Positions 1-64,000 of a DNA stretch of 64,000 nt are shown here, piece by piece. Numbering within the stretch: position 1 is the stretch's first letter; the number at the start of each line of letters is the position of its first letter. The position numbers and the translations under genes are program-made. This DNA is from Phycisphaerales bacterium. GTDB lineage: Bacteria > Planctomycetota > Phycisphaerae > Phycisphaerales > UBA1924. Under the pieces are notes generated by a model. That model worked only from the letters and a program-made list of their open reading frames with translations. It was not told the origin of the DNA and ran no database searches. The stretch spans positions 1-64,000 of the forward strand of contig JAJDDK010000005.1 in NCBI GenBank assembly GCA_029260345.1. The letters run 5' to 3'.

Positions 1-279
1 CGGCGGCGGGAGAATTGGGTCGCTGATGTCGTCGCGCAACAGTGACACAGTGAGTTGTGTGTCGGAGTCGATAGAGATGACTTCGAGTGGAACGGAGTCG
101 AGCATGACGACGTGGCCGGGTTTGATTTGCGCCGTTGTGAAATTGGATGAGGCGCTGGTGAGTGCGCTGCCGGATGTGGCGCCGTCGTCGGCGCTGAGGC
201 GACGCTGGCCGGTCCAGGCGATGTCGCGGAAGAGATTGGGTTCGAAGGCGAGCAGGTCGCGGTCGGTGGCGAATGGCAT
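1..279 (-). CDS. Phage-like hypothetical protein downstream of capsid (partial, runs off window start)
   Basis: The ATG is at 279 on the minus strand and 93 codons are visible without a stop, so the 3' end lies outside the window. The protein begins MPFATDRDLLAFEPNLFRD and has no membrane segment. It follows the major capsid gene in the same direction after a 250-base gap filled with repeats. In tailed phages this position usually holds head-completion or head-tail adaptor genes, so a structural or connector role is an inference from position. I do not recognise the family from the visible part. Confidence 0.6.
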   Translation of the reverse strand, partial: MPFATDRDLLAFEPNLFRDIAWTGQRRLSADDGATSGSALTSASSNFTTAQIKPGHVVMLDSVPLEVISIDSDTQLTVSLLRDDISDPILPPP

Positions 280-309
280 GTGAGTTCTCGTTTGCGCTGT
301 TGTCGTTCG

Positions 310-333
310 CACGGGCGGGACGCCCGTGCCACC
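310..333. repeat. Palindromic repeat, family A (GGGCGGGACGCCCGTGCCACC type)
   Basis: ACGGGCG-GGA-CGCCCGT forms a 7-bp perfect hairpin followed by GCCACC. The same unit recurs at 3336, 17585, 30001, 32114 and 35946, and in degraded form at 16035. It lies between the capsid gene and the next phage-like gene. Confidence 0.85.
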
Positions 334-425
334 AGTTGCTTTCAATTTGGAAATCCCGCGCCGGCCACGAAGCCGGCGCTGGGATGCGGGAGGAGAGATT
401 TCGCGCCAATTCGGAAGACATTCGA

Positions 426-503
426 TTCACCACAGAGGCGCAGAGGTCACAGAGTGGATTTCTTAGATTTGAATCTCCGTGCTCTCTGCGCCTCTGTGGT
501 GAA
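426..503. repeat. Long inverted repeat, family D (CCACAGAGGCGCAGAG type)
   Basis: The left arm TTCACCACAGAGGCGCAGAG (from 427) matches the right arm CTCTGCGCCTCTGTGGTGAA (ending 503) as a near-perfect inverted repeat around a central spacer of about 38 bases. A second copy with the same arms and a different, longer centre lies at 31964-32098, so this is a dispersed element and not a simple terminator. Confidence 0.8.
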
Positions 504-532
504 ATGTTGCGTGATGGTCTTGCGAGTCGTGC

Positions 533-1702
533 TCAGACGGCCAAATTGGTGATCACGCCGTGCGCGTTTTCGTTGCGCAACTCAAGCGTGTATTCGCCGA
601 TCATCTGTCCCGTCTCACGATCGCCCTGCGATGCAAGACGCTTGAACTGGAACGAGCGCCCGGCCAGCGGCAGCACGTCAATACGCGACGAATCGAGCAG
701 CAGCGCCGTGTCCGCAGGGACCCAGCGGGAAAGAATCACGCGCGCGACGCCGAAATCGGATTCGTACACCGACACCAGATCGCTGAAGCGTGTGTCGGAC
801 GGCGCGAAGCCGCGCTTGTCGGAGGCGAAGCCGTTGATGCGTCGCTTCTGCAGGCCAGACACAACAATCGTGTCCACACTCGATGACGCGTTCTCCCAAA
901 TCGCGCGGATCGCGGCGTTGAGCACATCCTCATTGAGCATGTCTTCCGACAAGCCGTCGCCGGGCGGGATGGGGCCGTTGTTGGGGATGAACGTGTTGGT
1001 GGTGAGTGATGCGAGCACGCCGTTCATCGTGCGGCGAGTGGTGGAGTTGCCTTGCTGATCCGCCGCGGGCGCGACGCCGTTGATGACGGTGTTCTCAAGA
1101 TCGCGCAGCAGTTCGCGCAAGCGCTCCTGCTTCTGGTAATCGAGTTCGTCCTCAACACCGATGGAGTCCACCGCGAGTTGCGAGCCGCTGACCTCGACGG
1201 TGGCGCCGAATATCTGTGTGTAGTTCTGTTTGCGCGCGCGGTTGGTGAATCGCGCTGCCGCGGCGTCGGCGCCTTCGAGCAGCGCGTTGCCGACGATGAG
1301 GAGTGATTGGTTGTCGGCGAGGGCTTCGGGTGTGGTGGAGCCATAGCCGCGCACGACGGTGAGGTCGTTGGTGGAAACGTCAGTGACGAACAGAATCTCG
1401 GCGGAGCCGTCGGGCTTGAGTTGATCGCCGACTTGGAAGATGGCGCCGTCGTCGACGGTGATGGTGGTTTCGGTAAGCGCGTCGGGGGTAAAGGTGGATT
1501 GATCGATGACGCCGCGATTGGGGAGGAGGGCGTCTTCGATCCACTCGTGAATGGTGCTTCTGGCGCTGCGGCGGGGATCGCCGAGATGATCGAGCAGCGG
1601 CGTTTCGAACGGGCTGATGATGCCGATGATGTCGGAGACGTCTTCGGCGATTTCGGGAAGTGTGGCGCCGGCGGCGTAGGTTGCTTTTCCAGTGAATGGC
1701 AT
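533..1702 (-). CDS. Phage major capsid protein, SU10/DUF5309-like
   Basis: 389 residues. The N-terminal part (TYAAGATLPEIAEDVSDII..ISPFETPLLDHLG) and the later region with NY.QIF...VEVSGSQ...DSIG followed by L.DLENT.INGV match the SU10/DUF5309 head-protein family, which has the HK97 fold. This is recognition of the family by eye, not a search result. The start ATG at 1702 follows GGAG. The order portal, scaffold-like, capsid on the minus strand is the normal head-gene order. I infer that it forms the shell of a phage or phage-derived particle. The terminases expected next to the portal are instead at 16249-18131 on the other strand. Confidence 0.85.
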   Translation of the reverse strand: MPFTGKATYAAGATLPEIAEDVSDIIGIISPFETPLLDHLGDPRRSARSTIHEWIEDALLPNRGVIDQSTFTPDALTETTITVDDGAIFQVGDQLKPDGSAEILFVTDVSTNDLTVVRGYGSTTPEALADNQSLLIVGNALLEGADAAAARFTNRARKQNYTQIFGATVEVSGSQLAVDSIGVEDELDYQKQERLRELLRDLENTVINGVAPAADQQGNSTTRRTMNGVLASLTTNTFIPNNGPIPPGDGLSEDMLNEDVLNAAIRAIWENASSSVDTIVVSGLQKRRINGFASDKRGFAPSDTRFSDLVSVYESDFGVARVILSRWVPADTALLLDSSRIDVLPLAGRSFQFKRLASQGDRETGQMIGEYTLELRNENAHGVITNLAV

Positions 1703-1740
1703 GGGTGTGGTGTGCTCCTGTGTTGTTCGGTTGGGGAGAG

Positions 1741-1900
1741 TTTCTTGAGTGTGCCACTGCTCTTTGAGCAGTGTGTTGGTTGCGGGAGTGGGTTGTGGAA
1801 ACCGCTTCCTTACGGGCGCGGTTCGGATCAGAGGAAAATTCGGCCCTCACCCGTCATCCCGACAAGTCGGGATGCCACCCTCTCCCAGGGGGAGAGGGGT
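1741..1900. repeat. Composite repeat array between capsid and scaffold genes
   Basis: Three repeat families lie in a row. A family B copy with the form GTGCCACTGCTC..GAGCAGTG is at 1752-1774. Family E (AAACCGCTTCC..ACGGGCGCGGTT, ending in CGGATC) is near 1798-1830. Family F (CCCTCACCCG...CTCTCCC..GGGAGAGGGG) is near 1850-1900 and carries a CCCGACAAGTCGGG hairpin inside it. The array reaches the stop codon of the scaffold-like gene. Confidence 0.85.
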
Positions 1901-2364
1901 TACGTCGTGCGTCGGGCGCGGAGGTAGTCGAGGAGTGCGGTGCGGTCGCCGGTGGTGGCGGCGTGGTGTGCGGCGGTGATGGCGGGCGCGCTGGTGTTGT
2001 CGGCGCGGGGGCTCATGGCGCTGTGCGCGGATGAGGTTTTGCGGAAAAGGAAGGGTTTTTCGCGTGTGAGCTGGTTGAGAATGTCGGTGGGTGTGGCGTC
2101 GGTGTTGCCGTGTGCGATGCGCTGGGCGAGAAGCCGCGCGGTGTCGAGGTCGATGGCGCCGGCGCTGGTGAGAGCGAGGTCGAGCTGATGGTTGCGTTCG
2201 GTGTGTGCAATCGATTGCTGCGCCTGCTCAAGCTGTGTATTGAGCTCGGTCAGTTGGGATTCGAGTTCGGTGGCCTGACGTTCAGCGCGTTCGGCTCGGG
2301 CGCGCAGGTCGTCCATTTCAGATGATTGGTCGTTCGTGGGGTTGTTCGTGTCGTCGTTGTTCAT
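1900..2364 (-). CDS. Putative phage scaffolding-type protein (coiled coil)
   Basis: 154 residues. After an acidic, Asn-rich start, residues about 16-60 form a clear heptad-rich coiled coil (MDDLRARAERAERQATELES followed by QLTELNTQLEQAQQSI), with a helical C-terminal half ending in LLDYLRARRTT. The gene sits exactly between portal and capsid and runs in the same direction, which is where tailed phages encode their scaffold. The assignment rests on position, size and coiled coil, not on a recognised sequence family. It could also be another head-assembly protein. Confidence 0.65.
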   Translation of the reverse strand: MNNDDTNNPTNDQSSEMDDLRARAERAERQATELESQLTELNTQLEQAQQSIAHTERNHQLDLALTSAGAIDLDTARLLAQRIAHGNTDATPTDILNQLTREKPFLFRKTSSAHSAMSPRADNTSAPAITAAHHAATTGDRTALLDYLRARRTT

Positions 2365-2389
2365 TGATTCTCCAAGTGATTCCCAGCGA

Positions 2390-2411
2390 GCCGGGTCGTC
2401 CCCGACCCGGC
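2390..2411. terminator. Hairpin between portal and scaffold genes
   Basis: GCCGGGTCG-TCCC-CGACCCGGC is a perfect 9-bp stem with a 4-base loop. It has no T-run on either side, so it may be a repeat of the GC-rich hairpin type instead of a factor-independent terminator. Confidence 0.45.
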
Positions 2412-2478
2412 CAACGCGATTGATGTGCTGCGTGTGGTTTTCTCTGCGCGAAGTGCGCGTTCAGTTGTTGTGCGTTGA

Positions 2479-2498
2479 CCGGAGCGGGGACGCTCCGG
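2479..2498. repeat. Short GC-rich palindrome after the portal stop
   Basis: CCGGAGC-GGGGAC-GCTCCGG forms a 7-bp stem and ends 7 bases from the portal stop codon. Together with the hairpin at 2390 it fills most of the 140-base gap between portal and scaffold genes. Confidence 0.6.
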
Positions 2499-2504
2499 CT
2501 CGCT

Positions 2505-4019
2505 TTATGTCACGGCTTCGTCGTTGGGGGCGTAGCCGAGTTCAGCGAGGATGCGATCGCGCGGGACGCCGAGGTTGAGTTTCTTTTGTGCTGCGTCGAG
2601 CACATCCGCTTCGTTGCGCGGCAGCGGGTTTGGCCACTGCACCGTCACAGTGCGTTCGGCGGGATCGGTGCGGTAGACGCCGCGCATGTCGAGGGCATAC
2701 AAGATCAATGATGCGAGCTGCGCGAGGCCGCGCCCGAAGGCGAGCTGTTTGCGCTGCGTCTTGGCGAGCGTGCCGAGCAGTGTGATGCGCAGCGCGTTTT
2801 CTGACGAGAGTTGTCCGACTTTGGCGCGCAGCACGCCGGCGGCGATGGGGTTGACGGCGGACGCTTTGTCCATCGCTTCGCGGATTTGCTGGATGTGGTT
2901 GTCTTCGGAGGGTGACGCCGCATCGCCGCCGAATGATTCGATCGCGGCGTCGGGATTGGAGGTCGTCCAGACCTGGCCGGGCGTGACGGCGCGCACGGGC
3001 GTTTCGTCGTCGAGACCCTTAGCGAGGTAGAGCTTGAAGGATTGCAGCGTGACGCGGTGCGCGCGGTCGGAGAGGCGCGTATTGAGTTCGTCTTGCAGCG
3101 GGATCAGCGGCTCGACATCGGAGAGGCCGTCGTAGTGGAAGGGTTGGGAGAGGTTTTGGATGTGAACGACGGGGAGGACGCCGAGGGGGTTGGGGGCGTC
3201 GTGGACGAGGGTGTCATTGTCGTAGCGCTGGTGGTGGTGCGCAGAGATGACTTCGGTGGTGGTTGAGGTTGGCGTAGTGCGGGTGTTGAGGCGGGTGCGG
3301 AGGGCGCGCAGGAGGTTGAAGTTTGTCGTGGGATGAACGGGCGGGACGCCCGTTCCACCGGTTTCCGTACTTTGTCGCTCGAAGTGAATGACGTAGGCGT
3401 CGAGTTCGCGGTAGTCGTTCGCGCTGACCACGGGGATGGCGCGGGGCGGCTCGATGATTTCGATGCGCAGGCGCGAGGCAATCGCGATGACTTCGTCGAT
3501 GTCGTTTGGCGCCTCGTTTGGAACGGGGGCGCTGAAAAAGTCCTCCGTGCGTAAGAGAAAATCGACCGAGCCGTATATGGACGCGATCTGGGCGGCGTCC
3601 TGCAAGAGCGCCATGCCGCCGGAGTTTTCGAGGACGGCGTCGAGGATGCGCTGGATCTGCGTACGTCGTTCCGCGTCCGGTGCGCTGGAGAGCATCGTGA
3701 TCGGTTGGCCGAGCATGAAGTCCACAAGCGCATGCAGGCGCCACGCGATGTCGTTCTCAATGACGACTTCGCGATCGTTTGATTGGCGATCGTCGGTGAT
3801 GGGTGGTGACGTGAGGCGGCGCGGCAGACCGTCCTCTTGCGCGAGCCGCGGCGTGGACTGGCCGGTGCGCGGATCGCGATCGCGAATGGTTGGGTTTCGG
3901 TAGTAGCGCCAGAATCGTTGAAGTCTGGGGAGTGATTCGTGCGTGTGCGCGTCGATGAGGCCGCGCAGTCGCGACTCGGTGAGCGGCACGGCGTTGAATG
4001 GCGTGAGTGCGTAGGGCAT
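2505..4019 (-). CDS. Phage portal protein (SPP1 gp6-like)
   Basis: 504 residues from the ATG at 4019. An open frame continues upstream to 4220 but that extension is Arg/Pro-rich and lacks similarity. Portal features visible: an N-terminal helical region with W.YYRNPTI, the clip/stem-like stretch ENDIAWRLHALVDFMLGQPI, LGVLPVVHIQN.., the SDVEPLIPLQDELNTRLSDR helix region, and a C-terminal part with SSENALRITLLGTLAKTQ. The protein would form the DNA entry ring at one capsid vertex and dock the terminase. A family A repeat at 3336-3360 is translated in frame as TGGTGVPPVHP near residue 225. The reading frame is kept open. The matching large terminase is 12.6 kb away on the plus strand. Confidence 0.85.
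   Translation of the reverse strand: MPYALTPFNAVPLTESRLRGLIDAHTHESLPRLQRFWRYYRNPTIRDRDPRTGQSTPRLAQEDGLPRRLTSPPITDDRQSNDREVVIENDIAWRLHALVDFMLGQPITMLSSAPDAERRTQIQRILDAVLENSGGMALLQDAAQIASIYGSVDFLLRTEDFFSAPVPNEAPNDIDEVIAIASRLRIEIIEPPRAIPVVSANDYRELDAYVIHFERQSTETGGTGVPPVHPTTNFNLLRALRTRLNTRTTPTSTTTEVISAHHHQRYDNDTLVHDAPNPLGVLPVVHIQNLSQPFHYDGLSDVEPLIPLQDELNTRLSDRAHRVTLQSFKLYLAKGLDDETPVRAVTPGQVWTTSNPDAAIESFGGDAASPSEDNHIQQIREAMDKASAVNPIAAGVLRAKVGQLSSENALRITLLGTLAKTQRKQLAFGRGLAQLASLILYALDMRGVYRTDPAERTVTVQWPNPLPRNEADVLDAAQKKLNLGVPRDRILAELGYAPNDEAVT
3336..3360. repeat. Family A repeat inside the portal gene
   Basis: AACGGGCGGGACGCCCGTTCCACCGG lies within the coding sequence. Read on the minus strand it encodes TGGTGVPPV in frame, placed in a loop-like stretch between two conserved-looking blocks. 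Confidence 0.85.
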
Positions 4020-4251
4020 GGAGGGCGTCCCGCAAGTGTGAGATCGGCCCAGCGAACGATGGTGCGGGCCTGACACCCTTGGCGCGGGCGTGCGGCGACG
4101 TGCGCGCGTGGGAAGCGGGTCGGCTGAGCCGCGGGGCGCGAAAGTGCTTGTGTTTTCAGGGGAAAAGAATTTGTGTGCTATTCTTTGAATTGCGGCGGCG
4201 CGGGAGTGCGGCGTGCGCACAGTGGGATGACCAGCGCGAGAGACGTGATTG

Positions 4252-5577
4252 ATGCGCGATGTGATGAGGATTCTGGACGCCGCGGGAAATCGGGCGCGCG
4301 AAGGTTTGCGCGTGATGGAGGATGTGGCGCGCTTTGTGCTGGATGATGAGTCGTTGTGCGCGCGGTTGAAGGATGTTCGTCATGAGTTGCGGGCCGCGAT
4401 GGCGCTGATTCCCGGCGGTGTGAGCGCGCTGCAGGCGCATCGGGATGCGGCGGGTGATGTGGGGACGGGCGTCAGCACGAATGCGGAGATGTCGCGCGCC
4501 GGCGTGCGCGACGTGACGCTGGCGGCGAGCCGCCGCGTGACGGAGTCGTTGCGGTCTTTGGAGGAGTGGAGCAAGGTTGTGGAGGGAAGTGATCCATCCC
4601 TCTCCCCTTGGGAGAGGCCAGGTGAGGGCTCCTCATCTACTGCCTCCTCTCAGTCTCAAGCGTCAGAAATGCGCGATGCATGGAAGCCGCTTCCTGACGG
4701 GCGCGCTTCGGATCGGGAGAGCTCTGGCCCTCATCCGTCATCGCTGCGCGATGCCGCCTTCTCCCAAGGGGAGAAGGGATTGGGAGCGCCCCCACCCCGG
4801 CCCTCCCCCGCGGGGCGGGGGAGGGAGGAGAGCGCTTCATCACTCTTCGAAGCGCTGCGGTATCGGGTGTATGACGTTGAGCGCGACTTGGTGTTGGCGC
4901 TCGGCGCGGGGCGGGCTTCGTTTGAAGGATGGTCGCTGTGCGTTTTGATTACTGAGTCGCTGTGCATTCATCACGACTGGCTGACGGTTGCGAAATCGGC
5001 GCTTGAAGGCGGTGCGGATTGTTTGCAGCTACGTGAAAAGGAGCTTGACGGGCGCGAGCTGCTTGCGCGGGCGTGGGCGCTCGTCGAACTGGCGCGTGAA
5101 TTTGATGCGGATGTGATTGTGAATGATCGCGCGGATGTGGCGCTGCTCTCCGGCGCGGCGGGTGTGCATCTGGGCCAAAGCGATCTCTCAATTACAGACG
5201 TGCGCCGGCTGGTGGGTGATGAACTGCTCATCGGTGTTTCGGCATCGAACATGGATCAGGCCCTGCAGGCGCGGCGGGACGGTGCGGACTACTGCGGCGT
5301 TGGCGCGATGTTTGAAACATCGACCAAGCGCAAGGATGAGATTGCGACGCCGACGTTGCTGCGCGACTATCTCGGCGTGACTCCCCCACTGCCGCCGGCG
5401 CTGGCGATTGGCGGGATCAATGAGCGGAATCTTGATCAGTTAGTTGATATCGCAAACAGCGCACCGTTCGGCATTGCGGTGACTTCGTGCGTGTGCGGCG
5501 CCGCGGATCCGAAAGCGGTGTGCGGCGCGCTTGTAGCCGCGATCAAGGCAGATCGGGAGACGGTGCATCATGGCTGA
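4252..5577 (+). CDS. thiE: Bifunctional ThiD2-type / thiamine-phosphate synthase (ThiE) with repeat-derived linker
   Basis: 441 residues. Residues 1-110 (ILDAAGNRAREGLRVMEDVARF...LKDVRHELR) match the ThiD2 domain known as an N-terminal partner of ThiE in some bacteria. The C-terminal 220 residues are ThiE: LITE, QLREKELDGRELL, VNDRADVALLSGAAGVHLGQ, GADYCGVGAMFETSTK, LAIGGI. ThiE joins HMP pyrophosphate and thiazole phosphate to thiamine phosphate in the cytoplasm. Between the domains, about 80 residues (near 4592-4846) are encoded by in-frame repeats of families F and E (LSPWERPGEG, WKPLPDGRASDRE, FSQGEKGLGA, PRPSPAGRGR). A TTG just before the ATG is an alternative start. The gene overlaps the next by 8 bases. 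Confidence 0.9.
   Translation: MRDVMRILDAAGNRAREGLRVMEDVARFVLDDESLCARLKDVRHELRAAMALIPGGVSALQAHRDAAGDVGTGVSTNAEMSRAGVRDVTLAASRRVTESLRSLEEWSKVVEGSDPSLSPWERPGEGSSSTASSQSQASEMRDAWKPLPDGRASDRESSGPHPSSLRDAAFSQGEKGLGAPPPRPSPAGRGREESASSLFEALRYRVYDVERDLVLALGAGRASFEGWSLCVLITESLCIHHDWLTVAKSALEGGADCLQLREKELDGRELLARAWALVELAREFDADVIVNDRADVALLSGAAGVHLGQSDLSITDVRRLVGDELLIGVSASNMDQALQARRDGADYCGVGAMFETSTKRKDEIATPTLLRDYLGVTPPLPPALAIGGINERNLDQLVDIANSAPFGIAVTSCVCGAADPKAVCGALVAAIKADRETVHHG
4592..4846. repeat. Composite repeat array in frame inside thiE
   Basis: Family F units (CCCTCTCCCCTTGGGAGAGG, a CCTTCTCCCAAGGGGAGAAGG block, and a CCCCGCGGGGCGGGGGAGG block) flank a family E unit (CCGCTTCCTGACGGGCGCG). The whole array is about 255 bases, a multiple of three, contains no stop in the thiE frame and lies precisely in the linker between the ThiD2-like and ThiE domains. 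Confidence 0.9.
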
Positions 5578-6133
5578 TGTGCGATTGCAGCGGCTTGCCG
5601 ATCTCGATGATGCGATGCTGACGCGTCTCGGTGAAACGCTGTGGCGGGCGATGAAGGATTTGCCGAAGAGTTATTCGAATCGTGACGCCGCGATTGAGGA
5701 GGCGTTTCGCTTTCGTGATGATGATCGGCTGATCATTGTGGCGATGCAGGGCGATGAGCTCGCGGGGTGGATTGGCGCGATCATGCATACGCCGCACATG
5801 TGGGAGCTGCATCCGTTGTGTGTGGAGCCGGCCCATCACGGTCGCGGCGTGGGCCGGATGCTGGTGGAGGCGCTCGAGCGTGAAGCGGCGGATGCCGGCG
5901 TCGGCGCCATCTGGCTTGGCACCGAGGACGAGACGGGGGCGACGAACCTGTTTGGTGTTGACATCATGCCTGATCCGCTGATGGCGTTACAAGGGCTGGA
6001 GTTGAAGTCGCGGCATCCGATCGCGTTCTATGCGAAGCTGGGGTATGTGGTGTGCGGCGCCCTGCCGGATGCATCCGGGCCGGGCATGCACGATTTTCTG
6101 ATGGCGAAGCGCATCGCCGCGACGGCGGTTTGA
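5570..6133 (+). CDS. GNAT N-acetyltransferase, AAC(6')-I-like
   Basis: 187 residues. GNAT motif A is visible as WELHPLCVEPAHHGRGVGRML, with the acetyl-CoA loop HHGRGVG. The segments IWLGTEDETGATNLFGVDIM, HPIAFYAKLGYVVCGALPDA and HDFLMAKR strongly recall the chromosomal aminoglycoside 6'-N-acetyltransferase type I family. The natural substrate of such chromosomal homologs is often unknown, so resistance is not implied by sequence alone. The gene starts inside the end of thiE (ATGGCTGA overlap) and is 10 bases before the M16 peptidase gene, indicating one transcript. Confidence 0.8.
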   Translation: MADVRLQRLADLDDAMLTRLGETLWRAMKDLPKSYSNRDAAIEEAFRFRDDDRLIIVAMQGDELAGWIGAIMHTPHMWELHPLCVEPAHHGRGVGRMLVEALEREAADAGVGAIWLGTEDETGATNLFGVDIMPDPLMALQGLELKSRHPIAFYAKLGYVVCGALPDASGPGMHDFLMAKRIAATAV

Positions 6134-6143
6134 GGAGCAACGG

Positions 6144-7382
6144 ATGGCGATTGAGTTCAAGCAGGCGACACTCGACAACGGACTGACGATTGTGGCGGAG
6201 GTGGACCGCAGTGCGCACACGGCCGCGTGCGGGTTCTTTGTGAAGACGGGCGCCCGCGATGAAACACGCGAACTGATGGGTGTGTCGCATTTCCTCGAAC
6301 ACATGATGTTTAAAGGCACGGCGCGGCGCAGCGCGGACGATGTGAATCGTGAGTTTGATGAGATCGGCGCTCGCTACAACGCCTACACCACGGCGGAGAT
6401 GACGACGTTTTATGCGCAGGTGCTGCCGGAGCGGCTCGAACAGGCGACGGATCTGCTGGGCGACATGCTGCGCCCAGCGCTGCGCGAAGAGGACTTTGCA
6501 ACGGAAAAGAACGTCATCCTCGAAGAAATCGCGATGTATATGGATCAGCCATTCTGGGTGCTGTACGAGCGCGTGACCGAGGAACGGTTCGGCGATCACC
6601 CGCTGGGGTACCGCATTCTTGGAACGAACGAATCCATCAATGCGTTGACGGCGGAGCAGATGCGCGGCTACTTCCAGGCACGCTATTCCGCGGACAACAC
6701 GACGGTGTCGCTGGCGGGCGATCTGGATTTTGATCGCGCGGTGGACCAAATCGCGGCGCTGTGCGGCTCATGGGAACGCACCAACGCTTCTCGCGATGAA
6801 GCGACGCCCCCGGCGCATGCCAAGACGTTTTCCGCTGAGGATGCGCGGGTGCACCGGTGTTATCAGCTCATGCTGGCGCCGGCGCCGAGCGCGCAGGATG
6901 AGCGGCGGTACGCGGCGTCCATGCTGGCGATGGCGCTGGGTGATTCAGACAACAGCCGCATGTATTGGGGGCTGGTTGATCCGGGTCTTGCCGATGAAGC
7001 GTCGGTGTCGTACGACCCGCACGATCATGCAGGGAACTATCTGGTGTACGCGTCGTGCGATCCCGAGCGCGCCGATGAGGTGTGGGCGGTGGTTGAGGAC
7101 GAACTGGCGTCGGTCGTTGCGAATGTGACGGCGGATGACCTGGAGCGCATTCGCAACAAGGCGGCGACGGGCGCGACGATTGCGGGCGAGCGCCCGGGCG
7201 GGCGCATGCAGCGGCTGGGCCGGTTGTGGACGTATCTGCGCGAGTACCGCTCGCTTGAAGAAGAGCTGGCGACGATCAACGCTGTGACGCTGGACGACAT
7301 TCGCGCCGTGTATGAAGCGTTTCCGATGAATCCGCGTGCGTTTGGGCGCGTGATACCGGCGGGCGATCTGGCGCCGGCATAA
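6144..7382 (+). CDS. M16 family zinc metallopeptidase, catalytic-type subunit
   Basis: 412 residues. The inverted zinc motif HFLEH is at residues 49-53 within GVSHFLEHMMFKGT, and the distal Glu ligand is likely in FATEKNVILEEIAMY (about 127-128). The family cleaves peptides, often signal or transit peptides, using two half-barrels. The second domain lacks the usual R..RGLxY substrate-binding element: it reads SRMYWGLVDPGLADEASVSY. The gene at 23438-24685 has exactly that element and lacks HxxEH, so the two could form a heterodimer as in mitochondrial processing peptidase. GGAG precedes the ATG and the gene follows the acetyltransferase closely. Confidence 0.9.
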   Translation: MAIEFKQATLDNGLTIVAEVDRSAHTAACGFFVKTGARDETRELMGVSHFLEHMMFKGTARRSADDVNREFDEIGARYNAYTTAEMTTFYAQVLPERLEQATDLLGDMLRPALREEDFATEKNVILEEIAMYMDQPFWVLYERVTEERFGDHPLGYRILGTNESINALTAEQMRGYFQARYSADNTTVSLAGDLDFDRAVDQIAALCGSWERTNASRDEATPPAHAKTFSAEDARVHRCYQLMLAPAPSAQDERRYAASMLAMALGDSDNSRMYWGLVDPGLADEASVSYDPHDHAGNYLVYASCDPERADEVWAVVEDELASVVANVTADDLERIRNKAATGATIAGERPGGRMQRLGRLWTYLREYRSLEEELATINAVTLDDIRAVYEAFPMNPRAFGRVIPAGDLAPA

Positions 7383-7605
7383 AGAGATTTTTGCCAATCA
7401 AAAATGGCGGACTGCTAGTCTCAGATTCAAAATGGCATGTTGCCAAGAAGCAAATAACCAAATTCTCATCTAGAATAACCGCGATATTGGCCCGTCACGG
7501 CGGTTTTTTGAAATTTGTCGCCTACTTCGCTAGTTTTGCCTGCCCCGCCTGCTGCGTAGGCGAAATGGGCGGGCTATGCTCGCCTGTCAAGCGAGGTAAG
7601 CCAAA

Positions 7606-8301
7606 ATGAGCAAGCGTCAAACTGATTCACTCAAGCCGCCACCCTACCTGCCATTCCCGTCTTTCAAGACGGGGTTAAAGGCTTTGGTGCATGATGGCGA
7701 ACTGCCTGCTCAGGTCGATTCGTCCGTCGTCTCCTCGATGAGCGGCGGAACCCAGCGGGCATTCTTCAGTGCACTTCGGTTTTTCCAACTCCTCGACGAT
7801 GATTCACATCCGACCAAAAGTCTTCAAGAATTGGCTGGAGCGCTGGATCGCGATGACGCTGAGTCTTGGAAGCGCCTTCTGGCTGACCTGATTCAGACCT
7901 TTTATCCCGATCAACAATTGGTGACGCTCGCAAAATCGACACCGAGTGCGCTCATCAAATCATTTGAGGATTTGGTCGGAGCAACCATGATTGCTCCGGC
8001 GTGCCGATTCATGGTGAGCGCGTCTAAAGAGGCGGGACTACCTGTCGCACCGCATATTGCAAAGCATAAATGGAAGTCGGCATCTCGGCAGCGCCGCCAA
8101 AAGCGAGCGGAGAATGACCGTACGGGTGGCGAAGATGTTGGTGTGCGCGAAGCAACAAATGATTCAGTCCCGCCAGAATCATTGAGGCATGCCCTCCTTG
8201 ATAAGTACCCAGATTTTGACCCCTCCTGGGGATCTGAGATTCAACAGTCGTGGTTCGAAGGCTACCGTCGTTTGATGGACATGATGGAGGGTGAGAATTG
8301 A
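7606..8301 (+). CDS. DUF5343-like protein in a lower-GC patch
   Basis: 231 residues, cytoplasmic. The N-terminal 140 residues (PPYLPFPSFKTGLKAL, MSGGTQRAFFSALRFFQLLD, PTKSLQELAGAL, ALIKSFEDLVGATMIAPACRFMVSASKEAGLPVAPHI) resemble DUF5343, a winged-helix-like domain family of unknown role. The C-terminus has a Lys/Arg-rich linker followed by LRHALLDKYPDFDPSWGSEIQQSWFEGYRRLMDMM. Base composition from about 7390 to 8690 is clearly lower in GC than the neighbours and codon use differs (many TTG, CAA and AAA codons), suggesting horizontal acquisition. Confidence 0.7.
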   Translation: MSKRQTDSLKPPPYLPFPSFKTGLKALVHDGELPAQVDSSVVSSMSGGTQRAFFSALRFFQLLDDDSHPTKSLQELAGALDRDDAESWKRLLADLIQTFYPDQQLVTLAKSTPSALIKSFEDLVGATMIAPACRFMVSASKEAGLPVAPHIAKHKWKSASRQRRQKRAENDRTGGEDVGVREATNDSVPPESLRHALLDKYPDFDPSWGSEIQQSWFEGYRRLMDMMEGEN

Positions 8302-8444
8302 ACCTTGGAATAGTCAAAGCCATGAGGAAATTTCCAAGGCTCCGTCAGGAACAGCGTCTGGCTATTCGCGTCGTCGCTGGCAGAGCCGTGAATCGCAACG
8401 CACCGATAGCCGTTCGCGCGGTTATCGGTGTAGATGGCAAATAA
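8298..8444 (+). CDS. Possible 48-residue small protein coupled to the DUF5343-like gene
   Basis: A TTG start overlaps the preceding stop (TTGA) and has GGAGG seven bases upstream at 8286-8290. The product starts LNLGIVKAMRKFPRLRQEQR and is basic (eight Arg and Lys in its first half). It ends 11 bases before a strong terminator. No homology is recognised. An ATG at codon 9 would give a 40-residue version. The coupling signal and terminator placement support translation, but it could be spurious. Confidence 0.35.
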   Translation: MNLGIVKAMRKFPRLRQEQRLAIRVVAGRAVNRNAPIAVRAVIGVDGK

Positions 8445-8455
8445 GCCAACTCCGT

Positions 8456-8482
8456 CGACCCGGGGCGAAGTGCTCCGGGTCG
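8456..8482 (+). terminator. Transcription terminator after the DUF5343-like unit
   Basis: CGACCCGG and CCGGGTCG pair as an 8-bp stem around GGCGAAGTGCT, followed by GCTTTCT. It closes the plus-strand unit before the minus-strand gene at 8686-8955. Confidence 0.65.
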
Positions 8483-8685
8483 GCTTTCTAGTCCTGCTGA
8501 AGTAATTACACTAGCAGGAGTGTGCAAAGGGAAAAAGCGCCATTGCACCCTAGTCATGTCATTATAGCGCAATCCAAGATCTTGCGGAAGGGATGGCCCC
8601 CAAGCCGTTTCCTTGCGGTGTCGCGATCAAGATTGGCTTTGCCGATTCTACTTGGCGAAGTAGACAAATCTCTATTCGACTCGGC

Positions 8686-8955
8686 TTATTCCGTGACGGG
8701 TTCGTCGACGGTTTCGATGCGCGAGTATTGATCGAGGTTGCAGACGACGAGTTCGCCGTCGTCGAGGCGGAGTTCGAGTCGATCGAGCCAGAGGCGGTCG
8801 TCTTTGGAGTGGGCGAACCACGAGCCGGTCTTGGCTTGTTCGATGTTGACGATGACGCCTTCGACGGAGCTGGTCCATACGCCGCGCATGCGCGGGATCT
8901 GCTGGGTGATCCGGACGCGTGTTCCGATGGTGTAATTGCTGGTGAGCAGGGCCAT
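8686..8955 (-). CDS. Conserved hypothetical protein (89 residues)
   Basis: The protein has a compact beta-rich pattern: IGTRVRITQQIPRMRGVW, SSVEGVIVNIEQAKTGSWFAHS, DDRLWLDRLELRLDDGELVVCNL and DQYSRIE. This arrangement resembles a conserved bacterial hypothetical family, possibly a small SH3-like or Tudor-like barrel, but I cannot name a function. It has no signal peptide or membrane segment. It is transcribed toward the terminator at 8456 and lies 43 bases after the lipoprotein gene stop in the opposite reading order. Confidence 0.65.
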   Translation of the reverse strand: MALLTSNYTIGTRVRITQQIPRMRGVWTSSVEGVIVNIEQAKTGSWFAHSKDDRLWLDRLELRLDDGELVVCNLDQYSRIETVDEPVTE

Positions 8956-8998
8956 GGGTCAGAGTGTAGCGGGCGGGTGGACTTGGCTGAATCGCAGG

Positions 8999-9562
8999 TC
9001 AGTTGTCGTCTTGCGCCGGGCCAGCGGTGGCGATGGCTCTTGTGTTGGGATCGCGGAATGCCGGGGCGGGCGGTGAAGCGACGCCGATCGCGGCGGAGCG
9101 TGCGGATTCAACCTGCCAGCGCGTGAAGTGCGGCTTGAGATTGACCGTGACCATCTGTGTGACCTGGCCGCCCTGAGGGCCGGGGATGTCGGTGACGGGG
9201 CGGAAGACATCGACCTGAGCGCGGCCGGCGCGAATCCAGATGCGGGCGACGTGATACGTCGGCAGGTCCTGATTGGATTCGGTCAGGACGGCGGCGTTGG
9301 GGTCTTTCAGGAGACCGATGATGTAATCGACGCGTTTGGCGTCGAGTTCGGGCGGGAGGTTGATCGCGTACGGGCCGTTGATCGGGAAACGATCGATGGA
9401 GTATTCGAGCGCCGTGAAGATGACGTCCGGCGCGGGCGGCACGTTGGGTGAGTTGAAGGCGGCGTCTGACGTCGTGCCGGGTTCGGGTGCGGGGTACGTG
9501 GTGTACCCGGCGCAGCCGGAAAGGATGATGGACACAAGCGCGGCAAGGGCAAATCGAAACAT
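8999..9562 (-). CDS. Predicted lipoprotein of unknown function
   Basis: 187 residues from the ATG at 9562. The N-terminus MFRFALAALVSIILSGCAG is a classical lipoprotein signal with lipobox LSGC, so the mature protein would start at Cys-17 and be membrane-anchored. The mature part includes an Ala/Pro-rich linker and a domain with ALEYSIDRFPINGPYAINLP, VDYIIGLLKDP, YHVARIWIRAGRAQVDVFRP and VTVNLK. No family is recognised. The frame is open far upstream, but the upstream part overlaps ubiX and repeat sequence and lacks a better start. Confidence 0.75.
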   Translation of the reverse strand: MFRFALAALVSIILSGCAGYTTYPAPEPGTTSDAAFNSPNVPPAPDVIFTALEYSIDRFPINGPYAINLPPELDAKRVDYIIGLLKDPNAAVLTESNQDLPTYHVARIWIRAGRAQVDVFRPVTDIPGPQGGQVTQMVTVNLKPHFTRWQVESARSAAIGVASPPAPAFRDPNTRAIATAGPAQDDN

Positions 9563-9637
9563 GGCGCGGACCTCCGTGTTCGCGGGAACGGGAGGAGTGT
9601 ACCGGATCGGGGGGAGGGATTGAGGGTGGCTGGTTGG

Positions 9638-9665
9638 GGGAACACTGCTTAAGAGCAGTGGCACG
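9638..9665. repeat. Family B palindrome (AGAGCAGTGGCAC type)
   Basis: AACACTGCTTAAGAGCAGTGGCACGC carries the CTGCTC..GAGCAG core in slightly degraded form. It lies between the lipoprotein and ubiX genes, which diverge. Confidence 0.75.
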
Positions 9666-9721
9666 CTGAATTGGGCGGCTAGAGTGACGGGGAACTCTGG
9701 CTCACTCAATTGGGAGCGGTG

Positions 9722-10351
9722 ATGTCGAATCAGAAGCGGATTGTGGTTGGGATCAGTGGAGCCTCCGGGGCGCTGTATGCGCAGCGGCTGATTCGTGTGC
9801 TGGTCGGCGGCGGACATGAAGTGCATGTGACGGCGACGGGGCCGGGGCAGCGACTGCTGCACGATGAACTGGGTATGGAGCGGCTGGACGTCGCACAGCT
9901 TGCGGGGCTGGCGGACGGCGAGGAGCCAGAATCGTGCGGCGTCTACAAACACTCATGGAAAGACGTCGGCGCGGTGATCGCGTCGGGCTCGTTTCTGCAT
10001 GACGGGATGGTGGTGATTCCGTGTTCGAGCAACACGCTGGGGATGATCGCATCAGGCGTCGGGGATAATTTGCTGACGCGAGCGGCGCATGTGTCGCTGA
10101 AGGAACGGCGCAAATTGGTGCTGGTGCATCGCGAGATGCCGCTGGGGATGATTGATATTGAGAATATGCGGCGCGTGACGGAAGCGGGCGCGATTGTGTG
10201 TCCGGCGAATCCGGGGTTTTATCTGTTGCCGAAGACGGTGGACGATTTGGTTGATTTTGTGGTGGGGAAAGCGCTGGATTTATTAGGGGTGGAGCATGGG
10301 CTGGAGGTGCGGTGGGAGGAGCAGCTTGGGCGCGCGGCGACGGGGCGGTGA
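9722..10351 (+). CDS. ubiX: UbiX-family flavin prenyltransferase
   Basis: 209 residues. The FMN-binding start KRIVVGISGASGALYAQRLI and the later blocks GSFLHDGMVVIPCSSNTLGMIASG, NLLTRAAHVSLKERRKLVLVHREMPL and NMRRVTEAGAIVCPANPGFY are diagnostic of UbiX. The enzyme adds a dimethylallyl group to FMN to make the prenylated FMN cofactor of UbiD decarboxylases. GGGAG at 9712 supports the ATG at 9722 over an upstream TTG. The next gene is a UbiA prenyltransferase, so both probably serve quinone synthesis; in planctomycetes that would likely be menaquinone by the futalosine route (inference). A UbiD partner is not in the window. Confidence 0.93.
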   Translation: MSNQKRIVVGISGASGALYAQRLIRVLVGGGHEVHVTATGPGQRLLHDELGMERLDVAQLAGLADGEEPESCGVYKHSWKDVGAVIASGSFLHDGMVVIPCSSNTLGMIASGVGDNLLTRAAHVSLKERRKLVLVHREMPLGMIDIENMRRVTEAGAIVCPANPGFYLLPKTVDDLVDFVVGKALDLLGVEHGLEVRWEEQLGRAATGR

Positions 10352-10428
10352 TCTTGAGCCCAATGGCTATTTCAGGGCGAGTGCCCGTCACATTGAAATT
10401 TTGACGCTATTTTTTCAATCTGGATCGG

Positions 10429-10444
10429 ACGCATTTAAATGCGT
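10429..10444. terminator. Perfect AT-rich palindrome in the ubiX-ubiA gap
   Basis: ACGCATTTAAATGCGT is a perfect 16-base palindrome followed by TGCAATGTTTTT. It could be a weak terminator for ubiX or a binding site upstream of ubiA. Confidence 0.35.
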
Positions 10445-10490
10445 TGCAATGTTTTTGAATCCGTGGTGCTCCGGCGAATATGGACGGTGA

Positions 10491-11447
10491 ATGGTCAGGC
10501 AGGCGCATCAGAATTCTGGATTGAGTAGCCGCATCCTTGTCGCATTTTCCGACATCAAACTGGCTCATACCGTTTTTGCACTCCCATTTGCGGTGCTGGG
10601 AGCGTTTCTGGCCTTTGGGAGCGTGCAGACTCGATCGGCTCCCGGTGGCAAAGAGCATGTCACATCCTGGCCCCCCTTCCTCTGGCAGCTTGGGCTGATC
10701 GTCCTCTGCATGTTCTTCGCCCGGACGTGGGCGATGCTGGTGAACCGCATCGCTGACCGGCGGTTTGATCTGGCCAATGTTCGGACGGCGCGGCGGGCGC
10801 TGGCATCGGGGCGACTTGATCCGGTGCAGGCGGCGATGGTCGCGTGCGCGTGCGCGGCGGCGTTCATCGGCGCGTGTCTGGCGTTCTGGTTTGCGTTCGG
10901 GAATCCGTGGCCGGCGCTGCTTTCCATTCCGGCGCTGGCGTGGATCGCGCAGTACAGCTTCACCAAGCGCTTCACGTGGGCGAGTCATTTGTTTCTTGGC
11001 GGGGCGCTGGCGGCCAGCCCGATCGCGGCGGCGCTTGCGGTGGATCCGACATCGCTCATATCAACGCCGGCGCTGTGGTTGATTGCGATGATGGTGCTGG
11101 TGTGGGTGGCCGGATTTGATGTGCTGTATGCGCTTCAGGATCTTGAGTTTGATCGCAAAGTCGGGCTGCACAGCATGCCGGCGCGGTTTGGGTGGCGCGG
11201 CGCCGTGTGGATCAGCCGCGGGTTGCATGTGATGGCGATTGTGGCGCTGGTGATGGCGTGGAGCGTGGAGCCGCGCTTTGGATGGTTGTTCGGCGCCGGC
11301 GTGATCGTGACGGCGGCGCTGCTCGTCGTTGAACACGTTGTGGTGGCGCGGCGCGGGCTGGATGGTTTGCCGATGGCGTTCTTTACGGTGAACGGTGTGG
11401 TGAGTTGTTTGCTTGGGGCATTGGGAAGCATTGACGCCGTCATGTGA
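10491..11447 (+). CDS. ubiA: UbiA-family prenyltransferase (quinone biosynthesis)
   Basis: 318 residues with about eight or nine membrane segments. The first Asp-rich site is NRIADRRFDLANVRTARRALASG, the variant found in UbiA/MqnP-type enzymes, and the second is DVLYALQDLEFDRKVGLHSMPARFG. The protein transfers a polyprenyl chain to an aromatic ring in the cytoplasmic membrane. Pairing with ubiX fits ubiquinone-type or futalosine-type menaquinone synthesis; the sequence does not separate these. The start is ATG at 10491 with GGACGG upstream; an internal TTG is possible. Confidence 0.9.
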   Translation: MVRQAHQNSGLSSRILVAFSDIKLAHTVFALPFAVLGAFLAFGSVQTRSAPGGKEHVTSWPPFLWQLGLIVLCMFFARTWAMLVNRIADRRFDLANVRTARRALASGRLDPVQAAMVACACAAAFIGACLAFWFAFGNPWPALLSIPALAWIAQYSFTKRFTWASHLFLGGALAASPIAAALAVDPTSLISTPALWLIAMMVLVWVAGFDVLYALQDLEFDRKVGLHSMPARFGWRGAVWISRGLHVMAIVALVMAWSVEPRFGWLFGAGVIVTAALLVVEHVVVARRGLDGLPMAFFTVNGVVSCLLGALGSIDAVM

Positions 11448-11456
11448 ATGGCCACG

Positions 11457-11484
11457 AAAAAACCCATGAGTTGAAACCCATGGG
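11457..11484 (-). terminator. Terminator for the HTH/membrane protein gene
   Basis: On the minus strand CCCATG and CATGGG pair around a 10-base loop and the stem is followed by six T (AAAAAA at 11457-11462 on the plus strand). It lies 33 bases after the stop of the gene at 11517-12482 and just past the ubiA stop, so it may serve both directions. Confidence 0.65.
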
Positions 11485-11516
11485 CATTGGTGATTCAGGT
11501 GAATGTCGATGCGTAT

Positions 11517-12482
11517 TCAGCCGGCCTTCTTGCCGATCAGCAGGCCGAGCACGCCGAAAATCAGCGCGGCACCGGCGAGACCGCCAATGACAATGATGAA
11601 GTTGTCGGCGAGCATCGCCATGACGTTGTCCGCGGGGACATCCATCAGGCCGATGATCACGGCGACGATGCCGATGCCAAGCGCGAGCACCATGCCGATG
11701 GACAATCCGGCGGCGAGGCCGCTGCCGGCGCCGTCGAGCGGTTCCGCCGCGACCATGACGCCGGTGGGGACGCCGGCGGCAGCGCCGAGTGCGCCGGATT
11801 CATCGCCGGAGGTTTCGAAGAGGCCGCCGGAGGGCGCATCGCGATCGACGGTTTGATCGTCGGCGGGATACAGCTCATCAAGAAACTCGGCGCCGAGCGA
11901 GGTGTCATCGCTTTCGCGCGTGAGGTCGAGCAGGCCCGAGCCTGAACCGACGGAGTCGAGCTGAAGTTCGTCGAAGCCGCCGTCGGACATTTGCGTGACG
12001 GCGGAGGGGTCAGCAGTGTCGAGTTCGTCCGCATCGAAAATGGAAACGCCGGTGCGCTCTTTGGAGTCTGGTTCGATGGGATCGAGATCGAGCGCTGAAG
12101 CGGAGCCGGACTGTGCGGCGGTGCTTGGCGCTGGCTTTGCGGCCGGCGGATCGGCCGGGCCGGATTCGGCGAGTGAGAACTCATCGGAGCCGCCGCCACC
12201 CATGTCGTCGAGGTCGAGTTCGGATTCGAGCGAGAAGTCGCTGAAGCTTTCGCTGACGTCATCGTCGGCGAGGGGGATCATGGAGCTCATGTCGGCGGGG
12301 TCGACATCGATGTGTTCGTCGTCGCCGTGCGACAGCAGGTCGATCTGTTCGACCTTGAACATGAGCTTGTCGCGATCGCGGAATTCTTGAATCTGGCCGG
12401 ACTTCGCCATTTCGCGCACCGCATCGGCGTCTTTGCCGAGCTTCTCGGCGGCTTCTTCGAGGGTGTAGAACATCTTGGCCAT
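11517..12482 (-). CDS. HTH-domain protein with acidic linker and two C-terminal membrane segments
   Basis: 321 residues from the ATG at 12482. Residues about 4-55 (MFYTLEEAAEKLGKDADAVRE, then AKSGQIQEFRDRDKLMFKVEQIDLL) look like an excisionase/MerR-type helix-turn-helix. A long low-complexity acidic Ser/Asp/Glu linker follows (residues 60-235). The end has two hydrophobic segments (GLSIGMVLALGIGIVAVIIGLM and FIIVIGGLAGAALIFGVLGLLIG). This suggests a membrane-tethered DNA-binding or scaffold protein of a type seen in planctomycetes; its function is unknown. A terminator follows directly. Confidence 0.75.
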   Translation of the reverse strand: MAKMFYTLEEAAEKLGKDADAVREMAKSGQIQEFRDRDKLMFKVEQIDLLSHGDDEHIDVDPADMSSMIPLADDDVSESFSDFSLESELDLDDMGGGGSDEFSLAESGPADPPAAKPAPSTAAQSGSASALDLDPIEPDSKERTGVSIFDADELDTADPSAVTQMSDGGFDELQLDSVGSGSGLLDLTRESDDTSLGAEFLDELYPADDQTVDRDAPSGGLFETSGDESGALGAAAGVPTGVMVAAEPLDGAGSGLAAGLSIGMVLALGIGIVAVIIGLMDVPADNVMAMLADNFIIVIGGLAGAALIFGVLGLLIGKKAG

Positions 12483-12506
12483 GGCGGTGAGGCTCCGGCG
12501 AAACAA

Positions 12507-12981
12507 GCGGTCCGGGCGTGAGGGCGACCCACGCCGGATGCCGCGTCGAGACAGGGTACGCTATTGAAGGCGCCGCCCCCGGGCAAGGGGACGGGCTGAG
12601 GGGCGAGTATACGCGGGAAACGGGGCTGCGGATCGGGTTGGAATTGTGTGTTTTTTGTGGTCATTCGCCGCGCGGGGGCGTGTGACGCGATGAGCGCGGT
12701 TTGTTTGAATGAGCGTTGGAGGAGGGAGTTTGTGGGGAGCCCTCACCCGGCGGCGCTTCCTGCCTCCTCCCCCGCCTTGCGGGGGAGGATTGAGGAGGGG
12801 GCTCTGCGGCTACATCTGTTCAAGTCTTTTGCGCGAAGAGCGCGATGAGGCTGGTAGGAGGGAGTAGATGGGTAGCCCTCCTCTAGCCCCTCCCGCGGGG
12901 CGGGAGGGGGAGGTGAAGATGTTTGCTCCCCGTGCAAACCGCTTCCTCACGGGCGCGGTTCGGATCAGCGGGGCCCTGCGA
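12507..12981. repeat. Intergenic region filled with composite repeats
   Basis: Nothing coding is supported in this 475-base gap. From about 12725 to 12975 it holds family F blocks (CCTCCCCCGCCTTGCGGGGGAGG and CCCTCCCGCGGGGCGGGAGGGGGAGG), the connecting spacer type seen elsewhere (CAAGTC..GCGCGA..GCGATGAGG..TAG..AGGGAGTAG), and family E (AAACCGCTTCCTCACGGGCG). The array ends next to the stop codon of the repressor gene. Confidence 0.8.
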
Positions 12982-13791
12982 TCAACGCGGCGCTGAATCC
13001 ACGGCGCGCACGACGTACGCCGCGGCGTACAAACCGGCGACTTCTTCGCGGCTCACGGTTCTGGGCGGGTACGCGGGATTGATCGGCTGCAAGCGGATGC
13101 GCTCGTCGCCGTCGTCGCCTTCGAAGTAGACGCGCTTGAACGTTGTTTCGTTGTCGCGATCTAATCGCACAAAGCAGTCGGCGCCGTCGGGGGTGTCGCG
13201 TTCGGGGCTGAAGACGACGACGTCGCCGGCGCGGTAGTCGGGCGCCATCGAGTCTCCGACGACGCGAGCCGCGAATGCTTGCGGGTCGTAGAGATCGGGT
13301 GTTGAGATGTATTCATCGGCGATGCGCGCGGGGTAGCCGAGGTCGGTGAATTCGGTTGGGTAGCCCGCCGCGACTTTGTTGATGATGGGCACTTGCACGG
13401 GCAGTGGCATCAGTTGCGGCGGATCGTCACCGGCGAAGCGCTCAACGAGTTTGCGCAGTTCGCCGGAGGAGTGCGCGCCATCGAGGCCGTCGCGTTTGAT
13501 GAGTTCGGCGAGTTGTCGCGCGAGTTTCTGATCCTGTTCAAGACCCTGAATGCGTTTGCGGAATTCGGGCGGGGCGTCCTGAAAGTGGCGTCGTTCGATG
13601 AGGAAGCCGCGCTCGAAGCCGAGGGCTTGTTCGATGCGCCGCAGCAAAGTCTCGGACGGCGCGGCGGCTCTTCGGTTGTTTTCGATTTCGGAGAGATAGC
13701 TCTTGCCGCAGAGCGCCATGTCGGCGAGCTGCTGGAGTGTGAGGCCGAGCTCTTGTCGGCGGGATCGGATTCGGTGGCCGAGATCGCTCAT
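12982..13791 (-). CDS. XRE/S24 phage-type repressor (LexA/CI-like)
   Basis: 269 residues from the ATG at 13791. Residues 6-60 form an XRE helix-turn-helix (RIRSRRQELGLTLQQLADMALCGKSYLSEIENNRR). The C-terminal S24 peptidase domain has the probable Ala142-Gly143 self-cleavage site (KVAAGYP), nucleophile Ser181 in VVGDSMAPDYRAGD and base Lys219 in ETTFKR. Such proteins repress phage genes until RecA-stimulated self-cleavage after DNA damage. It diverges from the HTH-ABC-terminase unit, with a candidate operator between. This makes the packaging genes likely SOS-responsive (inference). Confidence 0.88.
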   Translation of the reverse strand: MSDLGHRIRSRRQELGLTLQQLADMALCGKSYLSEIENNRRAAAPSETLLRRIEQALGFERGFLIERRHFQDAPPEFRKRIQGLEQDQKLARQLAELIKRDGLDGAHSSGELRKLVERFAGDDPPQLMPLPVQVPIINKVAAGYPTEFTDLGYPARIADEYISTPDLYDPQAFAARVVGDSMAPDYRAGDVVVFSPERDTPDGADCFVRLDRDNETTFKRVYFEGDDGDERIRLQPINPAYPPRTVSREEVAGLYAAAYVVRAVDSAPR

Positions 13792-13860
13792 TGGCGGTGG
13801 TTGTGCGCCCGGACGTGGTGGGTCCGAACAATTTCCGAGTAAATCTCCGAGTTGATTGAA

Positions 13861-13894
13861 GAACACGGTTGAATGTTCGCCATTCAGTGAACAT
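13861..13894. promoter_or_regulatory. Candidate repressor operator (overlapping GAAC/GTTC dyads)
   Basis: Two overlapping dyads are visible: GAACA-N8-TGTTC at 13861-13878 and ATGTTC-N10-GAACAT at 13873-13894. They lie in the 153-base divergent gap between the S24 repressor and the plus-strand phage-like unit, the place expected for an autoregulatory operator. GAAC/GTTC half-sites are also typical of LexA boxes, though spacing here is longer than the classical Gram-positive box. Confidence 0.5.
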
Positions 13895-13944
13895 CATGGC
13901 GCCTCAGAGACCCAAGGTCAAGAGGTCTGGAAGGAGATCCAGGA

Positions 13945-14373
13945 ATGATTCGAGTGGCGGATGCGGATCGGCTCGTGCGGAGCCCGGGCGTCGATCTGAG
14001 GCGGCGGAGCGTGCGGGACGAGGCGGAAACGCTGGTGGCGCGAGCCGCGTGGGCACTGCCGGAGGATCGGCGGCTGATCGAGGCGGTGTATCGCGAGGGG
14101 ATGTCGGCAAGGGCGGTCGCGGAGCTGCGGGGCGAGACGGCGGCGATGGTTAGGCGGCGGTTGCGGCGGGTCGTGGTGCGGCTGCTGAGCGAGAAGTTCG
14201 TGTTCGTGCTGCGGGAGCGGGACGGCTGGCCCAAGGAGCGCCGGCGCGTGGCGACGGCGTGCGTGCTGCAAGGCCGGTCGATGCGCGATGCGGCGAAGCA
14301 CTTGCAGGTGTCGTTCCACGAAGTGAGGAAACAGATGCATGTGGTGGATGCGATGTTGGAGGCGGCGCGATGA
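13945..14373 (+). CDS. Small DNA-binding protein with two HTH motifs (sigma region 4-like)
   Basis: 142 residues. The middle (LPEDRRLIEAVYREGMSARAVAELRGETAAMVRRRLRRVV) resembles sigma-70 region 4, and a second helix-turn-helix follows near the end (VATACVLQGRSMRDAAKHLQVSFHEVRKQMHVV). AAGGAG precedes the ATG. The gene begins the unit opposite the S24 repressor and overlaps the ABC-GNAT gene by ATGA. I infer a transcription activator or sigma-like factor for the packaging genes; it lacks sigma region 2, so it is not a complete sigma factor. Confidence 0.7.
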   Translation: MIRVADADRLVRSPGVDLRRRSVRDEAETLVARAAWALPEDRRLIEAVYREGMSARAVAELRGETAAMVRRRLRRVVVRLLSEKFVFVLRERDGWPKERRRVATACVLQGRSMRDAAKHLQVSFHEVRKQMHVVDAMLEAAR

Positions 14374-15731
14374 CGGGGCGTGGACTGGTTGTTGAGCGAT
14401 GCGCGTTTGGCGCACCGGCGCCGACGCGAATGTCGTGTGAAGCGGCGGCGCTTTTGGGGATGTCGTTTGATGATTTGGAAGTAGGCGCTTCGCGGGAGTA
14501 TGTGGAGCTGGCGCTTGCGGCGCGGACGGTGACGTTGGTGACTGGGCCGAGCGGGGCGGGGAAGAGCACGTTGTTGCGAAGTGTGGTTGATCGCGCCACG
14601 GCGGATGGGTGGCGCGTGATTGATGTTGGGAAATTGAAGTTTGGTGAAGCGCCGGCGGTGAATCTGGCCGGGCGCAATGCAGAGGGCGCGATGGCGCGCC
14701 TGGCGTCAGTTGGACTCGCCGAGGCGCGGTGCATTGTGCGGCGGGCGAACGAAATGTCCGACGGGCAGCGGGCGCGGCTGAAGTTGGCGATGGCGCTGGA
14801 ACGGGCGTCGCGCGGGAAGCGCATGAAGACGTTGATTGTGGCGGATGAGTTTGCGCAATCGCTGGATCGGACGACGGCGCGGAGCGTCGCGATGAGCTTC
14901 GCGCGGGCGGTGAAGCGCGAGGCGAATGTGTGCGCCGTGGTGGCGACGTCGCATGATGATCTGGACGCGGCGCTGGCGCCGGCGGAGATTGCGCGGATTT
15001 CATTGTGCGGCGATGTTTATGTTGAGCGCGGCGCGTGTGGAGGGGAAGCCGCGGATCGGTATGACATTGAGGTTGGAACGCTGGCGGATTACGACGCGCT
15101 GGCGGGGCTGCACTATCGATCGGGGCGGCCTGCTTCGGTCGTGAAAACGCTGCGGGCTGTCGATGCGCTGACGGGCGAAATCGCGGGCGTGCTGGTTGTT
15201 GCAATGCCGACTTTGAACGGCGCCTGGCGGCGGCTTGCATGGCCGGGGCGGTATGACACGGGGAACAAGCGTGTGGATGCGCGGCGGCTGAACCATGAAG
15301 TGCGGCGAATTGCGCGCGTGATTGTCGATCCGCGGCATCGTGGGGTCGGCCTGGCGCGCCGGTTGGTGCGCGCGTATTTGGATGAGCCGTTGACTGTTCG
15401 CACTGAAGCGGTCGCGGCGATGGCTCGGTTCAGTCGTTTCTTTGAGCGGGCCGGGATGCGTGCGATTGAGTTGCCAACTTTGCCGCGCGATGCGCGGCTG
15501 CTGGATGCGCTTGAGCATGCGGGTGTGGAGACGTTTCGATTTGCGACGCCGACTTCGGCGTGGCGCCGCGCGGTGGAGGCGGCTGGTGAGGAATTCATGG
15601 AGCGGGAATTGCGGCAATGGTCATACGACCGGGGCTCGGAGACGGCGCGGTTTCGTGAGCGGCGGGAGGAGTTGTGGAGGCGGGCGTGCCGCACGGTGGC
15701 GGCGGGGAGACGAGCGTATGTGCAAGGTTGA
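14370..15731 (+). CDS. ABC-type ATPase fused to GNAT acetyltransferase, phage-associated
   Basis: 453 residues, no membrane segment. The ATPase half has Walker A GPSGAGKST (59-67), an ABC signature-like MSDGQRARLKLAMALE (129-144), Walker B TLIVADE (154-160) and an H-loop TSHDD. From about 230 a GNAT fold follows, with motif A RIARVIVDPRHRGVGLARRLV (313-333). The C-terminal 40 residues are Arg/Glu-rich and helical. The start ATG at 14370 overlaps the previous stop. Fused ABC-GNAT proteins beside terminases have no established function that I can name; DNA or protein modification during packaging is a guess. Order and overlaps tie it to the terminase operon. Confidence 0.8.
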   Translation: MTGRGLVVERCAFGAPAPTRMSCEAAALLGMSFDDLEVGASREYVELALAARTVTLVTGPSGAGKSTLLRSVVDRATADGWRVIDVGKLKFGEAPAVNLAGRNAEGAMARLASVGLAEARCIVRRANEMSDGQRARLKLAMALERASRGKRMKTLIVADEFAQSLDRTTARSVAMSFARAVKREANVCAVVATSHDDLDAALAPAEIARISLCGDVYVERGACGGEAADRYDIEVGTLADYDALAGLHYRSGRPASVVKTLRAVDALTGEIAGVLVVAMPTLNGAWRRLAWPGRYDTGNKRVDARRLNHEVRRIARVIVDPRHRGVGLARRLVRAYLDEPLTVRTEAVAAMARFSRFFERAGMRAIELPTLPRDARLLDALEHAGVETFRFATPTSAWRRAVEAAGEEFMERELRQWSYDRGSETARFRERREELWRRACRTVAAGRRAYVQG

Positions 15732-15744
15732 TGAAACTGATGCG

Positions 15745-16092
15745 GCCCTCATCCGTTCCGCCTGCGGCGGACCACCTTCTTCCAAGTGGGAGAAGGTATT
15801 CCCACCTCTCCCTCTGGGAGAGGTCGGCGAAGCGCAGCGAAGCCGGGTGAGGGCCGAGGTTTCTCGATTGATGTGAGACAATATCTAGCCCTCATCCGTC
15901 ATCCCGACGAGTCGGGATGCCACCTTCTCCCAGAGGGAGAAGGGTTTGGGGCATGCAGTGAATGAAGTGGATTCATGGCGCGGGTGGAGAGGTTTAGGAG
16001 CCGCGTTGTGAAGAATTCAGGTGAATGTGAATCACACGGGCGAGATGTTCGTGCCACCGACCAACGCACAGCTCGGAGAGCTGTGCCACCAG
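15745..16092. repeat. Composite repeats between the ABC-GNAT gene and the terminase genes
   Basis: Family F blocks occur at 15748-15860 and 15890-15950, the latter with an inner CCCGACGAGTCGGG hairpin. A degraded family A copy (ACACGGGCGAGATGTTCGTG) is at 16034-16058. A family G copy (ACAGCTCGGAGAGCTGTGCCACC) is at 16068-16091. The array breaks an otherwise tightly overlapping gene string, which suggests later insertion. Confidence 0.85.
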
Positions 16093-16118
16093 GAGACGAC
16101 TTACCGTCGTCCTTGACG

Positions 16119-16256
16119 GTGTTTCTTTCGAACGACGAGCGGCGACGCGCGATTCGGGCGATGAAAAAGCTGGGGCCGGATCGGCGGACGGCGCTGCTCA
16201 AGGCGCTGAAGATTGACGGTGCGGCTGGCGCGGATCGGGGGCGTCGCTGTGGATGA
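16119..16256 (+). CDS. Small basic protein upstream of terminase small subunit
   Basis: From the GTG at 16119 this gives 45 residues, VFLSNDERRRAIRAMKKLGP followed by DRRTALLKALKIDGAA. It is basic and helical and ends overlapping the terminase small-subunit start. An in-frame ATG at 15975 would extend it to 93 residues, but most of that extension is translated repeat (HGRDVRATD, AVPPGDD), so I treat it as secondary. Position suggests a phage-derived accessory protein; no family is recognised. Confidence 0.4.
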   Translation: MFLSNDERRRAIRAMKKLGPDRRTALLKALKIDGAAGADRGRRCG

Positions 16257-16671
16257 TCGAACGGTGGAACGGCTCTTGATCGCGCTGCATTCAGGGCAGG
16301 ATTTGCAGCGGGCGGCGGTGGTGTGCGAGCTTTCGCTTGCAGAGGTGGCGCGCTGGGGTTCGACGAGCGCCGGAGGCGCGGCGATTTCTTCATTGCAGCG
16401 ACTGGCGCAGGCGCGGAGCGCACTGGCGGTCGCCCGCGCCAAGGCGGAAGCGGCGCAGGCGCTGCTCGAACTGGCGCAGGATGAAGAGTCGAAGGAGACG
16501 GCGCGCAAGGCGTGCGTCGACCTCTTGAATCTCGATGATGCGCCGGTGATGGCGATGGCTGCGGATGAATCTATCGAGCTTTCCAGCGAAGAGCAGCGCG
16601 CGTGGCTGGCGGCGCTTGAGCGTTTGGGGTCAGAGAACGGCGCTCCCCCACTGTCGCGGACGGATTCATGA
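16249..16671 (+). CDS. Putative terminase small subunit
   Basis: 140 residues from the GTG at 16249, which overlaps the previous stop; a TTG at 16213 is an alternative. Residues 1-40 have a helix-turn-helix-like region (QDLQRAAVVCELSLAEVARW), followed by a long helical stretch (LQRLAQARSALAVARAKAEA then AQALLELAQDEESKETARKA) suited to oligomer formation. The end overlaps the large terminase start by ATGA. HTH plus helical oligomerisation and position immediately before TerL are the normal features of small terminases, which bind DNA to start packaging. Sequence similarity is not obvious, so the call rests on context. Confidence 0.65.
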   Translation: MDDRTVERLLIALHSGQDLQRAAVVCELSLAEVARWGSTSAGGAAISSLQRLAQARSALAVARAKAEAAQALLELAQDEESKETARKACVDLLNLDDAPVMAMAADESIELSSEEQRAWLAALERLGSENGAPPLSRTDS

Positions 16672-18131
16672 GACGCACATCGCGGCTTGCGCGTTCATCG
16701 TCGCTGCATGTTTCCCCACGGACCGCCAACCAGCTTCACGCGTGGTTGCGGCTGGCGGTTGATATCGACGTGCCTCGGACTCCCCTGCTGGCGGGGAGCG
16801 CGGCGCCGTTTGACTACCTCATTCATTCGTTCTTCGAAGACTCACGTGTGCGCGACTGCGTCGTATGGGCGAATCGCGGCGGCGGGAAGACGTTTCTCGG
16901 CGCCGTCTCGACGATGCTCGATCTCGTGTTCAAACCGGGGATCGAGGTGCGCATCCTGGGTGGGTCGCTCGAGCAGTCGCAGCGCATGCAGCGGCACTTG
17001 CGGATGTTGTTTGAGAAGCCGCTGCTGCGCGACTTGGTTGACGGACGCATCACGGAGCGGCGCTTGCGGCTTGTCAACGGGTCTTTGTGCGAGACGCTGG
17101 CGCAGTCGCATACATCGGTGCGGGGCTGCCGCGTGCAGAAGTTGCGGTGTGATGAAGTGGAACTGTTTGACCCCGATGTGTGGGAGGCGGCGCAGCTTGT
17201 GACGCGGTCGAAACAGTGCGGCGAGGTATTCGTGCGCGGCGCCGTCGAAGCGTTTTCAACGATGCATCGGGCGCATGGGCTGATGGCGAGGGTGGTAAGC
17301 GAGGCGGGTGAATCGCGCCGTGTGTTTCGCTGGGGTGTGATTGACGCGCTGGAGGAGTGTGAAGCGGCGCGACCGTGTGAGCCGTGTGCATTATTCGAAG
17401 AGTGCGGTGGGAAGGCCAAAGCGGCGCGTGGGTTTATTGCGATTGAAGATGCGATTGCGCTGAAGCGGCGGAGCAGTGCAGATGCGTGGCGGAGTGAGAT
17501 GTTGTGTGAAATGCCCAGCCGCAGTGATTTGGTGTTGCCGGAGTTTGAGAGGGACGTCCATGTGGTTGGGGGTTATCGCGGGGCAGACGGGCGAGACGCC
17601 CGTCCCACCGAGTTCTTTGTTTGCGGGATGGACTTTGGGTTTCGGGCGCCGACGGTGGTGTTGTGGGGCGCGGTGGATGGCGATGGTGTGCTGCGCATTC
17701 TTGATGAGCGCGTGGAGCGCGGCGTGGTCTTGGATGCGCATGTGCGCGCGATCGTTGATTCGCCGTGGCCGGCGGCGCGGTGGGTGGGGATTGATCCCGC
17801 GGGGCGGCAACGGTCAGAACAAACCGGCATCAGCGCGGCGACGGCGATGCGCAGGGCGGGATTGGTCGTGCGCGATCGGCGGCTTTCAGTGATGGAAGGG
17901 ATTGAACTGATTCGAGCGCGGCTGGCGCCGGCGACGGGCGGGCCGCGACTGTTTGTGCATGAGCGGTGTGAGAAGCTCATCGAGTCGCTGGAGTCGTATC
18001 ACTTTCCGTCAGAGCGGCCGCAGGCGATCGAGCCAGTGAAGGATGGGAGTGACCATGCGGTGGATGCGCTGCGGTATTTGGTGGTGAATCTTGATAAGCC
18101 GCACCGGATGGAACGGTGGCGGTATGCGTGA
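16668..18131 (+). CDS. Phage terminase large subunit (TerL)
   Basis: 487 residues. The ATPase domain has a variant Walker A (ANRGGGKT, residues 68-75) and Walker B ending LRCDE (158-163). The RNase H-like nuclease starts at GMDFGFRAPTV (Asp322), has WVGIDPAGRQRSEQTG and ends KDGSDHAVDALRYLV. A Cys cluster CEPCALFEEC occurs near 237-246. TerL cuts DNA and pumps it into the procapsid through the portal. A family A repeat at 17585-17611 is read in frame as GADGRDARPTE exactly between ATPase and nuclease domains; catalytic residues on both sides are intact. No portal gene follows; the only one in the window is on the other strand at 2505-4019. Confidence 0.9.
   Translation: MRRTSRLARSSSLHVSPRTANQLHAWLRLAVDIDVPRTPLLAGSAAPFDYLIHSFFEDSRVRDCVVWANRGGGKTFLGAVSTMLDLVFKPGIEVRILGGSLEQSQRMQRHLRMLFEKPLLRDLVDGRITERRLRLVNGSLCETLAQSHTSVRGCRVQKLRCDEVELFDPDVWEAAQLVTRSKQCGEVFVRGAVEAFSTMHRAHGLMARVVSEAGESRRVFRWGVIDALEECEAARPCEPCALFEECGGKAKAARGFIAIEDAIALKRRSSADAWRSEMLCEMPSRSDLVLPEFERDVHVVGGYRGADGRDARPTEFFVCGMDFGFRAPTVVLWGAVDGDGVLRILDERVERGVVLDAHVRAIVDSPWPAARWVGIDPAGRQRSEQTGISAATAMRRAGLVVRDRRLSVMEGIELIRARLAPATGGPRLFVHERCEKLIESLESYHFPSERPQAIEPVKDGSDHAVDALRYLVVNLDKPHRMERWRYA
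17585..17611. repeat. Family A repeat in frame inside terL
   Basis: AGACGGGCGAGACGCCCGTCCCACCG is a 7-bp hairpin unit that encodes GRDARPT in the terL frame, at the junction of ATPase and nuclease domains. Confidence 0.88.
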
Positions 18132-18204
18132 GAGTGTGCCACTGCTCTTGAGCAGTGGAGAGTTGGGATTTGGGGGAACGCTGCTCAAGAGCAGTGGCAC
18201 GCCT
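18132..18204. repeat. Paired family B palindromes after terL
   Basis: GTGCCACTGCTCTTGAGCAGTGG at about 18134-18157 and CTGCTCAAGAGCAGTGGCAC at about 18182-18201 face each other as an inverted pair around a short spacer. The pair begins within a few bases of the terL stop codon. Confidence 0.85.
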
Positions 18205-18220
18205 CCCTTTGGTCGCTCGC

Positions 18221-19006
18221 TCATTCAATTGGAATTTCTGACCGTTCAACCCGTCCTACGAGGATCTTGACCGTTGAAGGCTTGTTGGTTCCCGGGATGG
18301 GTCTGTCGTGGGGCCACCACGTTTGTTCTTCAGAATCCAAGGCTGTGTCAATGATCAACGGCACGCCGAACCACTCAGCAATCTCGAGGCCCTTCGTGAC
18401 GATCTGTTCCACAATTTCATCCGTCAACACACCTTCGCGATGTTTGATCACACGAAGTTTGAAATTCCGCTTTTTCCGCTCCTCCATGTACTCCGCCGTC
18501 GTGACGAGGACTGGGCGGACGCCGGCGCCCATGCGGATAAAGAGTTGGAGCGCGGGAGGATTGTCATTGTCTTCGTGCGGGTCGGCGCTTCTCCAGGTCG
18601 CTCTGACATGAAGAATCTCGATCGCATCCACACAGCTCGCAGGAATGAATCGTTTGCCAAATCGTTTGAATGGAGGATGAAACTGTTCAATACGCCATTC
18701 GATCGTCTCACTCCGGATGCCGCGCGTAAACAACAACGCAACGATCCCAATCAATATGCTGATGAATATTGGTGAATATGGCAGAGAGTAGAGTGCGTTT
18801 GACACGCCGAGCGTCACGAGGGCTGTGGGCGCCGCGAGGAATAGTGTCGCTAGGAAACCGGGACGCAGCCGCAATTTCTTCCGTAGTGGGATCGCGCAGC
18901 GAATGGCGAATAGTCCAGCGTGCTTCGGAAACTCTCGAAGGTAGGACTCGCTGACGGGTGAATGAATACCGTCTGGCGACTCTGTCAATCCACTCGCGGC
19001 ATCCAT
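18221..19006 (-). CDS. Hypothetical membrane protein
   Basis: 261 residues from the ATG at 19006; the longer open frame upstream is family B repeat sequence. Two adjacent hydrophobic segments (GFLATLFLAAPTALVTLGVS and SPIFISILIGIVALLFTRG) lie near residues 50-95, followed by a soluble domain with ETIEWRIEQFHPPFKRFGKR, ALQLFIRMGAGVRPVLVTTA and a C-terminal GLEIAEWFGVPLIIDTALDS. The layout resembles small bacterial proteins with a PH-like domain after two membrane helices, but I cannot assign a family. It is not linked to an obvious operon. Confidence 0.65.
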   Translation of the reverse strand: MDAASGLTESPDGIHSPVSESYLREFPKHAGLFAIRCAIPLRKKLRLRPGFLATLFLAAPTALVTLGVSNALYSLPYSPIFISILIGIVALLFTRGIRSETIEWRIEQFHPPFKRFGKRFIPASCVDAIEILHVRATWRSADPHEDNDNPPALQLFIRMGAGVRPVLVTTAEYMEERKKRNFKLRVIKHREGVLTDEIVEQIVTKGLEIAEWFGVPLIIDTALDSEEQTWWPHDRPIPGTNKPSTVKILVGRVERSEIPIE

Positions 19007-19059
19007 GTGAATCAGCCCTTCGCGCTCCACATCGTCGCTCCACTCGACCGCTCGTCGGA

Positions 19060-19093
19060 CACGTTGGCACTGCTCAAGAGCAGTGACACGCGG
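19060..19093. repeat. Family B palindrome
   Basis: GGCACTGCTCAAGAGCAGTGACAC lies just upstream of the hypothetical membrane protein gene. It is followed by a short direct repeat of AAATCTCAAAT-type sequence at 19104-19140. Confidence 0.75.
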
Positions 19094-19156
19094 GGCGGGA
19101 ATCAAATCTCAAATCTCAAATTCGAAATCTCAAATCTGAGATCTCTGGCCTCCCCC

Positions 19157-19432
19157 TTATCCGCCAAGCGCCGGCACGATCCACATCACGAGCGCGTGGA
19201 CGCCGAAGGCGAGCAGCAGCATCGCGACGATGATTTGCCCGGCCATCACCAGCACTTTGGGGGCGTAGCGATCCATGTTGCGAACGCGGACGGCTTTGTA
19301 GACGACGGAGATCAGGAGCGCGAGCGGAATCAGCGTGAGCCACCATGTCGCGCCGGGGAGCGGGATGGGGTCGATGAAGGGTCGCCAGGATGGGAGCGGG
19401 GTCGCCGCGATGGTGAAGAAGGGCGCGATCAT
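19157..19432 (-). CDS. Small membrane protein (91 residues)
   Basis: The protein has two membrane segments (WWLTLIPLALLISVVYKAV and VLVMAGQIIVAMLLLAFGVHALVMWIVP) joined by a short basic loop VRNMDRYAPK. Its ATG overlaps the stop of the upstream gene (ATGA at 19429-19432), so the two are translationally coupled. No family name is recognised; the pair looks conserved in design with other planctomycete two-gene units. Confidence 0.7.
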   Translation of the reverse strand: MIAPFFTIAATPLPSWRPFIDPIPLPGATWWLTLIPLALLISVVYKAVRVRNMDRYAPKVLVMAGQIIVAMLLLAFGVHALVMWIVPALGG

Positions 19433-20037
19433 GCGGCGGCTCCTTCGTCCTCAGTGCGCCGGTGCAGGACGCGCGGCTCCGGTCGTGGCCGCGGCGCATG
19501 CCAGAGGCAATCCAGCACGCAGATGATGTTCAGCATGCCGGCGATGGTCGCGTACAGCGCGCCGATCTCATTGGGATGGCCGAGCGATTTTCGGTTGCGC
19601 GGGTTTTCATCCGGAAGCATGGAGCGGCGCACGGAGGCTTCGCTCTCATCTTCGACCTTGAACCAGTTCTGATGGACGCGATCGACGACGAAAGCCACGG
19701 GGCCGACACCGGCTTGGCCGACGAACCACCAGAAGTCTTCCTTGCGGTCCACGGCGTCGATGCCGCCGATGAAGAGTCCGCCAAAGAAGAGGCCCATCAC
19801 GCCGCAGAAAATGCACGCGGCTCGCTTGGGTTTGCCCAGGGCGAGGTGGCCAAGTCCGGGCAGGACGTAGGCGAGAATCGCCGCGAAGGGTTCGAGTTGT
19901 TCGTCGTGCCTGGTGACTGGCATGGCGCTGTGGCTTCGCGGGTCGGCGGGGTGATGTTGAGGGGGGTGAAAAAAAGCCGCGGGTTGGGCATTGACAGATG
20001 GTTGAGGGTTATTAGTGTACCGCGCGTCTTGGGTCAT
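19429..20037 (-). CDS. DUF6677-like planctomycete membrane protein
   Basis: 202 residues from the ATG at 20037 (an ATG at 20055 is also possible). The N-terminal 45 residues are Pro/Gln/His-rich. The core has LAYVLPGLGHLALGKPKRAACIFCGVMGLFFGGLFIGGIDAV, a pattern of small membrane proteins with a conserved PG.GH motif, and a final hydrophobic segment near GALYATIAGMLNIICVLDCLW. I relate it to DUF6677 by this pattern; the function is unknown. It is the first gene of the coupled pair with 19157-19432. Confidence 0.65.
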   Translation of the reverse strand: MTQDARYTNNPQPSVNAQPAAFFHPPQHHPADPRSHSAMPVTRHDEQLEPFAAILAYVLPGLGHLALGKPKRAACIFCGVMGLFFGGLFIGGIDAVDRKEDFWWFVGQAGVGPVAFVVDRVHQNWFKVEDESEASVRRSMLPDENPRNRKSLGHPNEIGALYATIAGMLNIICVLDCLWHAPRPRPEPRVLHRRTEDEGAAA

Positions 20038-20109
20038 CGGGCAGCGGCGGTCCATCGGGACGATCGCGCTGCCTTCATCAATTCCCCCGTCTTCACGCGA
20101 GAGTCGGTC

Positions 20110-20361
20110 ATGACCATTTGCACGTCCGAATCAACAGAATTGCTCGACGCCACGACCGAAAATATCTGGGTCACACCCGGTGTGGTTGGTCTCTTCGAGG
20201 ATGATGACGACGAGGAAGCAGAAGACGACGATTTTTTTGACGACGATGAGGATGACGACGACTTCTTCGACGATGAGGAAGAGGACTTCCTGGACGACGA
20301 TGACGACGAGGACGACGACGAACTCGAGGTCGCCGACGACGAGGAAGTTGAGGAGTACTGA
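20110..20361 (+). CDS. Hyperacidic small protein (Asp/Glu tract)
   Basis: 83 residues from the ATG at 20110. After MTICTSESTELLDATTENIWVT there is a nearly uninterrupted Asp/Glu tract over the last 50 residues (FEDDDDEEAEDDDFFDDDED and similar), with Phe pairs spaced through it. The calculated charge must be extremely negative. The role is unknown. Candidates include metal or calcium buffering and a partner for basic proteins. It is followed after 62 bases by the gene at 20424, in the same direction. Confidence 0.7.
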   Translation: MTICTSESTELLDATTENIWVTPGVVGLFEDDDDEEAEDDDFFDDDEDDDDFFDDEEEDFLDDDDDEDDDELEVADDEEVEEY

Positions 20362-20423
20362 CGCGTTCTGCGCCGGCTCGGACGCCATGCGGAGATCGCG
20401 CCGCGTCCGCGAGGGCTTGCGCC

Positions 20424-20819
20424 ATGACGAACAAGGATCCGAACGAAGCGTGGAAGAATGAGAACGTGGTGGACCGCCGTAGCGGCGTGGACCGTCGCGA
20501 TATGCAGGCCCCCGGTGAAGGCGGCTCCGGTCTGGAGCGTCGTCGCGGGCCGGGTCGGCGTCTGAGCGATTTCACCAAGGCGGCTGAGGAAGGCGAGCTG
20601 ACGCAGGAGCAGTTCCTGTTCGTCGCCGCGATTGACGCCTTCAAGCGGGCCAATCACAAGACGTTTCCGGCGTGGACGGACGTGCTGGAAGTGATTCGTC
20701 TGCTGGGGTATCGCAAGACGATGCCGCTGGAGCTGAATCTGTCGAATGTCGAGGACTGGACCGAAGCGGCGGATGCGCCGTCGAAGGTCCGTTCGATTAC
20801 ACACGACAAGGCGGCGTAG
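20424..20819 (+). CDS. Conserved hypothetical protein with RR-rich N-terminus
   Basis: 131 residues, soluble. The N-terminus has repeated Arg pairs (VDRRSGVDRRDMQ, LERRRGPGRRLSDF), and the C-terminal half is a helical domain (GELTQEQFLFVAAIDAFKRA followed by NHKTFPAWTDVLEVIRLLGYRK). The DRRSGVDRR pattern is common in short signalling-associated proteins of many bacteria, but no function follows from it. It lies 62 bases after the hyperacidic gene, likely in the same transcript. Confidence 0.7.
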   Translation: MTNKDPNEAWKNENVVDRRSGVDRRDMQAPGEGGSGLERRRGPGRRLSDFTKAAEEGELTQEQFLFVAAIDAFKRANHKTFPAWTDVLEVIRLLGYRKTMPLELNLSNVEDWTEAADAPSKVRSITHDKAA

Positions 20820-20898
20820 CGACGCGAGCCGTCACGACGGTTGATGTGTGCAATGAAGGGCGCTGGGAGCGGACGATGAGCCGCGCCGGGCGCCCTTG

Positions 20899-21162
20899 TT
20901 ATTTATTCTGGTAGAAATCGACGTTGACCTGCACGTAGCTGGACCATTCTTCGGGGAGGTCTTCCTCCGCGAAGATGGCGCGGACGGGGCATTCGTCGAC
21001 GCAGAGGCCGCAGTCGATGCAGGTGTCGGGGTCGATGAACAACTGGTCGGCGCCCTCGAAGTCGGCTTCATCCTTGGTGGGGTGAATGCAGTCCACGGGG
21101 CAGACGTCGACGCAGGAGGTGTCTTTGGTGCTGATGCAGGGTTCAGCGATGACGTGTGTCAT
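20899..21162 (-). CDS. 7Fe/8Fe ferredoxin
   Basis: 87 residues. Cysteines at 9, 17, 21 and 25 (C-x7-C-x3-CP..C) and at 48, 51, 54 and 58 (CIDCGLCVDECP) give one site typical of a 3Fe-4S or 4Fe-4S cluster and one classical 4Fe-4S site, as in FdxA-type ferredoxins. Conserved CPVDCIHP and D..FIDPDTCIDC blocks support the family. It carries electrons in the cytoplasm; partners are not in the neighbourhood. The gene is a single unit between converging and diverging neighbours. Confidence 0.92.
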   Translation of the reverse strand: MTHVIAEPCISTKDTSCVDVCPVDCIHPTKDEADFEGADQLFIDPDTCIDCGLCVDECPVRAIFAEEDLPEEWSSYVQVNVDFYQNK

Positions 21163-21289
21163 GGCAAATCTTCGCGTGCATGAGGTCTGGGGTGAACAGA
21201 AGTCGCCGCCGGCGATGATCCGGGTGACGAACGGAGAGGATGGTAGCGGAGAGATGGAGGAGGCGTCATGGCGAAGTCCAAAAAGAACA

Positions 21290-21316
21290 ACAGGGCCGAC
21301 TGATTGTCGACCCTGT
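21290..21316 (-). terminator. Terminator after the histone-like gene
   Basis: On the minus strand ACAGGG-T-CGAC and GTCG-G-CCCTGT pair around AATCA, followed by TGTTCTTTTTGG. It lies 66 bases after the stop of the gene at 21382-21747. Confidence 0.7.
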
Positions 21317-21381
21317 CGTCATGATTGGTGGCGCTCCATTTCCGACGCGGTCGAGACACTCGACGCGTCGGCGCGCATCAA

Positions 21382-21747
21382 TCAGGCCTTCTTGCGACGG
21401 CCCTTCTTGCGGCGAGCCTTTTTACGGGTCGCCTTCTTGCGCGTGGTCTTCTTGCGGGATGCCTTCTTGCGTCCTGCCTTCTTGCGACCGGCCTTCTTGC
21501 GACGAGCCTTCTTGCGCGTTGCCTTCTTGCGGGTCGTCTTCTTGCGAGTCGCCTTCTTGCGGCGAGTCTTCTTGCGAGCGGCCTTCTTGCGGCCGGTCTT
21601 CTTGCGGGCCGCCTTCTTGCGACCAGCCTTCTTACGGGTTGCCTTCTTGCGTGTGGCCTTCTTTCGAGTGGCCTTCTTGCGCGACGCCTTCTTGCGACGT
21701 GCTTTCTTTCTCGTAGCTTTCTTTCGCGTGGCACGCTTCTTTGCCAT
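21382..21747 (-). CDS. Histone H1/Hc1-like Lys-Arg-Ala repeat protein
   Basis: 121 residues from the ATG at 21747, which follows AAGGAGAG. Almost the entire protein is a five-residue repeat of the form (A/T)(T/R/S/G)RKK (MAKKRATRKKATRKKARRKK and so on), about 24 units, without acidic residues. This is the composition of bacterial histone H1-like proteins such as chlamydial Hc1/Hc2 tails, which bind DNA without sequence preference and compact the nucleoid. The DNA encoding it is itself a 15-base tandem repeat, so length may vary between strains. Confidence 0.85.
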   Translation of the reverse strand: MAKKRATRKKATRKKARRKKASRKKATRKKATRKKATRKKAGRKKAARKKTGRKKAARKKTRRKKATRKKTTRKKATRKKARRKKAGRKKAGRKKASRKKTTRKKATRKKARRKKGRRKKA

Positions 21748-21909
21748 GTTGGCTCTCCTTGATGGAGGTCGGAGCGATGGGAAACAGTCGGTGTGTTCGG
21801 AGCACCACATCCCGGCTCATCGCCGAACCGACGCAATTTGTACCTCTATCGGAATGTTTTTTGCAAGTCCTTCAGCAAACTTGTCCCGGAATTCCTCAAG
21901 GAGCATCTC

Positions 21910-22644
21910 GTGAAGACGTTTTCAGTTGTGGTCAGCGGCGCCAGCGGGCGCGTCGGTCGTGCGCTGTGCGCACGCGTCGAATCGTCGCCGGCGCATCGTC
22001 TTGCCGGCGCGCTTGCATCGAGCGCATCGACCGGAAAACCCGTCTTACAACGCGCAGACGTTGTTTTTAATGGCGATTGCGCGCCTCCTGTTGATGCGGT
22101 GATTGATTTTTCAACAGACGAAGGATGTCAGCGCGCACTCGAAACGGCGCTTTCGCACCGCGCGCCCATCGTTGTTGCGACCACGGCGCTCTCGGACGCG
22201 ACAATCCGCGCTTTGCACGATGCATCAGCGCGCATTCCCGTGATGATCGCGCCCAACACCAGCCTCGGCGCGGCCCTTACGACGGCCCTCGCGTCTGTTG
22301 CATCTCGTTCTCTGGGAAGCACTTACGACATTTCTTTGGTGGAGTCTCACCGGGCTGGAAAGCGCGATGCGCCCTCCGGCACCGCCATCTGGATTGCGGA
22401 TTCGATGCGAAAAATCGGCGCCACAGTGAATGAATCGCAGATTTTTTCAATTCGGGGCGGTGATACGGTCGGCGAACACGTCGTGCGCTTCAGCGGCGCC
22501 GGTGAAATTGTTGAGCTGACGCACCGTGTCGCGTCGCGCGATGTGTTCGCGATCGGCGCGTTGCGCGCCGCCGAATGGATGCACGGCAAGGCGCCGGGGC
22601 ACTATGTGATAACGGACGTCTTGGGTTTGAACGTGCAGTCGTGA
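21910..22644 (+). CDS. dapB: 4-hydroxy-tetrahydrodipicolinate reductase
   Basis: 244 residues from the GTG at 21910 with AAGGAG seven bases upstream. The NAD(P)-binding start is VVVSGASGRVGRAL; DFS (VIDFSTDEGC), PNTSLGAAL and the substrate loop SHRAGKRDAPSGTA are diagnostic. The usual HH pair before K.DAPSGT reads SHRAGK here, so the first His of the pair is replaced by Ser. The enzyme makes tetrahydrodipicolinate for lysine and peptidoglycan diaminopimelate. The gene is diverging from the histone-like gene and stands alone. Confidence 0.92.
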   Translation: MKTFSVVVSGASGRVGRALCARVESSPAHRLAGALASSASTGKPVLQRADVVFNGDCAPPVDAVIDFSTDEGCQRALETALSHRAPIVVATTALSDATIRALHDASARIPVMIAPNTSLGAALTTALASVASRSLGSTYDISLVESHRAGKRDAPSGTAIWIADSMRKIGATVNESQIFSIRGGDTVGEHVVRFSGAGEIVELTHRVASRDVFAIGALRAAEWMHGKAPGHYVITDVLGLNVQS

Positions 22645-22659
22645 ACCGGAGGCCGGCGC

Positions 22660-23247
22660 TCAGTCGGGCTTTGAATCGAGCGGCTTGGTCGGGTCGAGAT
22701 CTTCGTTCTCGAGGATGCGCGCCAGCGCATCAGCGTCCGCCTTGTCGAACCCGGTCAGTTCACCGTCGGGGATTGAGAGACCCTCAAAGATGGACGTCAG
22801 TGCGACCGTATTGATGCGGTTGTACAACTCAGTGGCGCGTTTGTCGGAGATGGTCACGGGCACGCGGGCGCGAATCACACCATTGGCCGGGTTGTACCAA
22901 AACGCTGCAATAGAACGGTCAAACGCCATGCGAATGGTCGGATGCTGCAAGCTGGCGTACTCAGGCGGCGCGATTTCCAGCCACGGACGATCCGGCGTGA
23001 GCAGACGGTTCTGTGGAGGATCTTCCGGAAACCAATCGGGATCAATGCTGAACGGCCAGCCCCGCCCATTCACTTCGGTGGCGCCGGTCGCGGCTTTGAC
23101 GCGGATGGCCTGTTCGATGCGGCGCAAGTCGGCGCGCACGTCCTGTACCGCCGCGCGCTCGCGATCGACGGCGCGGTTGTGAAGGACCGCACCAGCGACC
23201 ACGGCGAGCAGTGTCGCCAGCACCACCAGGTCAACGAGCAAGCGCAT
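22660..23247 (-). CDS. Single-span membrane protein, pseudopilin-like
   Basis: 195 residues from the ATG at 23247. The N-terminus KRARTMRLLVDLVVLATLLAVVAGAVLHNRA followed by a polar helix (ERAAVQDVRADLRRIEQAIR) resembles a type II pseudopilin stem, though no clear G/FxxxE cleavage site is visible. The periplasmic-type domain contains NGRGWPFSIDPDWFP, NRLLTPDRPWLEIAPP and a region ending with VPVTISDKRATELYNRIN. The frame stays open upstream to 23919, but that part is antisense to the M16 gene at 23438. Stop is 15 bases from the dapB stop, tail to tail. Confidence 0.65.
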   Translation of the reverse strand: MRLLVDLVVLATLLAVVAGAVLHNRAVDRERAAVQDVRADLRRIEQAIRVKAATGATEVNGRGWPFSIDPDWFPEDPPQNRLLTPDRPWLEIAPPEYASLQHPTIRMAFDRSIAAFWYNPANGVIRARVPVTISDKRATELYNRINTVALTSIFEGLSIPDGELTGFDKADADALARILENEDLDPTKPLDSKPD

Positions 23248-23437
23248 AGTTCTGGCTCGTTTATCGACCGGTTTGGGGCGCTGATTCGGGATCTCCGACG
23301 CATCGCGTGTCCGGCGCGGCGCCACGCGGCGCCGTTGTGACGCATCGGCGAACTGTTCCGGTTGCGCCGATTGTGCGGCTTGTGCGATCGACGCATAGAC
23401 TCGGCCATCACCTGCCCTGAGGAGCGAGAGAAGCCGC

Positions 23438-24685
23438 ATGAGCACGATCGAAACACGACGCCTGAATTGCGGGATGGATCTGCTGGTCGAACGCATGGAC
23501 GGCGTGCGCTCGGCGGGGCTGTCGTGGCTGGTCGCGGGTGGATCCGCTCGGGAGCCGCAATCGAAGGAAGGCCTCGGGGCGATGTGGTCCGAGTTGTTAT
23601 TTCGAGGCGCCGGCTCGCGTGACGCCCGGGCCCACGCTGACGCGATGGACCGACTGGGGGCTTCGCGGGACGCCAATGTCCAGACCTTCTTCATGAAGAT
23701 CGGCGGCGTGATGCTGGGAGAGCGCGTCGTGGACGCCCTGCCGCTCTTCACTGACATGGTGCTTGCGCCGGCGATGGATGAGGCTTCAATCGAACCCGTC
23801 CGCGATTTGTGCGTGCAATCCATCGAAGCCCTGGCCGATGATCCCCATGAACGCGTGATGCTGTTGGCGCGGCAGATGCACGCACCGGAGCCGATCAATC
23901 GATCAGGCATGGGTCGCATTGAGACACTCGAAGCGCTAACGCGAGAAGACCTTCAGACGGAATGGCGACAGTCAGCGCTGCCGGACGGCTCGGCCATCGG
24001 CGTCGCGGGCGATGTGGATGTGAACGCCATCGAAGCGAAATTGAATGATTTGCTTTCCGGATGGAGCGGCGCCGCGAACGAAGTCGCATGGGGCGAACCG
24101 AAGTCCCGCGGCTATCACCACGAAGACGACGACACCAGTCAAGTCCACATCGCGGTGGCGCACGATGCCCCGAAGGAATCGGATTCTGATGCTCTGCTGG
24201 AGCGCGTCGTGATCGCCGCTCTTTCCGGCGGCATGAGCGGGCGACTCTTCACCGAAGTGCGGGAAAAGCGCGGGCTCGTGTATTCCGTGAATGCGAGCTA
24301 CGGCGCGAGCCGCGATTTCGGCCGCGTCGCGGCGTACGCCGGCACCACGCCGGAACGAGCCCAGGAAACGCTCGAAGTGCTCATTGCGGAATTGCGCCGC
24401 CTCACCGCGACGGGCGACGGCGGCGTCACGCAGAGCGAATTTGACCGAGCGATCGTCGGCATGAAATCGAAACTGGTGATGAGTGGTGAATCCACCAGCG
24501 CCCGCGCTTCATCGCTGACGACGGACTGGTTCCGCCTTGGGCGAGCCCGCACGCTGGACGAGATCGCCGATGCGATTGATGCGGTCACGCTGACGCAGGT
24601 CAATGATTATGTGGCGCGGCGTGGGCTTGGCGAGATCACCGTCGCGACGGTCGGGCCGGCGGCGTTAACGACATCACTGGATTAA
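23438..24685 (+). CDS. M16 family protein, non-catalytic type (no HxxEH)
   Basis: 415 residues with the M16 two-domain pattern. At the place of the zinc motif the sequence reads EGLGAMWSELLFRGAG, so both zinc His residues are missing. The substrate-binding element is intact: GGMSGRLFTEVREKRGLVYSVNASY. This is the profile of the non-catalytic partner in heterodimeric M16 enzymes. The catalytic-type partner, with HFLEH but without the R..Y element, is at 6144-7382 in the same direction, 16 kb away. GAGGAGCGAGAG upstream of the ATG provides the ribosome binding site. Confidence 0.88.
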   Translation: MSTIETRRLNCGMDLLVERMDGVRSAGLSWLVAGGSAREPQSKEGLGAMWSELLFRGAGSRDARAHADAMDRLGASRDANVQTFFMKIGGVMLGERVVDALPLFTDMVLAPAMDEASIEPVRDLCVQSIEALADDPHERVMLLARQMHAPEPINRSGMGRIETLEALTREDLQTEWRQSALPDGSAIGVAGDVDVNAIEAKLNDLLSGWSGAANEVAWGEPKSRGYHHEDDDTSQVHIAVAHDAPKESDSDALLERVVIAALSGGMSGRLFTEVREKRGLVYSVNASYGASRDFGRVAAYAGTTPERAQETLEVLIAELRRLTATGDGGVTQSEFDRAIVGMKSKLVMSGESTSARASSLTTDWFRLGRARTLDEIADAIDAVTLTQVNDYVARRGLGEITVATVGPAALTTSLD

Positions 24686-24699
24686 AGCGAAAGCGGCGA

Positions 24700-26031
24700 T
24701 CAGAAAGACCAGCCGGACAGCAGGATCGCAAGGTCCGCGCCGTTGACGATGCCGTCGCCATTGAGATCCGCGCCGAGCGGCCCGCCGTCTGTGCCCCACG
24801 TGGACAAGAGGATGGCCAGGTCAACCGAATCCACCAGGCCGTTGGAGTTCAGGTCGAGCGGGTTGCGCGTGAGGTTCAGCAGCACAGCGACGGAGTCCGC
24901 CGCGAGCGTCGCGACGACCAGATCGGCGCTGCCGTCGCGATTGAAATCGCTGGTCGCGATGGCGCGGGCCGAAGCGCCGGCGGCGTAGTACCGAGGCCGC
25001 GCAAACGTTCCGTCGTTGTTGTTCAGGTGCACTCCGATGTTGCCGGAGCTTTCGTTCGAAACGACGAGATCGAGATCGGTGTCAAAGTCGAGATCGACGA
25101 GGCACACATCCCACGGGCCGACGCCGGCGCCGGCGTCTTGATCAGAAATAAGGCGTTTCGGCGGGTTGAAGCCGCCAGCGCCATTTCCGTGCAGCATATG
25201 AACGGAGCCGACGCCATCCGTCGTTGCACCGGCAACAACCACATCGGGCCAGCCGTCCAGATTGATGTCGCCAATCGCGAACGAGCGCGGCCGATCGCCC
25301 GATGGGTATGCAATTGGCGTTTCAAGCAGTCCGGCGCCCTGATTCAGCAGCACCGAAATGGTCGCGCTGCTGAATCCCGCCGCGACGACATCCACGTTCC
25401 CGTCCCGGTCGATGTCGGCGACTTTGGCAAAGACGAAGGATGATCCGGCGGGCACATACTCCGGCGCCGAGAATCCACCCTCACCATCTCCGTTCATCAC
25501 CGCGACGCCGTTAAAGACGCCGACGACCAGGTCGAGGTGCGTATCCCGATCAAGGTCCACCAGTTCGACGGACTTCGGTGACGAACCGACGATGTGCAAG
25601 CCGTTGAGCGTGAACATGCCCACGCCGTTGTTGTTGAGGACGACCACGCCATCGCTCTTGGCGCCGGCGGGGTTGGTGGTCACCACGAGGTCAAGGTCGT
25701 TGTCACCGTCGACATCGCCGATGGCGATTCCGTCCGGGAACGCGCCGACGCTCAATTCGCTGGCGGCCATGAATTGGCCGTCGCCAACTCCAAACCGGAT
25801 GGAGACCGCGCCTTGTTGCGTGTTGGTGACCGCGAGGTCGACGATGCCATCGCCATTCAAATCGCCAACGGCCAGCGAGATGGGCGCATCACCGACTGCA
25901 ACTGAAGTGGCGGATTCAAATCCGACAAACGGCGCCATCGCCGCCGCGTGCGGAGCGATGACCACGAGCGCGCCAACTCCGAAGAGTCGTGCGCAGGTGA
26001 CTGTCACCGGGGTTCGTCGGGAGGTCGTCAT
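24700..26031 (-). CDS. Secreted FG-GAP/VCBS beta-propeller with C-terminal dockerin-like domain
   Basis: 443 residues. A signal peptide (TCARLFGVGALVVIAPHAAA) is followed by about seven repeats of the form IAIGDVDGDNDLDLVVTTN, typical of FG-GAP/VCBS propellers with calcium-binding Asp loops (residues 40-385). The last 55 residues contain two EF-hand-like loops (DLNSNGLVDSVDLAILLSTW, DLNGDGIVNGADLAILLSGW). The same ending is found in the protein at 56286-58454. This C-terminal module is common on exported proteins of Phycisphaerae and probably serves in anchoring or calcium binding; that is inference. It converges with the M16 gene. Confidence 0.85.
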   Translation of the reverse strand: MTTSRRTPVTVTCARLFGVGALVVIAPHAAAMAPFVGFESATSVAVGDAPISLAVGDLNGDGIVDLAVTNTQQGAVSIRFGVGDGQFMAASELSVGAFPDGIAIGDVDGDNDLDLVVTTNPAGAKSDGVVVLNNNGVGMFTLNGLHIVGSSPKSVELVDLDRDTHLDLVVGVFNGVAVMNGDGEGGFSAPEYVPAGSSFVFAKVADIDRDGNVDVVAAGFSSATISVLLNQGAGLLETPIAYPSGDRPRSFAIGDINLDGWPDVVVAGATTDGVGSVHMLHGNGAGGFNPPKRLISDQDAGAGVGPWDVCLVDLDFDTDLDLVVSNESSGNIGVHLNNNDGTFARPRYYAAGASARAIATSDFNRDGSADLVVATLAADSVAVLLNLTRNPLDLNSNGLVDSVDLAILLSTWGTDGGPLGADLNGDGIVNGADLAILLSGWSF

Positions 26032-26350
26032 AAGGCGGGGCTCCTCTCTCTCCCGGACGCCATTGAGGAACTAGTCAATGACGCCGCCGACGGGACCTCC
26101 ATCACGCCGACCCTCGTATTGTCGCATGGGTTTCGAATCAATCAAGCCCGAAAACCTCGAACGGCCCTCACAAGGTGTGAACGAGGCCGCATGCACTGAA
26201 GCGTACGTTTCGACGGTGGCGGGAGTTGCGCGGGGACAGGTCAGGCATGAAGATGACGCCAAACTGTCGTGATCGTGCGGGTTGGGTGCTTTGGACCCGC
26301 TGACCGGCGCCAACGGCGATTCTCGACCCTCCCACTACAATCGCCGTCCC
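26032..26350. other. Intergenic region between propeller gene and metG
   Basis: This 319-base divergent gap must hold the promoters of both genes. I see no repeat-family copy, no convincing hairpin and no supported small gene. It is one of the few gaps of this size in the window free of the palindromic repeats. Confidence 0.4.
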
Positions 26351-27955
26351 ATGACCCGGACCGACCGCTATTACGTGACCACGCCGATCTACTACGTCAA
26401 CGATCGGCCCCATATCGGGCATTGCTACACGACGCTCCTCGCGGACGTCGCGGCTCGATTCATGCGCCTGTCCGGGCGCGAGACTTTCTTCTTGACCGGC
26501 ACCGACGAACACGCGGAAAAAGTCGTCGCGGCCGCTGCTGAGCGCGGCATCACGCCGATCGCCTGGGCGGACCGCAACGCGCACGCTTTTCAGGAAGCGT
26601 TCGCTGAACTCAATTTCAGCAACGACGACTTCATCCGAACCACCGAAGACCGGCACAAGGACAAAGTCGATGCGTACATCCGCGCACTGAAGGAAACCGG
26701 CGACATCTTCCTCGGCGACTACGAAGGCTGGTGGGACGGCTCGCAGGAGGAATACGTCACCGAGACCACCGCCCGCGAGCATGATTTCAAAAGCCCGGTG
26801 ACCGGACGCCCGCTGGTGAAGCGCACCGAGCGGAATTATTTCTTCCGCCTCAGCAAATACGCGGATCGTTTGCTGGCCCACATTGAAGCGAACCCGCATT
26901 TCATCGCGCCCGAAGCGCGGCGAAACGAAGTGGTGGGACGCATTAAGACCGGTTTGCAGGATGTGCCCGTCTCTCGCGCTGTGGACCCGAACGATGAAGC
27001 CGCGTCATGGGGCATTCTGATGCCCGATGACCCGGGGCACCGGGTGTATGTCTGGATTGATGCGCTCTTTAATTATCTGAGCGCGGTGGATACGGACGAC
27101 CGCCGCGCGTACTGGCCGGCTGATGCGCACGTCATCGGCAAGGACATTCTGTGGTTCCACGCGGTGATCTGGCCGTGCATGCTTATGGCGATGGACAAAG
27201 CGCTGCCCGGTTGCGTGTACGCGCATTCGTACTGGATCCGCGAAGGCCGCAAGATGTCGAAGAGTTTGGGCAACTTCCTCGACATGCCCACACTCCGCGG
27301 CTACTGCAACGAGTTCGGCGTGGACGCCGTCCGCTGGTATCTGGCCACGCAAGGTCCGATGGGCGCGACGGATGCGGATTTTGCCCACGGCCGTTTCGTT
27401 GAGATGTACAACGCGGACCTGGCCAACAGTGTGGGCAACGCGATGAGCCGCGTGAGCAACATGATCGCGAAGTATTTCGATGGCGCGCTGCCGGATGCGA
27501 AGGGCGTCACGGAATACGCCGGTCATGATTGGCCGGCCATCACGAACGCCGCTGTTGAAAGCGCAATCGCCAAGATGAATCGTTTGGACATCCCCGGCGC
27601 CATGCAGGATGGCCTGAGCATCGTGCGCCGCGTCGATGGCTATGTCCATGCAACCGAACCTTTCAAACTTGCCAAAGATGAATCTCGCATGGGCGACGTC
27701 GCGGCGATCCTCTACCACTGCGCCGAGGCGCTGCGCATCGCCAGCCTCATCCTCTGGGCCGCCATGCCCGAGCGCATGGAGGAAGCATGGAAGCGATTCG
27801 GAACGCCGGTCGTGGTTGGTGAAACGCCGCTGAAGGAACTCGCGCAGTGGGGCCGCCTCACGCCCGGCACGCCAATCGAAAAGGGCGAAGCGCTCTTCCC
27901 CCGCGCCGACGCTGAAGCGCCCGAGCCAACGCCCGTCGGGGACCCTGCGGGATGA
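26351..27955 (+). CDS. metG: Methionyl-tRNA synthetase
   Basis: 534 residues from the ATG at 26351. The HIGH motif is at residues 21-24 (TPIYYVNDRPHIGH) and KMSKS at 301-305 (REGRKMSKSLGNF). The insert between the catalytic halves (YEGWWDGSQEEYVTE..) lacks the CxxC zinc knuckles, as in the knuckle-less MetRS type. The C-terminal EMAP-like tRNA-binding domain is absent; the protein ends in a short acidic Pro-rich tail. It loads Met on tRNA in the cytoplasm. The stop overlaps the start of the next gene (ATGA), so the two are coupled. Confidence 0.95.
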   Translation: MTRTDRYYVTTPIYYVNDRPHIGHCYTTLLADVAARFMRLSGRETFFLTGTDEHAEKVVAAAAERGITPIAWADRNAHAFQEAFAELNFSNDDFIRTTEDRHKDKVDAYIRALKETGDIFLGDYEGWWDGSQEEYVTETTAREHDFKSPVTGRPLVKRTERNYFFRLSKYADRLLAHIEANPHFIAPEARRNEVVGRIKTGLQDVPVSRAVDPNDEAASWGILMPDDPGHRVYVWIDALFNYLSAVDTDDRRAYWPADAHVIGKDILWFHAVIWPCMLMAMDKALPGCVYAHSYWIREGRKMSKSLGNFLDMPTLRGYCNEFGVDAVRWYLATQGPMGATDADFAHGRFVEMYNADLANSVGNAMSRVSNMIAKYFDGALPDAKGVTEYAGHDWPAITNAAVESAIAKMNRLDIPGAMQDGLSIVRRVDGYVHATEPFKLAKDESRMGDVAAILYHCAEALRIASLILWAAMPERMEEAWKRFGTPVVVGETPLKELAQWGRLTPGTPIEKGEALFPRADAEAPEPTPVGDPAG

Positions 27956-28506
27956 TCCGCCTGCGCCGATTTGCAAGCCGATTGCAGGCGGAGCACGCGG
28001 CAATGTTTCTGCGCCGGCATGACATCGGCGCCGTTGTCGTTGGCGATTTCAATCAGGTCGTCATTGGCCGCCGCGCGCCGAAGATGCTGCAGGTCGAACT
28101 GATGCTGCTCGATCACGCTCAACTCGATGAAGCGGAAGCGCTCCTCATCGAGTTCGAGACCCAACCCATCGAACTCGACCCCGACTGGGAGCAGGAATCC
28201 CAACCCGAACTCGCCGGACTCGATCTTTCGGAGCTTGATCTCTCCTGCGACCAGTGCGGCGCCGACCTCGCGGCAATGCCCAGCGCCGGCGCCTGCCCGG
28301 CGTGCGAACGCGAATACGATCTCACCGAACTGATCGTGTCGAGACACGGACCTGAAGCGCTGGAGTCGCTGTACGAAGGAGCGCAGACTCCAAACCTGAC
28401 AAAGCGCGACCGCTGCCGCGAGTGCGGCGGAGACATCACCAACCTGCCGACACGCGATCGATGCCCAAAGTGCGGGCGGCTGTTTGATAAGGATGTGGAG
28501 AGGTAG
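27952..28506 (+). CDS. DUF2007-like protein with two zinc ribbons
   Basis: 184 residues, cytoplasmic. Residues 1-65 (RLQAEHAAMFLRRHDIGAVVVGD..VVIGRRAPKMLQVELMLLD) match the DUF2007 'putative prokaryotic signal transducing' fold. An acidic linker is followed by two zinc-ribbon-like Cys sets: CDQCGADLAAMPSAGACPAC and CRECGGDITNLPTRDRCPKCG. The second follows the CxxCGxD(L/I)..(D/S)RCP.CG pattern that recurs on membrane proteins at 48559-52077. It is translationally coupled to metG; the function is unknown. Confidence 0.75.
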   Translation: MIRLRRFASRLQAEHAAMFLRRHDIGAVVVGDFNQVVIGRRAPKMLQVELMLLDHAQLDEAEALLIEFETQPIELDPDWEQESQPELAGLDLSELDLSCDQCGADLAAMPSAGACPACEREYDLTELIVSRHGPEALESLYEGAQTPNLTKRDRCRECGGDITNLPTRDRCPKCGRLFDKDVER

Positions 28507-28508
28507 GG

Positions 28509-28582
28509 GTTGAGGGATCGAGGGATCAAGGGATCGAGGCAACAAGGGATCTAGGCAACAAGGGATCTAGGCAACGAGGGGT
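28509..28582. repeat. Short tandem repeat array (GAGGGATC / AAGGGATCTAGGCAAC units)
   Basis: Units of GAGGGATC and then AAGGGATCTAGGCAAC repeat imperfectly right after the stop of the DUF2007-like gene. A similar array of GAGGGATC and GAGGGAGC units lies at 33483-33541, also directly after a stop codon. A further inverted repeat CATGCCCGCGGAGACGTGGGCATG follows at about 28700-28723. Confidence 0.8.
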
Positions 28583-28760
28583 TGAATTTGGGTTGTGTCG
28601 ATGGAGTGAAGCGAACGACGCCTGATATGAACAGCGCGATGATCAGGATGCGGGCGTTGCAAGTTGATTGGTGCACGTCATTTCAAAGTCGATGCTGAAC
28701 CATGCCCGCGGAGACGTGGGCATGCCACCCGGCGCGTGTGAATGAGAATGAGGGCGCAAG

Positions 28761-29402
28761 ATGACGAATGAAGGCGACATGCAGGGCGAGCCGGTGCGGG
28801 ACCAGGTGGCGATCGCGCGCTCGATGCTGCGCGATGGGCATCGCGGCACGCTGCAGTTTGATGAGCATTTCGTACCGATCAAATATGTGATTGATCCGGA
28901 GAGCGGGCGGCTGGCGGCGCCGGTGATGGTCGCGATGTTGTCGGCGGCGGAGACGATTTTGTTTGTGCCGGAAGAAGCGGAAGACTCGCTTCAGATGCTC
29001 GTTTCGCTTGAGCAGATCGACGAAAACGATGCGCTGGCGGACCGATGGCGTATTTTTCACGGTGAGCCGGAAGACGTGCGCTGGGCGGTGATTTGGATTG
29101 ATATGGCGAAGCTTGAGCGCGTGGTGATTGATGGCGATGCGCTGATGACACCGAATCCGCTGCAAGAGGCGGAGCCGCGGCTCTGCAATCTGCTCAATGA
29201 TGATGTCGATGCGTTGCGAAAAATGACGGAAGTTCACGGCGGCATGGAGATTGAATCGCCGAAGTGCGTTGGAGTGGATGCGGAAGGCTTCGACGTGCGC
29301 GCCAAGTTTGACGCGGTGCGCGTGTGGTTTGACACAATCGCCGAGAGCGAAGATGAGGCGCGCGAGTTGATTGAGCAGATGTTGGTTGAGGCGAAGGGGT
29401 GA
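28761..29402 (+). CDS. PNPOx-like flavin split-barrel protein with DUF2470-like end (HugZ-like)
   Basis: 213 residues. The N-terminal half (AIARSMLRDGHRGTLQFDEH, APVMVAMLSAAETILFVPEE) follows the pyridoxamine-oxidase/HugZ split-barrel pattern. The C-terminal part (NLLNDDVDALRKMTEV then GVDAEGFDVRAKFDAVRVWF) matches DUF2470-type domains in proteins such as HugZ that bind or break down heme. The usual heme ligand His in the DUF2470 helix (NxDH) is not seen: the helix reads NDDVDAL. So a heme role is uncertain. The stop overlaps the GTG of the amidohydrolase gene. Confidence 0.65.
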   Translation: MTNEGDMQGEPVRDQVAIARSMLRDGHRGTLQFDEHFVPIKYVIDPESGRLAAPVMVAMLSAAETILFVPEEAEDSLQMLVSLEQIDENDALADRWRIFHGEPEDVRWAVIWIDMAKLERVVIDGDALMTPNPLQEAEPRLCNLLNDDVDALRKMTEVHGGMEIESPKCVGVDAEGFDVRAKFDAVRVWFDTIAESEDEARELIEQMLVEAKG

Positions 29403-30985
29403 GCGGCGATCGTGACAGCTTTCCCCCCTCTCCCCCCGGGAAAGGGGCCGCGGGTGAGGGACTCCGGCGCTTTACACAACTTCGCGAAGCGCACGTGCAT
29501 CTGGCGGAGTTTGGGGCGGAGCTTTCGGCGCTCGATGTTTCGAATTGCGCAAGCAAAGCGGAGTGCCTGGAGCGCATCGCGGTGGAAGCGCAACGGCACA
29601 GCTCGGAGAACTGTGCCACCTCTTGGATCATCGCCGTGCGGGCGCGGCCGGAAGGCTGGCGCGAACGCGCGTGGCCGACGGCCAAAGAATTGCACGACGC
29701 GGCGGGCGGTCGCCCGTGCATCGTGAAGTCATTTGATTTTCATTCGCTTGCGGCGAGTAATGCGGCGCTGCAAGCTGCGGGATTCCTCCCTCCCCCGCCC
29801 CGCGGGGGAGGGCCGGGGAGGGGGTCCGAAGTAAAATTTACAAGTGGACATTCGAGCGATCACAGCGCCACGAGCATTGAAGAAGGAAGTGGTTCAGTAG
29901 CCCTCCCCCTGCCCCCTCCCACGAGGCGGGAGGGGAGGCGATCTGATCCGAACCGCGCCCGTGAGGAAGCGGTTTCCGTGCAAGGCGACGCCTCCGCGGC
30001 AGACGGGCGAGACGCCCGTCCCACCGAATTTGTTGCAGATCAAATCGAACTCGACACACACGGCCACCTCACCGGCCTCCTTCTCGAAGCCATGGCCCAG
30101 CGCGTGCTGGACGCCGCGCCGAAGTTGACGTTTGCGCAGAAGAAGGAGCATGTGCGCCTCGCGTGCGCGGACCTCGCCCGTCGCGGCTTCATCGAAGCCC
30201 ACGACATGCTCTCGCGCCCATGGCTGACGCTGGCGCTAACTGAACTCGACGAAGCCGGCGAACTGCCGCTGCGGATCGTGCTGCACCCGGTGGTCGAAGA
30301 CTCCGATGAAATCGTGCGTCTGCGCGAATCATTCGAGCGCGGCTCAATCCGCCTCGGCGGCTTGAAAGTCTTCACCGACGGCACGCTCAACAGCCGCACG
30401 GCGTGGATGCTGGAGCCATTCACCGAGCCGCGCCCGGATTCCCCGTGCGGGCGCAAGATGATGACGGACGAGGCGTTTATCGCGGCAATTAAGCAGGCGC
30501 ACGCCGCGGGTTTGCCAGTTGTCGCGCACGCGATCGGCGATGCGGCCGTCCGTTGGTGCCTTGATCTAATCGAAGCGCACGGCGACCGCTCGCTCCCCCA
30601 CCGCATCGAGCATTGTGAGTTTGTTGATGAGGCGGATGTGCCGCGCTTTGCGAAGCTTGGTGTAATCGCCAGCGTGCAGCCATGCCACCTGCTGCCAGAT
30701 ATTGAGGCGCTGCATCGGCTGACGCCGCACCGGCTGAATCGTGTCCTGCCGCTGCGTGAGCTTGTGGATGCGTGCCAAGCCGCGGGTCGCGACGCAGCGG
30801 AGCTGATCTGGTTCGGCTCGGATGCGCCGGTCGTCGATCCGAATCCCGAGGACAATGTGCAGGCGGCGGTGTTTCGGCGGCGAGCTGGGATGAGTGAAGA
30901 TCAAGCGATTGCGCCGGAGCAGGCGATTTCGCGCGAGGAGGCGATGCGGCTCATGATCAGTACGAAAGCGAGCATTCGTTTATGA
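29399..30985 (+). CDS. YtcJ-type amidohydrolase, N-terminally unusual and carrying several repeat insertions
   Basis: 528 residues. Metal-site blocks are visible: REAHVHLAEFG (HxH), GGLKVFTDGTLNSRTA with probable carbamylated-Lys region, VVAHAIGDAAVRW, HRIEHCEF and WFGSDAPVVDPNPE. The usual 60-residue N-terminal beta domain is missing; the gene starts with family F repeat (PPSPPGKGAAGEG) leading directly into the HxH block. Other in-frame insertions encode QRHSSENCATSW (family G), PPPPRGGGPGRGS...PPPTRREGRRSD (family F), DPNRAREEAVS (family E) and ADGRDARPTEF (family A), about 90 residues in total. Function may be kept, since motifs after the insertions are intact, but the missing start makes a decaying gene possible. 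Confidence 0.75.
   Translation: MSGDRDSFPPSPPGKGAAGEGLRRFTQLREAHVHLAEFGAELSALDVSNCASKAECLERIAVEAQRHSSENCATSWIIAVRARPEGWRERAWPTAKELHDAAGGRPCIVKSFDFHSLAASNAALQAAGFLPPPPRGGGPGRGSEVKFTSGHSSDHSATSIEEGSGSVALPLPPPTRREGRRSDPNRAREEAVSVQGDASAADGRDARPTEFVADQIELDTHGHLTGLLLEAMAQRVLDAAPKLTFAQKKEHVRLACADLARRGFIEAHDMLSRPWLTLALTELDEAGELPLRIVLHPVVEDSDEIVRLRESFERGSIRLGGLKVFTDGTLNSRTAWMLEPFTEPRPDSPCGRKMMTDEAFIAAIKQAHAAGLPVVAHAIGDAAVRWCLDLIEAHGDRSLPHRIEHCEFVDEADVPRFAKLGVIASVQPCHLLPDIEALHRLTPHRLNRVLPLRELVDACQAAGRDAAELIWFGSDAPVVDPNPEDNVQAAVFRRRAGMSEDQAIAPEQAISREEAMRLMISTKASIRL
29412..29460. repeat. Family F repeat at the 5' end of the amidohydrolase gene
   Basis: CCCCTCTCCCCCCGGGAAAGGGG followed by GCGGGTGAGGGACTCC. 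It replaces the region where the first beta-strands of the family would be encoded. Confidence 0.8.
29593..29622. repeat. Family G repeat in frame inside the amidohydrolase gene
   Basis: GGCACAGCTCGGAGAACTGTGCCACC has inverted arms GGCACAG and CTGTGCC. It is translated as RHSSENCAT. Other copies are at 16068-16091 and 36566-36590. Confidence 0.85.
29785..30030. repeat. Composite repeat array (families F, E, A) in frame inside the amidohydrolase gene
   Basis: Family F (CCTCCCCCGCCCCGCGGGGGAGG), the standard spacer with ACAGCGCCACGAGCATTGAAGAAGG, family F again (CCCTCCCACGAGGCGGGAGGGGAGG), family E (GAACCGCGCCCGTGAGGAAG) and family A (AGACGGGCGAGACGCCCGTC) follow one another without a stop codon in the gene's frame. 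Confidence 0.88.
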
Positions 30986-31953
30986 CCAAAGTCGTTGTCA
31001 CACGCGCCATTCCGGGGAAACTGTCCATCAACGGCGCCGAGATCGTTGTCGGTCGCGAAGCCGGCTACCAGAAGCCCGGCGAACTCGTTGCCTTCATCAA
31101 GCAGCACGCGCCGATGCATGGGCTCGTCTCCATGGTGCATGATCCGATCGATGAGGCGGCGCTGGACGCCGCGGGTGATTCGCTCAAGGTCGTGTGCAAC
31201 TTCGCCGTGGGCTACAACAACATTGATGTCGCCGCCTGCGCGAAGCGCGGCGTGACCGTTTGCAACACGCCCCACGCCGTCACGGAAGGCACGGCGGATA
31301 TCGCGTGGGCGCTCTTACTCGCCGCGGCGAGGCGCGTGGGTGAAGGCGAACGCTTCGTGCGCAAGGGCGCGTTCAGCGAGCACGGCGTGATGGGCATGAG
31401 CGAGATGCTGGGCGTGGACATCGCCGGGCGCACGCTGCTCATCGTCGGCGCGGGGCGCATCGGCTACGCGACGGCGCTGCGGTCCATCGGCTGGGGGATG
31501 CGCGTGCTGTATGTCGCGCGGTCGCGGCACTACGACTTTGAATTCGCGCCGCTCAATGCTGAGCGCGTCTCGCTGGAGGACGGGCTGAAGCAGGCTGACT
31601 TTGTGAGTCTGCACACGCCGCTGACGCCGGCGACGAAGCACTTGATCAATGCGGAGAATCTCAAGCTGCTCAAACCAACGGCGGTGCTGGTGAACACGGC
31701 GCGGGGGCCGGTGGTGGATGAGAAAGCCTTGGCGGCGGCGCTGAAGGCGGGCAAGCTGTTCGCGGCGGGGATTGATGTCTACGAAAACGAGCCTCAGGTG
31801 ACGGCGGAATTGTTGGAATTGGAGAATGTGGTGCTGACGCCGCACATCGGGTCGGGCGGGCGGCGGTATCGTGAGATGATGACGGAGATCGTGTCGGCGA
31901 ATGTGTCGGCGGTTTTGTTTGGGGGGGAGCCGGTGAGCGTGGTGACGGGGTGA
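30982..31953 (+). CDS. D-2-hydroxyacid dehydrogenase (glyoxylate/hydroxypyruvate reductase type)
   Basis: 323 residues. NAD(P)-binding GRTLLIVGAGRIGYATA, substrate-binding VGYNNIDVAACAKRGVTVCNTP, catalytic Arg in NTARGPVVDEKALA, Glu in NEP and His in LTPHIGSG are all present. The length and spacing match the glyoxylate reductase branch; substrates such as glyoxylate or hydroxypyruvate are likely but not proven. The ATG overlaps the amidohydrolase stop, so the two are coupled. A family D inverted repeat lies directly downstream. Confidence 0.9.
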   Translation: MTKVVVTRAIPGKLSINGAEIVVGREAGYQKPGELVAFIKQHAPMHGLVSMVHDPIDEAALDAAGDSLKVVCNFAVGYNNIDVAACAKRGVTVCNTPHAVTEGTADIAWALLLAAARRVGEGERFVRKGAFSEHGVMGMSEMLGVDIAGRTLLIVGAGRIGYATALRSIGWGMRVLYVARSRHYDFEFAPLNAERVSLEDGLKQADFVSLHTPLTPATKHLINAENLKLLKPTAVLVNTARGPVVDEKALAAALKAGKLFAAGIDVYENEPQVTAELLELENVVLTPHIGSGGRRYREMMTEIVSANVSAVLFGGEPVSVVTG

Positions 31954-31963
31954 GAAAAGGATT

Positions 31964-32140
31964 GAACCGCAGAGGCGCAGAGAACGCAGAGGTTGGAATT
32001 GGTGTGGGAAGGGAGAGCTGGAATCTTGGAACAGCGACCGAGTCCGAAGCCGTCAAGTTCTGATTCCCACTCTGCGTTCTCTGCGCCTCTGTGGTAAAGA
32101 TCATCATCCAACAGACAGGGAGACGCCCGTCCCACCGCCA
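31964..32140. repeat. Family D inverted repeat followed by family A unit
   Basis: Arms ACCGCAGAGGCGCAGAGAAC (from 31967) and GTTCTCTGCGCCTCTGTGGT (ending 32095) bracket about 90 bases of unrelated centre. A family A unit (AGGGAGACGCCCGTCCCACC) follows at 32117-32137. Confidence 0.85.
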
Positions 32141-32177
32141 AAGACTTGAGCGGCGACGATTTCGAGAATGGATGCAC

Positions 32178-32272
32178 AAAGCGTGGCCTTCGTGCGGCAC
32201 GAAGACCACGGCGCCTGAGAGATGGAACACAAATCGTGGCACTGACGCCTTTGGCGTCCGTACCACGGCACC
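32178..32272. repeat. Family C repeats upstream of the PLP enzyme gene
   Basis: Two related units are adjacent: CGTGGCCTTCGTGCGGCACG..ACCACGGCGCC at 32180-32213, and CGTGGCACTGACGCCTTTGG..GTCCGTACCACGGCACCC at 32236-32272. Both start CGTGGC and end CCACGGC.CC with a variable hairpin in the middle. The second ends 18 bases before the ATG of the next gene and may form its leader. Confidence 0.85.
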
Positions 32273-32289
32273 CGGATTTGGGAATTCGA

Positions 32290-33480
32290 ATGCAACACGA
32301 CTTTGAGATGAAACCAGCGACGAAGGTGATTCACGGCGGGCAGGAGATCGAGGCGACGACGGGCGCTGTGATGCCGCCGATCTTTACGTCGACGACGTAC
32401 GCGCAGGAGTCGCCGGGCGTGCACAAGGGGATGGACTACATCCGCGCGCACAACCCGACGCGGTATGCGCTTGAGCGGATGATGGCCAATCTGGAAAACT
32501 CGGGCATCTCGCGCGATGTGGATGTGAGCGAAGGCGGGTTTGCATTTTCCAGTGGGTGCGCCGCGACGGGATCGCTCTTTGATCTTGTGCCGGCGGGCAG
32601 CCACGTCATCGCGATGGACGATCTGTACGGAGGCACGCACCGACTACTCACGCAAGTGCGCCAGCCATCGCAGAATCTGAAGCTGTCGTACATCGATCTG
32701 ACGAACGCCGAGCGCCTCGCCGAAACCATGACCGGCGAGACGCGGCTCGTCTGGGTCGAAACGCCGACCAACCCGAATCTGAAAATCGCGGACCTTGCCC
32801 GCATCGCCGAGATCGCTCGCAAGAAAAACCCCGATGTCATCCTCGCGTGCGACAACACGTTTGCGAGCCCGATCAACCAGCGGCCGCTGGAGCTTGGCTT
32901 CAACGTCGTGATGCACTCGGCGACGAAGTACCTCGGCGGGCATTCGGATGTCCTCGCGGGAATCCTCGTGACGAACAAGCCTGAACTCGCCGAACGCATC
33001 CGCTTCGTGCAGAAATCGCTCGGCGCTGTGCTGGGGCCGTTTGATTCCTACCTCCTCCTCCGCGGCATCAAGACGCTCGCCATCCGCGTCGAGCGCCACA
33101 ATGAAAGCTCGCTGAAGATCGCACACTGGCTGGAGAAACACCCGAAGATCGAACGCGTCGTGCATCCGGGTTTGAAATCACACCCGCAACACGAAATCGC
33201 CAAGAAACAGATGGACGGCTTCGGCGGCATGATCACGATGTTCATCAAGGGCGGGCTGGATGAGGCGCGCCGCATGCTGGAGCGCGTGCAGATCTTCGCG
33301 CTGGCCGAATCCCTCGGCGGCGTCGAGTCCCTTATCGAACACCCCGCGATCATGACGCACTCCTCCATCTCCGCGAAACAACGCGCCGACCTCGGCATCA
33401 GCGACACACTGATTCGTCTGTCGGTAGGGATCGAGGATGTGGATGATTTGATTGGGGATCTGGAGCGGGCGCTGAAGTAG
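32290..33480 (+). CDS. Cys/Met-metabolism PLP enzyme (cystathionine gamma-synthase/lyase family)
   Basis: 396 residues from the ATG at 32290 (an ATG at 32308 is also possible). PLP-fold motifs: TKVIHGGQE, PIFTSTTYAQESPG, YIRAHNPTRYALE, GFAFSSGCAATGSLFDLV, LVWVETPTNPNLKIADLA and the Schiff-base Lys in HSATKYLGGHSDV. The end LGGVESLIEHPAIMTHSS and LIRLSVGIEDVDDLI are typical. The enzyme works in transsulfuration; synthase, gamma-lyase or beta-lyase activity cannot be separated by sight. Upstream open frame is repeat sequence. A tandem repeat array begins directly at the stop codon. Confidence 0.9.
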   Translation: MQHDFEMKPATKVIHGGQEIEATTGAVMPPIFTSTTYAQESPGVHKGMDYIRAHNPTRYALERMMANLENSGISRDVDVSEGGFAFSSGCAATGSLFDLVPAGSHVIAMDDLYGGTHRLLTQVRQPSQNLKLSYIDLTNAERLAETMTGETRLVWVETPTNPNLKIADLARIAEIARKKNPDVILACDNTFASPINQRPLELGFNVVMHSATKYLGGHSDVLAGILVTNKPELAERIRFVQKSLGAVLGPFDSYLLLRGIKTLAIRVERHNESSLKIAHWLEKHPKIERVVHPGLKSHPQHEIAKKQMDGFGGMITMFIKGGLDEARRMLERVQIFALAESLGGVESLIEHPAIMTHSSISAKQRADLGISDTLIRLSVGIEDVDDLIGDLERALK

Positions 33481-33867
33481 GATGGGATCGAGGGATCGAG
33501 GGATCGAGGGAGCGAGGGAGCGAGGCATCGAGGCATCGAGATTCGAGGATCGGGTGCCGTGGTACGCTCGCCAAAGGCGAGAGTGCCACGATTCAGTGTC
33601 CGACTCCGAGCAAGTCGCATTGAACGTTGACGCCCCCTCCCCCGCCCCGCGGGGGAGGACACAGGTGGGGGCTACTTACTTCTCCAATCCTCGAACGTGA
33701 ACAGCGCGACGAGGCAGGTAGAAGGCAGTAGTTCAGTAGCCCTCCCCCTACCCCCTCCCGCAAGGCGGGAGGGGAGGCAATCCGGCGACGCGCCTGATCC
33801 GAACCGTCCCGACACGTCGGGATCAGGAAGCGGTTTCCACAGCACACTTCGAATAAGTTCATGCGCC
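33481..33867. repeat. Tandem repeats and composite palindromes before the DinB-like gene
   Basis: The 387-base gap has GAGGGATC/GAGGGAGC tandem units (33483-33541), a family C unit (GTGCCGTGGTACGCTCGCCAAAG...GTGCCACG, 33553-33591), family F (from 33638), the spacer AACGTGAACAGCGCGACGAGGCAG, family F again, and family E (CGAACCGTCCCGACACGTCGGGATCAGGAAGCGG) carrying an extra CCCGACACGTCGGG hairpin. Nothing else coding is seen. Confidence 0.85.
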
Positions 33868-34365
33868 ATGAACCTCCTCGACCGCCTGCTCGGCCATGAC
33901 GACTGGACCACACGCCGCCTGCTCGAACTCGCGGCGCCCCTCCCCGACGACGATCTCGATCGTGAGTTTGATCTCGGCAAGCGCACACTGCGCGCCACGT
34001 TTGATCACATGATCCGCAACGTCGAAGTGTGGACGGATCTGATGCGCAGCCGCGCGGCGAGGGAGCGCGCCGGGACGAGTATTGCGGAGTTGATGACCCG
34101 TCACGATGCGTCGATGGCGGAGTTCAGCGCGCTGGCGAATGAAATCGAATCACGGGGCGCCTGGGATGAGAGCTGGATGGATCGCGAAGAAGCGCCGCCG
34201 AAGGAGCGCACGTTTGGCGGGACCATTGCGCACGTGATTACGCACAACATGCACCACCGGTCGCAGCTCCTGTTCATGCTGCGGCGGCTCGGCGTTCAAG
34301 ACGTGCCGGAGGGGGATGTTTTGAGTTGGGAAGAGGGATCGAAAGGAACCGAACTACGCCCGTGA
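33868..34365 (+). CDS. DinB-family protein
   Basis: 165 residues from the ATG at 33868. The four-helix DinB pattern is visible, with metal-type His in LLGHDDWTTRRLLELA, in TFDHMIRNVEVW and in HVITHNMHHRSQLLFMLRRLG. DinB/YfiT-like proteins are metal-binding bundles, some of them thiol transferases. The last residues (GSKGTELRP) and the stop codon come from a family E repeat (GAACCGAACTACGCCCGTGA), so the C-terminus has been rewritten by the repeat. Upstream in-frame sequence is repeat as well. Confidence 0.82.
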   Translation: MNLLDRLLGHDDWTTRRLLELAAPLPDDDLDREFDLGKRTLRATFDHMIRNVEVWTDLMRSRAARERAGTSIAELMTRHDASMAEFSALANEIESRGAWDESWMDREEAPPKERTFGGTIAHVITHNMHHRSQLLFMLRRLGVQDVPEGDVLSWEEGSKGTELRP

Positions 34366-34800
34366 AGAAGCGGATTCACAGCATGCCCCTCCCCCGCCTT
34401 GCGGGGGAGGACACAGGAGGGGGCTACTCCGGCTACCACTCCTACAAGTCTCGAACGTTAACAGCGAAATGAGACAGGTAGAAGGGAGAAGCTCAGTAGC
34501 CCTCCCCCTACCCCCTCCCGCGAGGCGGGAGGGGAGGAAACAGAACCGCGCCCGTGAGGAAGCGGTCTTGTGCAATAGTCGTATACATGCCCACGCAGAC
34601 GTGGGCATGCCACCCGAGGCGCCTCCCCCTCCCTCTCCCACGGGGAGAGGGCCGGGGTGAGGGGGTTGGTCGATCAAAGAGTCGATCAATTCGAAACGGC
34701 ATCAATGCGATTGATCTGCGAACCGCTTCCTCACGGGCGCGGTTCGGAATTGCATCTAACCGTGGCACTGACACCTTCGGTGTCCGTACCACGCCACCCG
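34340..34800. repeat. Large composite repeat array between DinB-like and zinc-ribbon genes
   Basis: Family E (34346-34374, overlapping the DinB stop), family F (34380-34425), the spacer CGAACGTTAACAGCGAAATGAGACAGG, family F (34498-34535), family E (34544-34570), an inverted repeat ATGCCCACGCAGACGTGGGCAT (34587-34608), family F (34620-34665), family E inverted (34723-34748) and family C (34761-34797) follow each other over 460 bases. Only the end of the DinB gene at its left edge is coding. Confidence 0.9.
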
Positions 34801-34805
34801 GCGAA

Positions 34806-35063
34806 TTAGTCGCTGACCTCGACAAAATCATCTTCGGACAATCCTGCTGAACGGATATCCAACAAATTCGCATCGCGTCCCGGAATGTCGATCGCAAGAA
34901 ACCCTTCGTTCTTCCGACCGATGTCAGAAGGTTTATTCCAGCCGGCTCCACATTCTTCGCATTCGAACAATAACGCATGGGTGTCTGATCGCACGTAGCA
35001 GAAGATCCGGCCTTGACTACAAGCAGGGCAATTGCTGCATGGCTTGTATTTCAGTCCCTGCAT
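34806..35063 (-). CDS. Small zinc-ribbon protein (85 residues)
   Basis: From the ATG at 35063 the protein has CSNCPACSQGRIFCYVRSDT and FECEECGAGW, two Cys pairs typical of a zinc ribbon, then an acidic C-terminal helix (IDIPGRDANLLDIRSAGLSEDDF). An upstream in-frame extension to 35150 is translated family C repeat and is left out. No function is recognised. The gene is isolated, bounded by repeat arrays on both sides. Confidence 0.6.
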   Translation of the reverse strand: MQGLKYKPCSNCPACSQGRIFCYVRSDTHALLFECEECGAGWNKPSDIGRKNEGFLAIDIPGRDANLLDIRSAGLSEDDFVEVSD

Positions 35064-35104
35064 GGCGTTCTTCTTCGGTACGTGGTAGAGGAAGGGATGT
35101 GTGT

Positions 35105-35146
35105 TCACTCGTGGCACTGACGCCTGCGGCGTCCGTACCACGGCGC
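35105..35146. repeat. Family C repeat
   Basis: CGTGGCACTGACGCCTGCGG followed by CGTCCGTACCACGGCGCCC. It lies upstream of the small zinc-ribbon gene and downstream of sucB. Confidence 0.88.
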
Positions 35147-35196
35147 CCAATCCCTTCTTCTTCCTCCGTCTTCCTCCGCGTTCTTCCCCGCTCGTC

Positions 35197-36540
35197 TCAC
35201 ATTCCCAGCAGCAGCCGCTCCGGGTCCTCGATGCATTCTTTGACGTGCTTGAGGAATGTCACGGCGCCTTCGCCGTCGACGATACGGTGGTCGTAGCTCA
35301 GGGCGAGGTACATCATCGGGCGGATGACGACTTCGCCGCTGCCCGGCTTGTCCGGGTTCTCGACGGGGCGGCGCATGATGTTGTGCATGCCGAGGATGCC
35401 GCTTTGCGGGGGATTCAAAATCGGCGTGCTCATCATGCTGCCGTACACACCACCGTTGGAGATGGTGAACGTGCCGCCCTGCATTTCTTCGAGGGTGAGC
35501 TTGCCGTCGCGGGCGCGCACGGCGAGTTCGCGAATGGTGGATTCCACATCAGCGAAGCTCAGTGTCTCGCAATTGCGCACGACGGGGACAACGAGGCCCT
35601 TGGGCGTGCCGACGGCGACGGCGATGTCGCAGTAGCTGTGCCGCAGAACTTCGGGCTCGCCCTTGTCGTTCGTGCCGATCTGCGAGTTCACATTCGGCAC
35701 GGCCTGCAATGCGCTCACGCACGCCTTGACGAAGAACGACATGAAGCCAAGACCCACGCCGTGCTTCTTTTCGAACGCTTCCTTGTGCTTCTTGCGCAGG
35801 GCCATGACGTTTGTCATGTCGCATTCGTTGAACGTCGTGAGCATCGCGGCGGTCTGCTGCGCCTCGACGAGGCGGGCGGCGATGCGCTGACGCAATGGGG
35901 ACATGCGTTCGCGGGTGATGGTGCGGGTTGCGCCGCCTGCGCTCGACACGGGCGAGACGCCCGTGCCACCGACGCCCGTTGTTTTCGCCGCGCCGTTGGG
36001 GTGCGTCTGGATGAACGCAAGCACGTCCTGTTCGCGGATGCGTCCGCCGGGGCCGGTGCCGCTGACGCCGGTGAGATCAAGGTGATGATCCTCGGCGATT
36101 TTCTTGGCCAGAGGCGTGGCGTGAATGTCCTGCGAAGCGCCGCCCGATGCTGGCGATTGTGACGGCGCGGGTGTGGCGTTCTTCTTCGAAGGCGCATCCT
36201 GCGTCGCCGTTGACTTTGCCTCGCTCTTGGCCGGTTCGCTTTTTCCGGATTCCTGTTTGGATTGCTTGGTGTCGGAATCCGCCGCGCCACCGGCGGGCTT
36301 CTTCGCGGATTCATCGATCGAGCCGACCACGGCGCCGACCGCGACGGTGTCGCCTTCACTGGCGCTGCGCTTCACCGCGCCGGCGGCGGGCGCGGGGATC
36401 TCCATGGTGATCTTGTCCGTCTCGAGTTCGAGCACGGGCTCATCGCGATCGGCCCAGTCGCCGTCGGCCTTCAACCACGTCGCGATGACGCCTTCACTGA
36501 CGGATTCGCCCAGCGCCGGGATGGTGATGTTGGTGCTCAT
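35197..36540 (-). CDS. sucB: 2-oxoglutarate dehydrogenase E2 (dihydrolipoamide succinyltransferase)
   Basis: 447 residues. The lipoyl domain (residues 1-78) carries the lipoyl Lys in [12 protein letters not shown]. An Ala/Ser/Lys-rich linker leads to the peripheral E1/E3-binding domain ([35 protein letters not shown]). The catalytic domain ends with [16 protein letters not shown], containing the HxxxDG active site, and RLLLGM. A family A repeat at 35946-35971 is read in frame as [12 protein letters not shown] in the linker before the catalytic domain. The gene follows sucA after 51 bases that contain a family G repeat. E3 is not in the window. Confidence 0.93.
35946..35971. repeat. Family A repeat in frame inside sucB
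   Basis: GACACGGGCGAGACGCCCGTGCCACC encodes GGTGVSPVS on the minus strand, in the flexible linker between the binding and catalytic domains. Confidence 0.88.
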
Positions 36541-36565
36541 GGTGTTGCTCGTGATCTCGTTCCGT

Positions 36566-36590
36566 ACAGCTCGGAGAACTGTGTCACCGG
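36566..36590. repeat. Family G repeat between sucA and sucB
   Basis: ACAGCTCGGAGAACTGTGTCACC fills half of the 51-base gap of the sucAB operon and ends at the sucA stop codon. Confidence 0.8.
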
Positions 36591-36591
36591 G

Positions 36592-39450
36592 TTAGGTGGC
36601 CGCGACGGGTTCGGGCGTTGCGGCGCCGATCGCCGACGTGAGAAGTTTGTCTTGTTCGCGCTCGTGCTGCTTCTTGGAGCCGGTCGCGGGTGTGGCGCTG
36701 GCGGGGCGGCCGACGTACGGCAGCGGATCCCAGCCCATCAGGTCGCGCACGGCGCCGTCCATGTAGCGATAGGCGCCCGCGTTCTTCGGCTCTTCCTGCA
36801 CCCATTTGGGCTTTGCGTTCTTGGGGTAGCGCTTCAGGATGGTTTCGAGCATCTCCGTGTTCAGCGGATAGAGCTGCTCCACACGGATGATGGCGATGTT
36901 GTCGCGGCCGATTTCGTCGCGGCGCTGCATGAGGTCGTAGAAAACCTTGCCGGAGCAAAGGATGATTTCCTTGACGCCGCGCCGATCGCCGGATTTTTCA
37001 AACGCGGGGTCGTCGATGATGTCGTAGAAGCGACCCTTCACCAGTTCACTCACCGATGATGAGCATTCCGGCAAACGGAGCAGACTCTTGGGCGACATGA
37101 CGATCAGCGGCTTGCGGAAGTTGCGGCGCACCTGTCGGCGCAGCAGGTGGAAGATCTGCGCCGGCGTCGTCGGGTAGACCACTTGAATGTTGTCGTCGGC
37201 GCACAGATTCAGGAATCGTTCGAGGCGCGCTGAGGAGTGTTCCGGACCCTGCCCTTCGTAAGAGTGCGGCAGGAGCATCGTCAAGCCGCTCCAGCGCTGC
37301 CACTTGAGCTGCGCCGACGCGAGGTACTGATCGAGAATGACCTGCGCGCCGTTGACGAAGTCGCCAAACTGCGCTTCCCAGATCACCAGAATGTTCGGGT
37401 CTGCAAGGGAATAGCCGTATTCGTACGCGACGATGGCTTCTTCAGAAAGCGGGCTGTCGTAGATGCAGAAGCGTCCCTGACGCGGGCGTCCGTCGTCGCC
37501 CATATCGCCTGGCTCCTGGCCTTTGACGCCGGGTTCGCCCATTTCGCGCATGTGGTTCAGCGGGACGTAGAAGTCGCCGGTTTCGGCGTCGCGCAGCACG
37601 GCGTGCCGGTGGCTGAACGTGCCGCGACGGGAATCCTGACCGCTGACGCGCACCGCAGTGCCTTCGAGCAGCAGCGAACCGAACGCCAGCGCTTCGGCGG
37701 CGCCCCAATCCAGCGGCTCATCGTTATCGATGACCTGAGCGCGCTTCTCGAGAATCTTGGCAAGCGTCTTGTGAATATTGAAATCTTTGGGCGAATGTCC
37801 GATGGCCTTCGCGATTTCCGCAAGCTGCTTGCGATCGACGCCGGTGTTGACCGGCTCGTGCGAATACTTGTGCGTGAAGCCCTGCCAGCGCCATGAGCCG
37901 GGGTCGATGGTCGGGTCAACGCCCATCTTGTTGGCGCGGGACTGGGCCATTTCCATTTGGTCTTCAAGACTCTTGCGGATGGTCTCGACGTCCGCCTCCG
38001 TGATGACGTCTTCGGCGAGCAGGCGCTCGGCGTACGTCTTCAGGACGCTGGGCTTCTTCTTGATGAGCGCCGCCATGACTGGTTGCGTGAAAGACGGGTC
38101 GTCGCCTTCGTTGTGGCCCCAGCGCCGGTAGCACCAGAGATCAACGACGACATCGCGCCCGAACTCCTGCCGGTAGCGCATCGCGATATCGGCGGCGTGC
38201 AGCACCGCATCGGGATCTTCGCCGTTCACATGAATGATCGGCGTGTCGATCATCTTGAAGATGTCGGTGCAGTAGGGGCCGCTGCGGGCGTCATCCGGGC
38301 CGGTCGTGAAACCGATGAGGTTGTTGATGATGACGTGCATCGTGCCGCCGGTCTTGTAACCGGGGAGCTGCGAGAAGTTCAGCGTTTCCTGCACGACGCC
38401 CTGGCCGATGACGGCCGCGTCTCCGTGTATGAGCAGCGGCACGACCTGCTTGCGATCTTTGTCCGACACGAGGCGCTGCTTGGCGCGGGTGCGTCCTTCG
38501 ACGACGCCGTTGACCGATTCGAGGTGGCTGGGGTTGCTCGCGAGGACGACGCGGTATTCCTTGCCGGTGCGCGTGACGCGGTCACCGGAGTACCCGAGGT
38601 GGTACTTCACGTCGCCGCCGCCATCGACGAAGTCTTCGTCCCAGTTGGCTTCAAACTCAGTGAAAATCTGCTCGTAGCTCTTGCCGAGGACGTTGTTGAG
38701 GACGTTCAGGCGGCCGCGATGGGCCATGCCCATGATGTATTCGCGCACGCCAAGTTCAGCGCCCTGCTCGATGATGCGGTCCAGCAGCGGAATCGTGGAC
38801 TCCGCGCCTTCGAGGCTGAAGCGCTTCTGCCCGAGGTAGCGCTTGTGCAGGAACGTCTCGAACATTTCCGACTGGTGGAGGCGCTCGAGCGCGTGAATGC
38901 GTTCGCCATTGGAAAGCGTCGCCTGGTTGCGCGTGGTCTCGAAAGCGTTGCGCAGCCACTCACGCTGGGTGGCGTCGGCGATGTACATGTATTCGACGCC
39001 GATGGAGCGGCAGTACGTTTCGTCCAGCGCTTCGATGATGGCGCGGAGCGTGGCCGGTTTCTCAACGGGCAACGTCCCGGGGTCGAAGGTGCGGTCGAGG
39101 TCCGCGTCGGACAATCCCCAGTGTTGCGGCGTGAGTTCATCAGGCGCCGGGCGCTCGCGACCGAAGGGGTCGAGCGTGGCGCAGAAGTGGCCCCATTCGC
39201 GGTAGGCGTCGATCAGTCGATCGACCGCCCTCTGCGCGGAGTCAGCTCCGGCGGGGGCGGCGGTCGGAGCCGCGGCAGCGCCACTGGCCGGGGCGCCGGA
39301 GGCACGTCCCAGTTCAAAGCCCTGAAAGAACTCGGCGAGGTCGTCCGAGACTGATTCCGGGTGGTCCAGCCACCGCTGATACTGCTCGTCCAGATACTCG
39401 GCGTTCCAGCCGTTCACTGACGGCCTCGCTGCGCGCACTGAAGTGCCCAT
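36592..39450 (-). CDS. sucA: 2-oxoglutarate dehydrogenase E1 component
   Basis: 952 residues, the usual length. The N-terminal helix (NAEYLDEQYQRWLDHPESVSDDLAEFFQGFE) binds E2. Further motifs: GVEYMYIAD, GMAHRGRLNVLNNVLGKSY, HGDAAVIGQGVVQETLN, NNLIGFTT, VDLWCYRRWGHNEGDDPSFTQP, then YEYGYSLADPNILVIWEAQFGDFVNGAQVI and LLPHSYEGQGPEHSS. The enzyme decarboxylates 2-oxoglutarate with thiamine diphosphate in the TCA cycle. It is the first gene of the sucAB unit. An insertion of Ala/Pro residues (ASGAPASGAAAAPTAAPAGA) separates the N-terminal helix from the rest. Confidence 0.95.
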   Translation of the reverse strand: MGTSVRAARPSVNGWNAEYLDEQYQRWLDHPESVSDDLAEFFQGFELGRASGAPASGAAAAPTAAPAGADSAQRAVDRLIDAYREWGHFCATLDPFGRERPAPDELTPQHWGLSDADLDRTFDPGTLPVEKPATLRAIIEALDETYCRSIGVEYMYIADATQREWLRNAFETTRNQATLSNGERIHALERLHQSEMFETFLHKRYLGQKRFSLEGAESTIPLLDRIIEQGAELGVREYIMGMAHRGRLNVLNNVLGKSYEQIFTEFEANWDEDFVDGGGDVKYHLGYSGDRVTRTGKEYRVVLASNPSHLESVNGVVEGRTRAKQRLVSDKDRKQVVPLLIHGDAAVIGQGVVQETLNFSQLPGYKTGGTMHVIINNLIGFTTGPDDARSGPYCTDIFKMIDTPIIHVNGEDPDAVLHAADIAMRYRQEFGRDVVVDLWCYRRWGHNEGDDPSFTQPVMAALIKKKPSVLKTYAERLLAEDVITEADVETIRKSLEDQMEMAQSRANKMGVDPTIDPGSWRWQGFTHKYSHEPVNTGVDRKQLAEIAKAIGHSPKDFNIHKTLAKILEKRAQVIDNDEPLDWGAAEALAFGSLLLEGTAVRVSGQDSRRGTFSHRHAVLRDAETGDFYVPLNHMREMGEPGVKGQEPGDMGDDGRPRQGRFCIYDSPLSEEAIVAYEYGYSLADPNILVIWEAQFGDFVNGAQVILDQYLASAQLKWQRWSGLTMLLPHSYEGQGPEHSSARLERFLNLCADDNIQVVYPTTPAQIFHLLRRQVRRNFRKPLIVMSPKSLLRLPECSSSVSELVKGRFYDIIDDPAFEKSGDRRGVKEIILCSGKVFYDLMQRRDEIGRDNIAIIRVEQLYPLNTEMLETILKRYPKNAKPKWVQEEPKNAGAYRYMDGAVRDLMGWDPLPYVGRPASATPATGSKKQHEREQDKLLTSAIGAATPEPVAAT

Positions 39451-39863
39451 GTCGTGAATCCACCTGCACTTGGCGTCCGATCGAGGGGTGGGCGGATCCG
39501 CAGCCGCGGCGCTCGATCACTGGAGCACTGTAGGGATAGTAGTGTTTGAATCGGCGTTGGTGGACGGCCGAATGAGCGTATTTTGAGACGTTGGGGGAAA
39601 CGGTGGGTGCGGCGCTGAAAACGTTTCAAAAAGTGGGTGGCGTCGAGCGGTGGTTCTATCGGGCGCCGTGGTACGGCGACCAAAGGTCGCAGTGCCACGG
39701 TTGAGTTTGCGAACCACCTATCGTGGCACTGACGCCTACGGCGTCCGTACCACGGCACCCTCAAACTGATCCTGAATCGTTGAATGAAATCGCGAATGGG
39801 AAAGAAACTCGGCCCTCACCCGTCAATGCTGCGCATTGACACCCTCTCCCAAGGGGAGAGGGA
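39451..39863. repeat. Repeat-filled region between pstB and sucA
   Basis: Family C units at 39662-39702 (GCGCCGTGGTACGGCGACCA..GGTCGCAGTGCCACGG) and 39722-39757 (CGTGGCACTGACGCCTACGGCG..CACGG) lie head to head. A family F unit at 39812-39866 (CCCTCACCCG...CTCTCCCAAGGGGAGAGGG, with a CAATGCTGCGCATTG hairpin) runs up to and over the pstB stop codon. The first 90 bases, upstream of sucA, hold its promoter region, with nothing recognisable by eye. Confidence 0.85.
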
Positions 39864-40823
39864 TTAGCCAAACCGCCCCGTCACGTACTGCTCTGTTTCC
39901 GGAAGTTTCGGGTTCTGGAACAGCTCCGCCGTGGGGCCGAATTCGACGAGGCGGCCGAGGTACATGAACGCGGTGTAATCACTCACTCGGGCTGCCTGCT
40001 GCATGTTGTGCGTGACGATCACGACGGTGTAGCGCTGGCCGATCTCGCTGATGAGGTCTTCAATCTTTAATGTCGCAATGGGATCGAGCGCCGAGCACGG
40101 TTCGTCCATGAGCAGCACTTCGGGCTCCGCCGCGATGGCGCGGGCGATGCAGATGCGCTGCTGCTGACCGCCGGACAGACCCGTGCCGGGCTGGTGCAGA
40201 CGGTCTTTCACTTCGTCCCAGATCGCGGCGCCGCGCAGGGCTTTCTCGCACACTTCATTGAGCACGCTCTTGCGCCGTTCGCCGTCAATGCGCAACGGAT
40301 ACACCACGTTTTCGTAAATGCTCATCGGGAACGGGTTGGACTTCTGAAACACCATGCCCATGCGCTTGCGCAGATCGATGACGTCTACGTCGGGCGCATA
40401 GACCGGTTCACCATTCAGCAGCAATTCGCCGTCGGTGCGCACGCTCGGGATCAAATCATTCAGACGATTGATAGAGCGTAGGAACGTGGACTTGCCGCAA
40501 CCGGAGGGGCCGATGAGGGCCGTGACCTTGCCGCGGGGGATGTTCATGTTCAGGTCGAAGAGCGCCTGAGCCGCGCCGTACCAAAGACGGAAGTTCTGCA
40601 CGTTCAAAACGTGCGGCTCATCCTCGACGGCGTCGTGAATGGTCGCGGGGACGGTCTCGCCGCGCCGGATGGCGTCAATGACGGCGAACTCGCTTGGGTC
40701 GGGCGCTGGTTGCGCATCGCGGCTCTGCATTTCGACGCGACGCGTCTTGACGGCCGATTCCGCTTCGGATGTGTGGGTTTGCTCGTCCATGGTTGGGGCT
40801 GTCGAGGTTTCTGTTCGAGTCAT
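39864..40823 (-). CDS. pstB: Phosphate ABC transporter ATP-binding protein
   Basis: 319 residues. Walker [11 protein letters not shown]-loop [18 protein letters not shown], signature [16 protein letters not shown], Walker [14 protein letters not shown] and H-loop [20 protein letters not shown] are all typical of PstB. About 70 N-terminal residues (Glu/Asp-rich, no motif) come before the usual PstB start at [18 protein letters not shown]; whether they are all translated is uncertain. It powers phosphate import with PstA and PstC. It starts 3 bases after pstA and ends at a family F repeat. Confidence 0.95.
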
Positions 40824-40826
40824 AGC

Positions 40827-42953
40827 TTAGAACGCTCCGCCCCGGGTTCGCTTGCGAAGGCGAGCGCGGAAGGCGATCGCCGCGAGATTCAAGGTGACGA
40901 CGACGACGATCAGTAGGAACGTGGTCGTCCAGACGACGGGACGTGCAGCTTCGGAATCCGGGCTTTGGAAGCCGACGTCGTAGATATGGAACCCGAGGTG
41001 CATGAAGCTGCGCTCGAGGTGGAAATACGGGAAATAGGGCTCAAAGGGCAGTTCCGGCGCGAGTTTGACGGCGCCAACGAGCATGAGGGGCGCCACTTCG
41101 CCGGCGCCGCGCGCGATGGCGAGAATCATGCCGGTCATAATGCCGGGCATGGCGGAGGGCAGCACAATGCGGCGGATGGTTTGCCATTTGCTGGCGCCGC
41201 AGCCGTAGCTGCCTTCGCGCTGTGAACCTGGCACGGATGAAATGGCTTCTTCAGTGGCGACGACCACGACCGGAAGCGTGAGCAGCGCGAGGGTGAGCGC
41301 TGACCACAGGATTCCTTTGGTGCCGAACGTCGTGCGCGCGGGGAAGAAGCCGTCAAAGAACGGCGACTTCGCAATGAGCGCGATGAAGAGGCCAAGCGTG
41401 CCGAGCCAGAGCATCATCGCGGCGCCGCCAAGGATCTTGTTGCGCCGAGTTGGCGGTTGTCCCGGTGTTGGACGACCAAGCGCGCCGATGACCGCGGCGC
41501 ACAGGAGTATCACGACCGTTCCGACCGAACCGACCCACCACATGCCGGGCGACCACGGATTGGTCGGGCCGTTGTCGATGTAATTGCCGAGCGTGTAGCA
41601 GAAGAACCCAAGCCCAAACACGCCATAGACAATGCTGGGCACGCCGGCGAGGTTGTTGATGGCGATGCGCACCATGCTGATGATGAGGCCCTGCTTGGCG
41701 TATTCGCGCAGATAGAGGGCCGCGATCACGCCGAACGGCACGACAATGATGCTCAGGAGAATCGTGAGCATGACGGTGCCGAAGATGACGGGGAAGACGC
41801 CGCCCTCGGTGTTGGCTTCGCGTGGCTCTTCAGAAACGAACTCCCACCAGCGACTGAAGTAAACGCCCAATCGACCGCCTACGCCAAGATCGTTGGCGCG
41901 CACCACACGCACGATCTGGCTGAGGCGCATCGGCTCATCGGGTTCGGTTTGTGCGCGCGGAGCGAAAGCGCCGCTGGTCGGATCGCGCACGACGATGCGA
42001 TACCGATCGTCAATGCGCTCGAGCTCACGAATCTCTTCGAGCAGCTCTTCGTATTCCGCTTCGAGCGTTTCTTGCTTTTCTTCAAACGTGGCGCGGGCGG
42101 CGGCGAGCCTTTCATCGCTCACTTTGCCGTCTTCGTGCTGGAGTTGAACTTCGCGGAACGCCAAGCGGGCGCGCTCCATTTTCATGTTGATGAAGCCGAC
42201 GTCGTGCTTGTTGAGCGATTTGATTCGGGCGCGGCGTTTGTCCGCGTCGCGATGCATTTCGGGAAGCAGCTCCCACACATCCGGGCCAGTCTCCGCGACG
42301 TAAGTGCGCTCAATGACGCGGGCGCCTTCATCAGTGCTTTCAAGGATCTCACGTTCGAAGCGCCGCTCGCCCCACTTCGTTTGCGTCATGCCCTCGAGCG
42401 GGATGCCGCCATCCGCAGTGGCGGGAATGAAGCGCTCTTCCTTGAGAAGAATGGTTTCCGGCGTTCCGAGCCAGATCCCCCACTCGGTACGTTCCAGCAG
42501 CACAACATCTTTGGGCTCCTCAATGGATTCGATGTCCATGAGGTCCACCCACTGGAATGGCTGGCCGGTGACTTCCTTGTTGCCGACGCGGTACAGACGC
42601 CGCTTGGGAAGGCCTTTGTCGTCGAGTGAGCCGGCGGGGAGCGTTTCAGATTCGGCGCGAATATCCGCAAGGCGCGCCGGGCCGGGGTCGTATGACTCTT
42701 CACGTGTGGGCACGCCGAGGAAGACCGAACCGTTGTCGAGTTTTACTTCGTGAATGTCGCGCGGCCAGAATGTCGCAAAACCGTTCCAGAGAACGATGCC
42801 AAGCAGCGCGACGATCATGAAAATGCACGCCGTCAGCGCCATGCCGGTGAGCCAGAGCATGGGCTCGCCGCGCACGGCCAAGGGCGTGCGCCGTTTCACG
42901 TGGCGCGGCTCATTCGCATCACCGGCGGACTGGATCAATGGCGCCTGGCTCAC
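40827..42953 (-). CDS. pstA: Phosphate ABC transporter permease PstA with large periplasmic insert
   Basis: 708 residues from the GTG at 42953, which overlaps the pstC stop (GTGA); usual PstA proteins are about 280-300 residues. After membrane segment 1 (MLWLTGMALTACIFMIVALLGIVLW) come about 350 extracytoplasmic residues including a coiled coil (RATFEEKQETLEAEYEELLE then EIRELERIDDRYR). The permease core follows: VFPVIFGTVMLTILLSIIVV, NNLAGVPSIVYGVFGLGFF, and the PstB-coupling loop with EEAISSVPGSQREGSYGCGASKWQTIRRIVLP. It forms the inner-membrane channel with PstC. The role of the insert is unknown; sensing or docking PstS are possibilities. Confidence 0.92.
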   Translation of the reverse strand: MSQAPLIQSAGDANEPRHVKRRTPLAVRGEPMLWLTGMALTACIFMIVALLGIVLWNGFATFWPRDIHEVKLDNGSVFLGVPTREESYDPGPARLADIRAESETLPAGSLDDKGLPKRRLYRVGNKEVTGQPFQWVDLMDIESIEEPKDVVLLERTEWGIWLGTPETILLKEERFIPATADGGIPLEGMTQTKWGERRFEREILESTDEGARVIERTYVAETGPDVWELLPEMHRDADKRRARIKSLNKHDVGFINMKMERARLAFREVQLQHEDGKVSDERLAAARATFEEKQETLEAEYEELLEEIRELERIDDRYRIVVRDPTSGAFAPRAQTEPDEPMRLSQIVRVVRANDLGVGGRLGVYFSRWWEFVSEEPREANTEGGVFPVIFGTVMLTILLSIIVVPFGVIAALYLREYAKQGLIISMVRIAINNLAGVPSIVYGVFGLGFFCYTLGNYIDNGPTNPWSPGMWWVGSVGTVVILLCAAVIGALGRPTPGQPPTRRNKILGGAAMMLWLGTLGLFIALIAKSPFFDGFFPARTTFGTKGILWSALTLALLTLPVVVVATEEAISSVPGSQREGSYGCGASKWQTIRRIVLPSAMPGIMTGMILAIARGAGEVAPLMLVGAVKLAPELPFEPYFPYFHLERSFMHLGFHIYDVGFQSPDSEAARPVVWTTTFLLIVVVVTLNLAAIAFRARLRKRTRGGAF

Positions 42954-45760
42954 AGCGATGCGCTCCGTTTCCGCACGCGCTGGCGAATGATTTCCGCCGC
43001 GGTGTTGATAATGAACGTCATCGCAAAGAGCACGAGGCCGCAGAGGAACAGCACGCGGTAATGCGTGTGGTCCTTGGGAGCTTCTGGGAGTTCGACGGCG
43101 ATATTGGCGCTGAGTGTGCGCAGGCCGTCGAAGACGCTCCAGCTCATGATGGGCGTGTTGCCGGTGGCCATCAGCACGATCATGGTTTCGCCGGCGGCGC
43201 GGCCCAGGCCGATCATGCACGCGCTGAAGACACCACTCATCGCGACGGGCAGGACCACACGCACGGCAGTCTGCCAGCGTGTCGCGCCGGCGCCGAGTGA
43301 AGCGGATCGCAGTGTGTCAGGCACGCTGGTCATCGCGTCGTCCGCGATGGTGTAGATGATCGGGATCACCGCGACGGACATCGCAATGCCGACGACGAGT
43401 GTGTTGCGCTGCTGAAAGGCGCCGAAGATGGAGTCGCGCGCATCGAGGCCGACGCTCGTGAGCAGCAGCGCGAATATCGCAGCGACCACCGCGCTGAGCG
43501 CCAGCGTCGTCAGGAACTTCAATAACTCGACGCCCGCTTCGCCGGTTGGCGAGAACGCACGATCCCAGGAGCGCAAGCGCGGATCGATATAGCGCGTCAC
43601 CATGATGGCCACAATGATCGCGGCGCCGGGGAAGGAGATGAGGAACCATCCCGACCATGGGCCGCCGATCACGCCGTCCTGCCACGCGCGAATGTCGGCA
43701 CGGTCGTACTCGTGCAGTTCGATCTCGCGCTGAATTTCAGGATCAGAGAGTTCACCGGCAGGGCGAACAATCTCGCCGTTGCGGTAATACAGACCTTGCT
43801 GACGCAGGCGCCGCGTATCGGAATTGGTGATCGTTGAGCGCTGCTGCACCCAGTCCGGCCATTCGTCGCGCGGCGCCGCTTCGTACCCGCCGGCGCGCAC
43901 CAGCACGTCATTGTTGCTGGGCTGGAAGAACGTCTTTTCCAGCACCGGTCCAATGGCGACGGAAACGAACGCCGCGATCGCGGTGATGCCAATGATCATG
44001 ATGAGGCGGCCGCCCGCCGTCGCGCGATTCATGTACCGCACGGGCACAAAGTGCCAGAGATACGCGCCAAGCAGCACGCCAATCGGAATGCCGACAAACG
44101 ACAGCAGGATGCCCGGCAGATAGTCACGAATGAGCGGCGCCAGCGTCATGGCCGCGATGAATCCGAGAACGACCGATGGCAGCGACGCCATCATTTCGAT
44201 GGATGGTTTGATCGACGTGCGGATGCGCGGGGAAAGAAATTCGCTCGTGTAAATTGCGGCAAGGATCCCAAAAGGGATCGAGATCAACATTGTGTAGATC
44301 GTCGCCTTCATCGTTCCGAAGATCAGCGGCACGAGGTTGTATTTCGCTTCGGCGGCGTCATCGCCCGATGAAGACTGGTAGGTGTAGCTTGGCTCCGGAT
44401 CACCTTCGTACCACACCTTGCCGAAGAGACTTCCAACGGTCGCTTCGGGATGGCGCGGGTCGAGTTCGAGGACGTGCATCCGGTGCTGGTCGTCCACAAG
44501 CAGCACGCCGTCGACTTTCGGCATCAACATGGCGAACGCCAGCGGTGAGCCCGCGTCGCACTTCGTGACGAGCGCATCGCTGGTCATGTTGCGCACATAG
44601 GCGCCGCCTCGGTCATCACCGGTGACAAAGGTGCGATCGCGCGAACTGACGCCGATCGAAGTGATCGCAGCGCCCTGTGACGCAAGGGTGTGAGCGCGAA
44701 CGAAATTCTTTTTGTCCGGCGTGTCGGCGAGTTCGTTTCGAGCGGCGAAGTATCCGTAGACGTTGCCCGCGTCATCGCCGATGGCGATGGTGTTGCCGCC
44801 GAGGATTTTGGTCGCGGCCGTCACGGTGCGGCCGGAATCCGCCACGTCCACGGTTTCGGCGAGTGTGATGCTGTCGGGATTGCTGGTGTCGTAGCGCTGG
44901 ACCGCGCCATCGACCCAAAAGAGCAGCGCGTTCTCGCCGTCGCCGGTGACGAAGACCCATTGGGGTGCGTGTTCAACGGCGTCCACTTTGGCGGGGAAGG
45001 AGTATTCGCGCAGACGAATGCGCGGCGCCCCGCCCATCAGCGATTGAATCTTGCGCACCTGGTTGTACGCCGCCGACCCGTCGGCGCGAATCGCGACGAG
45101 AAACTCCTCTCGATCGTCCGCGTGGTAATCAACCAGCAAGACGGCGCCGTCGCCGGTGCGTAGTTTGATCGGGTCGGCAATTTCGACTTTTGCCTTCGTG
45201 AGCCGCAACTGTTTCAGGGGCGTGCGCGTGGCGACGCTGTCGCCGAAACGGCGCATTTGGTCTGCTTGAAGGTCTTTTAGTTGCTCCGGTTCATCGCTCG
45301 GCGCCACGAATTGCGTGTCGAATCCGATTTCGCCGAGCTGCACGGTGCCGTCGTCAAAGCCGAAGGCGACGTATCCGCCGCGGGGCGCGCGGCTGAACGC
45401 GGTGATGGTTCGTTCGGCGGGAATGACGTCCTGCTCGGCGATGACCTCGCCAGTGTCGAGCTCGATGGTTTGCAGGACGCCGTCGTCGAGGAGTCGCAGC
45501 ACCGTGGATTGATGTTCGTCGGGTTCGATGAAGAGCGCGCGATGCGTCGTCGGGATGTCGGCCACGAAGCGTTCTTCGACAACGCCCGGCCGAAACAGGT
45601 TGATCGTGACGCCGATCAAATAGATCGCGATGCCGAGGACCGCCGCGACCACCACTAAACCGCCCAGCGTGATGACAAGCGTCGAGACCTTGTCCACGAG
45701 GTACACGCTGCGGCGCGTCGTGCGTCGTCGCGTCGGCGGTGTCGGCGTGGAGTCAGTCAT
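42950..45760 (-). CDS. pstC: Phosphate ABC transporter permease PstC with periplasmic beta-propeller-like domain
   Basis: 936 residues, about three times the usual PstC length. Membrane segment 1 (LVITLGGLVVVAAVLGIAIYLIGV) is followed by about 400 residues of WD40/propeller-like repeats (for example GGYVAFGFDDGTVQLGEI, DAVEHAPQWVFVTGDGENAL, SIGVSSRDRTFVTGDDRGGAYV). The permease core starts near LVPLIFGTMKATIYTMLISI with PSIEMMASLPSVVLGFIAA and ends with the coupling loop TSVPDTLRSASLGAGATRWQTAVRVVLP. A second soluble insertion (about 130 residues) splits the core. It pairs with PstA; both have grown extracytoplasmic parts. The start follows 150 bases after pstS. Confidence 0.93.
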   Translation of the reverse strand: MTDSTPTPPTRRRTTRRSVYLVDKVSTLVITLGGLVVVAAVLGIAIYLIGVTINLFRPGVVEERFVADIPTTHRALFIEPDEHQSTVLRLLDDGVLQTIELDTGEVIAEQDVIPAERTITAFSRAPRGGYVAFGFDDGTVQLGEIGFDTQFVAPSDEPEQLKDLQADQMRRFGDSVATRTPLKQLRLTKAKVEIADPIKLRTGDGAVLLVDYHADDREEFLVAIRADGSAAYNQVRKIQSLMGGAPRIRLREYSFPAKVDAVEHAPQWVFVTGDGENALLFWVDGAVQRYDTSNPDSITLAETVDVADSGRTVTAATKILGGNTIAIGDDAGNVYGYFAARNELADTPDKKNFVRAHTLASQGAAITSIGVSSRDRTFVTGDDRGGAYVRNMTSDALVTKCDAGSPLAFAMLMPKVDGVLLVDDQHRMHVLELDPRHPEATVGSLFGKVWYEGDPEPSYTYQSSSGDDAAEAKYNLVPLIFGTMKATIYTMLISIPFGILAAIYTSEFLSPRIRTSIKPSIEMMASLPSVVLGFIAAMTLAPLIRDYLPGILLSFVGIPIGVLLGAYLWHFVPVRYMNRATAGGRLIMIIGITAIAAFVSVAIGPVLEKTFFQPSNNDVLVRAGGYEAAPRDEWPDWVQQRSTITNSDTRRLRQQGLYYRNGEIVRPAGELSDPEIQREIELHEYDRADIRAWQDGVIGGPWSGWFLISFPGAAIIVAIMVTRYIDPRLRSWDRAFSPTGEAGVELLKFLTTLALSAVVAAIFALLLTSVGLDARDSIFGAFQQRNTLVVGIAMSVAVIPIIYTIADDAMTSVPDTLRSASLGAGATRWQTAVRVVLPVAMSGVFSACMIGLGRAAGETMIVLMATGNTPIMSWSVFDGLRTLSANIAVELPEAPKDHTHYRVLFLCGLVLFAMTFIINTAAEIIRQRVRKRSASL

Positions 45761-45815
45761 GCGAGGGTCCGGATGTCTACCCGATCAGGCACGGGCGTGC
45801 CACTTCGTAGGAAAA

Positions 45816-45846
45816 GGGCGGTCGGCAACGTTGGCGCCGACCGCCC
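45816..45846 (-). terminator. Attenuator-type terminator between pstS and pstC
   Basis: GGGCGGTCGGC and GCCGACCGCCC form a perfect 11-bp stem with a 9-base loop; on the minus strand it is followed by TTTTCC. It lies 68 bases after the pstS stop and 56 before the pstC start. Partial termination here would give more PstS than permease, the usual ratio for binding-protein systems. Confidence 0.75.
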
Positions 45847-45913
45847 GAAAGTGCTGTGCGGCGAGGCAGGGCCCCTGCTGACCCGCCGCATTGTGTATCA
45901 GACCGGAACCTGA

Positions 45914-46879
45914 TCAGAAGCCGGCGCGGATGCCGAGGTTGGCAAGGTCTTCGCGAGCGATCGCCGCGGAAACCGGGAAGTAGCCGTCCTTGATCGTGAT
46001 CTCCTGGCCCTGACGGGAGAAGATCAGACGAACGAACTCGCGGCGGATGGGATCAAGCTGCGAATTCGGGCGGTGGTTGATGTAGACGTACAGGAAGCGG
46101 GCAAGCGGGTAGTCGCCGCTGTAGGAATTTTCAGCGTCAGCCGCGAATGCCTGATCACCGGTGTCGATCGAGAGCGGCAAAGCGCGGACGTCCGCCGTCG
46201 CGTAACCAATGCCTGAGTAACCGATCGCGTACTTGTCAGTGGCGATGCCCTGAACGACGGAGCTGGAGCCCGGTTGCTCCTTGACGGTCGGCTTGTAGTC
46301 GTTCTTGCCGAGGGCGACTTCCTTAAAGAAGCCGTAGGTGCCCGATGCGGAGTTGCGGCCGTACAGGCTGATGGGCTTGTCGCGCCATTCGCCGGTGAGG
46401 CCGAGGTCGCCCCACGTCATCGTGCGCGGGCCGGTCACGCTGAAGATCTGCGTGAGCTGCTCGATGCTCAAGTATTCGATCGGGTTGTCCTTATGGACGA
46501 ACACGGCCAGCGCGTCAACGGAGACGCGAATCGGCGTGGGCTTGTAGCCGAACTTCTTCTCGAAGGCGTCGATTTCAGACGACTTCATCGCGCGGCTCAT
46601 GGGGCCGAACTGCGACTGGCCTTCGATCAGCGCCGGCGGCGCCGTCGAGGAGCCCTTGCCCTCGATCTCGATGCTGACGTTGGGGTAGAAGCCCTTGAAC
46701 TCTTCCGCCCACAGCGTCATGAGGTTGTTCAGGGTGTCGGAGCCGACGCTCTTGAGTGAGCCGGACACGCCCGAAACAGGGGTGTAGCTCGGAAGCGAGC
46801 GGTCCACGGTGACGCTCTGGGCGATCACGCCCATGGCGGGGGCCGCAACAAGGGCGGCAATGGCAAACTTGCGAATCAT
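45914..46879 (-). CDS. pstS: Phosphate ABC transporter substrate-binding protein
   Basis: 321 residues; two ATG codons lie at 46882 and 46879 and AGGAG is best spaced for the second. The signal peptide MIRKFAIAALVAAPAMGVIAQ is followed by the PstS pattern LKSVGSDTLNNLMTLWAEEF, IEIEGKGSSTAPPALIEGQSQFGPMSR, SVDALAVFVHKDNPI, ISLYGRNSASGTYGFFKE and the end PVSAAIAREDLANLGI. The phosphate-ligand residues in GSDT and the SGT loop are intact. It captures phosphate in the periplasm. A TTGACA at 46980-46975 on the minus strand is a possible -35, but no good -10 is visible. Confidence 0.95.
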   Translation of the reverse strand: MIRKFAIAALVAAPAMGVIAQSVTVDRSLPSYTPVSGVSGSLKSVGSDTLNNLMTLWAEEFKGFYPNVSIEIEGKGSSTAPPALIEGQSQFGPMSRAMKSSEIDAFEKKFGYKPTPIRVSVDALAVFVHKDNPIEYLSIEQLTQIFSVTGPRTMTWGDLGLTGEWRDKPISLYGRNSASGTYGFFKEVALGKNDYKPTVKEQPGSSSVVQGIATDKYAIGYSGIGYATADVRALPLSIDTGDQAFAADAENSYSGDYPLARFLYVYINHRPNSQLDPIRREFVRLIFSRQGQEITIKDGYFPVSAAIAREDLANLGIRAGF

Positions 46880-47080
46880 CATCGGTCTCCTGCTCGTTTG
46901 GGAACGCCAGAGGACCCTGCCTCCGACTACGGGGGAGATTGTCGCCGCACGCAACCGTTGGAAAAGGGCGGTTTTGTCAAGAGATCGTGAAGAAGCCCCG
47001 CGGCGAGGCTCTCTCGCTCAAGAAATCACGGTTATCGCGCATCAAACAGGGCCGATCCACTCACGGAATACCATGAGCCC

Positions 47081-48559
47081 ATGAGCGACCTGTGGTCAGG
47101 ACGGCGTGAAGCGGCAAGGCGGCGAGTGGAGCCGCTGGCGTGGCGCATGCGGCCGCGCACTATTGATGAAGTCGTCGGGCAGCGACACATTCTGGGTGAA
47201 GGTTGTTTGCTGCCGCGCATGCTGCAAGCGGACACGCTGACGTCCATCATTTTGCATGGGCCGCCCGGCACCGGAAAGACAACACTCGCGGAAGTGATCG
47301 CACATCACGTGAAGGCGAACTTTGTGCGCGAGAACGCGGCGAGCGTGGGCGTGGCGCGCATTCGCGAAATCATCGCGGACGCAGGGCGGCGCCTGGAAGA
47401 AAACGCCGGGCGCACGATTCTGTTTCTCGACGAGATTCACCGATTCAGCAAGTCGCAGCAGGATGTGCTGCTGGGCGACGTCGAGCGCGGCGTGATCATT
47501 TTGATCGGCGCGACCACGGAGAACCCGATGTTCGCGGTGAATTCGGCGCTGGTGAGCCGCAGCACGGTGTTCCGGCTGGAGTCATTGAGTGAGGATGAGA
47601 TTGAAGCGGTGTTGCGCAACGCGATCGCGGATGAAGAGCGCGGCTACGGCAAGCTGAATCTGAAAGTAGATGACGAGGCGATCGCGCACTGGGCACGGCT
47701 TAGCGATGGCGACGCGCGGCGGGCGTTGACGGCGCTGGAAGTGGCGGTCCTCAGCAAAACCAATCTCCCTCTCCCCCCGGGAGAGGGCCGGGGTGAGGGG
47801 CATCAGGGAACGAGCACGCAATCGGCGCAACGAAGAAGTGATTCGCCCGCCGCGCGATCCCCCTCATCCGACTCGACTTCGTCGAGCCACCTTCTCCCGG
47901 GGGGAGAAGGGTTGCACATCACCCTCCTCGACGCTCAGGAATCCATTCAACACAAAGCACTTGTCTACAGCGGCGATGGCGATGAGCATTACGACGTTAT
48001 TAGCGCGATGATCAAGAGTGTGCGCGGCAGTGATCCGGACGCCGCGCTGTATTGGATGGCGCGCATGATCGAAGCCGGCGAAGACCCGCGCTTCATCGCG
48101 CGGCGTCTGGCCATTCTTGCGAGTGAAGACATCGGCAACGCGGACCCGCAGGCGGTGGTGATCGCCAACGCATGCTGGTCACTGGTGGAGCGCATCGGCA
48201 TGCCGGAGGCGCGCATCACGCTTGGGCAGTGCGCGACGTATTTGGCGCTGGCGCCGAAAAGCAACGCGGTGTACCGAGCGATCGACGCCGCGCTGGCGGA
48301 CGTGCGCGACGGGCGAACGATCCCGGTGCCAATGTTTCTGCGCGATAGTCACAAGGTGGAGAGCGTTGGAAGCCCGAAGGAAGGCAAAGGGTACGAGTAC
48401 AGCCATGCACGCGGGAAAGAGACGAGTGTTGGTGGGGTGACGGGGCAGGACTATTTGGGTGTGGACAAGATGTATTACGAGCCGACGGCGCACGGGTTTG
48501 AGAAGTTGATGAAGGAGCGGCTGGAGGAAGTGCGGGAGGCACGAGGTCTCGCGGACTAA
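47081..48559 (+). CDS. rarA: Replication-associated recombination protein A (RarA/MgsA AAA+ ATPase)
   Basis: 492 residues. Walker A HGPPGTGKTTLAE, Walker B TILFLDEIHRFSKSQQD, sensor 1 IGATTENPMFAVNSALVSRS and sensor 2 LSDGDARRALTALE are typical. The C-terminal tetramerisation region HYDVISAMIKSVRGSDPDAALYWMARMI and FLRDSHKVESVGSPKEGKGYEYSH is conserved. RarA acts at stalled replication forks. Between residue 227 and 280 an insertion of about 52 residues is encoded by family F repeats (LPLPPGEGRGEGHQG ... HLLPGGEGL), exactly between the AAA+ lid and the C-terminal domain. The stop overlaps the next gene's start by one base. Confidence 0.93.
   Translation: MSDLWSGRREAARRRVEPLAWRMRPRTIDEVVGQRHILGEGCLLPRMLQADTLTSIILHGPPGTGKTTLAEVIAHHVKANFVRENAASVGVARIREIIADAGRRLEENAGRTILFLDEIHRFSKSQQDVLLGDVERGVIILIGATTENPMFAVNSALVSRSTVFRLESLSEDEIEAVLRNAIADEERGYGKLNLKVDDEAIAHWARLSDGDARRALTALEVAVLSKTNLPLPPGEGRGEGHQGTSTQSAQRRSDSPAARSPSSDSTSSSHLLPGGEGLHITLLDAQESIQHKALVYSGDGDEHYDVISAMIKSVRGSDPDAALYWMARMIEAGEDPRFIARRLAILASEDIGNADPQAVVIANACWSLVERIGMPEARITLGQCATYLALAPKSNAVYRAIDAALADVRDGRTIPVPMFLRDSHKVESVGSPKEGKGYEYSHARGKETSVGGVTGQDYLGVDKMYYEPTAHGFEKLMKERLEEVREARGLAD
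47762..47918. repeat. Family F repeat pair in frame inside rarA
   Basis: CCCTCTCCCCCCGGGAGAGGG and CCTTCTCCCGGGGGGAGAAGG units bound about 155 bases that remain open in the rarA frame. Confidence 0.9.
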
Positions 48560-49014
48560 TGGAAAAGGAACTGAATCAATTCGAGATCGAGCGCATCGTG
48601 AAGGGCGATAAGACGAAGGCCATCGTCGGATGGATTGCAGGGATAACGATTTTTTGCATGCTTGGTTGGACAGGATTTCTATATGTCGTGCTGCTTGGCG
48701 GATATGGCGGGTACGACTTGCCTGATGCAGACGAGCGTGCGTTGCGCGAGCTCCTTCAGACGATTCCCTGGACGGTTGGAATCGGGTTGACCGTGTTCGC
48801 TGTGCTTTCCGGATTGGTCGTATTTGTTCGGCATGTTGTCATGCGCGAGCGTCCGGAGAATTCGTGCGAGGGCTGCGGGTACGATTTGAGCGGAATTCAA
48901 AGCAGTCTCTGCCCTGAATGCGGAAGCGCAACCGCAGATGCGCCGATTGCGGCGCCGCCGCGAACCTCACCGGACCTAACGAGCCGGAGTGAGGGGCAAG
49001 GCGGTCTGGCATGA
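48559..49014 (+). CDS. Two-span membrane protein with C-terminal zinc ribbon
   Basis: 151 residues. Membrane segments IVGWIAGITIFCMLGWTGFLYVVLLGG and TVGIGLTVFAVLSGLVVFVRHVV are followed by the zinc ribbon CEGCGYDLSGIQSSLCPECG (residues about 110-129) and a disordered tail. The ribbon would be cytoplasmic if both ends are inside. Its ATG shares one base with the rarA stop. It is the first of five consecutive genes with this ribbon. The function is unknown; the motif is widespread in planctomycete membrane proteins. Confidence 0.75.
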   Translation: MEKELNQFEIERIVKGDKTKAIVGWIAGITIFCMLGWTGFLYVVLLGGYGGYDLPDADERALRELLQTIPWTVGIGLTVFAVLSGLVVFVRHVVMRERPENSCEGCGYDLSGIQSSLCPECGSATADAPIAAPPRTSPDLTSRSEGQGGLA

Positions 49015-49346
49015 AGGCCTGAGCCCCGCAGGAGCGTTTCGATTATTGCCACAAGTGGAGTCAGTCCGGTCCGCCGGGCGAGCGCAACTCGTGGAAGATG
49101 GCACAAATGAACAAGGCCCCGGAGGGGCGCTGGAAGAATTGAGATTACGACGTGGAGTTCCTTCGCCCCTTCAGGGCGAGGTTGTTGTGGGCGGTTATCC
49201 ACGAGTTGCGCTGCGCTTCACTCGTGGCAACGATCTTTCGCCCCGTTGGGGCGGGCTCAGGTCGTTTGAGCTTCGCTATGTGAGCGTAGGCGTCGCATGC
49301 CTTCTGTCAGAACCAATTCGTTCATGCGTGCGAATGATGGTTTGAG
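49015..49346. repeat. Intergenic region with degenerate palindromes
   Basis: GGCCCCGGAGGGGCGC, CGCCCCTTCAGGGCGAGGTTG, a GGTTATCCACGAG..CTCGTGGCAACG inverted pair and CGCCCCGTTGGGGCGGGCTCAGG follow one another within about 200 bases. This looks like a further repeat type (family H) different from A-G; only one copy is seen in the window. No gene is supported. Confidence 0.55.
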
Positions 49347-50297
49347 ATGAACTCGCCGAGCCAGCTTGCGTCGACGCTCCGCCCGATCAAACACTTTGTT
49401 GCGTGGTTCGCCATCATCGTGTTCTTGATGTGGTGGGCAGACAATTTTCTAGGAAGAAGCAGGCCCCCTTATCGCCCTCCCCAACCTAGCGATAGTCAGA
49501 TTTGGCGTTCGGCAAATCTGACGCTGTCGTCGATCGAGCAGTATGAGGAGCTCTTTGGCGTGCTTCCAGTGATGGATGAAAAGGGATCTCCATGGTGGCG
49601 CATTCTGCAAGATTCGGAATCGGAATCACACTTTTTCATCGTCATGGGATTTCCCGGTACATATTTGGAAGACGAACCCATACTCGATCAGTTCAGAAAT
49701 CCACTCATTTACATTCCGCCCGATTCGATTCGATGCACCGGCCCGAACGGCGTTGACGATGGCGGCGACCTGGATGACTGGACGTTCTCAAAAGCAAAAT
49801 CGTATACCGACTGGAGCACCAAAGAACCTGACTGGAGTCTTTGGTATCCCGATCACTTTGCACATGCGCGCGTTCGTGCCGCCGTATTCGTGTTGCTTTC
49901 GGTTCTTGTTGCGCCGGTGATCGGTCGTCTCTGCTGGCGCCGCGCGCGAGTCTTTGGAATCGCGTCCGCTTGCCTCATTCCATCCATACTTGTGCTTCAG
50001 ATTCGACCGCCGGACGTCCATATCATGGGGTGGCCGAAATGGCTCGAATTCCTTGAGGGTGTGGCGAGGTGTGTTGCGTTCTTCGCAGCAATCACGGCCA
50101 GTTATGCGCTCCTCATGTTTGTCTTGGAATATCCGATCAAGCGGATCGTCGCTGCATTCGCCCGGCGAGATGGTCTGTGCGAAGTGTGCAACTATGATTT
50201 GAGCGGGCTTGAATCGAATCGGTGTCCCGAATGCGGACGGCTCTTTGATCAGGGCGATGGAATGACGGAGATGCCCGTAGCGGAGCAGTCATCATGA
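49347..50297 (+). CDS. Membrane protein with pseudopilin-like periplasmic part and C-terminal zinc ribbon (copy 1, large)
   Basis: 316 residues. One N-terminal membrane segment (FVAWFAIIVFLMWWADNFLG) is followed by an extracytoplasmic-type domain with FRNPLIYIPPDSIRCTGPNGVDDGGDLDDWTF, which recalls the calcium-binding C-terminal loop of GspG-type pseudopilins. Three further membrane segments lead to the zinc ribbon CEVCNYDLSGLESNRCPECG. The stop overlaps the next start (ATGA). The gene pair 49347/50294 has a second version at 50744/51643. The function is unknown. Confidence 0.75.
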   Translation: MNSPSQLASTLRPIKHFVAWFAIIVFLMWWADNFLGRSRPPYRPPQPSDSQIWRSANLTLSSIEQYEELFGVLPVMDEKGSPWWRILQDSESESHFFIVMGFPGTYLEDEPILDQFRNPLIYIPPDSIRCTGPNGVDDGGDLDDWTFSKAKSYTDWSTKEPDWSLWYPDHFAHARVRAAVFVLLSVLVAPVIGRLCWRRARVFGIASACLIPSILVLQIRPPDVHIMGWPKWLEFLEGVARCVAFFAAITASYALLMFVLEYPIKRIVAAFARRDGLCEVCNYDLSGLESNRCPECGRLFDQGDGMTEMPVAEQSS

Positions 50298-50719
50298 CCG
50301 AGCGCGCCAAGCAGGCCCGATACGACTTCGCGCGGCAGCGCGAAGAAGCGCGCGATCGGTATTTCATGCGGGTTTGGTCCTGCTGCGTTGTTCTCCCCAC
50401 GATCGTAGTTGGATTGTCCTTTGTCCTCATCATCGCAAGCAGTGCGCGTGCGACGTTCGCGTCAGACCTTCCTTGGGTCGGCGGCTTGATACTGCTCGTT
50501 CTTCTACTGGGCGCGGTGTTGGGTTTACCCACGGCGTTCGTAAGCGCTCGATTACGTTATGGGCCCAAGCGGAGCCTTTCAAAGGGTCGCTGCGCGAAGT
50601 GCGGGTATGACTTGCGTGGTTCAGTGTCGGTGGTGTGTCCGGAATGTGGGGTGGCAGTCGCGGATGAGTCGATTCTCGCCGCCGCGCCAGTCGAGCGGGA
50701 CGATGGAACTGGCGTTTGA
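50294..50719 (+). CDS. Two-span membrane protein with zinc ribbon (copy 1, small)
   Basis: 141 residues. The N-terminus MTERAKQARYDFARQREEAR is nearly the same as in the gene at 51643 (IERAKQARYDFATRHERAR), so they are recent paralogs. Two membrane segments (VVLPTIVVGLSFVLIIASSA and GGLILLVLLLGAVLGLPTAF) are followed by the ribbon CAKCGYDLRGSVSVVCPECG. It is coupled by overlap to the gene at 49347. The function is unknown. Confidence 0.72.
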   Translation: MTERAKQARYDFARQREEARDRYFMRVWSCCVVLPTIVVGLSFVLIIASSARATFASDLPWVGGLILLVLLLGAVLGLPTAFVSARLRYGPKRSLSKGRCAKCGYDLRGSVSVVCPECGVAVADESILAAAPVERDDGTGV

Positions 50720-50743
50720 GCAGCGACGAATAACTCAAACGTG

Positions 50744-51646
50744 ATGGCATTGTTCCCAACAAGCCGGAGCCGGCTGGGTCGAGACTTCATCGCTCGCGTG
50801 ACAATCGTCGTCGCGCTACTCCAATGGTCGGCCCCAATCACGTCCGCGCGCTCGTGGATTCCGGCGAATGAATATCAAGCTCAGCAACATGCGATGCGAA
50901 TATACGTCGCGCAGACTTCGGCTCCTCATCTGCAAGGCGATATTGAGGATGACGAGTGGTTTGCGATGCGATATGCGGAGATGATCGATCGAAGCTGGCG
51001 ACTCAATCGTTTTTTTCAGAATCATGGAGCATTGGATGAAGCGGGGCGACCGCTCGACGTGTGGGGTCGCCCACTTGCGGCGCTGCGTCTTGGACTGATT
51101 CGATGTGTCGGCCCAAATGGCGTCGATGATGGAGGCGAACTCGATGACTGGGAGGTTTCGTTTCACGGCCGCCAAATTGCTGAGACGGGTCCGCGATGGG
51201 AGTATTGGTTTGCGCAGGAGCGATCACAAATCTATTGGCGAGTCTCGGCTCGAGTTGTTGTTGCACTTGCTTTGTTTGCGGCGATTGTGAGCCTTCGGCG
51301 AGTCAACTTCGCTTCATTGTCGACTTGGGCAATCATCGTTGGGCATCTTGGCGCGACTCTGGTTCCGTCGAATATGGTGATCTTCAATGAGCCAGCTTGG
51401 ATCGACATCTGTGTCGCGGCGAGCAAGTTCACGTTCTACATTGGAGTATTGGCGCTCGCGGCGGCAATTGTGTTAGCAGTCGATCGCTTTGTCGTCAGAA
51501 TGTGTCGTTCCTCAAAGGACAATCGGTGTTTGGAATGCGGCTATGACTTCGAAGGGTTGACAAGCGACCGTTGCCCGGAGTGCGGGACGGCAATCGACGA
51601 GTTTGATGAGGCGCCAACGTGGCAGGATGCGGAGAGCGCCTCGTGA
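50744..51646 (+). CDS. Membrane protein with pseudopilin-like part and zinc ribbon (copy 2, large)
   Basis: 300 residues from the ATG at 50744. A hydrophobic N-terminus (IARVTIVVALLQWSAPITSA) resembles a signal sequence or anchor. The soluble domain contains IRCVGPNGVDDGGELDDWEV, shared with copy 1 at 49347. Three membrane segments and the ribbon CLECGYDFEGLTSDRCPECG follow. Outside these blocks similarity to copy 1 is low, so the duplication of the large gene is old or the sequence evolves quickly. The stop overlaps the GTG of the next gene. Confidence 0.72.
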   Translation: MALFPTSRSRLGRDFIARVTIVVALLQWSAPITSARSWIPANEYQAQQHAMRIYVAQTSAPHLQGDIEDDEWFAMRYAEMIDRSWRLNRFFQNHGALDEAGRPLDVWGRPLAALRLGLIRCVGPNGVDDGGELDDWEVSFHGRQIAETGPRWEYWFAQERSQIYWRVSARVVVALALFAAIVSLRRVNFASLSTWAIIVGHLGATLVPSNMVIFNEPAWIDICVAASKFTFYIGVLALAAAIVLAVDRFVVRMCRSSKDNRCLECGYDFEGLTSDRCPECGTAIDEFDEAPTWQDAESAS

Positions 51647-52077
51647 TCGAGCGTGCAAAGCAAGCTCGGTATGACTTTGCGACGCGACATGAACGAGCTC
51701 GCGATCGTCATTTCATGCGGGTTTGGCTCGGATGCACATTCGGCCCAATGATCCCCTTCTGTGTGTTCGGAGGCATGTCGTTGCCTTTCACCGGCACAAC
51801 GATTGGGGACTTCCTTATGCTCGCGGCGCTTGCGATCATCCCATTTATCTTTTTTGGTTGCTTTGCCGGGATTTTTATTGCAACGGCGAGTGCGCGCGCA
51901 CGATTCGGCCCAATGTATGGCTTGTTCAATGATCGCTGCCCCAAATGTGGTTACGACCTGAGTGGCGGAATGTCGCACTTGTGTTCTGAATGCGGAAGCA
52001 AGATCGCCGATGCGCCGGACGAACTCATGGCGGCGTCTACGGCGAAATCGTCGCGCGACCTGTCCGCGCCGGGGTGA
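51643..52077 (+). CDS. Two-span membrane protein with zinc ribbon (copy 2, small)
   Basis: 144 residues from the GTG at 51643 (GTGA overlap with the previous stop). It is a close paralog of the gene at 50294: the first 28 residues differ at about eight positions. Membrane segments (FGPMIPFCVFGGMSLPF and FLMLAALAIIPFIFFGCFAGIFIA) precede the ribbon CPKCGYDLSGGMSHLCSECG. It ends the series of five ribbon proteins. Confidence 0.72.
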   Translation: MIERAKQARYDFATRHERARDRHFMRVWLGCTFGPMIPFCVFGGMSLPFTGTTIGDFLMLAALAIIPFIFFGCFAGIFIATASARARFGPMYGLFNDRCPKCGYDLSGGMSHLCSECGSKIADAPDELMAASTAKSSRDLSAPG

Positions 52078-52124
52078 GGTGTGACCGACCTCGTTTACGA
52101 ATGAAGGCTCTGAAGGGGCGGAGA

Positions 52125-52400
52125 TAGCGAACCCCTCTCCCAGCGGGAGAGAGGGTTTGGCTCCCCCGCCCCGCGGGGGAGGACCGAGGAGGGGGCTCTC
52201 CTATCTACGCCCTACTCCAAGCCTCGAACGTGAATAGCACAATGAGGCTTGTAGAAGGGAGTAGTTCAAGAGCCCTCCCCCTACCCCCTCCCGCGAGGCG
52301 GGAGGGGAGGCTCAAATTCGTGTGCCATTGCTCTTGAGCAGTGGAGAATCGCGATCAGCCATCCTTCAAGATCGCACTGCTCACAGAGCAGTGGCACCCG
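52125..52400. repeat. Composite repeat array (families F and B)
   Basis: Family F units at 52132-52155, 52160-52185 and 52277-52310 flank the spacer CTCGAACGTGAATAGCACAATGAGG. Two family B units at 52321-52345 (GTGCCATTGCTCTTGAGCAGTGG) and 52375-52397 (GCACTGCTCACAGAGCAGTGGC) end it. Nothing coding is supported. Confidence 0.88.
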
Positions 52401-52481
52401 ATTGAAATCAGCCCTCACGCCCTCTCAAACGAGATTTTTGAACTTCAATGTCCTGTTTGATGGACATTTTGAATATACAAC

Positions 52482-52508
52482 TTGCCTTGATGTAAAAAAT
52501 ACTATACT
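52482..52508 (+). promoter_or_regulatory. Candidate promoter of the membrane protein/XRE pair
   Basis: TTGCCT (52482-52487) and TATACT (52503-52508) are separated by 15 bases in an AT-rich stretch that stands out from the surrounding DNA, 32 bases before the ATG at 52540. The spacer is short for a standard sigma-70 promoter. Confidence 0.4.
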
Positions 52509-52539
52509 CTTTGGCGATGATACTCGACAGGAGACAATC

Positions 52540-53001
52540 ATGAACGAGACAGGAACTGGCGCCCTTTTCAGGGAGAAAAGCGCGTGGGCCACGGCTGCGG
52601 TCATCGGGATCGTCAACGGCGGCGCCTTGGTCGCGATCTGGGCCATGCCGCAGAACCCCATGCTTTGGGTTGGCGTCATGGTCCCCGCGGTCATTACTCA
52701 GATCATCGTGCTGCTCGCGCTGCACATCATCATCGCGCTCGGCACACCCAAGCAGCCTGATGACGAGCGCGACGCCGTGATCAGAGGCCGATCGACGCGC
52801 TACAGCGTGATCGTCGACACGATCGGCATCTGGTTCGCCATCATCGCGCTCATCTCCCAGCGCGCCGCGATGGGCGACGATGGGCCCAGCAATCTCCTGC
52901 TGGATCCGATGCTCGTCGCGTACGGTCTGTTTCTCTGCGTCGTTGTCGCCGAAGTGATTCGTCTGCTCACGCAGGCGATGGACTATCGGCGATCCCAGTG
53001 A
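52540..53001 (+). CDS. Four-span membrane protein paired with XRE regulator (DUF2178-like)
   Basis: 153 residues from the ATG at 52540, with AGGAG upstream. Four hydrophobic segments are visible (ATAAVIGIVNGGALVAIWAM, VGVMVPAVITQIIVLLALHIIIAL, YSVIVDTIGIWFAIIALISQ, MLVAYGLFLCVVVAEVIRLLTQAM), and the loop DERDAVIRGRSTRYS between segments two and three matches the DERD...I..RS pattern of DUF2178/DUF6773-type proteins. These are usually encoded with a small XRE regulator, as here. Function unknown. Confidence 0.75.
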   Translation: MNETGTGALFREKSAWATAAVIGIVNGGALVAIWAMPQNPMLWVGVMVPAVITQIIVLLALHIIIALGTPKQPDDERDAVIRGRSTRYSVIVDTIGIWFAIIALISQRAAMGDDGPSNLLLDPMLVAYGLFLCVVVAEVIRLLTQAMDYRRSQ

Positions 53002-53012
53002 CGGAGAAGCGT

Positions 53013-53225
53013 ATGAGCAAGACCTCCGTCACCAATTCAATCCGCATGCATCGCTTCATGGCGAATGAGATGACACAGCAGGAACTGGCCGACCGTGTCG
53101 GTGTCAGCCGCCAGACCATCGTTGCGATTGAGAAGGCGAAGTATTCGCCAACGCTGGAGCTGGCGTTCAAGATCTCGCGCGTGTTTGAGAAGCCGCTGGA
53201 TGAAGTGTTTCAGTACGAGCCGTAG
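53013..53225 (+). CDS. XRE-family small regulator
   Basis: 70 residues from the ATG at 53013 with GGAG six bases upstream; a GTG at 52998 overlapping the previous stop is an alternative. The whole protein is one helix-turn-helix domain: NEMTQQELADRVGVSRQTIVAIEKAKYSPTLELAFKISRVFEKPLDEVFQYEP. The final FQYEP ending is typical of the YozG/YgzD group, which regulates neighbouring membrane protein genes. It is probably autoregulatory on the promoter before 52540. Confidence 0.9.
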   Translation: MSKTSVTNSIRMHRFMANEMTQQELADRVGVSRQTIVAIEKAKYSPTLELAFKISRVFEKPLDEVFQYEP

Positions 53226-53239
53226 GAGCGCGGGCGCCG

Positions 53240-53640
53240 TTCCCATCCCTCTCCCTTTGGGAGAGGCCAGGTGAGGGCTCCGAAACTCCTCCCTTCTCCA
53301 AGCCTCAAACGAGTACAGCGCATCAAAACTCAGTGATGAGCGATGCACTGGTCTCCCCTCATCCGTCATCCCGACATGTCGGGATGCCGCCTTCTCCTGG
53401 CAGGAGAAGGATTTACTCCCTCTCCTCTCGGGAGAGGGCCGGGGTGAGGGGTGTTGTGCGAACAAAGATTCAATTACGTCGTTGTTGAATTGAGCGCGCA
53501 AGCGTGGCCTTGACTGAGGACAGCCAAGACCACGGCGCCGCCAGGAATGCGCAGAGGGCGCTCTTGAGCAGTGCAGAACCGTGAACAGCGAAGCCCTTGG
53601 AACGCACTACTCACAGAGCAGTGACACACATTTTTGTGTT
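53240..53640. repeat. Composite repeat array upstream of the ArsR operon
   Basis: Family F units (53243-53275, 53357-53410 with an inner CCCGACATGTCGGG hairpin, 53425-53455), the spacer TCAAACGAGTACAGCGCATC, a family C variant (CGTGGCCTTGACTGAGGACA..AAGACCACGGCGCC, 53503-53540) and two family B units (53560-53578 and 53607-53630) follow each other. The array ends 23 bases before the arsR start, so the operon promoter must lie in or next to repeat DNA. Confidence 0.88.
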
Positions 53641-53652
53641 CACTCTTGACAT

Positions 53653-54036
53653 ATGCCAATATTGGAATATATTGACTCCGTGCCACTTCTTCCCACCATC
53701 GCGGCCGACCCCTTCGACGCTCTCGCGGACCCGCGCCGCCGGCGCATCCTCGAACTGCTCGCCGAGGAAGAGCGCCCAGTCAACGAGGTGGTGGAGGCGA
53801 TGGACATGTCGCAGCCGCAGGTTTCGAAGCACCTGCGCGCCTTGCGCGAGGTCGGCCTCGTCACCGTGCGCGGCGACGGGCGCCGGCGCCTCTACAGCCT
53901 CAACGCCGCGCGGCTCAAACCCGCGTACGACTGGATCGGCACATTTGAGCCTTTCTGGCGTCAGCAGCTTGAACGCATCAAAGATCGCGCTGAACAGGCG
54001 GCGACGTCGCCGCACGCACCGCGCGACCATTCATAG
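53653..54036 (+). CDS. ArsR-family transcriptional regulator
   Basis: 127 residues. The winged-helix core DPFDALADPRRRRILELLAEEERPVNEVVEAMDMSQPQVSKHLRALREVGLVTVRGDGRRRLYSL matches ArsR regulators that are paired with SRPBCC proteins. No metal-binding Cys is present, so it is not a metal sensor of the classical type. It heads a five-gene unit and probably regulates it. The C-terminal tail (FEPFWRQQLERIKDRAEQA) is the usual dimer helix. Confidence 0.92.
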   Translation: MPILEYIDSVPLLPTIAADPFDALADPRRRRILELLAEEERPVNEVVEAMDMSQPQVSKHLRALREVGLVTVRGDGRRRLYSLNAARLKPAYDWIGTFEPFWRQQLERIKDRAEQAATSPHAPRDHS

Positions 54037-54066
54037 AGATCACCATTCATTGCAGGAGATTGCGCC

Positions 54067-54519
54067 ATGGTGAAAAGCGCTGTTGAAGAGATCATCAAAT
54101 CGCTCGACCTTCGCAAAGAGATCGAGATCGCGGCGCCGCCCGCGGTCACGTTCGAAGCCATCCTCACCGAACTCGGCCCCGGAAGCGTGATGCCCGATGG
54201 CACTGCGTTCCCGATGGTCATCGAACCCTGGCCGGGCGGGCGCTGGTTCCGTGACCTCGGGAACAAATCCGGCCATCTCTGGGGGCACGTGCAGGTCATC
54301 AAGCCGCCGACGCTGCTGGAGATCAGCGGGCCGATGTTCATGTCATACCCCGCGATCAACTTTGTGCAGTACCGCCTGACCGAATCAAACGGCGGCACGC
54401 ACTTGCAACTCACACACCAGGCGCTCGGGCACATCGCTGCGGACGTGTTCGAAGGCGTGCACGGAGGCTGGGAGCACGGTTTGAATCGTGTGCGCGAGAT
54501 TGCTGAAAGCCGCGTCTGA
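54067..54519 (+). CDS. SRPBCC/AHSA1-family protein
   Basis: 150 residues. The START/SRPBCC fold is indicated by LRKEIEIAAPPAVTFEAILTEL, GGRWFRDLGNKSGHLWGHVQVIKPPTLLEISGPM, NFVQYRLTESNGGTHLQLTHQAL and the last helix GVHGGWEHGLNRVREIAES. These proteins bind small hydrophobic ligands. ArsR plus SRPBCC is a common gene pair, in which ligand and regulator are thought to work together. It lies 30 bases after arsR. Confidence 0.88.
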   Translation: MVKSAVEEIIKSLDLRKEIEIAAPPAVTFEAILTELGPGSVMPDGTAFPMVIEPWPGGRWFRDLGNKSGHLWGHVQVIKPPTLLEISGPMFMSYPAINFVQYRLTESNGGTHLQLTHQALGHIAADVFEGVHGGWEHGLNRVREIAESRV

Positions 54520-54589
54520 TCGCACCTGCGAAACCAATATTTCATACCTTTCACACCACACACAACGCCCCATGAGAGAGGATCAAACC

Positions 54590-55126
54590 ATGACAACTGC
54601 AACGGCAACCATGACGCCCGCACAGGCCCGAGCCGCGTGCGACAGCGGCCTGCATTCACTCGCCACAGCGCGATGGCTGATGACGGAACTCATCCAGAAT
54701 CTGACGCCTGAGCAATGGATGCATCAGCCCAAGCCGGGAATGAACCATGTGATGTTCAACGTCGGACACATTGCATACTGCGATGGTGATTTCCTACGCG
54801 CCAGCGGCGGCGACACAAGCACTGTGCCTGCATCGTGGAAAGAGCTGTTCAACATGGGCTGCACGCCGTCAGCGAAGGCAAGTGATTATCCCTCGCCGCA
54901 GGAAGTGACGAATGTCTTGAACCGCGTGCGTGGAGAATTCGCCGCTCACTTGGCTTCGCTGCCCGATGCGAGACTTCTGGACCCGGTCGACCACGAGATG
55001 CTCGCGGACATTACGCCGACGATTTCGCACCTGCCCGCCTTTGTGACGTTGCACGAGAGCACGCACATCGGCCAGATTTTGTCGATCCGTCAGGCGCTCA
55101 AGCTCCCCGGCGTCCTCGGTAAGTAA
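54590..55126 (+). CDS. DinB-family protein
   Basis: 178 residues from the ATG at 54590. Bundle motifs ATARWLMTELIQNLTPEQWMHQP, MNHVMFNVGHIAYCDGDFLR and PAFVTLHESTHIGQILSIRQALK carry the three His expected for the DinB metal site (GHIAY, HESTH). It is the third gene of the ArsR unit. Compared with the DinB-like gene at 33868 the sequence is quite different, so they are not recent duplicates. Substrate unknown. Confidence 0.85.
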   Translation: MTTATATMTPAQARAACDSGLHSLATARWLMTELIQNLTPEQWMHQPKPGMNHVMFNVGHIAYCDGDFLRASGGDTSTVPASWKELFNMGCTPSAKASDYPSPQEVTNVLNRVRGEFAAHLASLPDARLLDPVDHEMLADITPTISHLPAFVTLHESTHIGQILSIRQALKLPGVLGK

Positions 55127-55195
55127 ACTCACGCACCGCCGCGGCTCGTCGCTTTCCCGCGTTGGGTCGCATTCACTTCATAGAGGGCAACACAG

Positions 55196-55570
55196 ATGGC
55201 TTACATCGATGGATACGTTCTTCCGGTTCCGTCCAAGAAACTCGATGAGTACAAGAAGATTGCGCGCAAGGCGGGCAAGCTTTGGATTGAACACGGTGCG
55301 CTTGAATATCACGAGTGCGTCGCGGACGACATGACCGTGCCGATGGGCGTTCAGTTTCCCAATCTGATGGAAACCAAACGCGGCGAAACCATCATCTTCG
55401 CATGGATTCTCTACAAGTCCCGCGCCCATCGCGATCGTGTGAACAAGAATGTCATGGCGGATGAGCGGCTCACGGCCATGTGTCCTGATCCAAAGTCAAT
55501 GCCGTTTGACTGCAATCGCATGGCGTACGGCGGATTCAAGACGATGGTTGATTACGTCGCTGAAGAGTAG
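55196..55570 (+). CDS. DUF1428 family protein
   Basis: 124 residues. MAYIDGYVLPVPSKKLDEYKKIARKAGKLWIEHGALEYHECVADD, then FAWILYKSRAHRDRVNKNVMAD and DCNRMAYGGFKTMVDY, match DUF1428 over the full length. The fold is a ferredoxin-like dimer related to ABM domains; activity is unknown. DUF1428 genes are often found in ArsR-SRPBCC units, as here. Confidence 0.92.
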   Translation: MAYIDGYVLPVPSKKLDEYKKIARKAGKLWIEHGALEYHECVADDMTVPMGVQFPNLMETKRGETIIFAWILYKSRAHRDRVNKNVMADERLTAMCPDPKSMPFDCNRMAYGGFKTMVDYVAEE

Positions 55571-55601
55571 CAAGCGGTGGCGGCGCTCGAGGAGGCCTGT
55601 G

Positions 55602-55979
55602 ATGAATCAGAACGCGAACAAGAAAGCCACGACTGATTTTCTTGAACTCGTCGTCGCCGGCGCCATCGGCGAGGCGTATGACAAGCACATCAGCGCCGAT
55701 TTTCGTCATCACAACCCGCATTTCCCCGGCGACGCCGCGTCGTTGCAGCAGGCGATGGAAGAGAAGCACATCGAGCTTCCGAACAAAGTCTTCGAGATCC
55801 AGCGCGCCATCGCGGATGGCGATTTCGTCGCGGTGCATTCGCGCCTGCGCATGGACGCGAAGACACCTCCGATGGCGGTGGTGCACATCTTCCGGTTTGA
55901 GAACGGCCGCATCGCTGAGATGTGGGATGTCGCACAAGTGACGCCGGACCAATCGCCGAACGAGCATGGCATGTTTTGA
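55602..55979 (+). CDS. SnoaL-like NTF2-fold protein
   Basis: 125 residues from the ATG at 55602, with GGAGG upstream at 55591. The cone-shaped SnoaL/NTF2 pattern is seen in KATTDFLELVVAGAIGEAYDKHISADFRHHNPHFPGD, IQRAIADGDFVAVHSRLRM and MAVVHIFRFENGRIAEMWDVAQ. Family members are cyclases, isomerases or of unknown function. It is the last gene of the ArsR unit, which ends at a family E repeat directly after the stop. Confidence 0.88.
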   Translation: MNQNANKKATTDFLELVVAGAIGEAYDKHISADFRHHNPHFPGDAASLQQAMEEKHIELPNKVFEIQRAIADGDFVAVHSRLRMDAKTPPMAVVHIFRFENGRIAEMWDVAQVTPDQSPNEHGMF

Positions 55980-55984
55980 TTCCG

Positions 55985-56072
55985 TGAGTCATGAGCCGAA
56001 CCGCGCCCGTCAGGAAGCGGTTTCCAAAGAAGACTCACTTCACCGAGTGCCACTGCTCTTGAGCAGTGAAGA
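55985..56072. repeat. Family E and family B repeats
   Basis: CGAACCGCGCCCGTCAGGAA with GCGGTTTCC (55995-56024) and GTGCCACTGCTCTTGAGCAG (56047-56070). The same E-B order occurs at 58458-58585, also immediately after a stop codon. Confidence 0.88.
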
Positions 56073-56225
56073 ACCATTCGGCCACTCATCGAGCTTTGCA
56101 TTGTTCAAATTCAACGGGCCACAATGATCGCGCCGCATAGGTGATCGGCCTTCTGTCAGCGTCAGGGGGCTTTCCGGCGATTTTGCTTGCCCGTTTCAGT
56201 GAAACTCTCATAATAAAATCAGATG

Positions 56226-56246
56226 CACCTTTCGAGGCGAAAGGTG
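56226..56246. promoter_or_regulatory. Leader hairpin upstream of the LVIVD protein gene
   Basis: CACCTTTC-GAGGC-GAAAGGTG is a perfect 8-bp stem 40 bases before the ATG at 56286. An AT-rich TAATAAAAT stretch just upstream (56211-56219) could hold a -10 element, so the hairpin would be in the 5' leader. Confidence 0.4.
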
Positions 56247-56285
56247 ACTCAGAAGTGCATATTCTCACGATTCGACGGAGGCGCC

Positions 56286-58454
56286 ATGGAGAGTCGCATT
56301 CGCACTTGGTCGACGCAGGCTTCATTCGTAGTGGCGCTAGGGATCGCCTCTGCCACGTTAGGGCAGGTGTGTGAATTGCCAACGACCGGCTTCCTCGGCA
56401 ACGACATGCATCACGTGACTCGCGCCGGCTCAATGATCTATGCGCTGGGTGGGCTGGGGATCATTGCGATCGATGCTTCGGATCCTTCGAACCTTGAGAT
56501 CGTGGGAGAGGTGTCGTCGCCGTTTGCGAATTCCCGCTACGCAGAGTCCATGAACAATCAGGCGGATATGGCATTTGACGAAGGGTATCTCTACATCGTC
56601 GGAAATGATGAGAGTGCGACCGGCCTGACCGGACTTCTCATTTACGAAACGACGGACCCGACAGCGCCTTCACAAATTGGATACGTCGAAATCCCTGAAG
56701 GCCCCCGCCGCATTGCCGTTCAGGGCGATCTCGCTTTCGTGACGAACTGGAAGCAAGGTTCGGTCAATGATCCAGTCGGTCTGCACGTCATCGACATTTC
56801 GGACCGTTCGAATCCGACGCTTCTGTCGATTGTCGAGATTTTTCCAGAGATGGATGATTTGGCGGTCGACGGAGACTACGTCTATGTCGCCACGTCCGGA
56901 CCGAGCACCGTCCCGACGCCGATGTATGTGATTGACGTGTCAGATCCGGTGAACCCGACAATTGCAAAGGAATTCACAGTGATTCCGGGCGGGCCTGGAT
57001 TGGCGACTGGAATAGCGATCGACGGTGATTACGCGTACTTGTCGATCGTTTACGCGGCAGTAAACCTACCAAAGGGTGTGGCGACCGTTGACATCTCAGA
57101 TCCTGAGAACCCCGTCCTTGTCTCGGCGCCTATCTTGCCGTTTCCTGTTTCGGTCGACGCAATCCACATCAGCAATGGTTACCTTTTTCAAAGCCAAGAA
57201 CCCTTGGGGATAGGCGTCTATGACTTGTCCAATCCGATCACGCCTGTGTATCTGGGTTCATTTGAGACAGGAAGCAACAGGCATGTGAATTTCACGGTTG
57301 ACGGCGGGGTATTGACAGTCGCCTACGACGGGGTTGAGACATTTGACGTTTCCTCGCCGGTTGCCGTGAACAGTCTCGATCGCATCAACCCGCCGATGGA
57401 GATACCAACGGCAGTCGCGGTCCGAGGCGATGTTGCTTTCGTGTTTGATGGCGAGCTGGGAGCGCCGAATATGTTCAAGTCAATCGACATAAGCGATCCG
57501 TTGAACCCGATCATCATGTCGTCAATGGAAACGTCAGGCGCCGACTTCGTCTTGAACGGCGACTACGCGATCGTCGGCGGACTCAAAATGATTGATGTTT
57601 CAGATCCGAACAATCTCGAAGTCGTCGGGTCCATTAGTGCCCCAGGGGGCCATTCAGTGGCGAGCCTTGGAGATCTTGCGTTGCTCGTTGGTTCAGACGG
57701 GCTTGTCATCGCAAGCATCGAATATCCAGAAATGCCATTCGTCGTGAGCACTCTCCCGCTGCCAACCAACGGTATTGGCACAGCGGATGGCGGCGTTGTG
57801 ATGAGCGGAAATTTTGCATACGTCGGTCGACGAACGAGCGGACTTCACGTTGTGGACCTTTCCGATCCAGCCCAACCGTTTGTCGCAGCGTCGATCGATA
57901 CGTCGGCCGAACGGGTCGCGCTCTGCGGCGACCTTCTCGCCGTGGCGAGGCTGAACAATAATGTTGAGTTCTATGATGTGTCTGATCCTGCGAACCCGCA
58001 GTTCTTGAGCGAAATCTATGCAAATCAAGCTCGAGTCTGGGACCTCAAGATCCAGGGTGACTTGGTGTATTGCTCGTTTGGGAATGACGGGTTGCGAATC
58101 ATCGATGTGTCCGACCCGATGAACCCGGAGATCGTTGGCTTGTACCATCGCTGGACCGATCAAGTCGCGCTCAACGGAACGTCAACATTCGTTTCGATCG
58201 GCAACGACGGCTTCCACGTCGTCGATACAAGCAATTGCGGCTTGCCGCTCAATGCATGCCCGCCTCCCGCGGATCCGCCGCAACCTCCGCCGCTTCCGCC
58301 CGCAGGACCGGCTGACTTCAATGGTGATGGCTTCATCAACGGCGCCGATCTGGCGACTCTCCTCGCAAGTTGGGGTGGCCCTGGCGGCGATCTCAATGGT
58401 GACGGTGTGACCGACGGCATTGACCTGGCCACTTTGCTGGCGGACTGGACCTGA
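56286..58454 (+). CDS. Secreted LVIVD-repeat beta-propeller with C-terminal dockerin-like domain
   Basis: 722 residues from the ATG at 56286 with GGAGG upstream. A signal peptide (ASFVVALGIASATLGQ) is followed by at least twelve repeats of the form LHVVDLSDPAQPFVAASIDT or IDVSDPMNPEIVGLY, the LVIVD signature. A Pro-rich hinge (PPADPPQPPPLPPAGP) leads to two EF-hand-like loops (FNGDGFINGADLATLLASW, LNGDGVTDGIDLATLLADW). It is exported and probably surface-linked; the C-terminal module is shared with the protein at 24700-26031. A family E repeat begins at the stop codon. Confidence 0.88.
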   Translation: MESRIRTWSTQASFVVALGIASATLGQVCELPTTGFLGNDMHHVTRAGSMIYALGGLGIIAIDASDPSNLEIVGEVSSPFANSRYAESMNNQADMAFDEGYLYIVGNDESATGLTGLLIYETTDPTAPSQIGYVEIPEGPRRIAVQGDLAFVTNWKQGSVNDPVGLHVIDISDRSNPTLLSIVEIFPEMDDLAVDGDYVYVATSGPSTVPTPMYVIDVSDPVNPTIAKEFTVIPGGPGLATGIAIDGDYAYLSIVYAAVNLPKGVATVDISDPENPVLVSAPILPFPVSVDAIHISNGYLFQSQEPLGIGVYDLSNPITPVYLGSFETGSNRHVNFTVDGGVLTVAYDGVETFDVSSPVAVNSLDRINPPMEIPTAVAVRGDVAFVFDGELGAPNMFKSIDISDPLNPIIMSSMETSGADFVLNGDYAIVGGLKMIDVSDPNNLEVVGSISAPGGHSVASLGDLALLVGSDGLVIASIEYPEMPFVVSTLPLPTNGIGTADGGVVMSGNFAYVGRRTSGLHVVDLSDPAQPFVAASIDTSAERVALCGDLLAVARLNNNVEFYDVSDPANPQFLSEIYANQARVWDLKIQGDLVYCSFGNDGLRIIDVSDPMNPEIVGLYHRWTDQVALNGTSTFVSIGNDGFHVVDTSNCGLPLNACPPPADPPQPPPLPPAGPADFNGDGFINGADLATLLASWGGPGGDLNGDGVTDGIDLATLLADWT

Positions 58455-58590
58455 ACCGAACCGCGCCCGTCAGGAAGCGGTTTCCAAAGTAAAACCAAAT
58501 CACCGTGTGCCACTGCTCTTGAGCAGTGCCGAGTTCAACTTGTCGTCCAAAGGTTCACCGCTGCTCAAGAGCAGTGGCACACACATCTGC
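58455..58590. repeat. Family E and paired family B repeats
   Basis: CGAACCGCGCCCGTCAGGAA at 58459-58478 is followed by facing family B units at 58506-58530 (GTGCCACTGCTCTTGAGCAG) and 58560-58582 (CTGCTCAAGAGCAGTGGCAC). The arrangement copies that at 55985-56072 and 18132-18204. Confidence 0.88.
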
Positions 58591-58760
58591 GGCGCCGCAC
58601 CGAAAGTTCCATGATCGCGCGCCGTCGTACCCCTAAACCAACGCTTGATTGAGTGTCCAGCGCCTCTGCCACGTCGGGCGGGGGTCTGATAGGAATTTAG
58701 ATCTTGGAGAATGGGGTGTCCCCCGGATACGGTGGGCAGCAACCCTTTGGAGATATTGAA

Positions 58761-59963
58761 ATGCTTGGAAAGACTTCAGGGATCGTGTTGTGTCTGTGCG
58801 CCGTTTTCGTCGCCCACGCTGGTCCGCTCGACCCGCCGTCCGGGCCCGTGACTGATTCGGAGCAGTCGCTCGGCTACAAGACTCTTTTCCAAGTTGAGCC
58901 GCGCACACCCCTCGCAAGGGCGGACTTCCCCGTCCTGATTAACACGCCGGGCTCGTACTACCTCGTCGAAAACGTGCCATTCACCGGCGCGAGCGGCGCC
59001 AATGGCATCGAAATTATCGTTGACGACGTGACGATCGATCTCAACGGTTTCTATCTCGAAGGCGCAAGCGAAGTCGTCGCCGGCCGCATCGGCATCCTCG
59101 CGACCAATCGACGCAATATTCACATCAAGAATGGCACGGTGCGCAACTGGAGCCTTGGCGGCATCTCGCTGCCAAATTCGGAGAACTGCATCATCGGGCA
59201 CATGCGCGTCGAGAACTGCGGATTCGCCGGCATTCAAACTGGCAGACAGTCGCGCGTGCATGATTGCGCTGTCGTGGGGTCGAGCGACACTGGCATCATC
59301 GCGTTCGGCGCCTCCATCAATGGATGCACGGTGCGCGATTCCGGAGGTGACGGGATCTTCGCATCCGATGGCTCAACCGTCACCAACTCCACCTCGTCCA
59401 GCAACGGCGCGCGTGGCATTGTCGTTTCCGGCGGCTCCATCACGTCCTGTGGCAGCAGCCAGAACGGAATCTGGGGCATGCAGGCCACCAACGGCTCGTC
59501 CATCTCCAATAGCGGCTCGTACCAGGACAATTCTGGCTTGGACGCCCTCAATGGCTCCACGATCACCAATTGTGCCGCATTCGACCATCAAAACGCCGTA
59601 GGCATCAGCGTTCGTCAGGGCTCACTGGGTGAGTCGTGCACCGTCTTCGGCGGCGCCGGCGACGGCATTCAGGCCTCAAGCGGCTCGACGGTTCGCAATT
59701 GCAACGTTTCCGACGTCGGCGCGGCGGGCATCATTGTGCTGTCCAGCTTCTCCCGTTGCCGCATCGAAGGGAACAATGTCGAAGGGTGCGCGACGGGCAT
59801 TCTGGTCAGTGCCGGCTTTGGCAACAACCTCATCATTTCCAACAGCGCCAGCGGCAACGCCACGAATTACAACATCGCCGCGACCAACGCCGTCGGGCAG
59901 ATCATCAACGTCGCCGGCGCCACGATCACCAGCGGCAACTCGTGGGCGAATTTGAGTTTCTGA
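58761..59963 (+). CDS. Secreted right-handed parallel beta-helix protein
   Basis: 400 residues from the ATG at 58761 with GGAG upstream. The signal peptide is MLGKTSGIVLCLCAVFVAHA. Residues 60-110 (INTPGSYYLVENVPFTGASG, DDVTIDLNGFYLEGA) begin a series of 20-25 residue beta-helix rungs rich in Asn, Ser and Gly (ENCIIGHMRVENCGFAGIQT, SSISNSGSYQDNSGLDALNG). Some members of this fold are polysaccharide lyases, but no catalytic site can be named here. No dockerin-like end is present, unlike the neighbour. Confidence 0.82.
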   Translation: MLGKTSGIVLCLCAVFVAHAGPLDPPSGPVTDSEQSLGYKTLFQVEPRTPLARADFPVLINTPGSYYLVENVPFTGASGANGIEIIVDDVTIDLNGFYLEGASEVVAGRIGILATNRRNIHIKNGTVRNWSLGGISLPNSENCIIGHMRVENCGFAGIQTGRQSRVHDCAVVGSSDTGIIAFGASINGCTVRDSGGDGIFASDGSTVTNSTSSSNGARGIVVSGGSITSCGSSQNGIWGMQATNGSSISNSGSYQDNSGLDALNGSTITNCAAFDHQNAVGISVRQGSLGESCTVFGGAGDGIQASSGSTVRNCNVSDVGAAGIIVLSSFSRCRIEGNNVEGCATGILVSAGFGNNLIISNSASGNATNYNIAATNAVGQIINVAGATITSGNSWANLSF

Positions 59964-59984
59964 ATCAGTAAATGTTGAAATAGA

Positions 59985-60320
59985 AACAGTGTGCCACTGC
60001 TCAAGAGCAGTGGTGATTCATCCCTCCTCCCTCGCCTAGCGGGGGAGGACCAAGGTGGGGGCTCTTAATCTTCTCCCTTCTCTTTGCCTCGAACGTAAGC
60101 AGCCCAATCGAGCGATGGAGAAGTGAGTAGATAGGTAGCCCTCCCCCTACCCCCTCCCGCAAGGCGGGAGGGGAGGGAGCCCGATCCGAACCGTCCGCCG
60201 CAGGCGGATGAGGAAGCGGTTTCCGTGCCAGTCGTCAATTCAATGTGCCACTGCTTTCAAGCAGTGGTGAGCCATTGGCCACAAGTTGAACACCGCACTG
60301 CTCAAGAGCAGAGGCACACA
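59985..60320. repeat. Composite repeat array (families B, F, E, B)
   Basis: Family B (59989-60012), family F (60020-60062), the spacer CCTCGAACGTAAGCAGCCCA, family F (60138-60178), family E with an inner CCGCCGCAGGCGG hairpin (60180-60222), and family B units at 60244-60268 and 60294-60316 fill the gap. No gene is supported here. Confidence 0.9.
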
Positions 60321-60324
60321 CCAT

Positions 60325-60762
60325 TCATTCCGACCGAGCTTGCAACCGATTTAAACTCGCGCGCAATGATCCGTCCGGGATTGGCGCCAACTCGATTCCT
60401 TTTTCCATCAGTGATTCCTGAAACCGCGAAGCAATTGCGGCTCCGGTGATGTTGTCGTATTCGACCGCCGCGCTGAACCCGATGGTGTCTGCAATTTGAG
60501 CTTCGCCGAGTTCACCAATGGCCCACGTGAAATCTTCGGCGAGTCCGCGTTCGATGAGTTCGATGCCGCGGGATTCGTTTCCCAGGCGGATTTCAGCGAG
60601 GCCTTCGAGGATGCACTGCCATGACCAGTCCGTGATCTTGATCTCATACATCTGCATGACCGCCCGCGACATGCGGCTCAGGCCAAACGCAATCCCCCAC
60701 GGCACAGACGCGACCGCGGCGCCGCAAAAGAACACAACGACGGACTTCCGGAATGGCTTCAC
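60325..60762 (-). CDS. Hypothetical membrane-anchored protein
   Basis: 145 residues from a GTG at 60762 with GAGG upstream. The N-terminus VKPFRKSVVVFFCGAAVASVPWGIAFGLS looks like a membrane anchor or signal. The rest is a helical domain with CILEGLAEIRLGNESRGIELIERGLAEDFTWAIGEL, which resembles a single tetratricopeptide-like pair. The upstream frame to 60957 contains a family B repeat. No family is recognised. Its stop borders a repeat array. Confidence 0.55.
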   Translation of the reverse strand: MKPFRKSVVVFFCGAAVASVPWGIAFGLSRMSRAVMQMYEIKITDWSWQCILEGLAEIRLGNESRGIELIERGLAEDFTWAIGELGEAQIADTIGFSAAVEYDNITGAAIASRFQESLMEKGIELAPIPDGSLRASLNRLQARSE

Positions 60763-61071
60763 GACGCACCTCGCGGCTGGAGTTTCTTCGGAAGATTCGT
60801 GGGGCGGAGGCGGGTGGTTCCGTTGATGTGATTGGCACCGGCAGGCACTGCTCATATAGCGATGGTGGACCATCGAACCACAATTTGAACTCCGCTCTGC
60901 ACTTGAGCAGTGGCGCCCCATATGTGGTTTCGAATCTATTGTGCCATCGTCTCGCACAGCGAGGCCATGCGTTCGGCGATAGATTGAGAGTTGCGAGATG
61001 ACGTCTCGACGATCGGCCTCTCATGGCACATTCGATGAATGCGACTATGCACGGTTACTTGCACGCTAAGA
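60763..61071. other. Intergenic region with one degraded family B repeat
   Basis: A degraded family B unit (CTCTGCACTTGAGCAGTGGC) lies at about 60893-60912. The rest of the 309 bases, lower in GC than average, shows no supported gene. Confidence 0.5.
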
Positions 61072-61851
61072 TTAGGCTTTGATAGAAGGATCGATATACC
61101 TTCGAAATGCCGCCTTCAAGCTAGGATCATTTGCCCAATCGCGGTCAAGCGGAGTCGTCTTTGAGCCCAACCACTTCCATTCATCAACAGATGTGTCCGG
61201 AGACCTGACAAAAATATGTCGATTATTTTCGAGCAGCGCGCTACGGGAATGTTCATGGACTTGGCTGCAGTTTTCAGATACCAATCCCTCAAGAATGCCA
61301 CCGACATTCCCAGGATTACCGGGGCACTTATTTACCGCAATTGGTGGAGTAGGCGAATGTCCCCTGGACTTCAACCGCTGCGTGATATCTACCCACGGAG
61401 CACAATACGGCCTGATCTCCCAAACTGCCTGATCGAGCAGCTCACGTTCATCGCCCTTTGTCCACCAAGACTTGGTCAAGTATCGATCCGATGCAAAAGA
61501 CGCAATTCGTGCAATCAATTCAACGACTGCATTTGAAATCTGAACGTCGATGATTTGAAGTCCACGCACCGCATCAAAAATAGATACCAAATCATGACCA
61601 TACGAACGAATGGTCTTCTTGCCGTGACCCACTGGCATCGACTTATCGTTGCGATTGAATAACAGCACGGCTTTGCCATATTTCTCTAGAGTCTGCTGTG
61701 ACATCCAAAGAAATTGGCTTTGCATGCCTAATCGATGCACCGCACGCGCGCATATGTAATCGCAGTCCGCCTGTTCTACGAAACAGGCACGCGCAAAAGT
61801 ATTCAAGGCAACATCTTCAGAGATATGACTTATGCCGCCGGCAGAACTCAT
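61072..61851 (-). CDS. HEPN-like domain protein
   Basis: 259 residues from the ATG at 61851. The stretch CARAVHRLGMQSQFLWMSQQTLEKYGKAVLLFNRND fits the second helix region of HEPN domains (W.QQ.LEKY.KA.LL). The rest is helical with ELIARIASFASDRYL and WEIRPYCAPWVDI. The clear RX4-6H catalytic motif of RNase-type HEPN proteins is not evident; RSYGHDL follows the core. HEPN proteins often act as toxin RNases or as nucleotide-binding partners, and no antitoxin-like gene is adjacent. Codon use is AT-richer than in HPPD, 13 bases upstream, suggesting transfer. Confidence 0.55.
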   Translation of the reverse strand: MSSAGGISHISEDVALNTFARACFVEQADCDYICARAVHRLGMQSQFLWMSQQTLEKYGKAVLLFNRNDKSMPVGHGKKTIRSYGHDLVSIFDAVRGLQIIDVQISNAVVELIARIASFASDRYLTKSWWTKGDERELLDQAVWEIRPYCAPWVDITQRLKSRGHSPTPPIAVNKCPGNPGNVGGILEGLVSENCSQVHEHSRSALLENNRHIFVRSPDTSVDEWKWLGSKTTPLDRDWANDPSLKAAFRRYIDPSIKA

Positions 61852-61864
61852 CTCGTAGCATCTC

Positions 61865-63067
61865 TCACAAATTCCCCCGCCGCTCCTGCTCCAGCTCCAG
61901 CGCCTCAAACAGCGCCTTGAAGTTGCCTTTGCCGAAGGACTGGCTGCCGCGGCGGCAGATGATTTCGAAGAAGAGGGTCGGGCGGTCCTGCAGGGGCTTT
62001 GTGAAGAGCTGCAGCAGATAGCCCTGATCGTCGGCGTCGACCAGCACGCCGAGTTTGCGGATCTTGTCGTGATCTTCCTTCACCGGGTCGTGCCCGTTTT
62101 CGCGCAGGGTGGTGTTCACGCGGTCCCAGACGACTTCGTAATACGTGTCCGGCAGGGAGAGGAAGTCCACATCGCGGCGGCGCAGTTCTGCGACGCTGGA
62201 AAGCTCATCATTCGTGCGCAAAGCGAGGTGCTGCACGCCGGGCGTCATGTTGTGCCATTCCAGGTATTCCTGAATCTGGCTCTTTTTCTTGCCTTCGGCG
62301 GGCTCGTTGATGGGCATCTTGATGACGCCGAAGCCGCTGGCCATGACCTTGGACATGAGGGCGGAGTATTCGGTCGAGATGTCGTTGTCATCGAAGTGCT
62401 TGAAGAGCTTGAACTCAAGCACATTCTCGTACCACTCGACCCAGTGGTTCATCTTGCCTTCTTCGACATTGCCGACGCAGTGGTCGACCCATTGCAGGCC
62501 GCAAGGGTTCTTCTTGTTGTATTCGTTGATTCGTCGGGCGTCAGCGGGCTTGAAAAGCGGGCTGAAGCGGCCGCCATTGCGCACGGTCTCGAGGTCGTAC
62601 TTCCCGGTGCGCGAAACGAAGGTGTGCGTGGCGCGACCGTAGGACTCGATCGCGGCGCTCGTCACCGAACCATCGTCATCCGACTCCGTCCGCGGCTCAA
62701 ACGCGACCTTCGCACCGTTCTTCACCGCGCGCTCAAACGCTTTCTCAGCATCCGCCACGGTGAACGCAACGTCCTTCACGCCGTCGCCGTACTTGCGCAC
62801 TTCTTCGCCAATCGGGCTGTCGGGCGTGAGGCCGGTCTGGAGGACAAACCGGATGTTGCCCTGCGTCAGCAGATAGCTCGCCACGTCGCGGCTGCCGGTC
62901 GTCAGATCCGAAAACTGCTCGATCTGGAAGCCGAAGGTGTTGGCGTAATAGTGCGCCGCCTGCTTGGCGTTGCCGACATAAAAGCGGACATGGTCCACGT
63001 CGACGAGGCGAAGCGGATCGGTCGTCGCGGCGGCGGAAGTGGCGTTTGATGGCGTAACGGTGGTCAT
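61865..63067 (-). CDS. hppD: 4-hydroxyphenylpyruvate dioxygenase
   Basis: 400 residues from the ATG at 63067, with GAGGAGG upstream. The N-terminal domain starts VDHVRFYVGNAKQAAHYYANTFGF. The iron ligands are His in WVDHCVGNV, His in GVQHLALRTND and Glu in PTLFFEIICRRG. SQSFGKGNFKALFEALELEQERRGNL is the typical end. The enzyme converts 4-hydroxyphenylpyruvate to homogentisate in tyrosine breakdown. The next genes of that pathway are not in the window. It is followed after 13 bases by the HEPN-like gene in the same direction. Confidence 0.95.
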   Translation of the reverse strand: MTTVTPSNATSAAATTDPLRLVDVDHVRFYVGNAKQAAHYYANTFGFQIEQFSDLTTGSRDVASYLLTQGNIRFVLQTGLTPDSPIGEEVRKYGDGVKDVAFTVADAEKAFERAVKNGAKVAFEPRTESDDDGSVTSAAIESYGRATHTFVSRTGKYDLETVRNGGRFSPLFKPADARRINEYNKKNPCGLQWVDHCVGNVEEGKMNHWVEWYENVLEFKLFKHFDDNDISTEYSALMSKVMASGFGVIKMPINEPAEGKKKSQIQEYLEWHNMTPGVQHLALRTNDELSSVAELRRRDVDFLSLPDTYYEVVWDRVNTTLRENGHDPVKEDHDKIRKLGVLVDADDQGYLLQLFTKPLQDRPTLFFEIICRRGSQSFGKGNFKALFEALELEQERRGNL

Positions 63068-63291
63068 GGGGTATTCCTCCTCAATGCGTCCTGAGAGGGC
63101 ATGATAGGCAAGAATCAGAGCCACGAGCGCGAGCGAGTGGTGGCTGGGATGAGTTCGCAGAATTGCCCTCGAACTGGCCGTAAATCGCACGCTGGGGCCA
63201 TGTTCAGCCTCAGATCAAATGAACGAATTGACACCGCCTCGACCCCGTGCTTGCGCTTGGGGCTCTGGTCTGGGATGTACACTCCGTCGCA

Positions 63292-64000
63292 ATGCGCACC
63301 TTCCGCTCCGACAACAACGCTGGCATGACGCCCGAAGCCATGCGAGCCATCGCGGACGCCAACGGCGGACATGCCGTCGGCTATGGCGACGATGAGATCA
63401 CGACGCAGGCCGTCGCGGCGTTCAAGAAACTCTTCGGGCCGTCGTGCTCAGTGTTTTTCGTCGCGACTGGCACAGGCGCGAATACGCTCGCGGTCGCAAG
63501 CCTGACGGAGCCATGGCAACGGGTGCTGTGTCATGTGCACAGCCACTGGAATGATGATGAATCGACGGCGCCGGAGCGGATCACGCACTGCCGCACGGCG
63601 CCCCTGCATCCGAGCAGTGGTGATGGGTCGAAGCTGACGCTTGGGGATATTGAACGCGCCGGCGCGCAGGGGCGCGGCGACGTCCATCAACCCGGCCCCG
63701 GCGTGTTGACGATCTCCAACTCAACCGAGTTCGGCACGGTGTACACGCCTGACGAGATGACTGACTTGTGTAATGCAGCGCACAAGTACGGCTACCGCGT
63801 GCATGTGGATGGCTCGCGATTCGCCAACGCCGTCGCATCGATTATTAAGAAGACGGGTGAGTCGGATGCGGGGAAGGTCTGCCGCGCGCTGACGATTGAG
63901 GCGGGTGTGGATGCGCTGTCGTTTGGCGGCACGAAGAATGGACTCGCCATGGGTGAAGCGATTGTATTCTTTTCGCAGGGTGACGGCGCGGCGTACAAAC
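63292..64000 (+). CDS. Threonine aldolase / beta-eliminating lyase family (partial, runs off window end)
   Basis: 236 residues are visible from the ATG at 63292 and no stop is reached. FRSDNNAGMTPEAMRAIADANGGHAVGYGDDEITTQAV, VFFVATGTGANTLAVASL, VDGSRFANA and the PLP Lys region LSFGGTKNGLAMGEAIVFF match low-specificity L-threonine aldolase, which cleaves threonine to glycine and acetaldehyde. The last base of the window falls inside the second half of the gene. It diverges from hppD, with about 225 bases between. Confidence 0.88.
   Translation, partial: MRTFRSDNNAGMTPEAMRAIADANGGHAVGYGDDEITTQAVAAFKKLFGPSCSVFFVATGTGANTLAVASLTEPWQRVLCHVHSHWNDDESTAPERITHCRTAPLHPSSGDGSKLTLGDIERAGAQGRGDVHQPGPGVLTISNSTEFGTVYTPDEMTDLCNAAHKYGYRVHVDGSRFANAVASIIKKTGESDAGKVCRALTIEAGVDALSFGGTKNGLAMGEAIVFFSQGDGAAYK

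Follow-up and report, generated by a model that had tools for sequence, protein, structure and literature searches.

Genes at the locus

The analysed stretch of 64,000 nucleotides (hereafter the window) comes from a 3.4 Mb genome in 8 contigs (G000), which shares its GTDB family with genome G040. It contains an amidohydrolase gene carrying repeats, located between a DUF2470 gene and a dehydrogenase gene:

28761..29402, plus strand: DUF2470 gene, upstream, overlapping the amidohydrolase start (open reading frame and Pfam)
29399..30985, plus strand: Amidohydro_3 gene, 528 codons, GTG start, five in-frame repeat elements (open reading frame, Pfam match and ortholog alignment)
30982..31953, plus strand: D-2-hydroxyacid dehydrogenase gene, downstream, overlapping the amidohydrolase stop codon (open reading frame and Pfam)

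The protein encoded at 29399-30985 belongs to the Amidohydro_3 family (PF07969; E = 9.5e-49, 167.6 bits against a cut-off of 29.7), with conserved metal-site motifs HxH, K, HAIGD, RIEH and GSD. Residues H32, H34, K323, H377, H405 and D475 occupy invariant columns in all 30 rows of the ortholog alignment described below; we take them to be the metal ligands, and the roles of the motifs are assumed likewise. In NCBIfam, the single match of the amidohydrolase was far under its cut-off (18.7 vs 500 bits). The solved homologs of the enzyme core were the uncharacterised metal-dependent hydrolases 3icj and 3igh (profile E of about 4e-49), the former presumably of archaeal origin. An AlphaFold model built on three sequences had a mean pLDDT of 47, and loop position was unreadable from it.

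A sequence-only reading of this DNA had described the gene as overlapping both neighbours, and this was borne out: its GTG at 29399 runs into the DUF2470 stop codon (29400-29402), while the dehydrogenase ATG at 30982 overlaps its TGA (30983-30985). Among the 29 ortholog loci (L010-L038), a DUF2470 gene was located upstream in at least 24 and a dehydrogenase gene downstream in at least 9, both counts being lower bounds because no locus extends more than about 1.5 kb beyond the match in either direction. The locus of the nearest ortholog, L010, had no DUF2470 gene within roughly 1 kb upstream. A second amidohydrolase was present in the genome (G000:C7:122933-123835, L002), with 33% identity to the window gene over residues 220-518.

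Repeat families inside the amidohydrolase gene

Self-BLAST of the window located repeated segments of the open reading frame at 29420-29460, 29591-29620 and 29784-30030, amounting to 318 nt or 20% of its length, the "about a fifth" estimated by the sequence-only reading; a marginal 28-nt match at 30811-30838 was disregarded. The repeats are real and dispersed, as had been proposed, but they belong to five families and not four, named here F, E, G, A and D, each with one copy in the gene:

29420..29460, plus strand: F element (CCCTCTCCC..GGGAAAGGG..GGGTGAGGG), following the start codon and preceding the HVH motif (window self-BLAST)
29597..29619, plus strand: E element, hairpin GGCACAG..CTGTGCC (exact 23-mer match)
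29786..29938, plus strand: G element, 153 nt, two outer hairpins and a long inner stem (covariance model R1, 130.6 bits)
29946..29977, plus strand: A element, AATCCGAACCGCGCCCGTNAGGAAGCGGTTTCC type (exact 26-mer at 29948-29973 and profile)
30002..30026, plus strand: D element (GACGGGCGAGACGCCCGTCCCACCG), 8-bp stem (exact 23-mer at 30002-30024)

Across the genome, 20 copies of E (up to three mismatches), 47 of A, 54 of D and 24 of F were found, the reversed-pattern control giving 0 for each family. The F consensus was derived from the other window copies, and the amidohydrolase's own F copy is too diverged to rank among the 24 matches. The G element occupied at least 28 non-overlapping loci scoring 99 bits or above, with 150 of 995 candidates scored; the 97 rows returned by its model include weak partial matches, the element being nearly its own reverse complement. 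A copy of A lay within 120 nt of G at four of the 28 G loci (window 12763-12963, 29786-30024 and 34385-34566; L116 8327-8508), and the two may travel or target together.

The G element was predicted to fold more stably than expected (z = -3.26), with none of 200 shuffled sequences folding as well. The E element alone (z = -3.3; 2/200 shuffles as good) and the right arm of G (1/200) behaved similarly, A and D folded mildly better than chance (8/200 and 9/200, respectively), and F and the left arm of G folded no better than shuffles (91/200 and 47/200 as good). The stem pair 1-19 of D covaries across the 54 copies (G-C 35, C-G 11, A-T 5, G-T 2, A-C 1). Except for the folding of F and the left G arm, the families are thus hairpin-forming and dispersed, inside and outside genes, as is characteristic of intragenic palindromic elements.

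Only one of the six frames of the G copy in the amidohydrolase is open, and it is the frame in use. The elements encode the peptides GRDARPT, GTGVSPV, NRAREEAV and PPARREGR here, and a protein search with the window gene returned mostly places of such element-coded peptides; for annotation purposes, matches to these peptides need not mean homology.

Insertion sites relative to orthologs

Matches were found in 77 other genomes, and the best 29, all orthologs from the same GTDB family (Phycisphaerales), were fetched and aligned with the window gene, their start codons being chosen by the analyst. The orthologs are 410-460 residues long (median 432, n = 29). The block formed by G, A and D is confined to one loop, bounded by a helix ending in NAALQAAG and a stretch starting with LTGLLLE, which comprises 94 residues in the window gene vs 30 in L010, 28 in L024 and 17-23 in the remaining 27 orthologs. 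Compared to those 27 orthologs, the loop has 71-77 additional residues, and it contains no stop codon, so the proposal that the repeats had built new protein segments holds at the level of the reading frame, as judged from the alignment, but does not extend to translation or to a role. In 3icj this region is shorter than in the window gene and aligns with a gap of 11 profile positions, which argues that the loop tolerates length change. At the F site, 28 residues precede REAHVH vs 2-21 in the 29 orthologs, and the E site comprises 13 residues vs 6-14, only about 4 above the ortholog median.

A degenerate D copy was present in the same loop of L010, in the same orientation and frame (GRDARPT). 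As D is common to the loops of the window gene and L010, a stepwise filling of the loop is probable, and in the simplest reading of the alignment the D insertion is probably old, G and A having come later in the lineage of the window. The D copy in the loop of another genome also bears on whether repeat copies could have been mis-joined into the gene during assembly or sequencing. Although such repeats can break assemblies, an artefact of this kind is very improbable, given that all sites are in frame, that the neighbours fit the gene order of relatives (DUF2470 in 24/29 and the dehydrogenase in 9/29) and that other genes show the same pattern.

Conservation of the coding sequence

Of the 81 alignment columns conserved at 90% or more in the 28 other orthologs, 77 are retained by the window gene and likewise 77 by the repeat-poor L010; the mean identities of these two genes to the 28 orthologs are 0.474 and 0.483, respectively. 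The dN/dS ratio relative to the nearest ortholog was 0.32 over 449 codons (Nei-Gojobori), at a dS of about 1.0, which is near saturation; relative to four orthologs it ranged from 0.31 to 0.48 (dS 1.0-1.5). As the number of conserved positions kept is the same as in L010, the amidohydrolase gene does not appear to be visibly decaying. The retained positions, the dN/dS of 0.32 (with dS near saturation) and the location of the motif residues in invariant columns all argue against the earlier suggestion that the gene may be nearly worn out by repeats.

The GTG at 29399 is the sole start codon on the way from the in-frame stop upstream to the HVH motif, and the next start codon, also a GTG, encodes the V of HVH itself. 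The F-encoded part would therefore be included in any product that has the metal site, and a start of translation behind the insertions, which the sequence-only reading had considered capable of refuting its account, is unlikely.

A pseudogene in early decay, in which the repeats would mark the gene as unneeded, would agree with the presence of five elements in one gene and with the finding that 58 of the 116 element clusters of the genome are noncoding on both sides (see next Section but one). It is nevertheless quite unlikely, because the frame is open through three separate sites, 77 of the 81 conserved positions are kept, just as many as in L010, the dN/dS is 0.32, and genes of the MutS, ProRS, UvrD and NuoG type also carry elements.

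Absence of the beta domain

Enzymes of the Amidohydro_3 family usually possess N- and C-terminal beta parts. The ortholog profile aligned to residues 99-465 of the 534 of 3icj, without the N- and C-terminal beta parts, and both 3icj and 3igh have extra N- and C-terminal parts compared to the window gene. In the window gene and 12 of the 29 orthologs, an in-frame stop at most 35 codons ahead of HxH leaves no room for a beta domain. The other 17 orthologs have longer open frames upstream of HxH, where longer starts are possible by frame alone. All 30 alignment rows end near one C-terminal point. The usual N-terminal beta domain is thus absent, as the sequence-only reading had claimed, but its absence has no link to the repeats: orthologs without repeats also lack the domain, so the repeats did not remove it.

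Elements in other genes of the genome

The 129 genomic copies of A, D and G group into 116 clusters. In a strict test based on codon usage of the 300-base flanks, 58 clusters were noncoding on both sides, 47 had one coding side and 8 were in frame with coding sequence on both sides; two lay between opposite genes, one was in the same frame with a stop, and none was on the same strand in another frame. This test undercounts, the window gene being classified as coding on one side and the G copy at C6:228579, inside a ThiF-like gene, as noncoding, and the in-frame excess could partly result from frame-shifted genes decaying and leaving the test. Because the strict test missed the window gene, a looser one was added (an uninterrupted frame across the cluster, with 40 or more codons on either side of it and a summed codon score exceeding 0.2), according to which 25 of the 116 clusters are located in 24 genes.

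A Pfam family was assigned to all 20 scanned proteins, which cover 21 of the 25 clusters; the window gene was matched separately, and L057, L110 and L113 were outside the scan. The element fell within one Pfam domain match in six proteins (portal, ProRS, DPPIV, Ham1, squalene-hopene cyclase and Mur ligase), between two domain matches or stretches in ten (PrpD, NuoG for its first D, UvrD, MetH, E2, Ada, MutS, RlmN, AONS-like and ThiF-like, the second stretch of MutS and ThiF-like being placed by comparison with solved homologs) and at the edge of or beyond the best domain match in four (DUF58, DsbH-like, RluD-like and terminase). The elements therefore occur in frame, in conserved genes and at sites that tolerate length variation. 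Among the copies located in the window is the following:

35947..35969, plus strand: D element, in frame, between the E3-binding and catalytic domain matches of the 2-oxoacid dehydrogenase E2 gene (minus strand, 35197-36540)

Compared to solved homologs, the MutS protein (L048) carries an insert of about 60 residues containing A and E, the ThiF-like protein (L099) two inserts of about 96 and 80 residues with A, F, E, an E-like hairpin and G inside, and RlmN (L045), for which the flank alignment is weak, an insert of about 89 residues containing D. In UvrD (L095), an insert of about 49 residues containing G separates the DEYQDTN and GDPDQSIYGWRGA motifs. The element content of these inserts was assigned by coordinates, and the element copies cover at least part of the insert residues. 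The amidohydrolase is neither the sole nor the most loaded gene.

The open frames across such inserts also bear on a reading in which the hairpins would be part of the gene but not of the protein, through removal of an RNA segment or ribosome bypass. The strong predicted fold of G and the lack of any sign of decay would suit such a process, yet it is hardly credible, with no Rfam match at E = 0.5 over 29300-31100 and with a frame that bypass would not require to be open, but that is open in all five genes sized.

Further copies were observed in other gene types. The phage-like portal (window 2508-4379) and terminase (16620-18128) genes each contain a D element in their open frame, at 3336-3358 and 17586-17608, respectively, which indicates that phage-derived genes are also targets. 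In a ProRS-like protein (L107), a D element lies in the editing domain match (aa 367-374). An AONS-like gene (L108) also has a long in-frame insert containing the same repeat families.

Distribution in related genomes and the MutS loop

A shorter D pattern (up to one mismatch) was detected in 32 of 61 genomes sampled from the family, a set that includes the own genome, but single matches mean little since the reversed control also gave one or two matches in 13 of the 61. The pattern was abundant in few genomes (51 matches in the own genome, 92 in G039, 39 in G013 and 17 in G038). The G model (E = 1e-10) matched at least three of the 61 genomes, strongly in the own genome only, with 50 candidates scored per genome.

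The MutS insert was missing in five of the six relatives for which MutS was fetched, leaving a short loop. In the sixth, L120 (G041, another genus), this loop is occupied by a separate insert of about 75 residues; the insert DNA (locus 3229-3468) comprises an F-like stretch and two arms, one of which shows 94% identity across 36 nt with the right arm of the G element in the amidohydrolase gene. Because five relatives have no insert, including L122, from the genome of the nearest amidohydrolase, the MutS loop insertions appear to have occurred independently in two genera.

The recurrence of a repeat insert in the MutS loop of another genus, together with the in-frame D in the same amidohydrolase loop of two genera, could suggest that the repeats have been recruited, the element-coded loops having a selected function, e.g. 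in binding or regulation. This is unlikely, as the amidohydrolase loop has 17-23 residues in 27 of the 29 orthologs, the MutS loop is short in five of six relatives, and Pro, Gly, Arg and Ser are abundant in the segments.

Possible mobility of the elements

Three Y1 transposase genes were found in the genome. One of them (C6:148772-148996) is flanked by inverted E-like hairpins (L043, about 1177-1203 and 1814-1840). A genome search for the E-like hairpin gave 43 exact copies, which include the two flanking ones, vs 0 for the control, and E and this hairpin presumably form one family. The Y1 gene in L041 is flanked by inverted hairpins of the CGCCCCGAAGGGGCG and GAGTTGCGCTTCGC types (about 1282-1392 and 1868-1955), which are further repeat families.

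For A, D, F and G, the three Y1 loci yielded weak single short matches only, and no flanking inverted copies. No link between D and a transposase was found; L042 shows just a 13-mer match with a single mismatch, close to where the Y1 open frame ends. The ends of G are quasi-inverted, with matches on both strands, but a target-site duplication of at least 4 bases was detected in only one of 28 copies, against a mean of 2.3 for shuffled sequences, and in this respect G does not behave as a MITE. No clean terminal GTAG or CGTC tag was found in the D, A and G consensus sequences, judged by eye.

Interpretation

The most probable interpretation, with an estimated probability of roughly 0.85, is that of a live, conserved, putatively metal-dependent amidohydrolase at whose permissive sites small palindromic mobile elements of the REP/MITE kind would have been inserted repeatedly. 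The element copies, their in-frame open reading, the location of the loop, the shared D, the conserved core and the similar inserts in other genes are direct observations. In the loop between NAALQAAG and LTGLLLE, D would have been inserted first, being common to the nearest relative, followed by G and A, while F would have been inserted directly behind the start codon; the loop holding E is variable even without it. Insertion may have proceeded by transposition, for which the Y1 gene with its inverted E-like hairpins is a fitting candidate in the case of E. Out-of-frame insertions would have been removed by selection, and the retained segments may be translated as surface loops of an active enzyme.

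More tentatively, certain loops of housekeeping enzymes in this lineage could serve as permanent landing sites, on which unrelated palindromic families accumulate independently across genera and are kept as translated low-complexity segments. This generalisation is possible, though rather doubtful; if true, part of the proteome would be enlarged by selfish DNA at predictable places. Two questions become directly testable in this system: does selfish DNA give rise to protein segments, and in which loops is it tolerated?

Comparison with known systems

In-frame palindromic elements are best known from Rickettsia and from a survey of other bacteria. The available part of the latter (PMC3733652) describes short palindromes inside open reading frames of several bacteria, which are single, paired or clustered and tagged by GTAG or CGTC, with clusters encoding 43-82 residues. 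Its targets include the UvrD/REP helicase, and it also reports a case from the PVC superphylum (Opitutus terrae) and tyrosine-transposase genes flanked by REPs. The palindromes in open reading frames and the UvrD target are features in common with the present genome, whose Y1 gene with flanking E-like hairpins resembles those transposase genes. Relative to that part of the survey, in which no Phycisphaerales are mentioned, D, A and G differ by having no clean GTAG or CGTC end, and several unrelated families are mixed at one site.

The Rickettsia palindromic elements, according to the review PMC10969869, are about 150 bp long and inserted in frame in unrelated metabolic genes, where they were judged compatible with protein conformation, and the same process was called conceivable in other prokaryotes. 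The in-frame elements in unrelated genes reported here resemble them as described, and differ by the organism and by several families being joined in one insert. Enterobacterial MITE-like small mobile sequences are likewise described in intragenic places (PMC2759123 and PMC2229807); they differ from the present repeats by their enterobacterial origin.

A literature search for REP elements with MutS gave no match, and none of the matches listed paired Phycisphaer with palindrome terms. As D, A and G failed the tag test and the search for a target-site duplication in G was negative, the elements are not filed under a named family, and the case is a new member of the general kind of intragenic palindromic elements. 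Set beside the known systems, the present case offers a Phycisphaerales genome with mosaics of several families in one loop, whose probable stepwise growth can be ordered by relatives, and a repeat target, the MutS loop, that is occupied in two genera.
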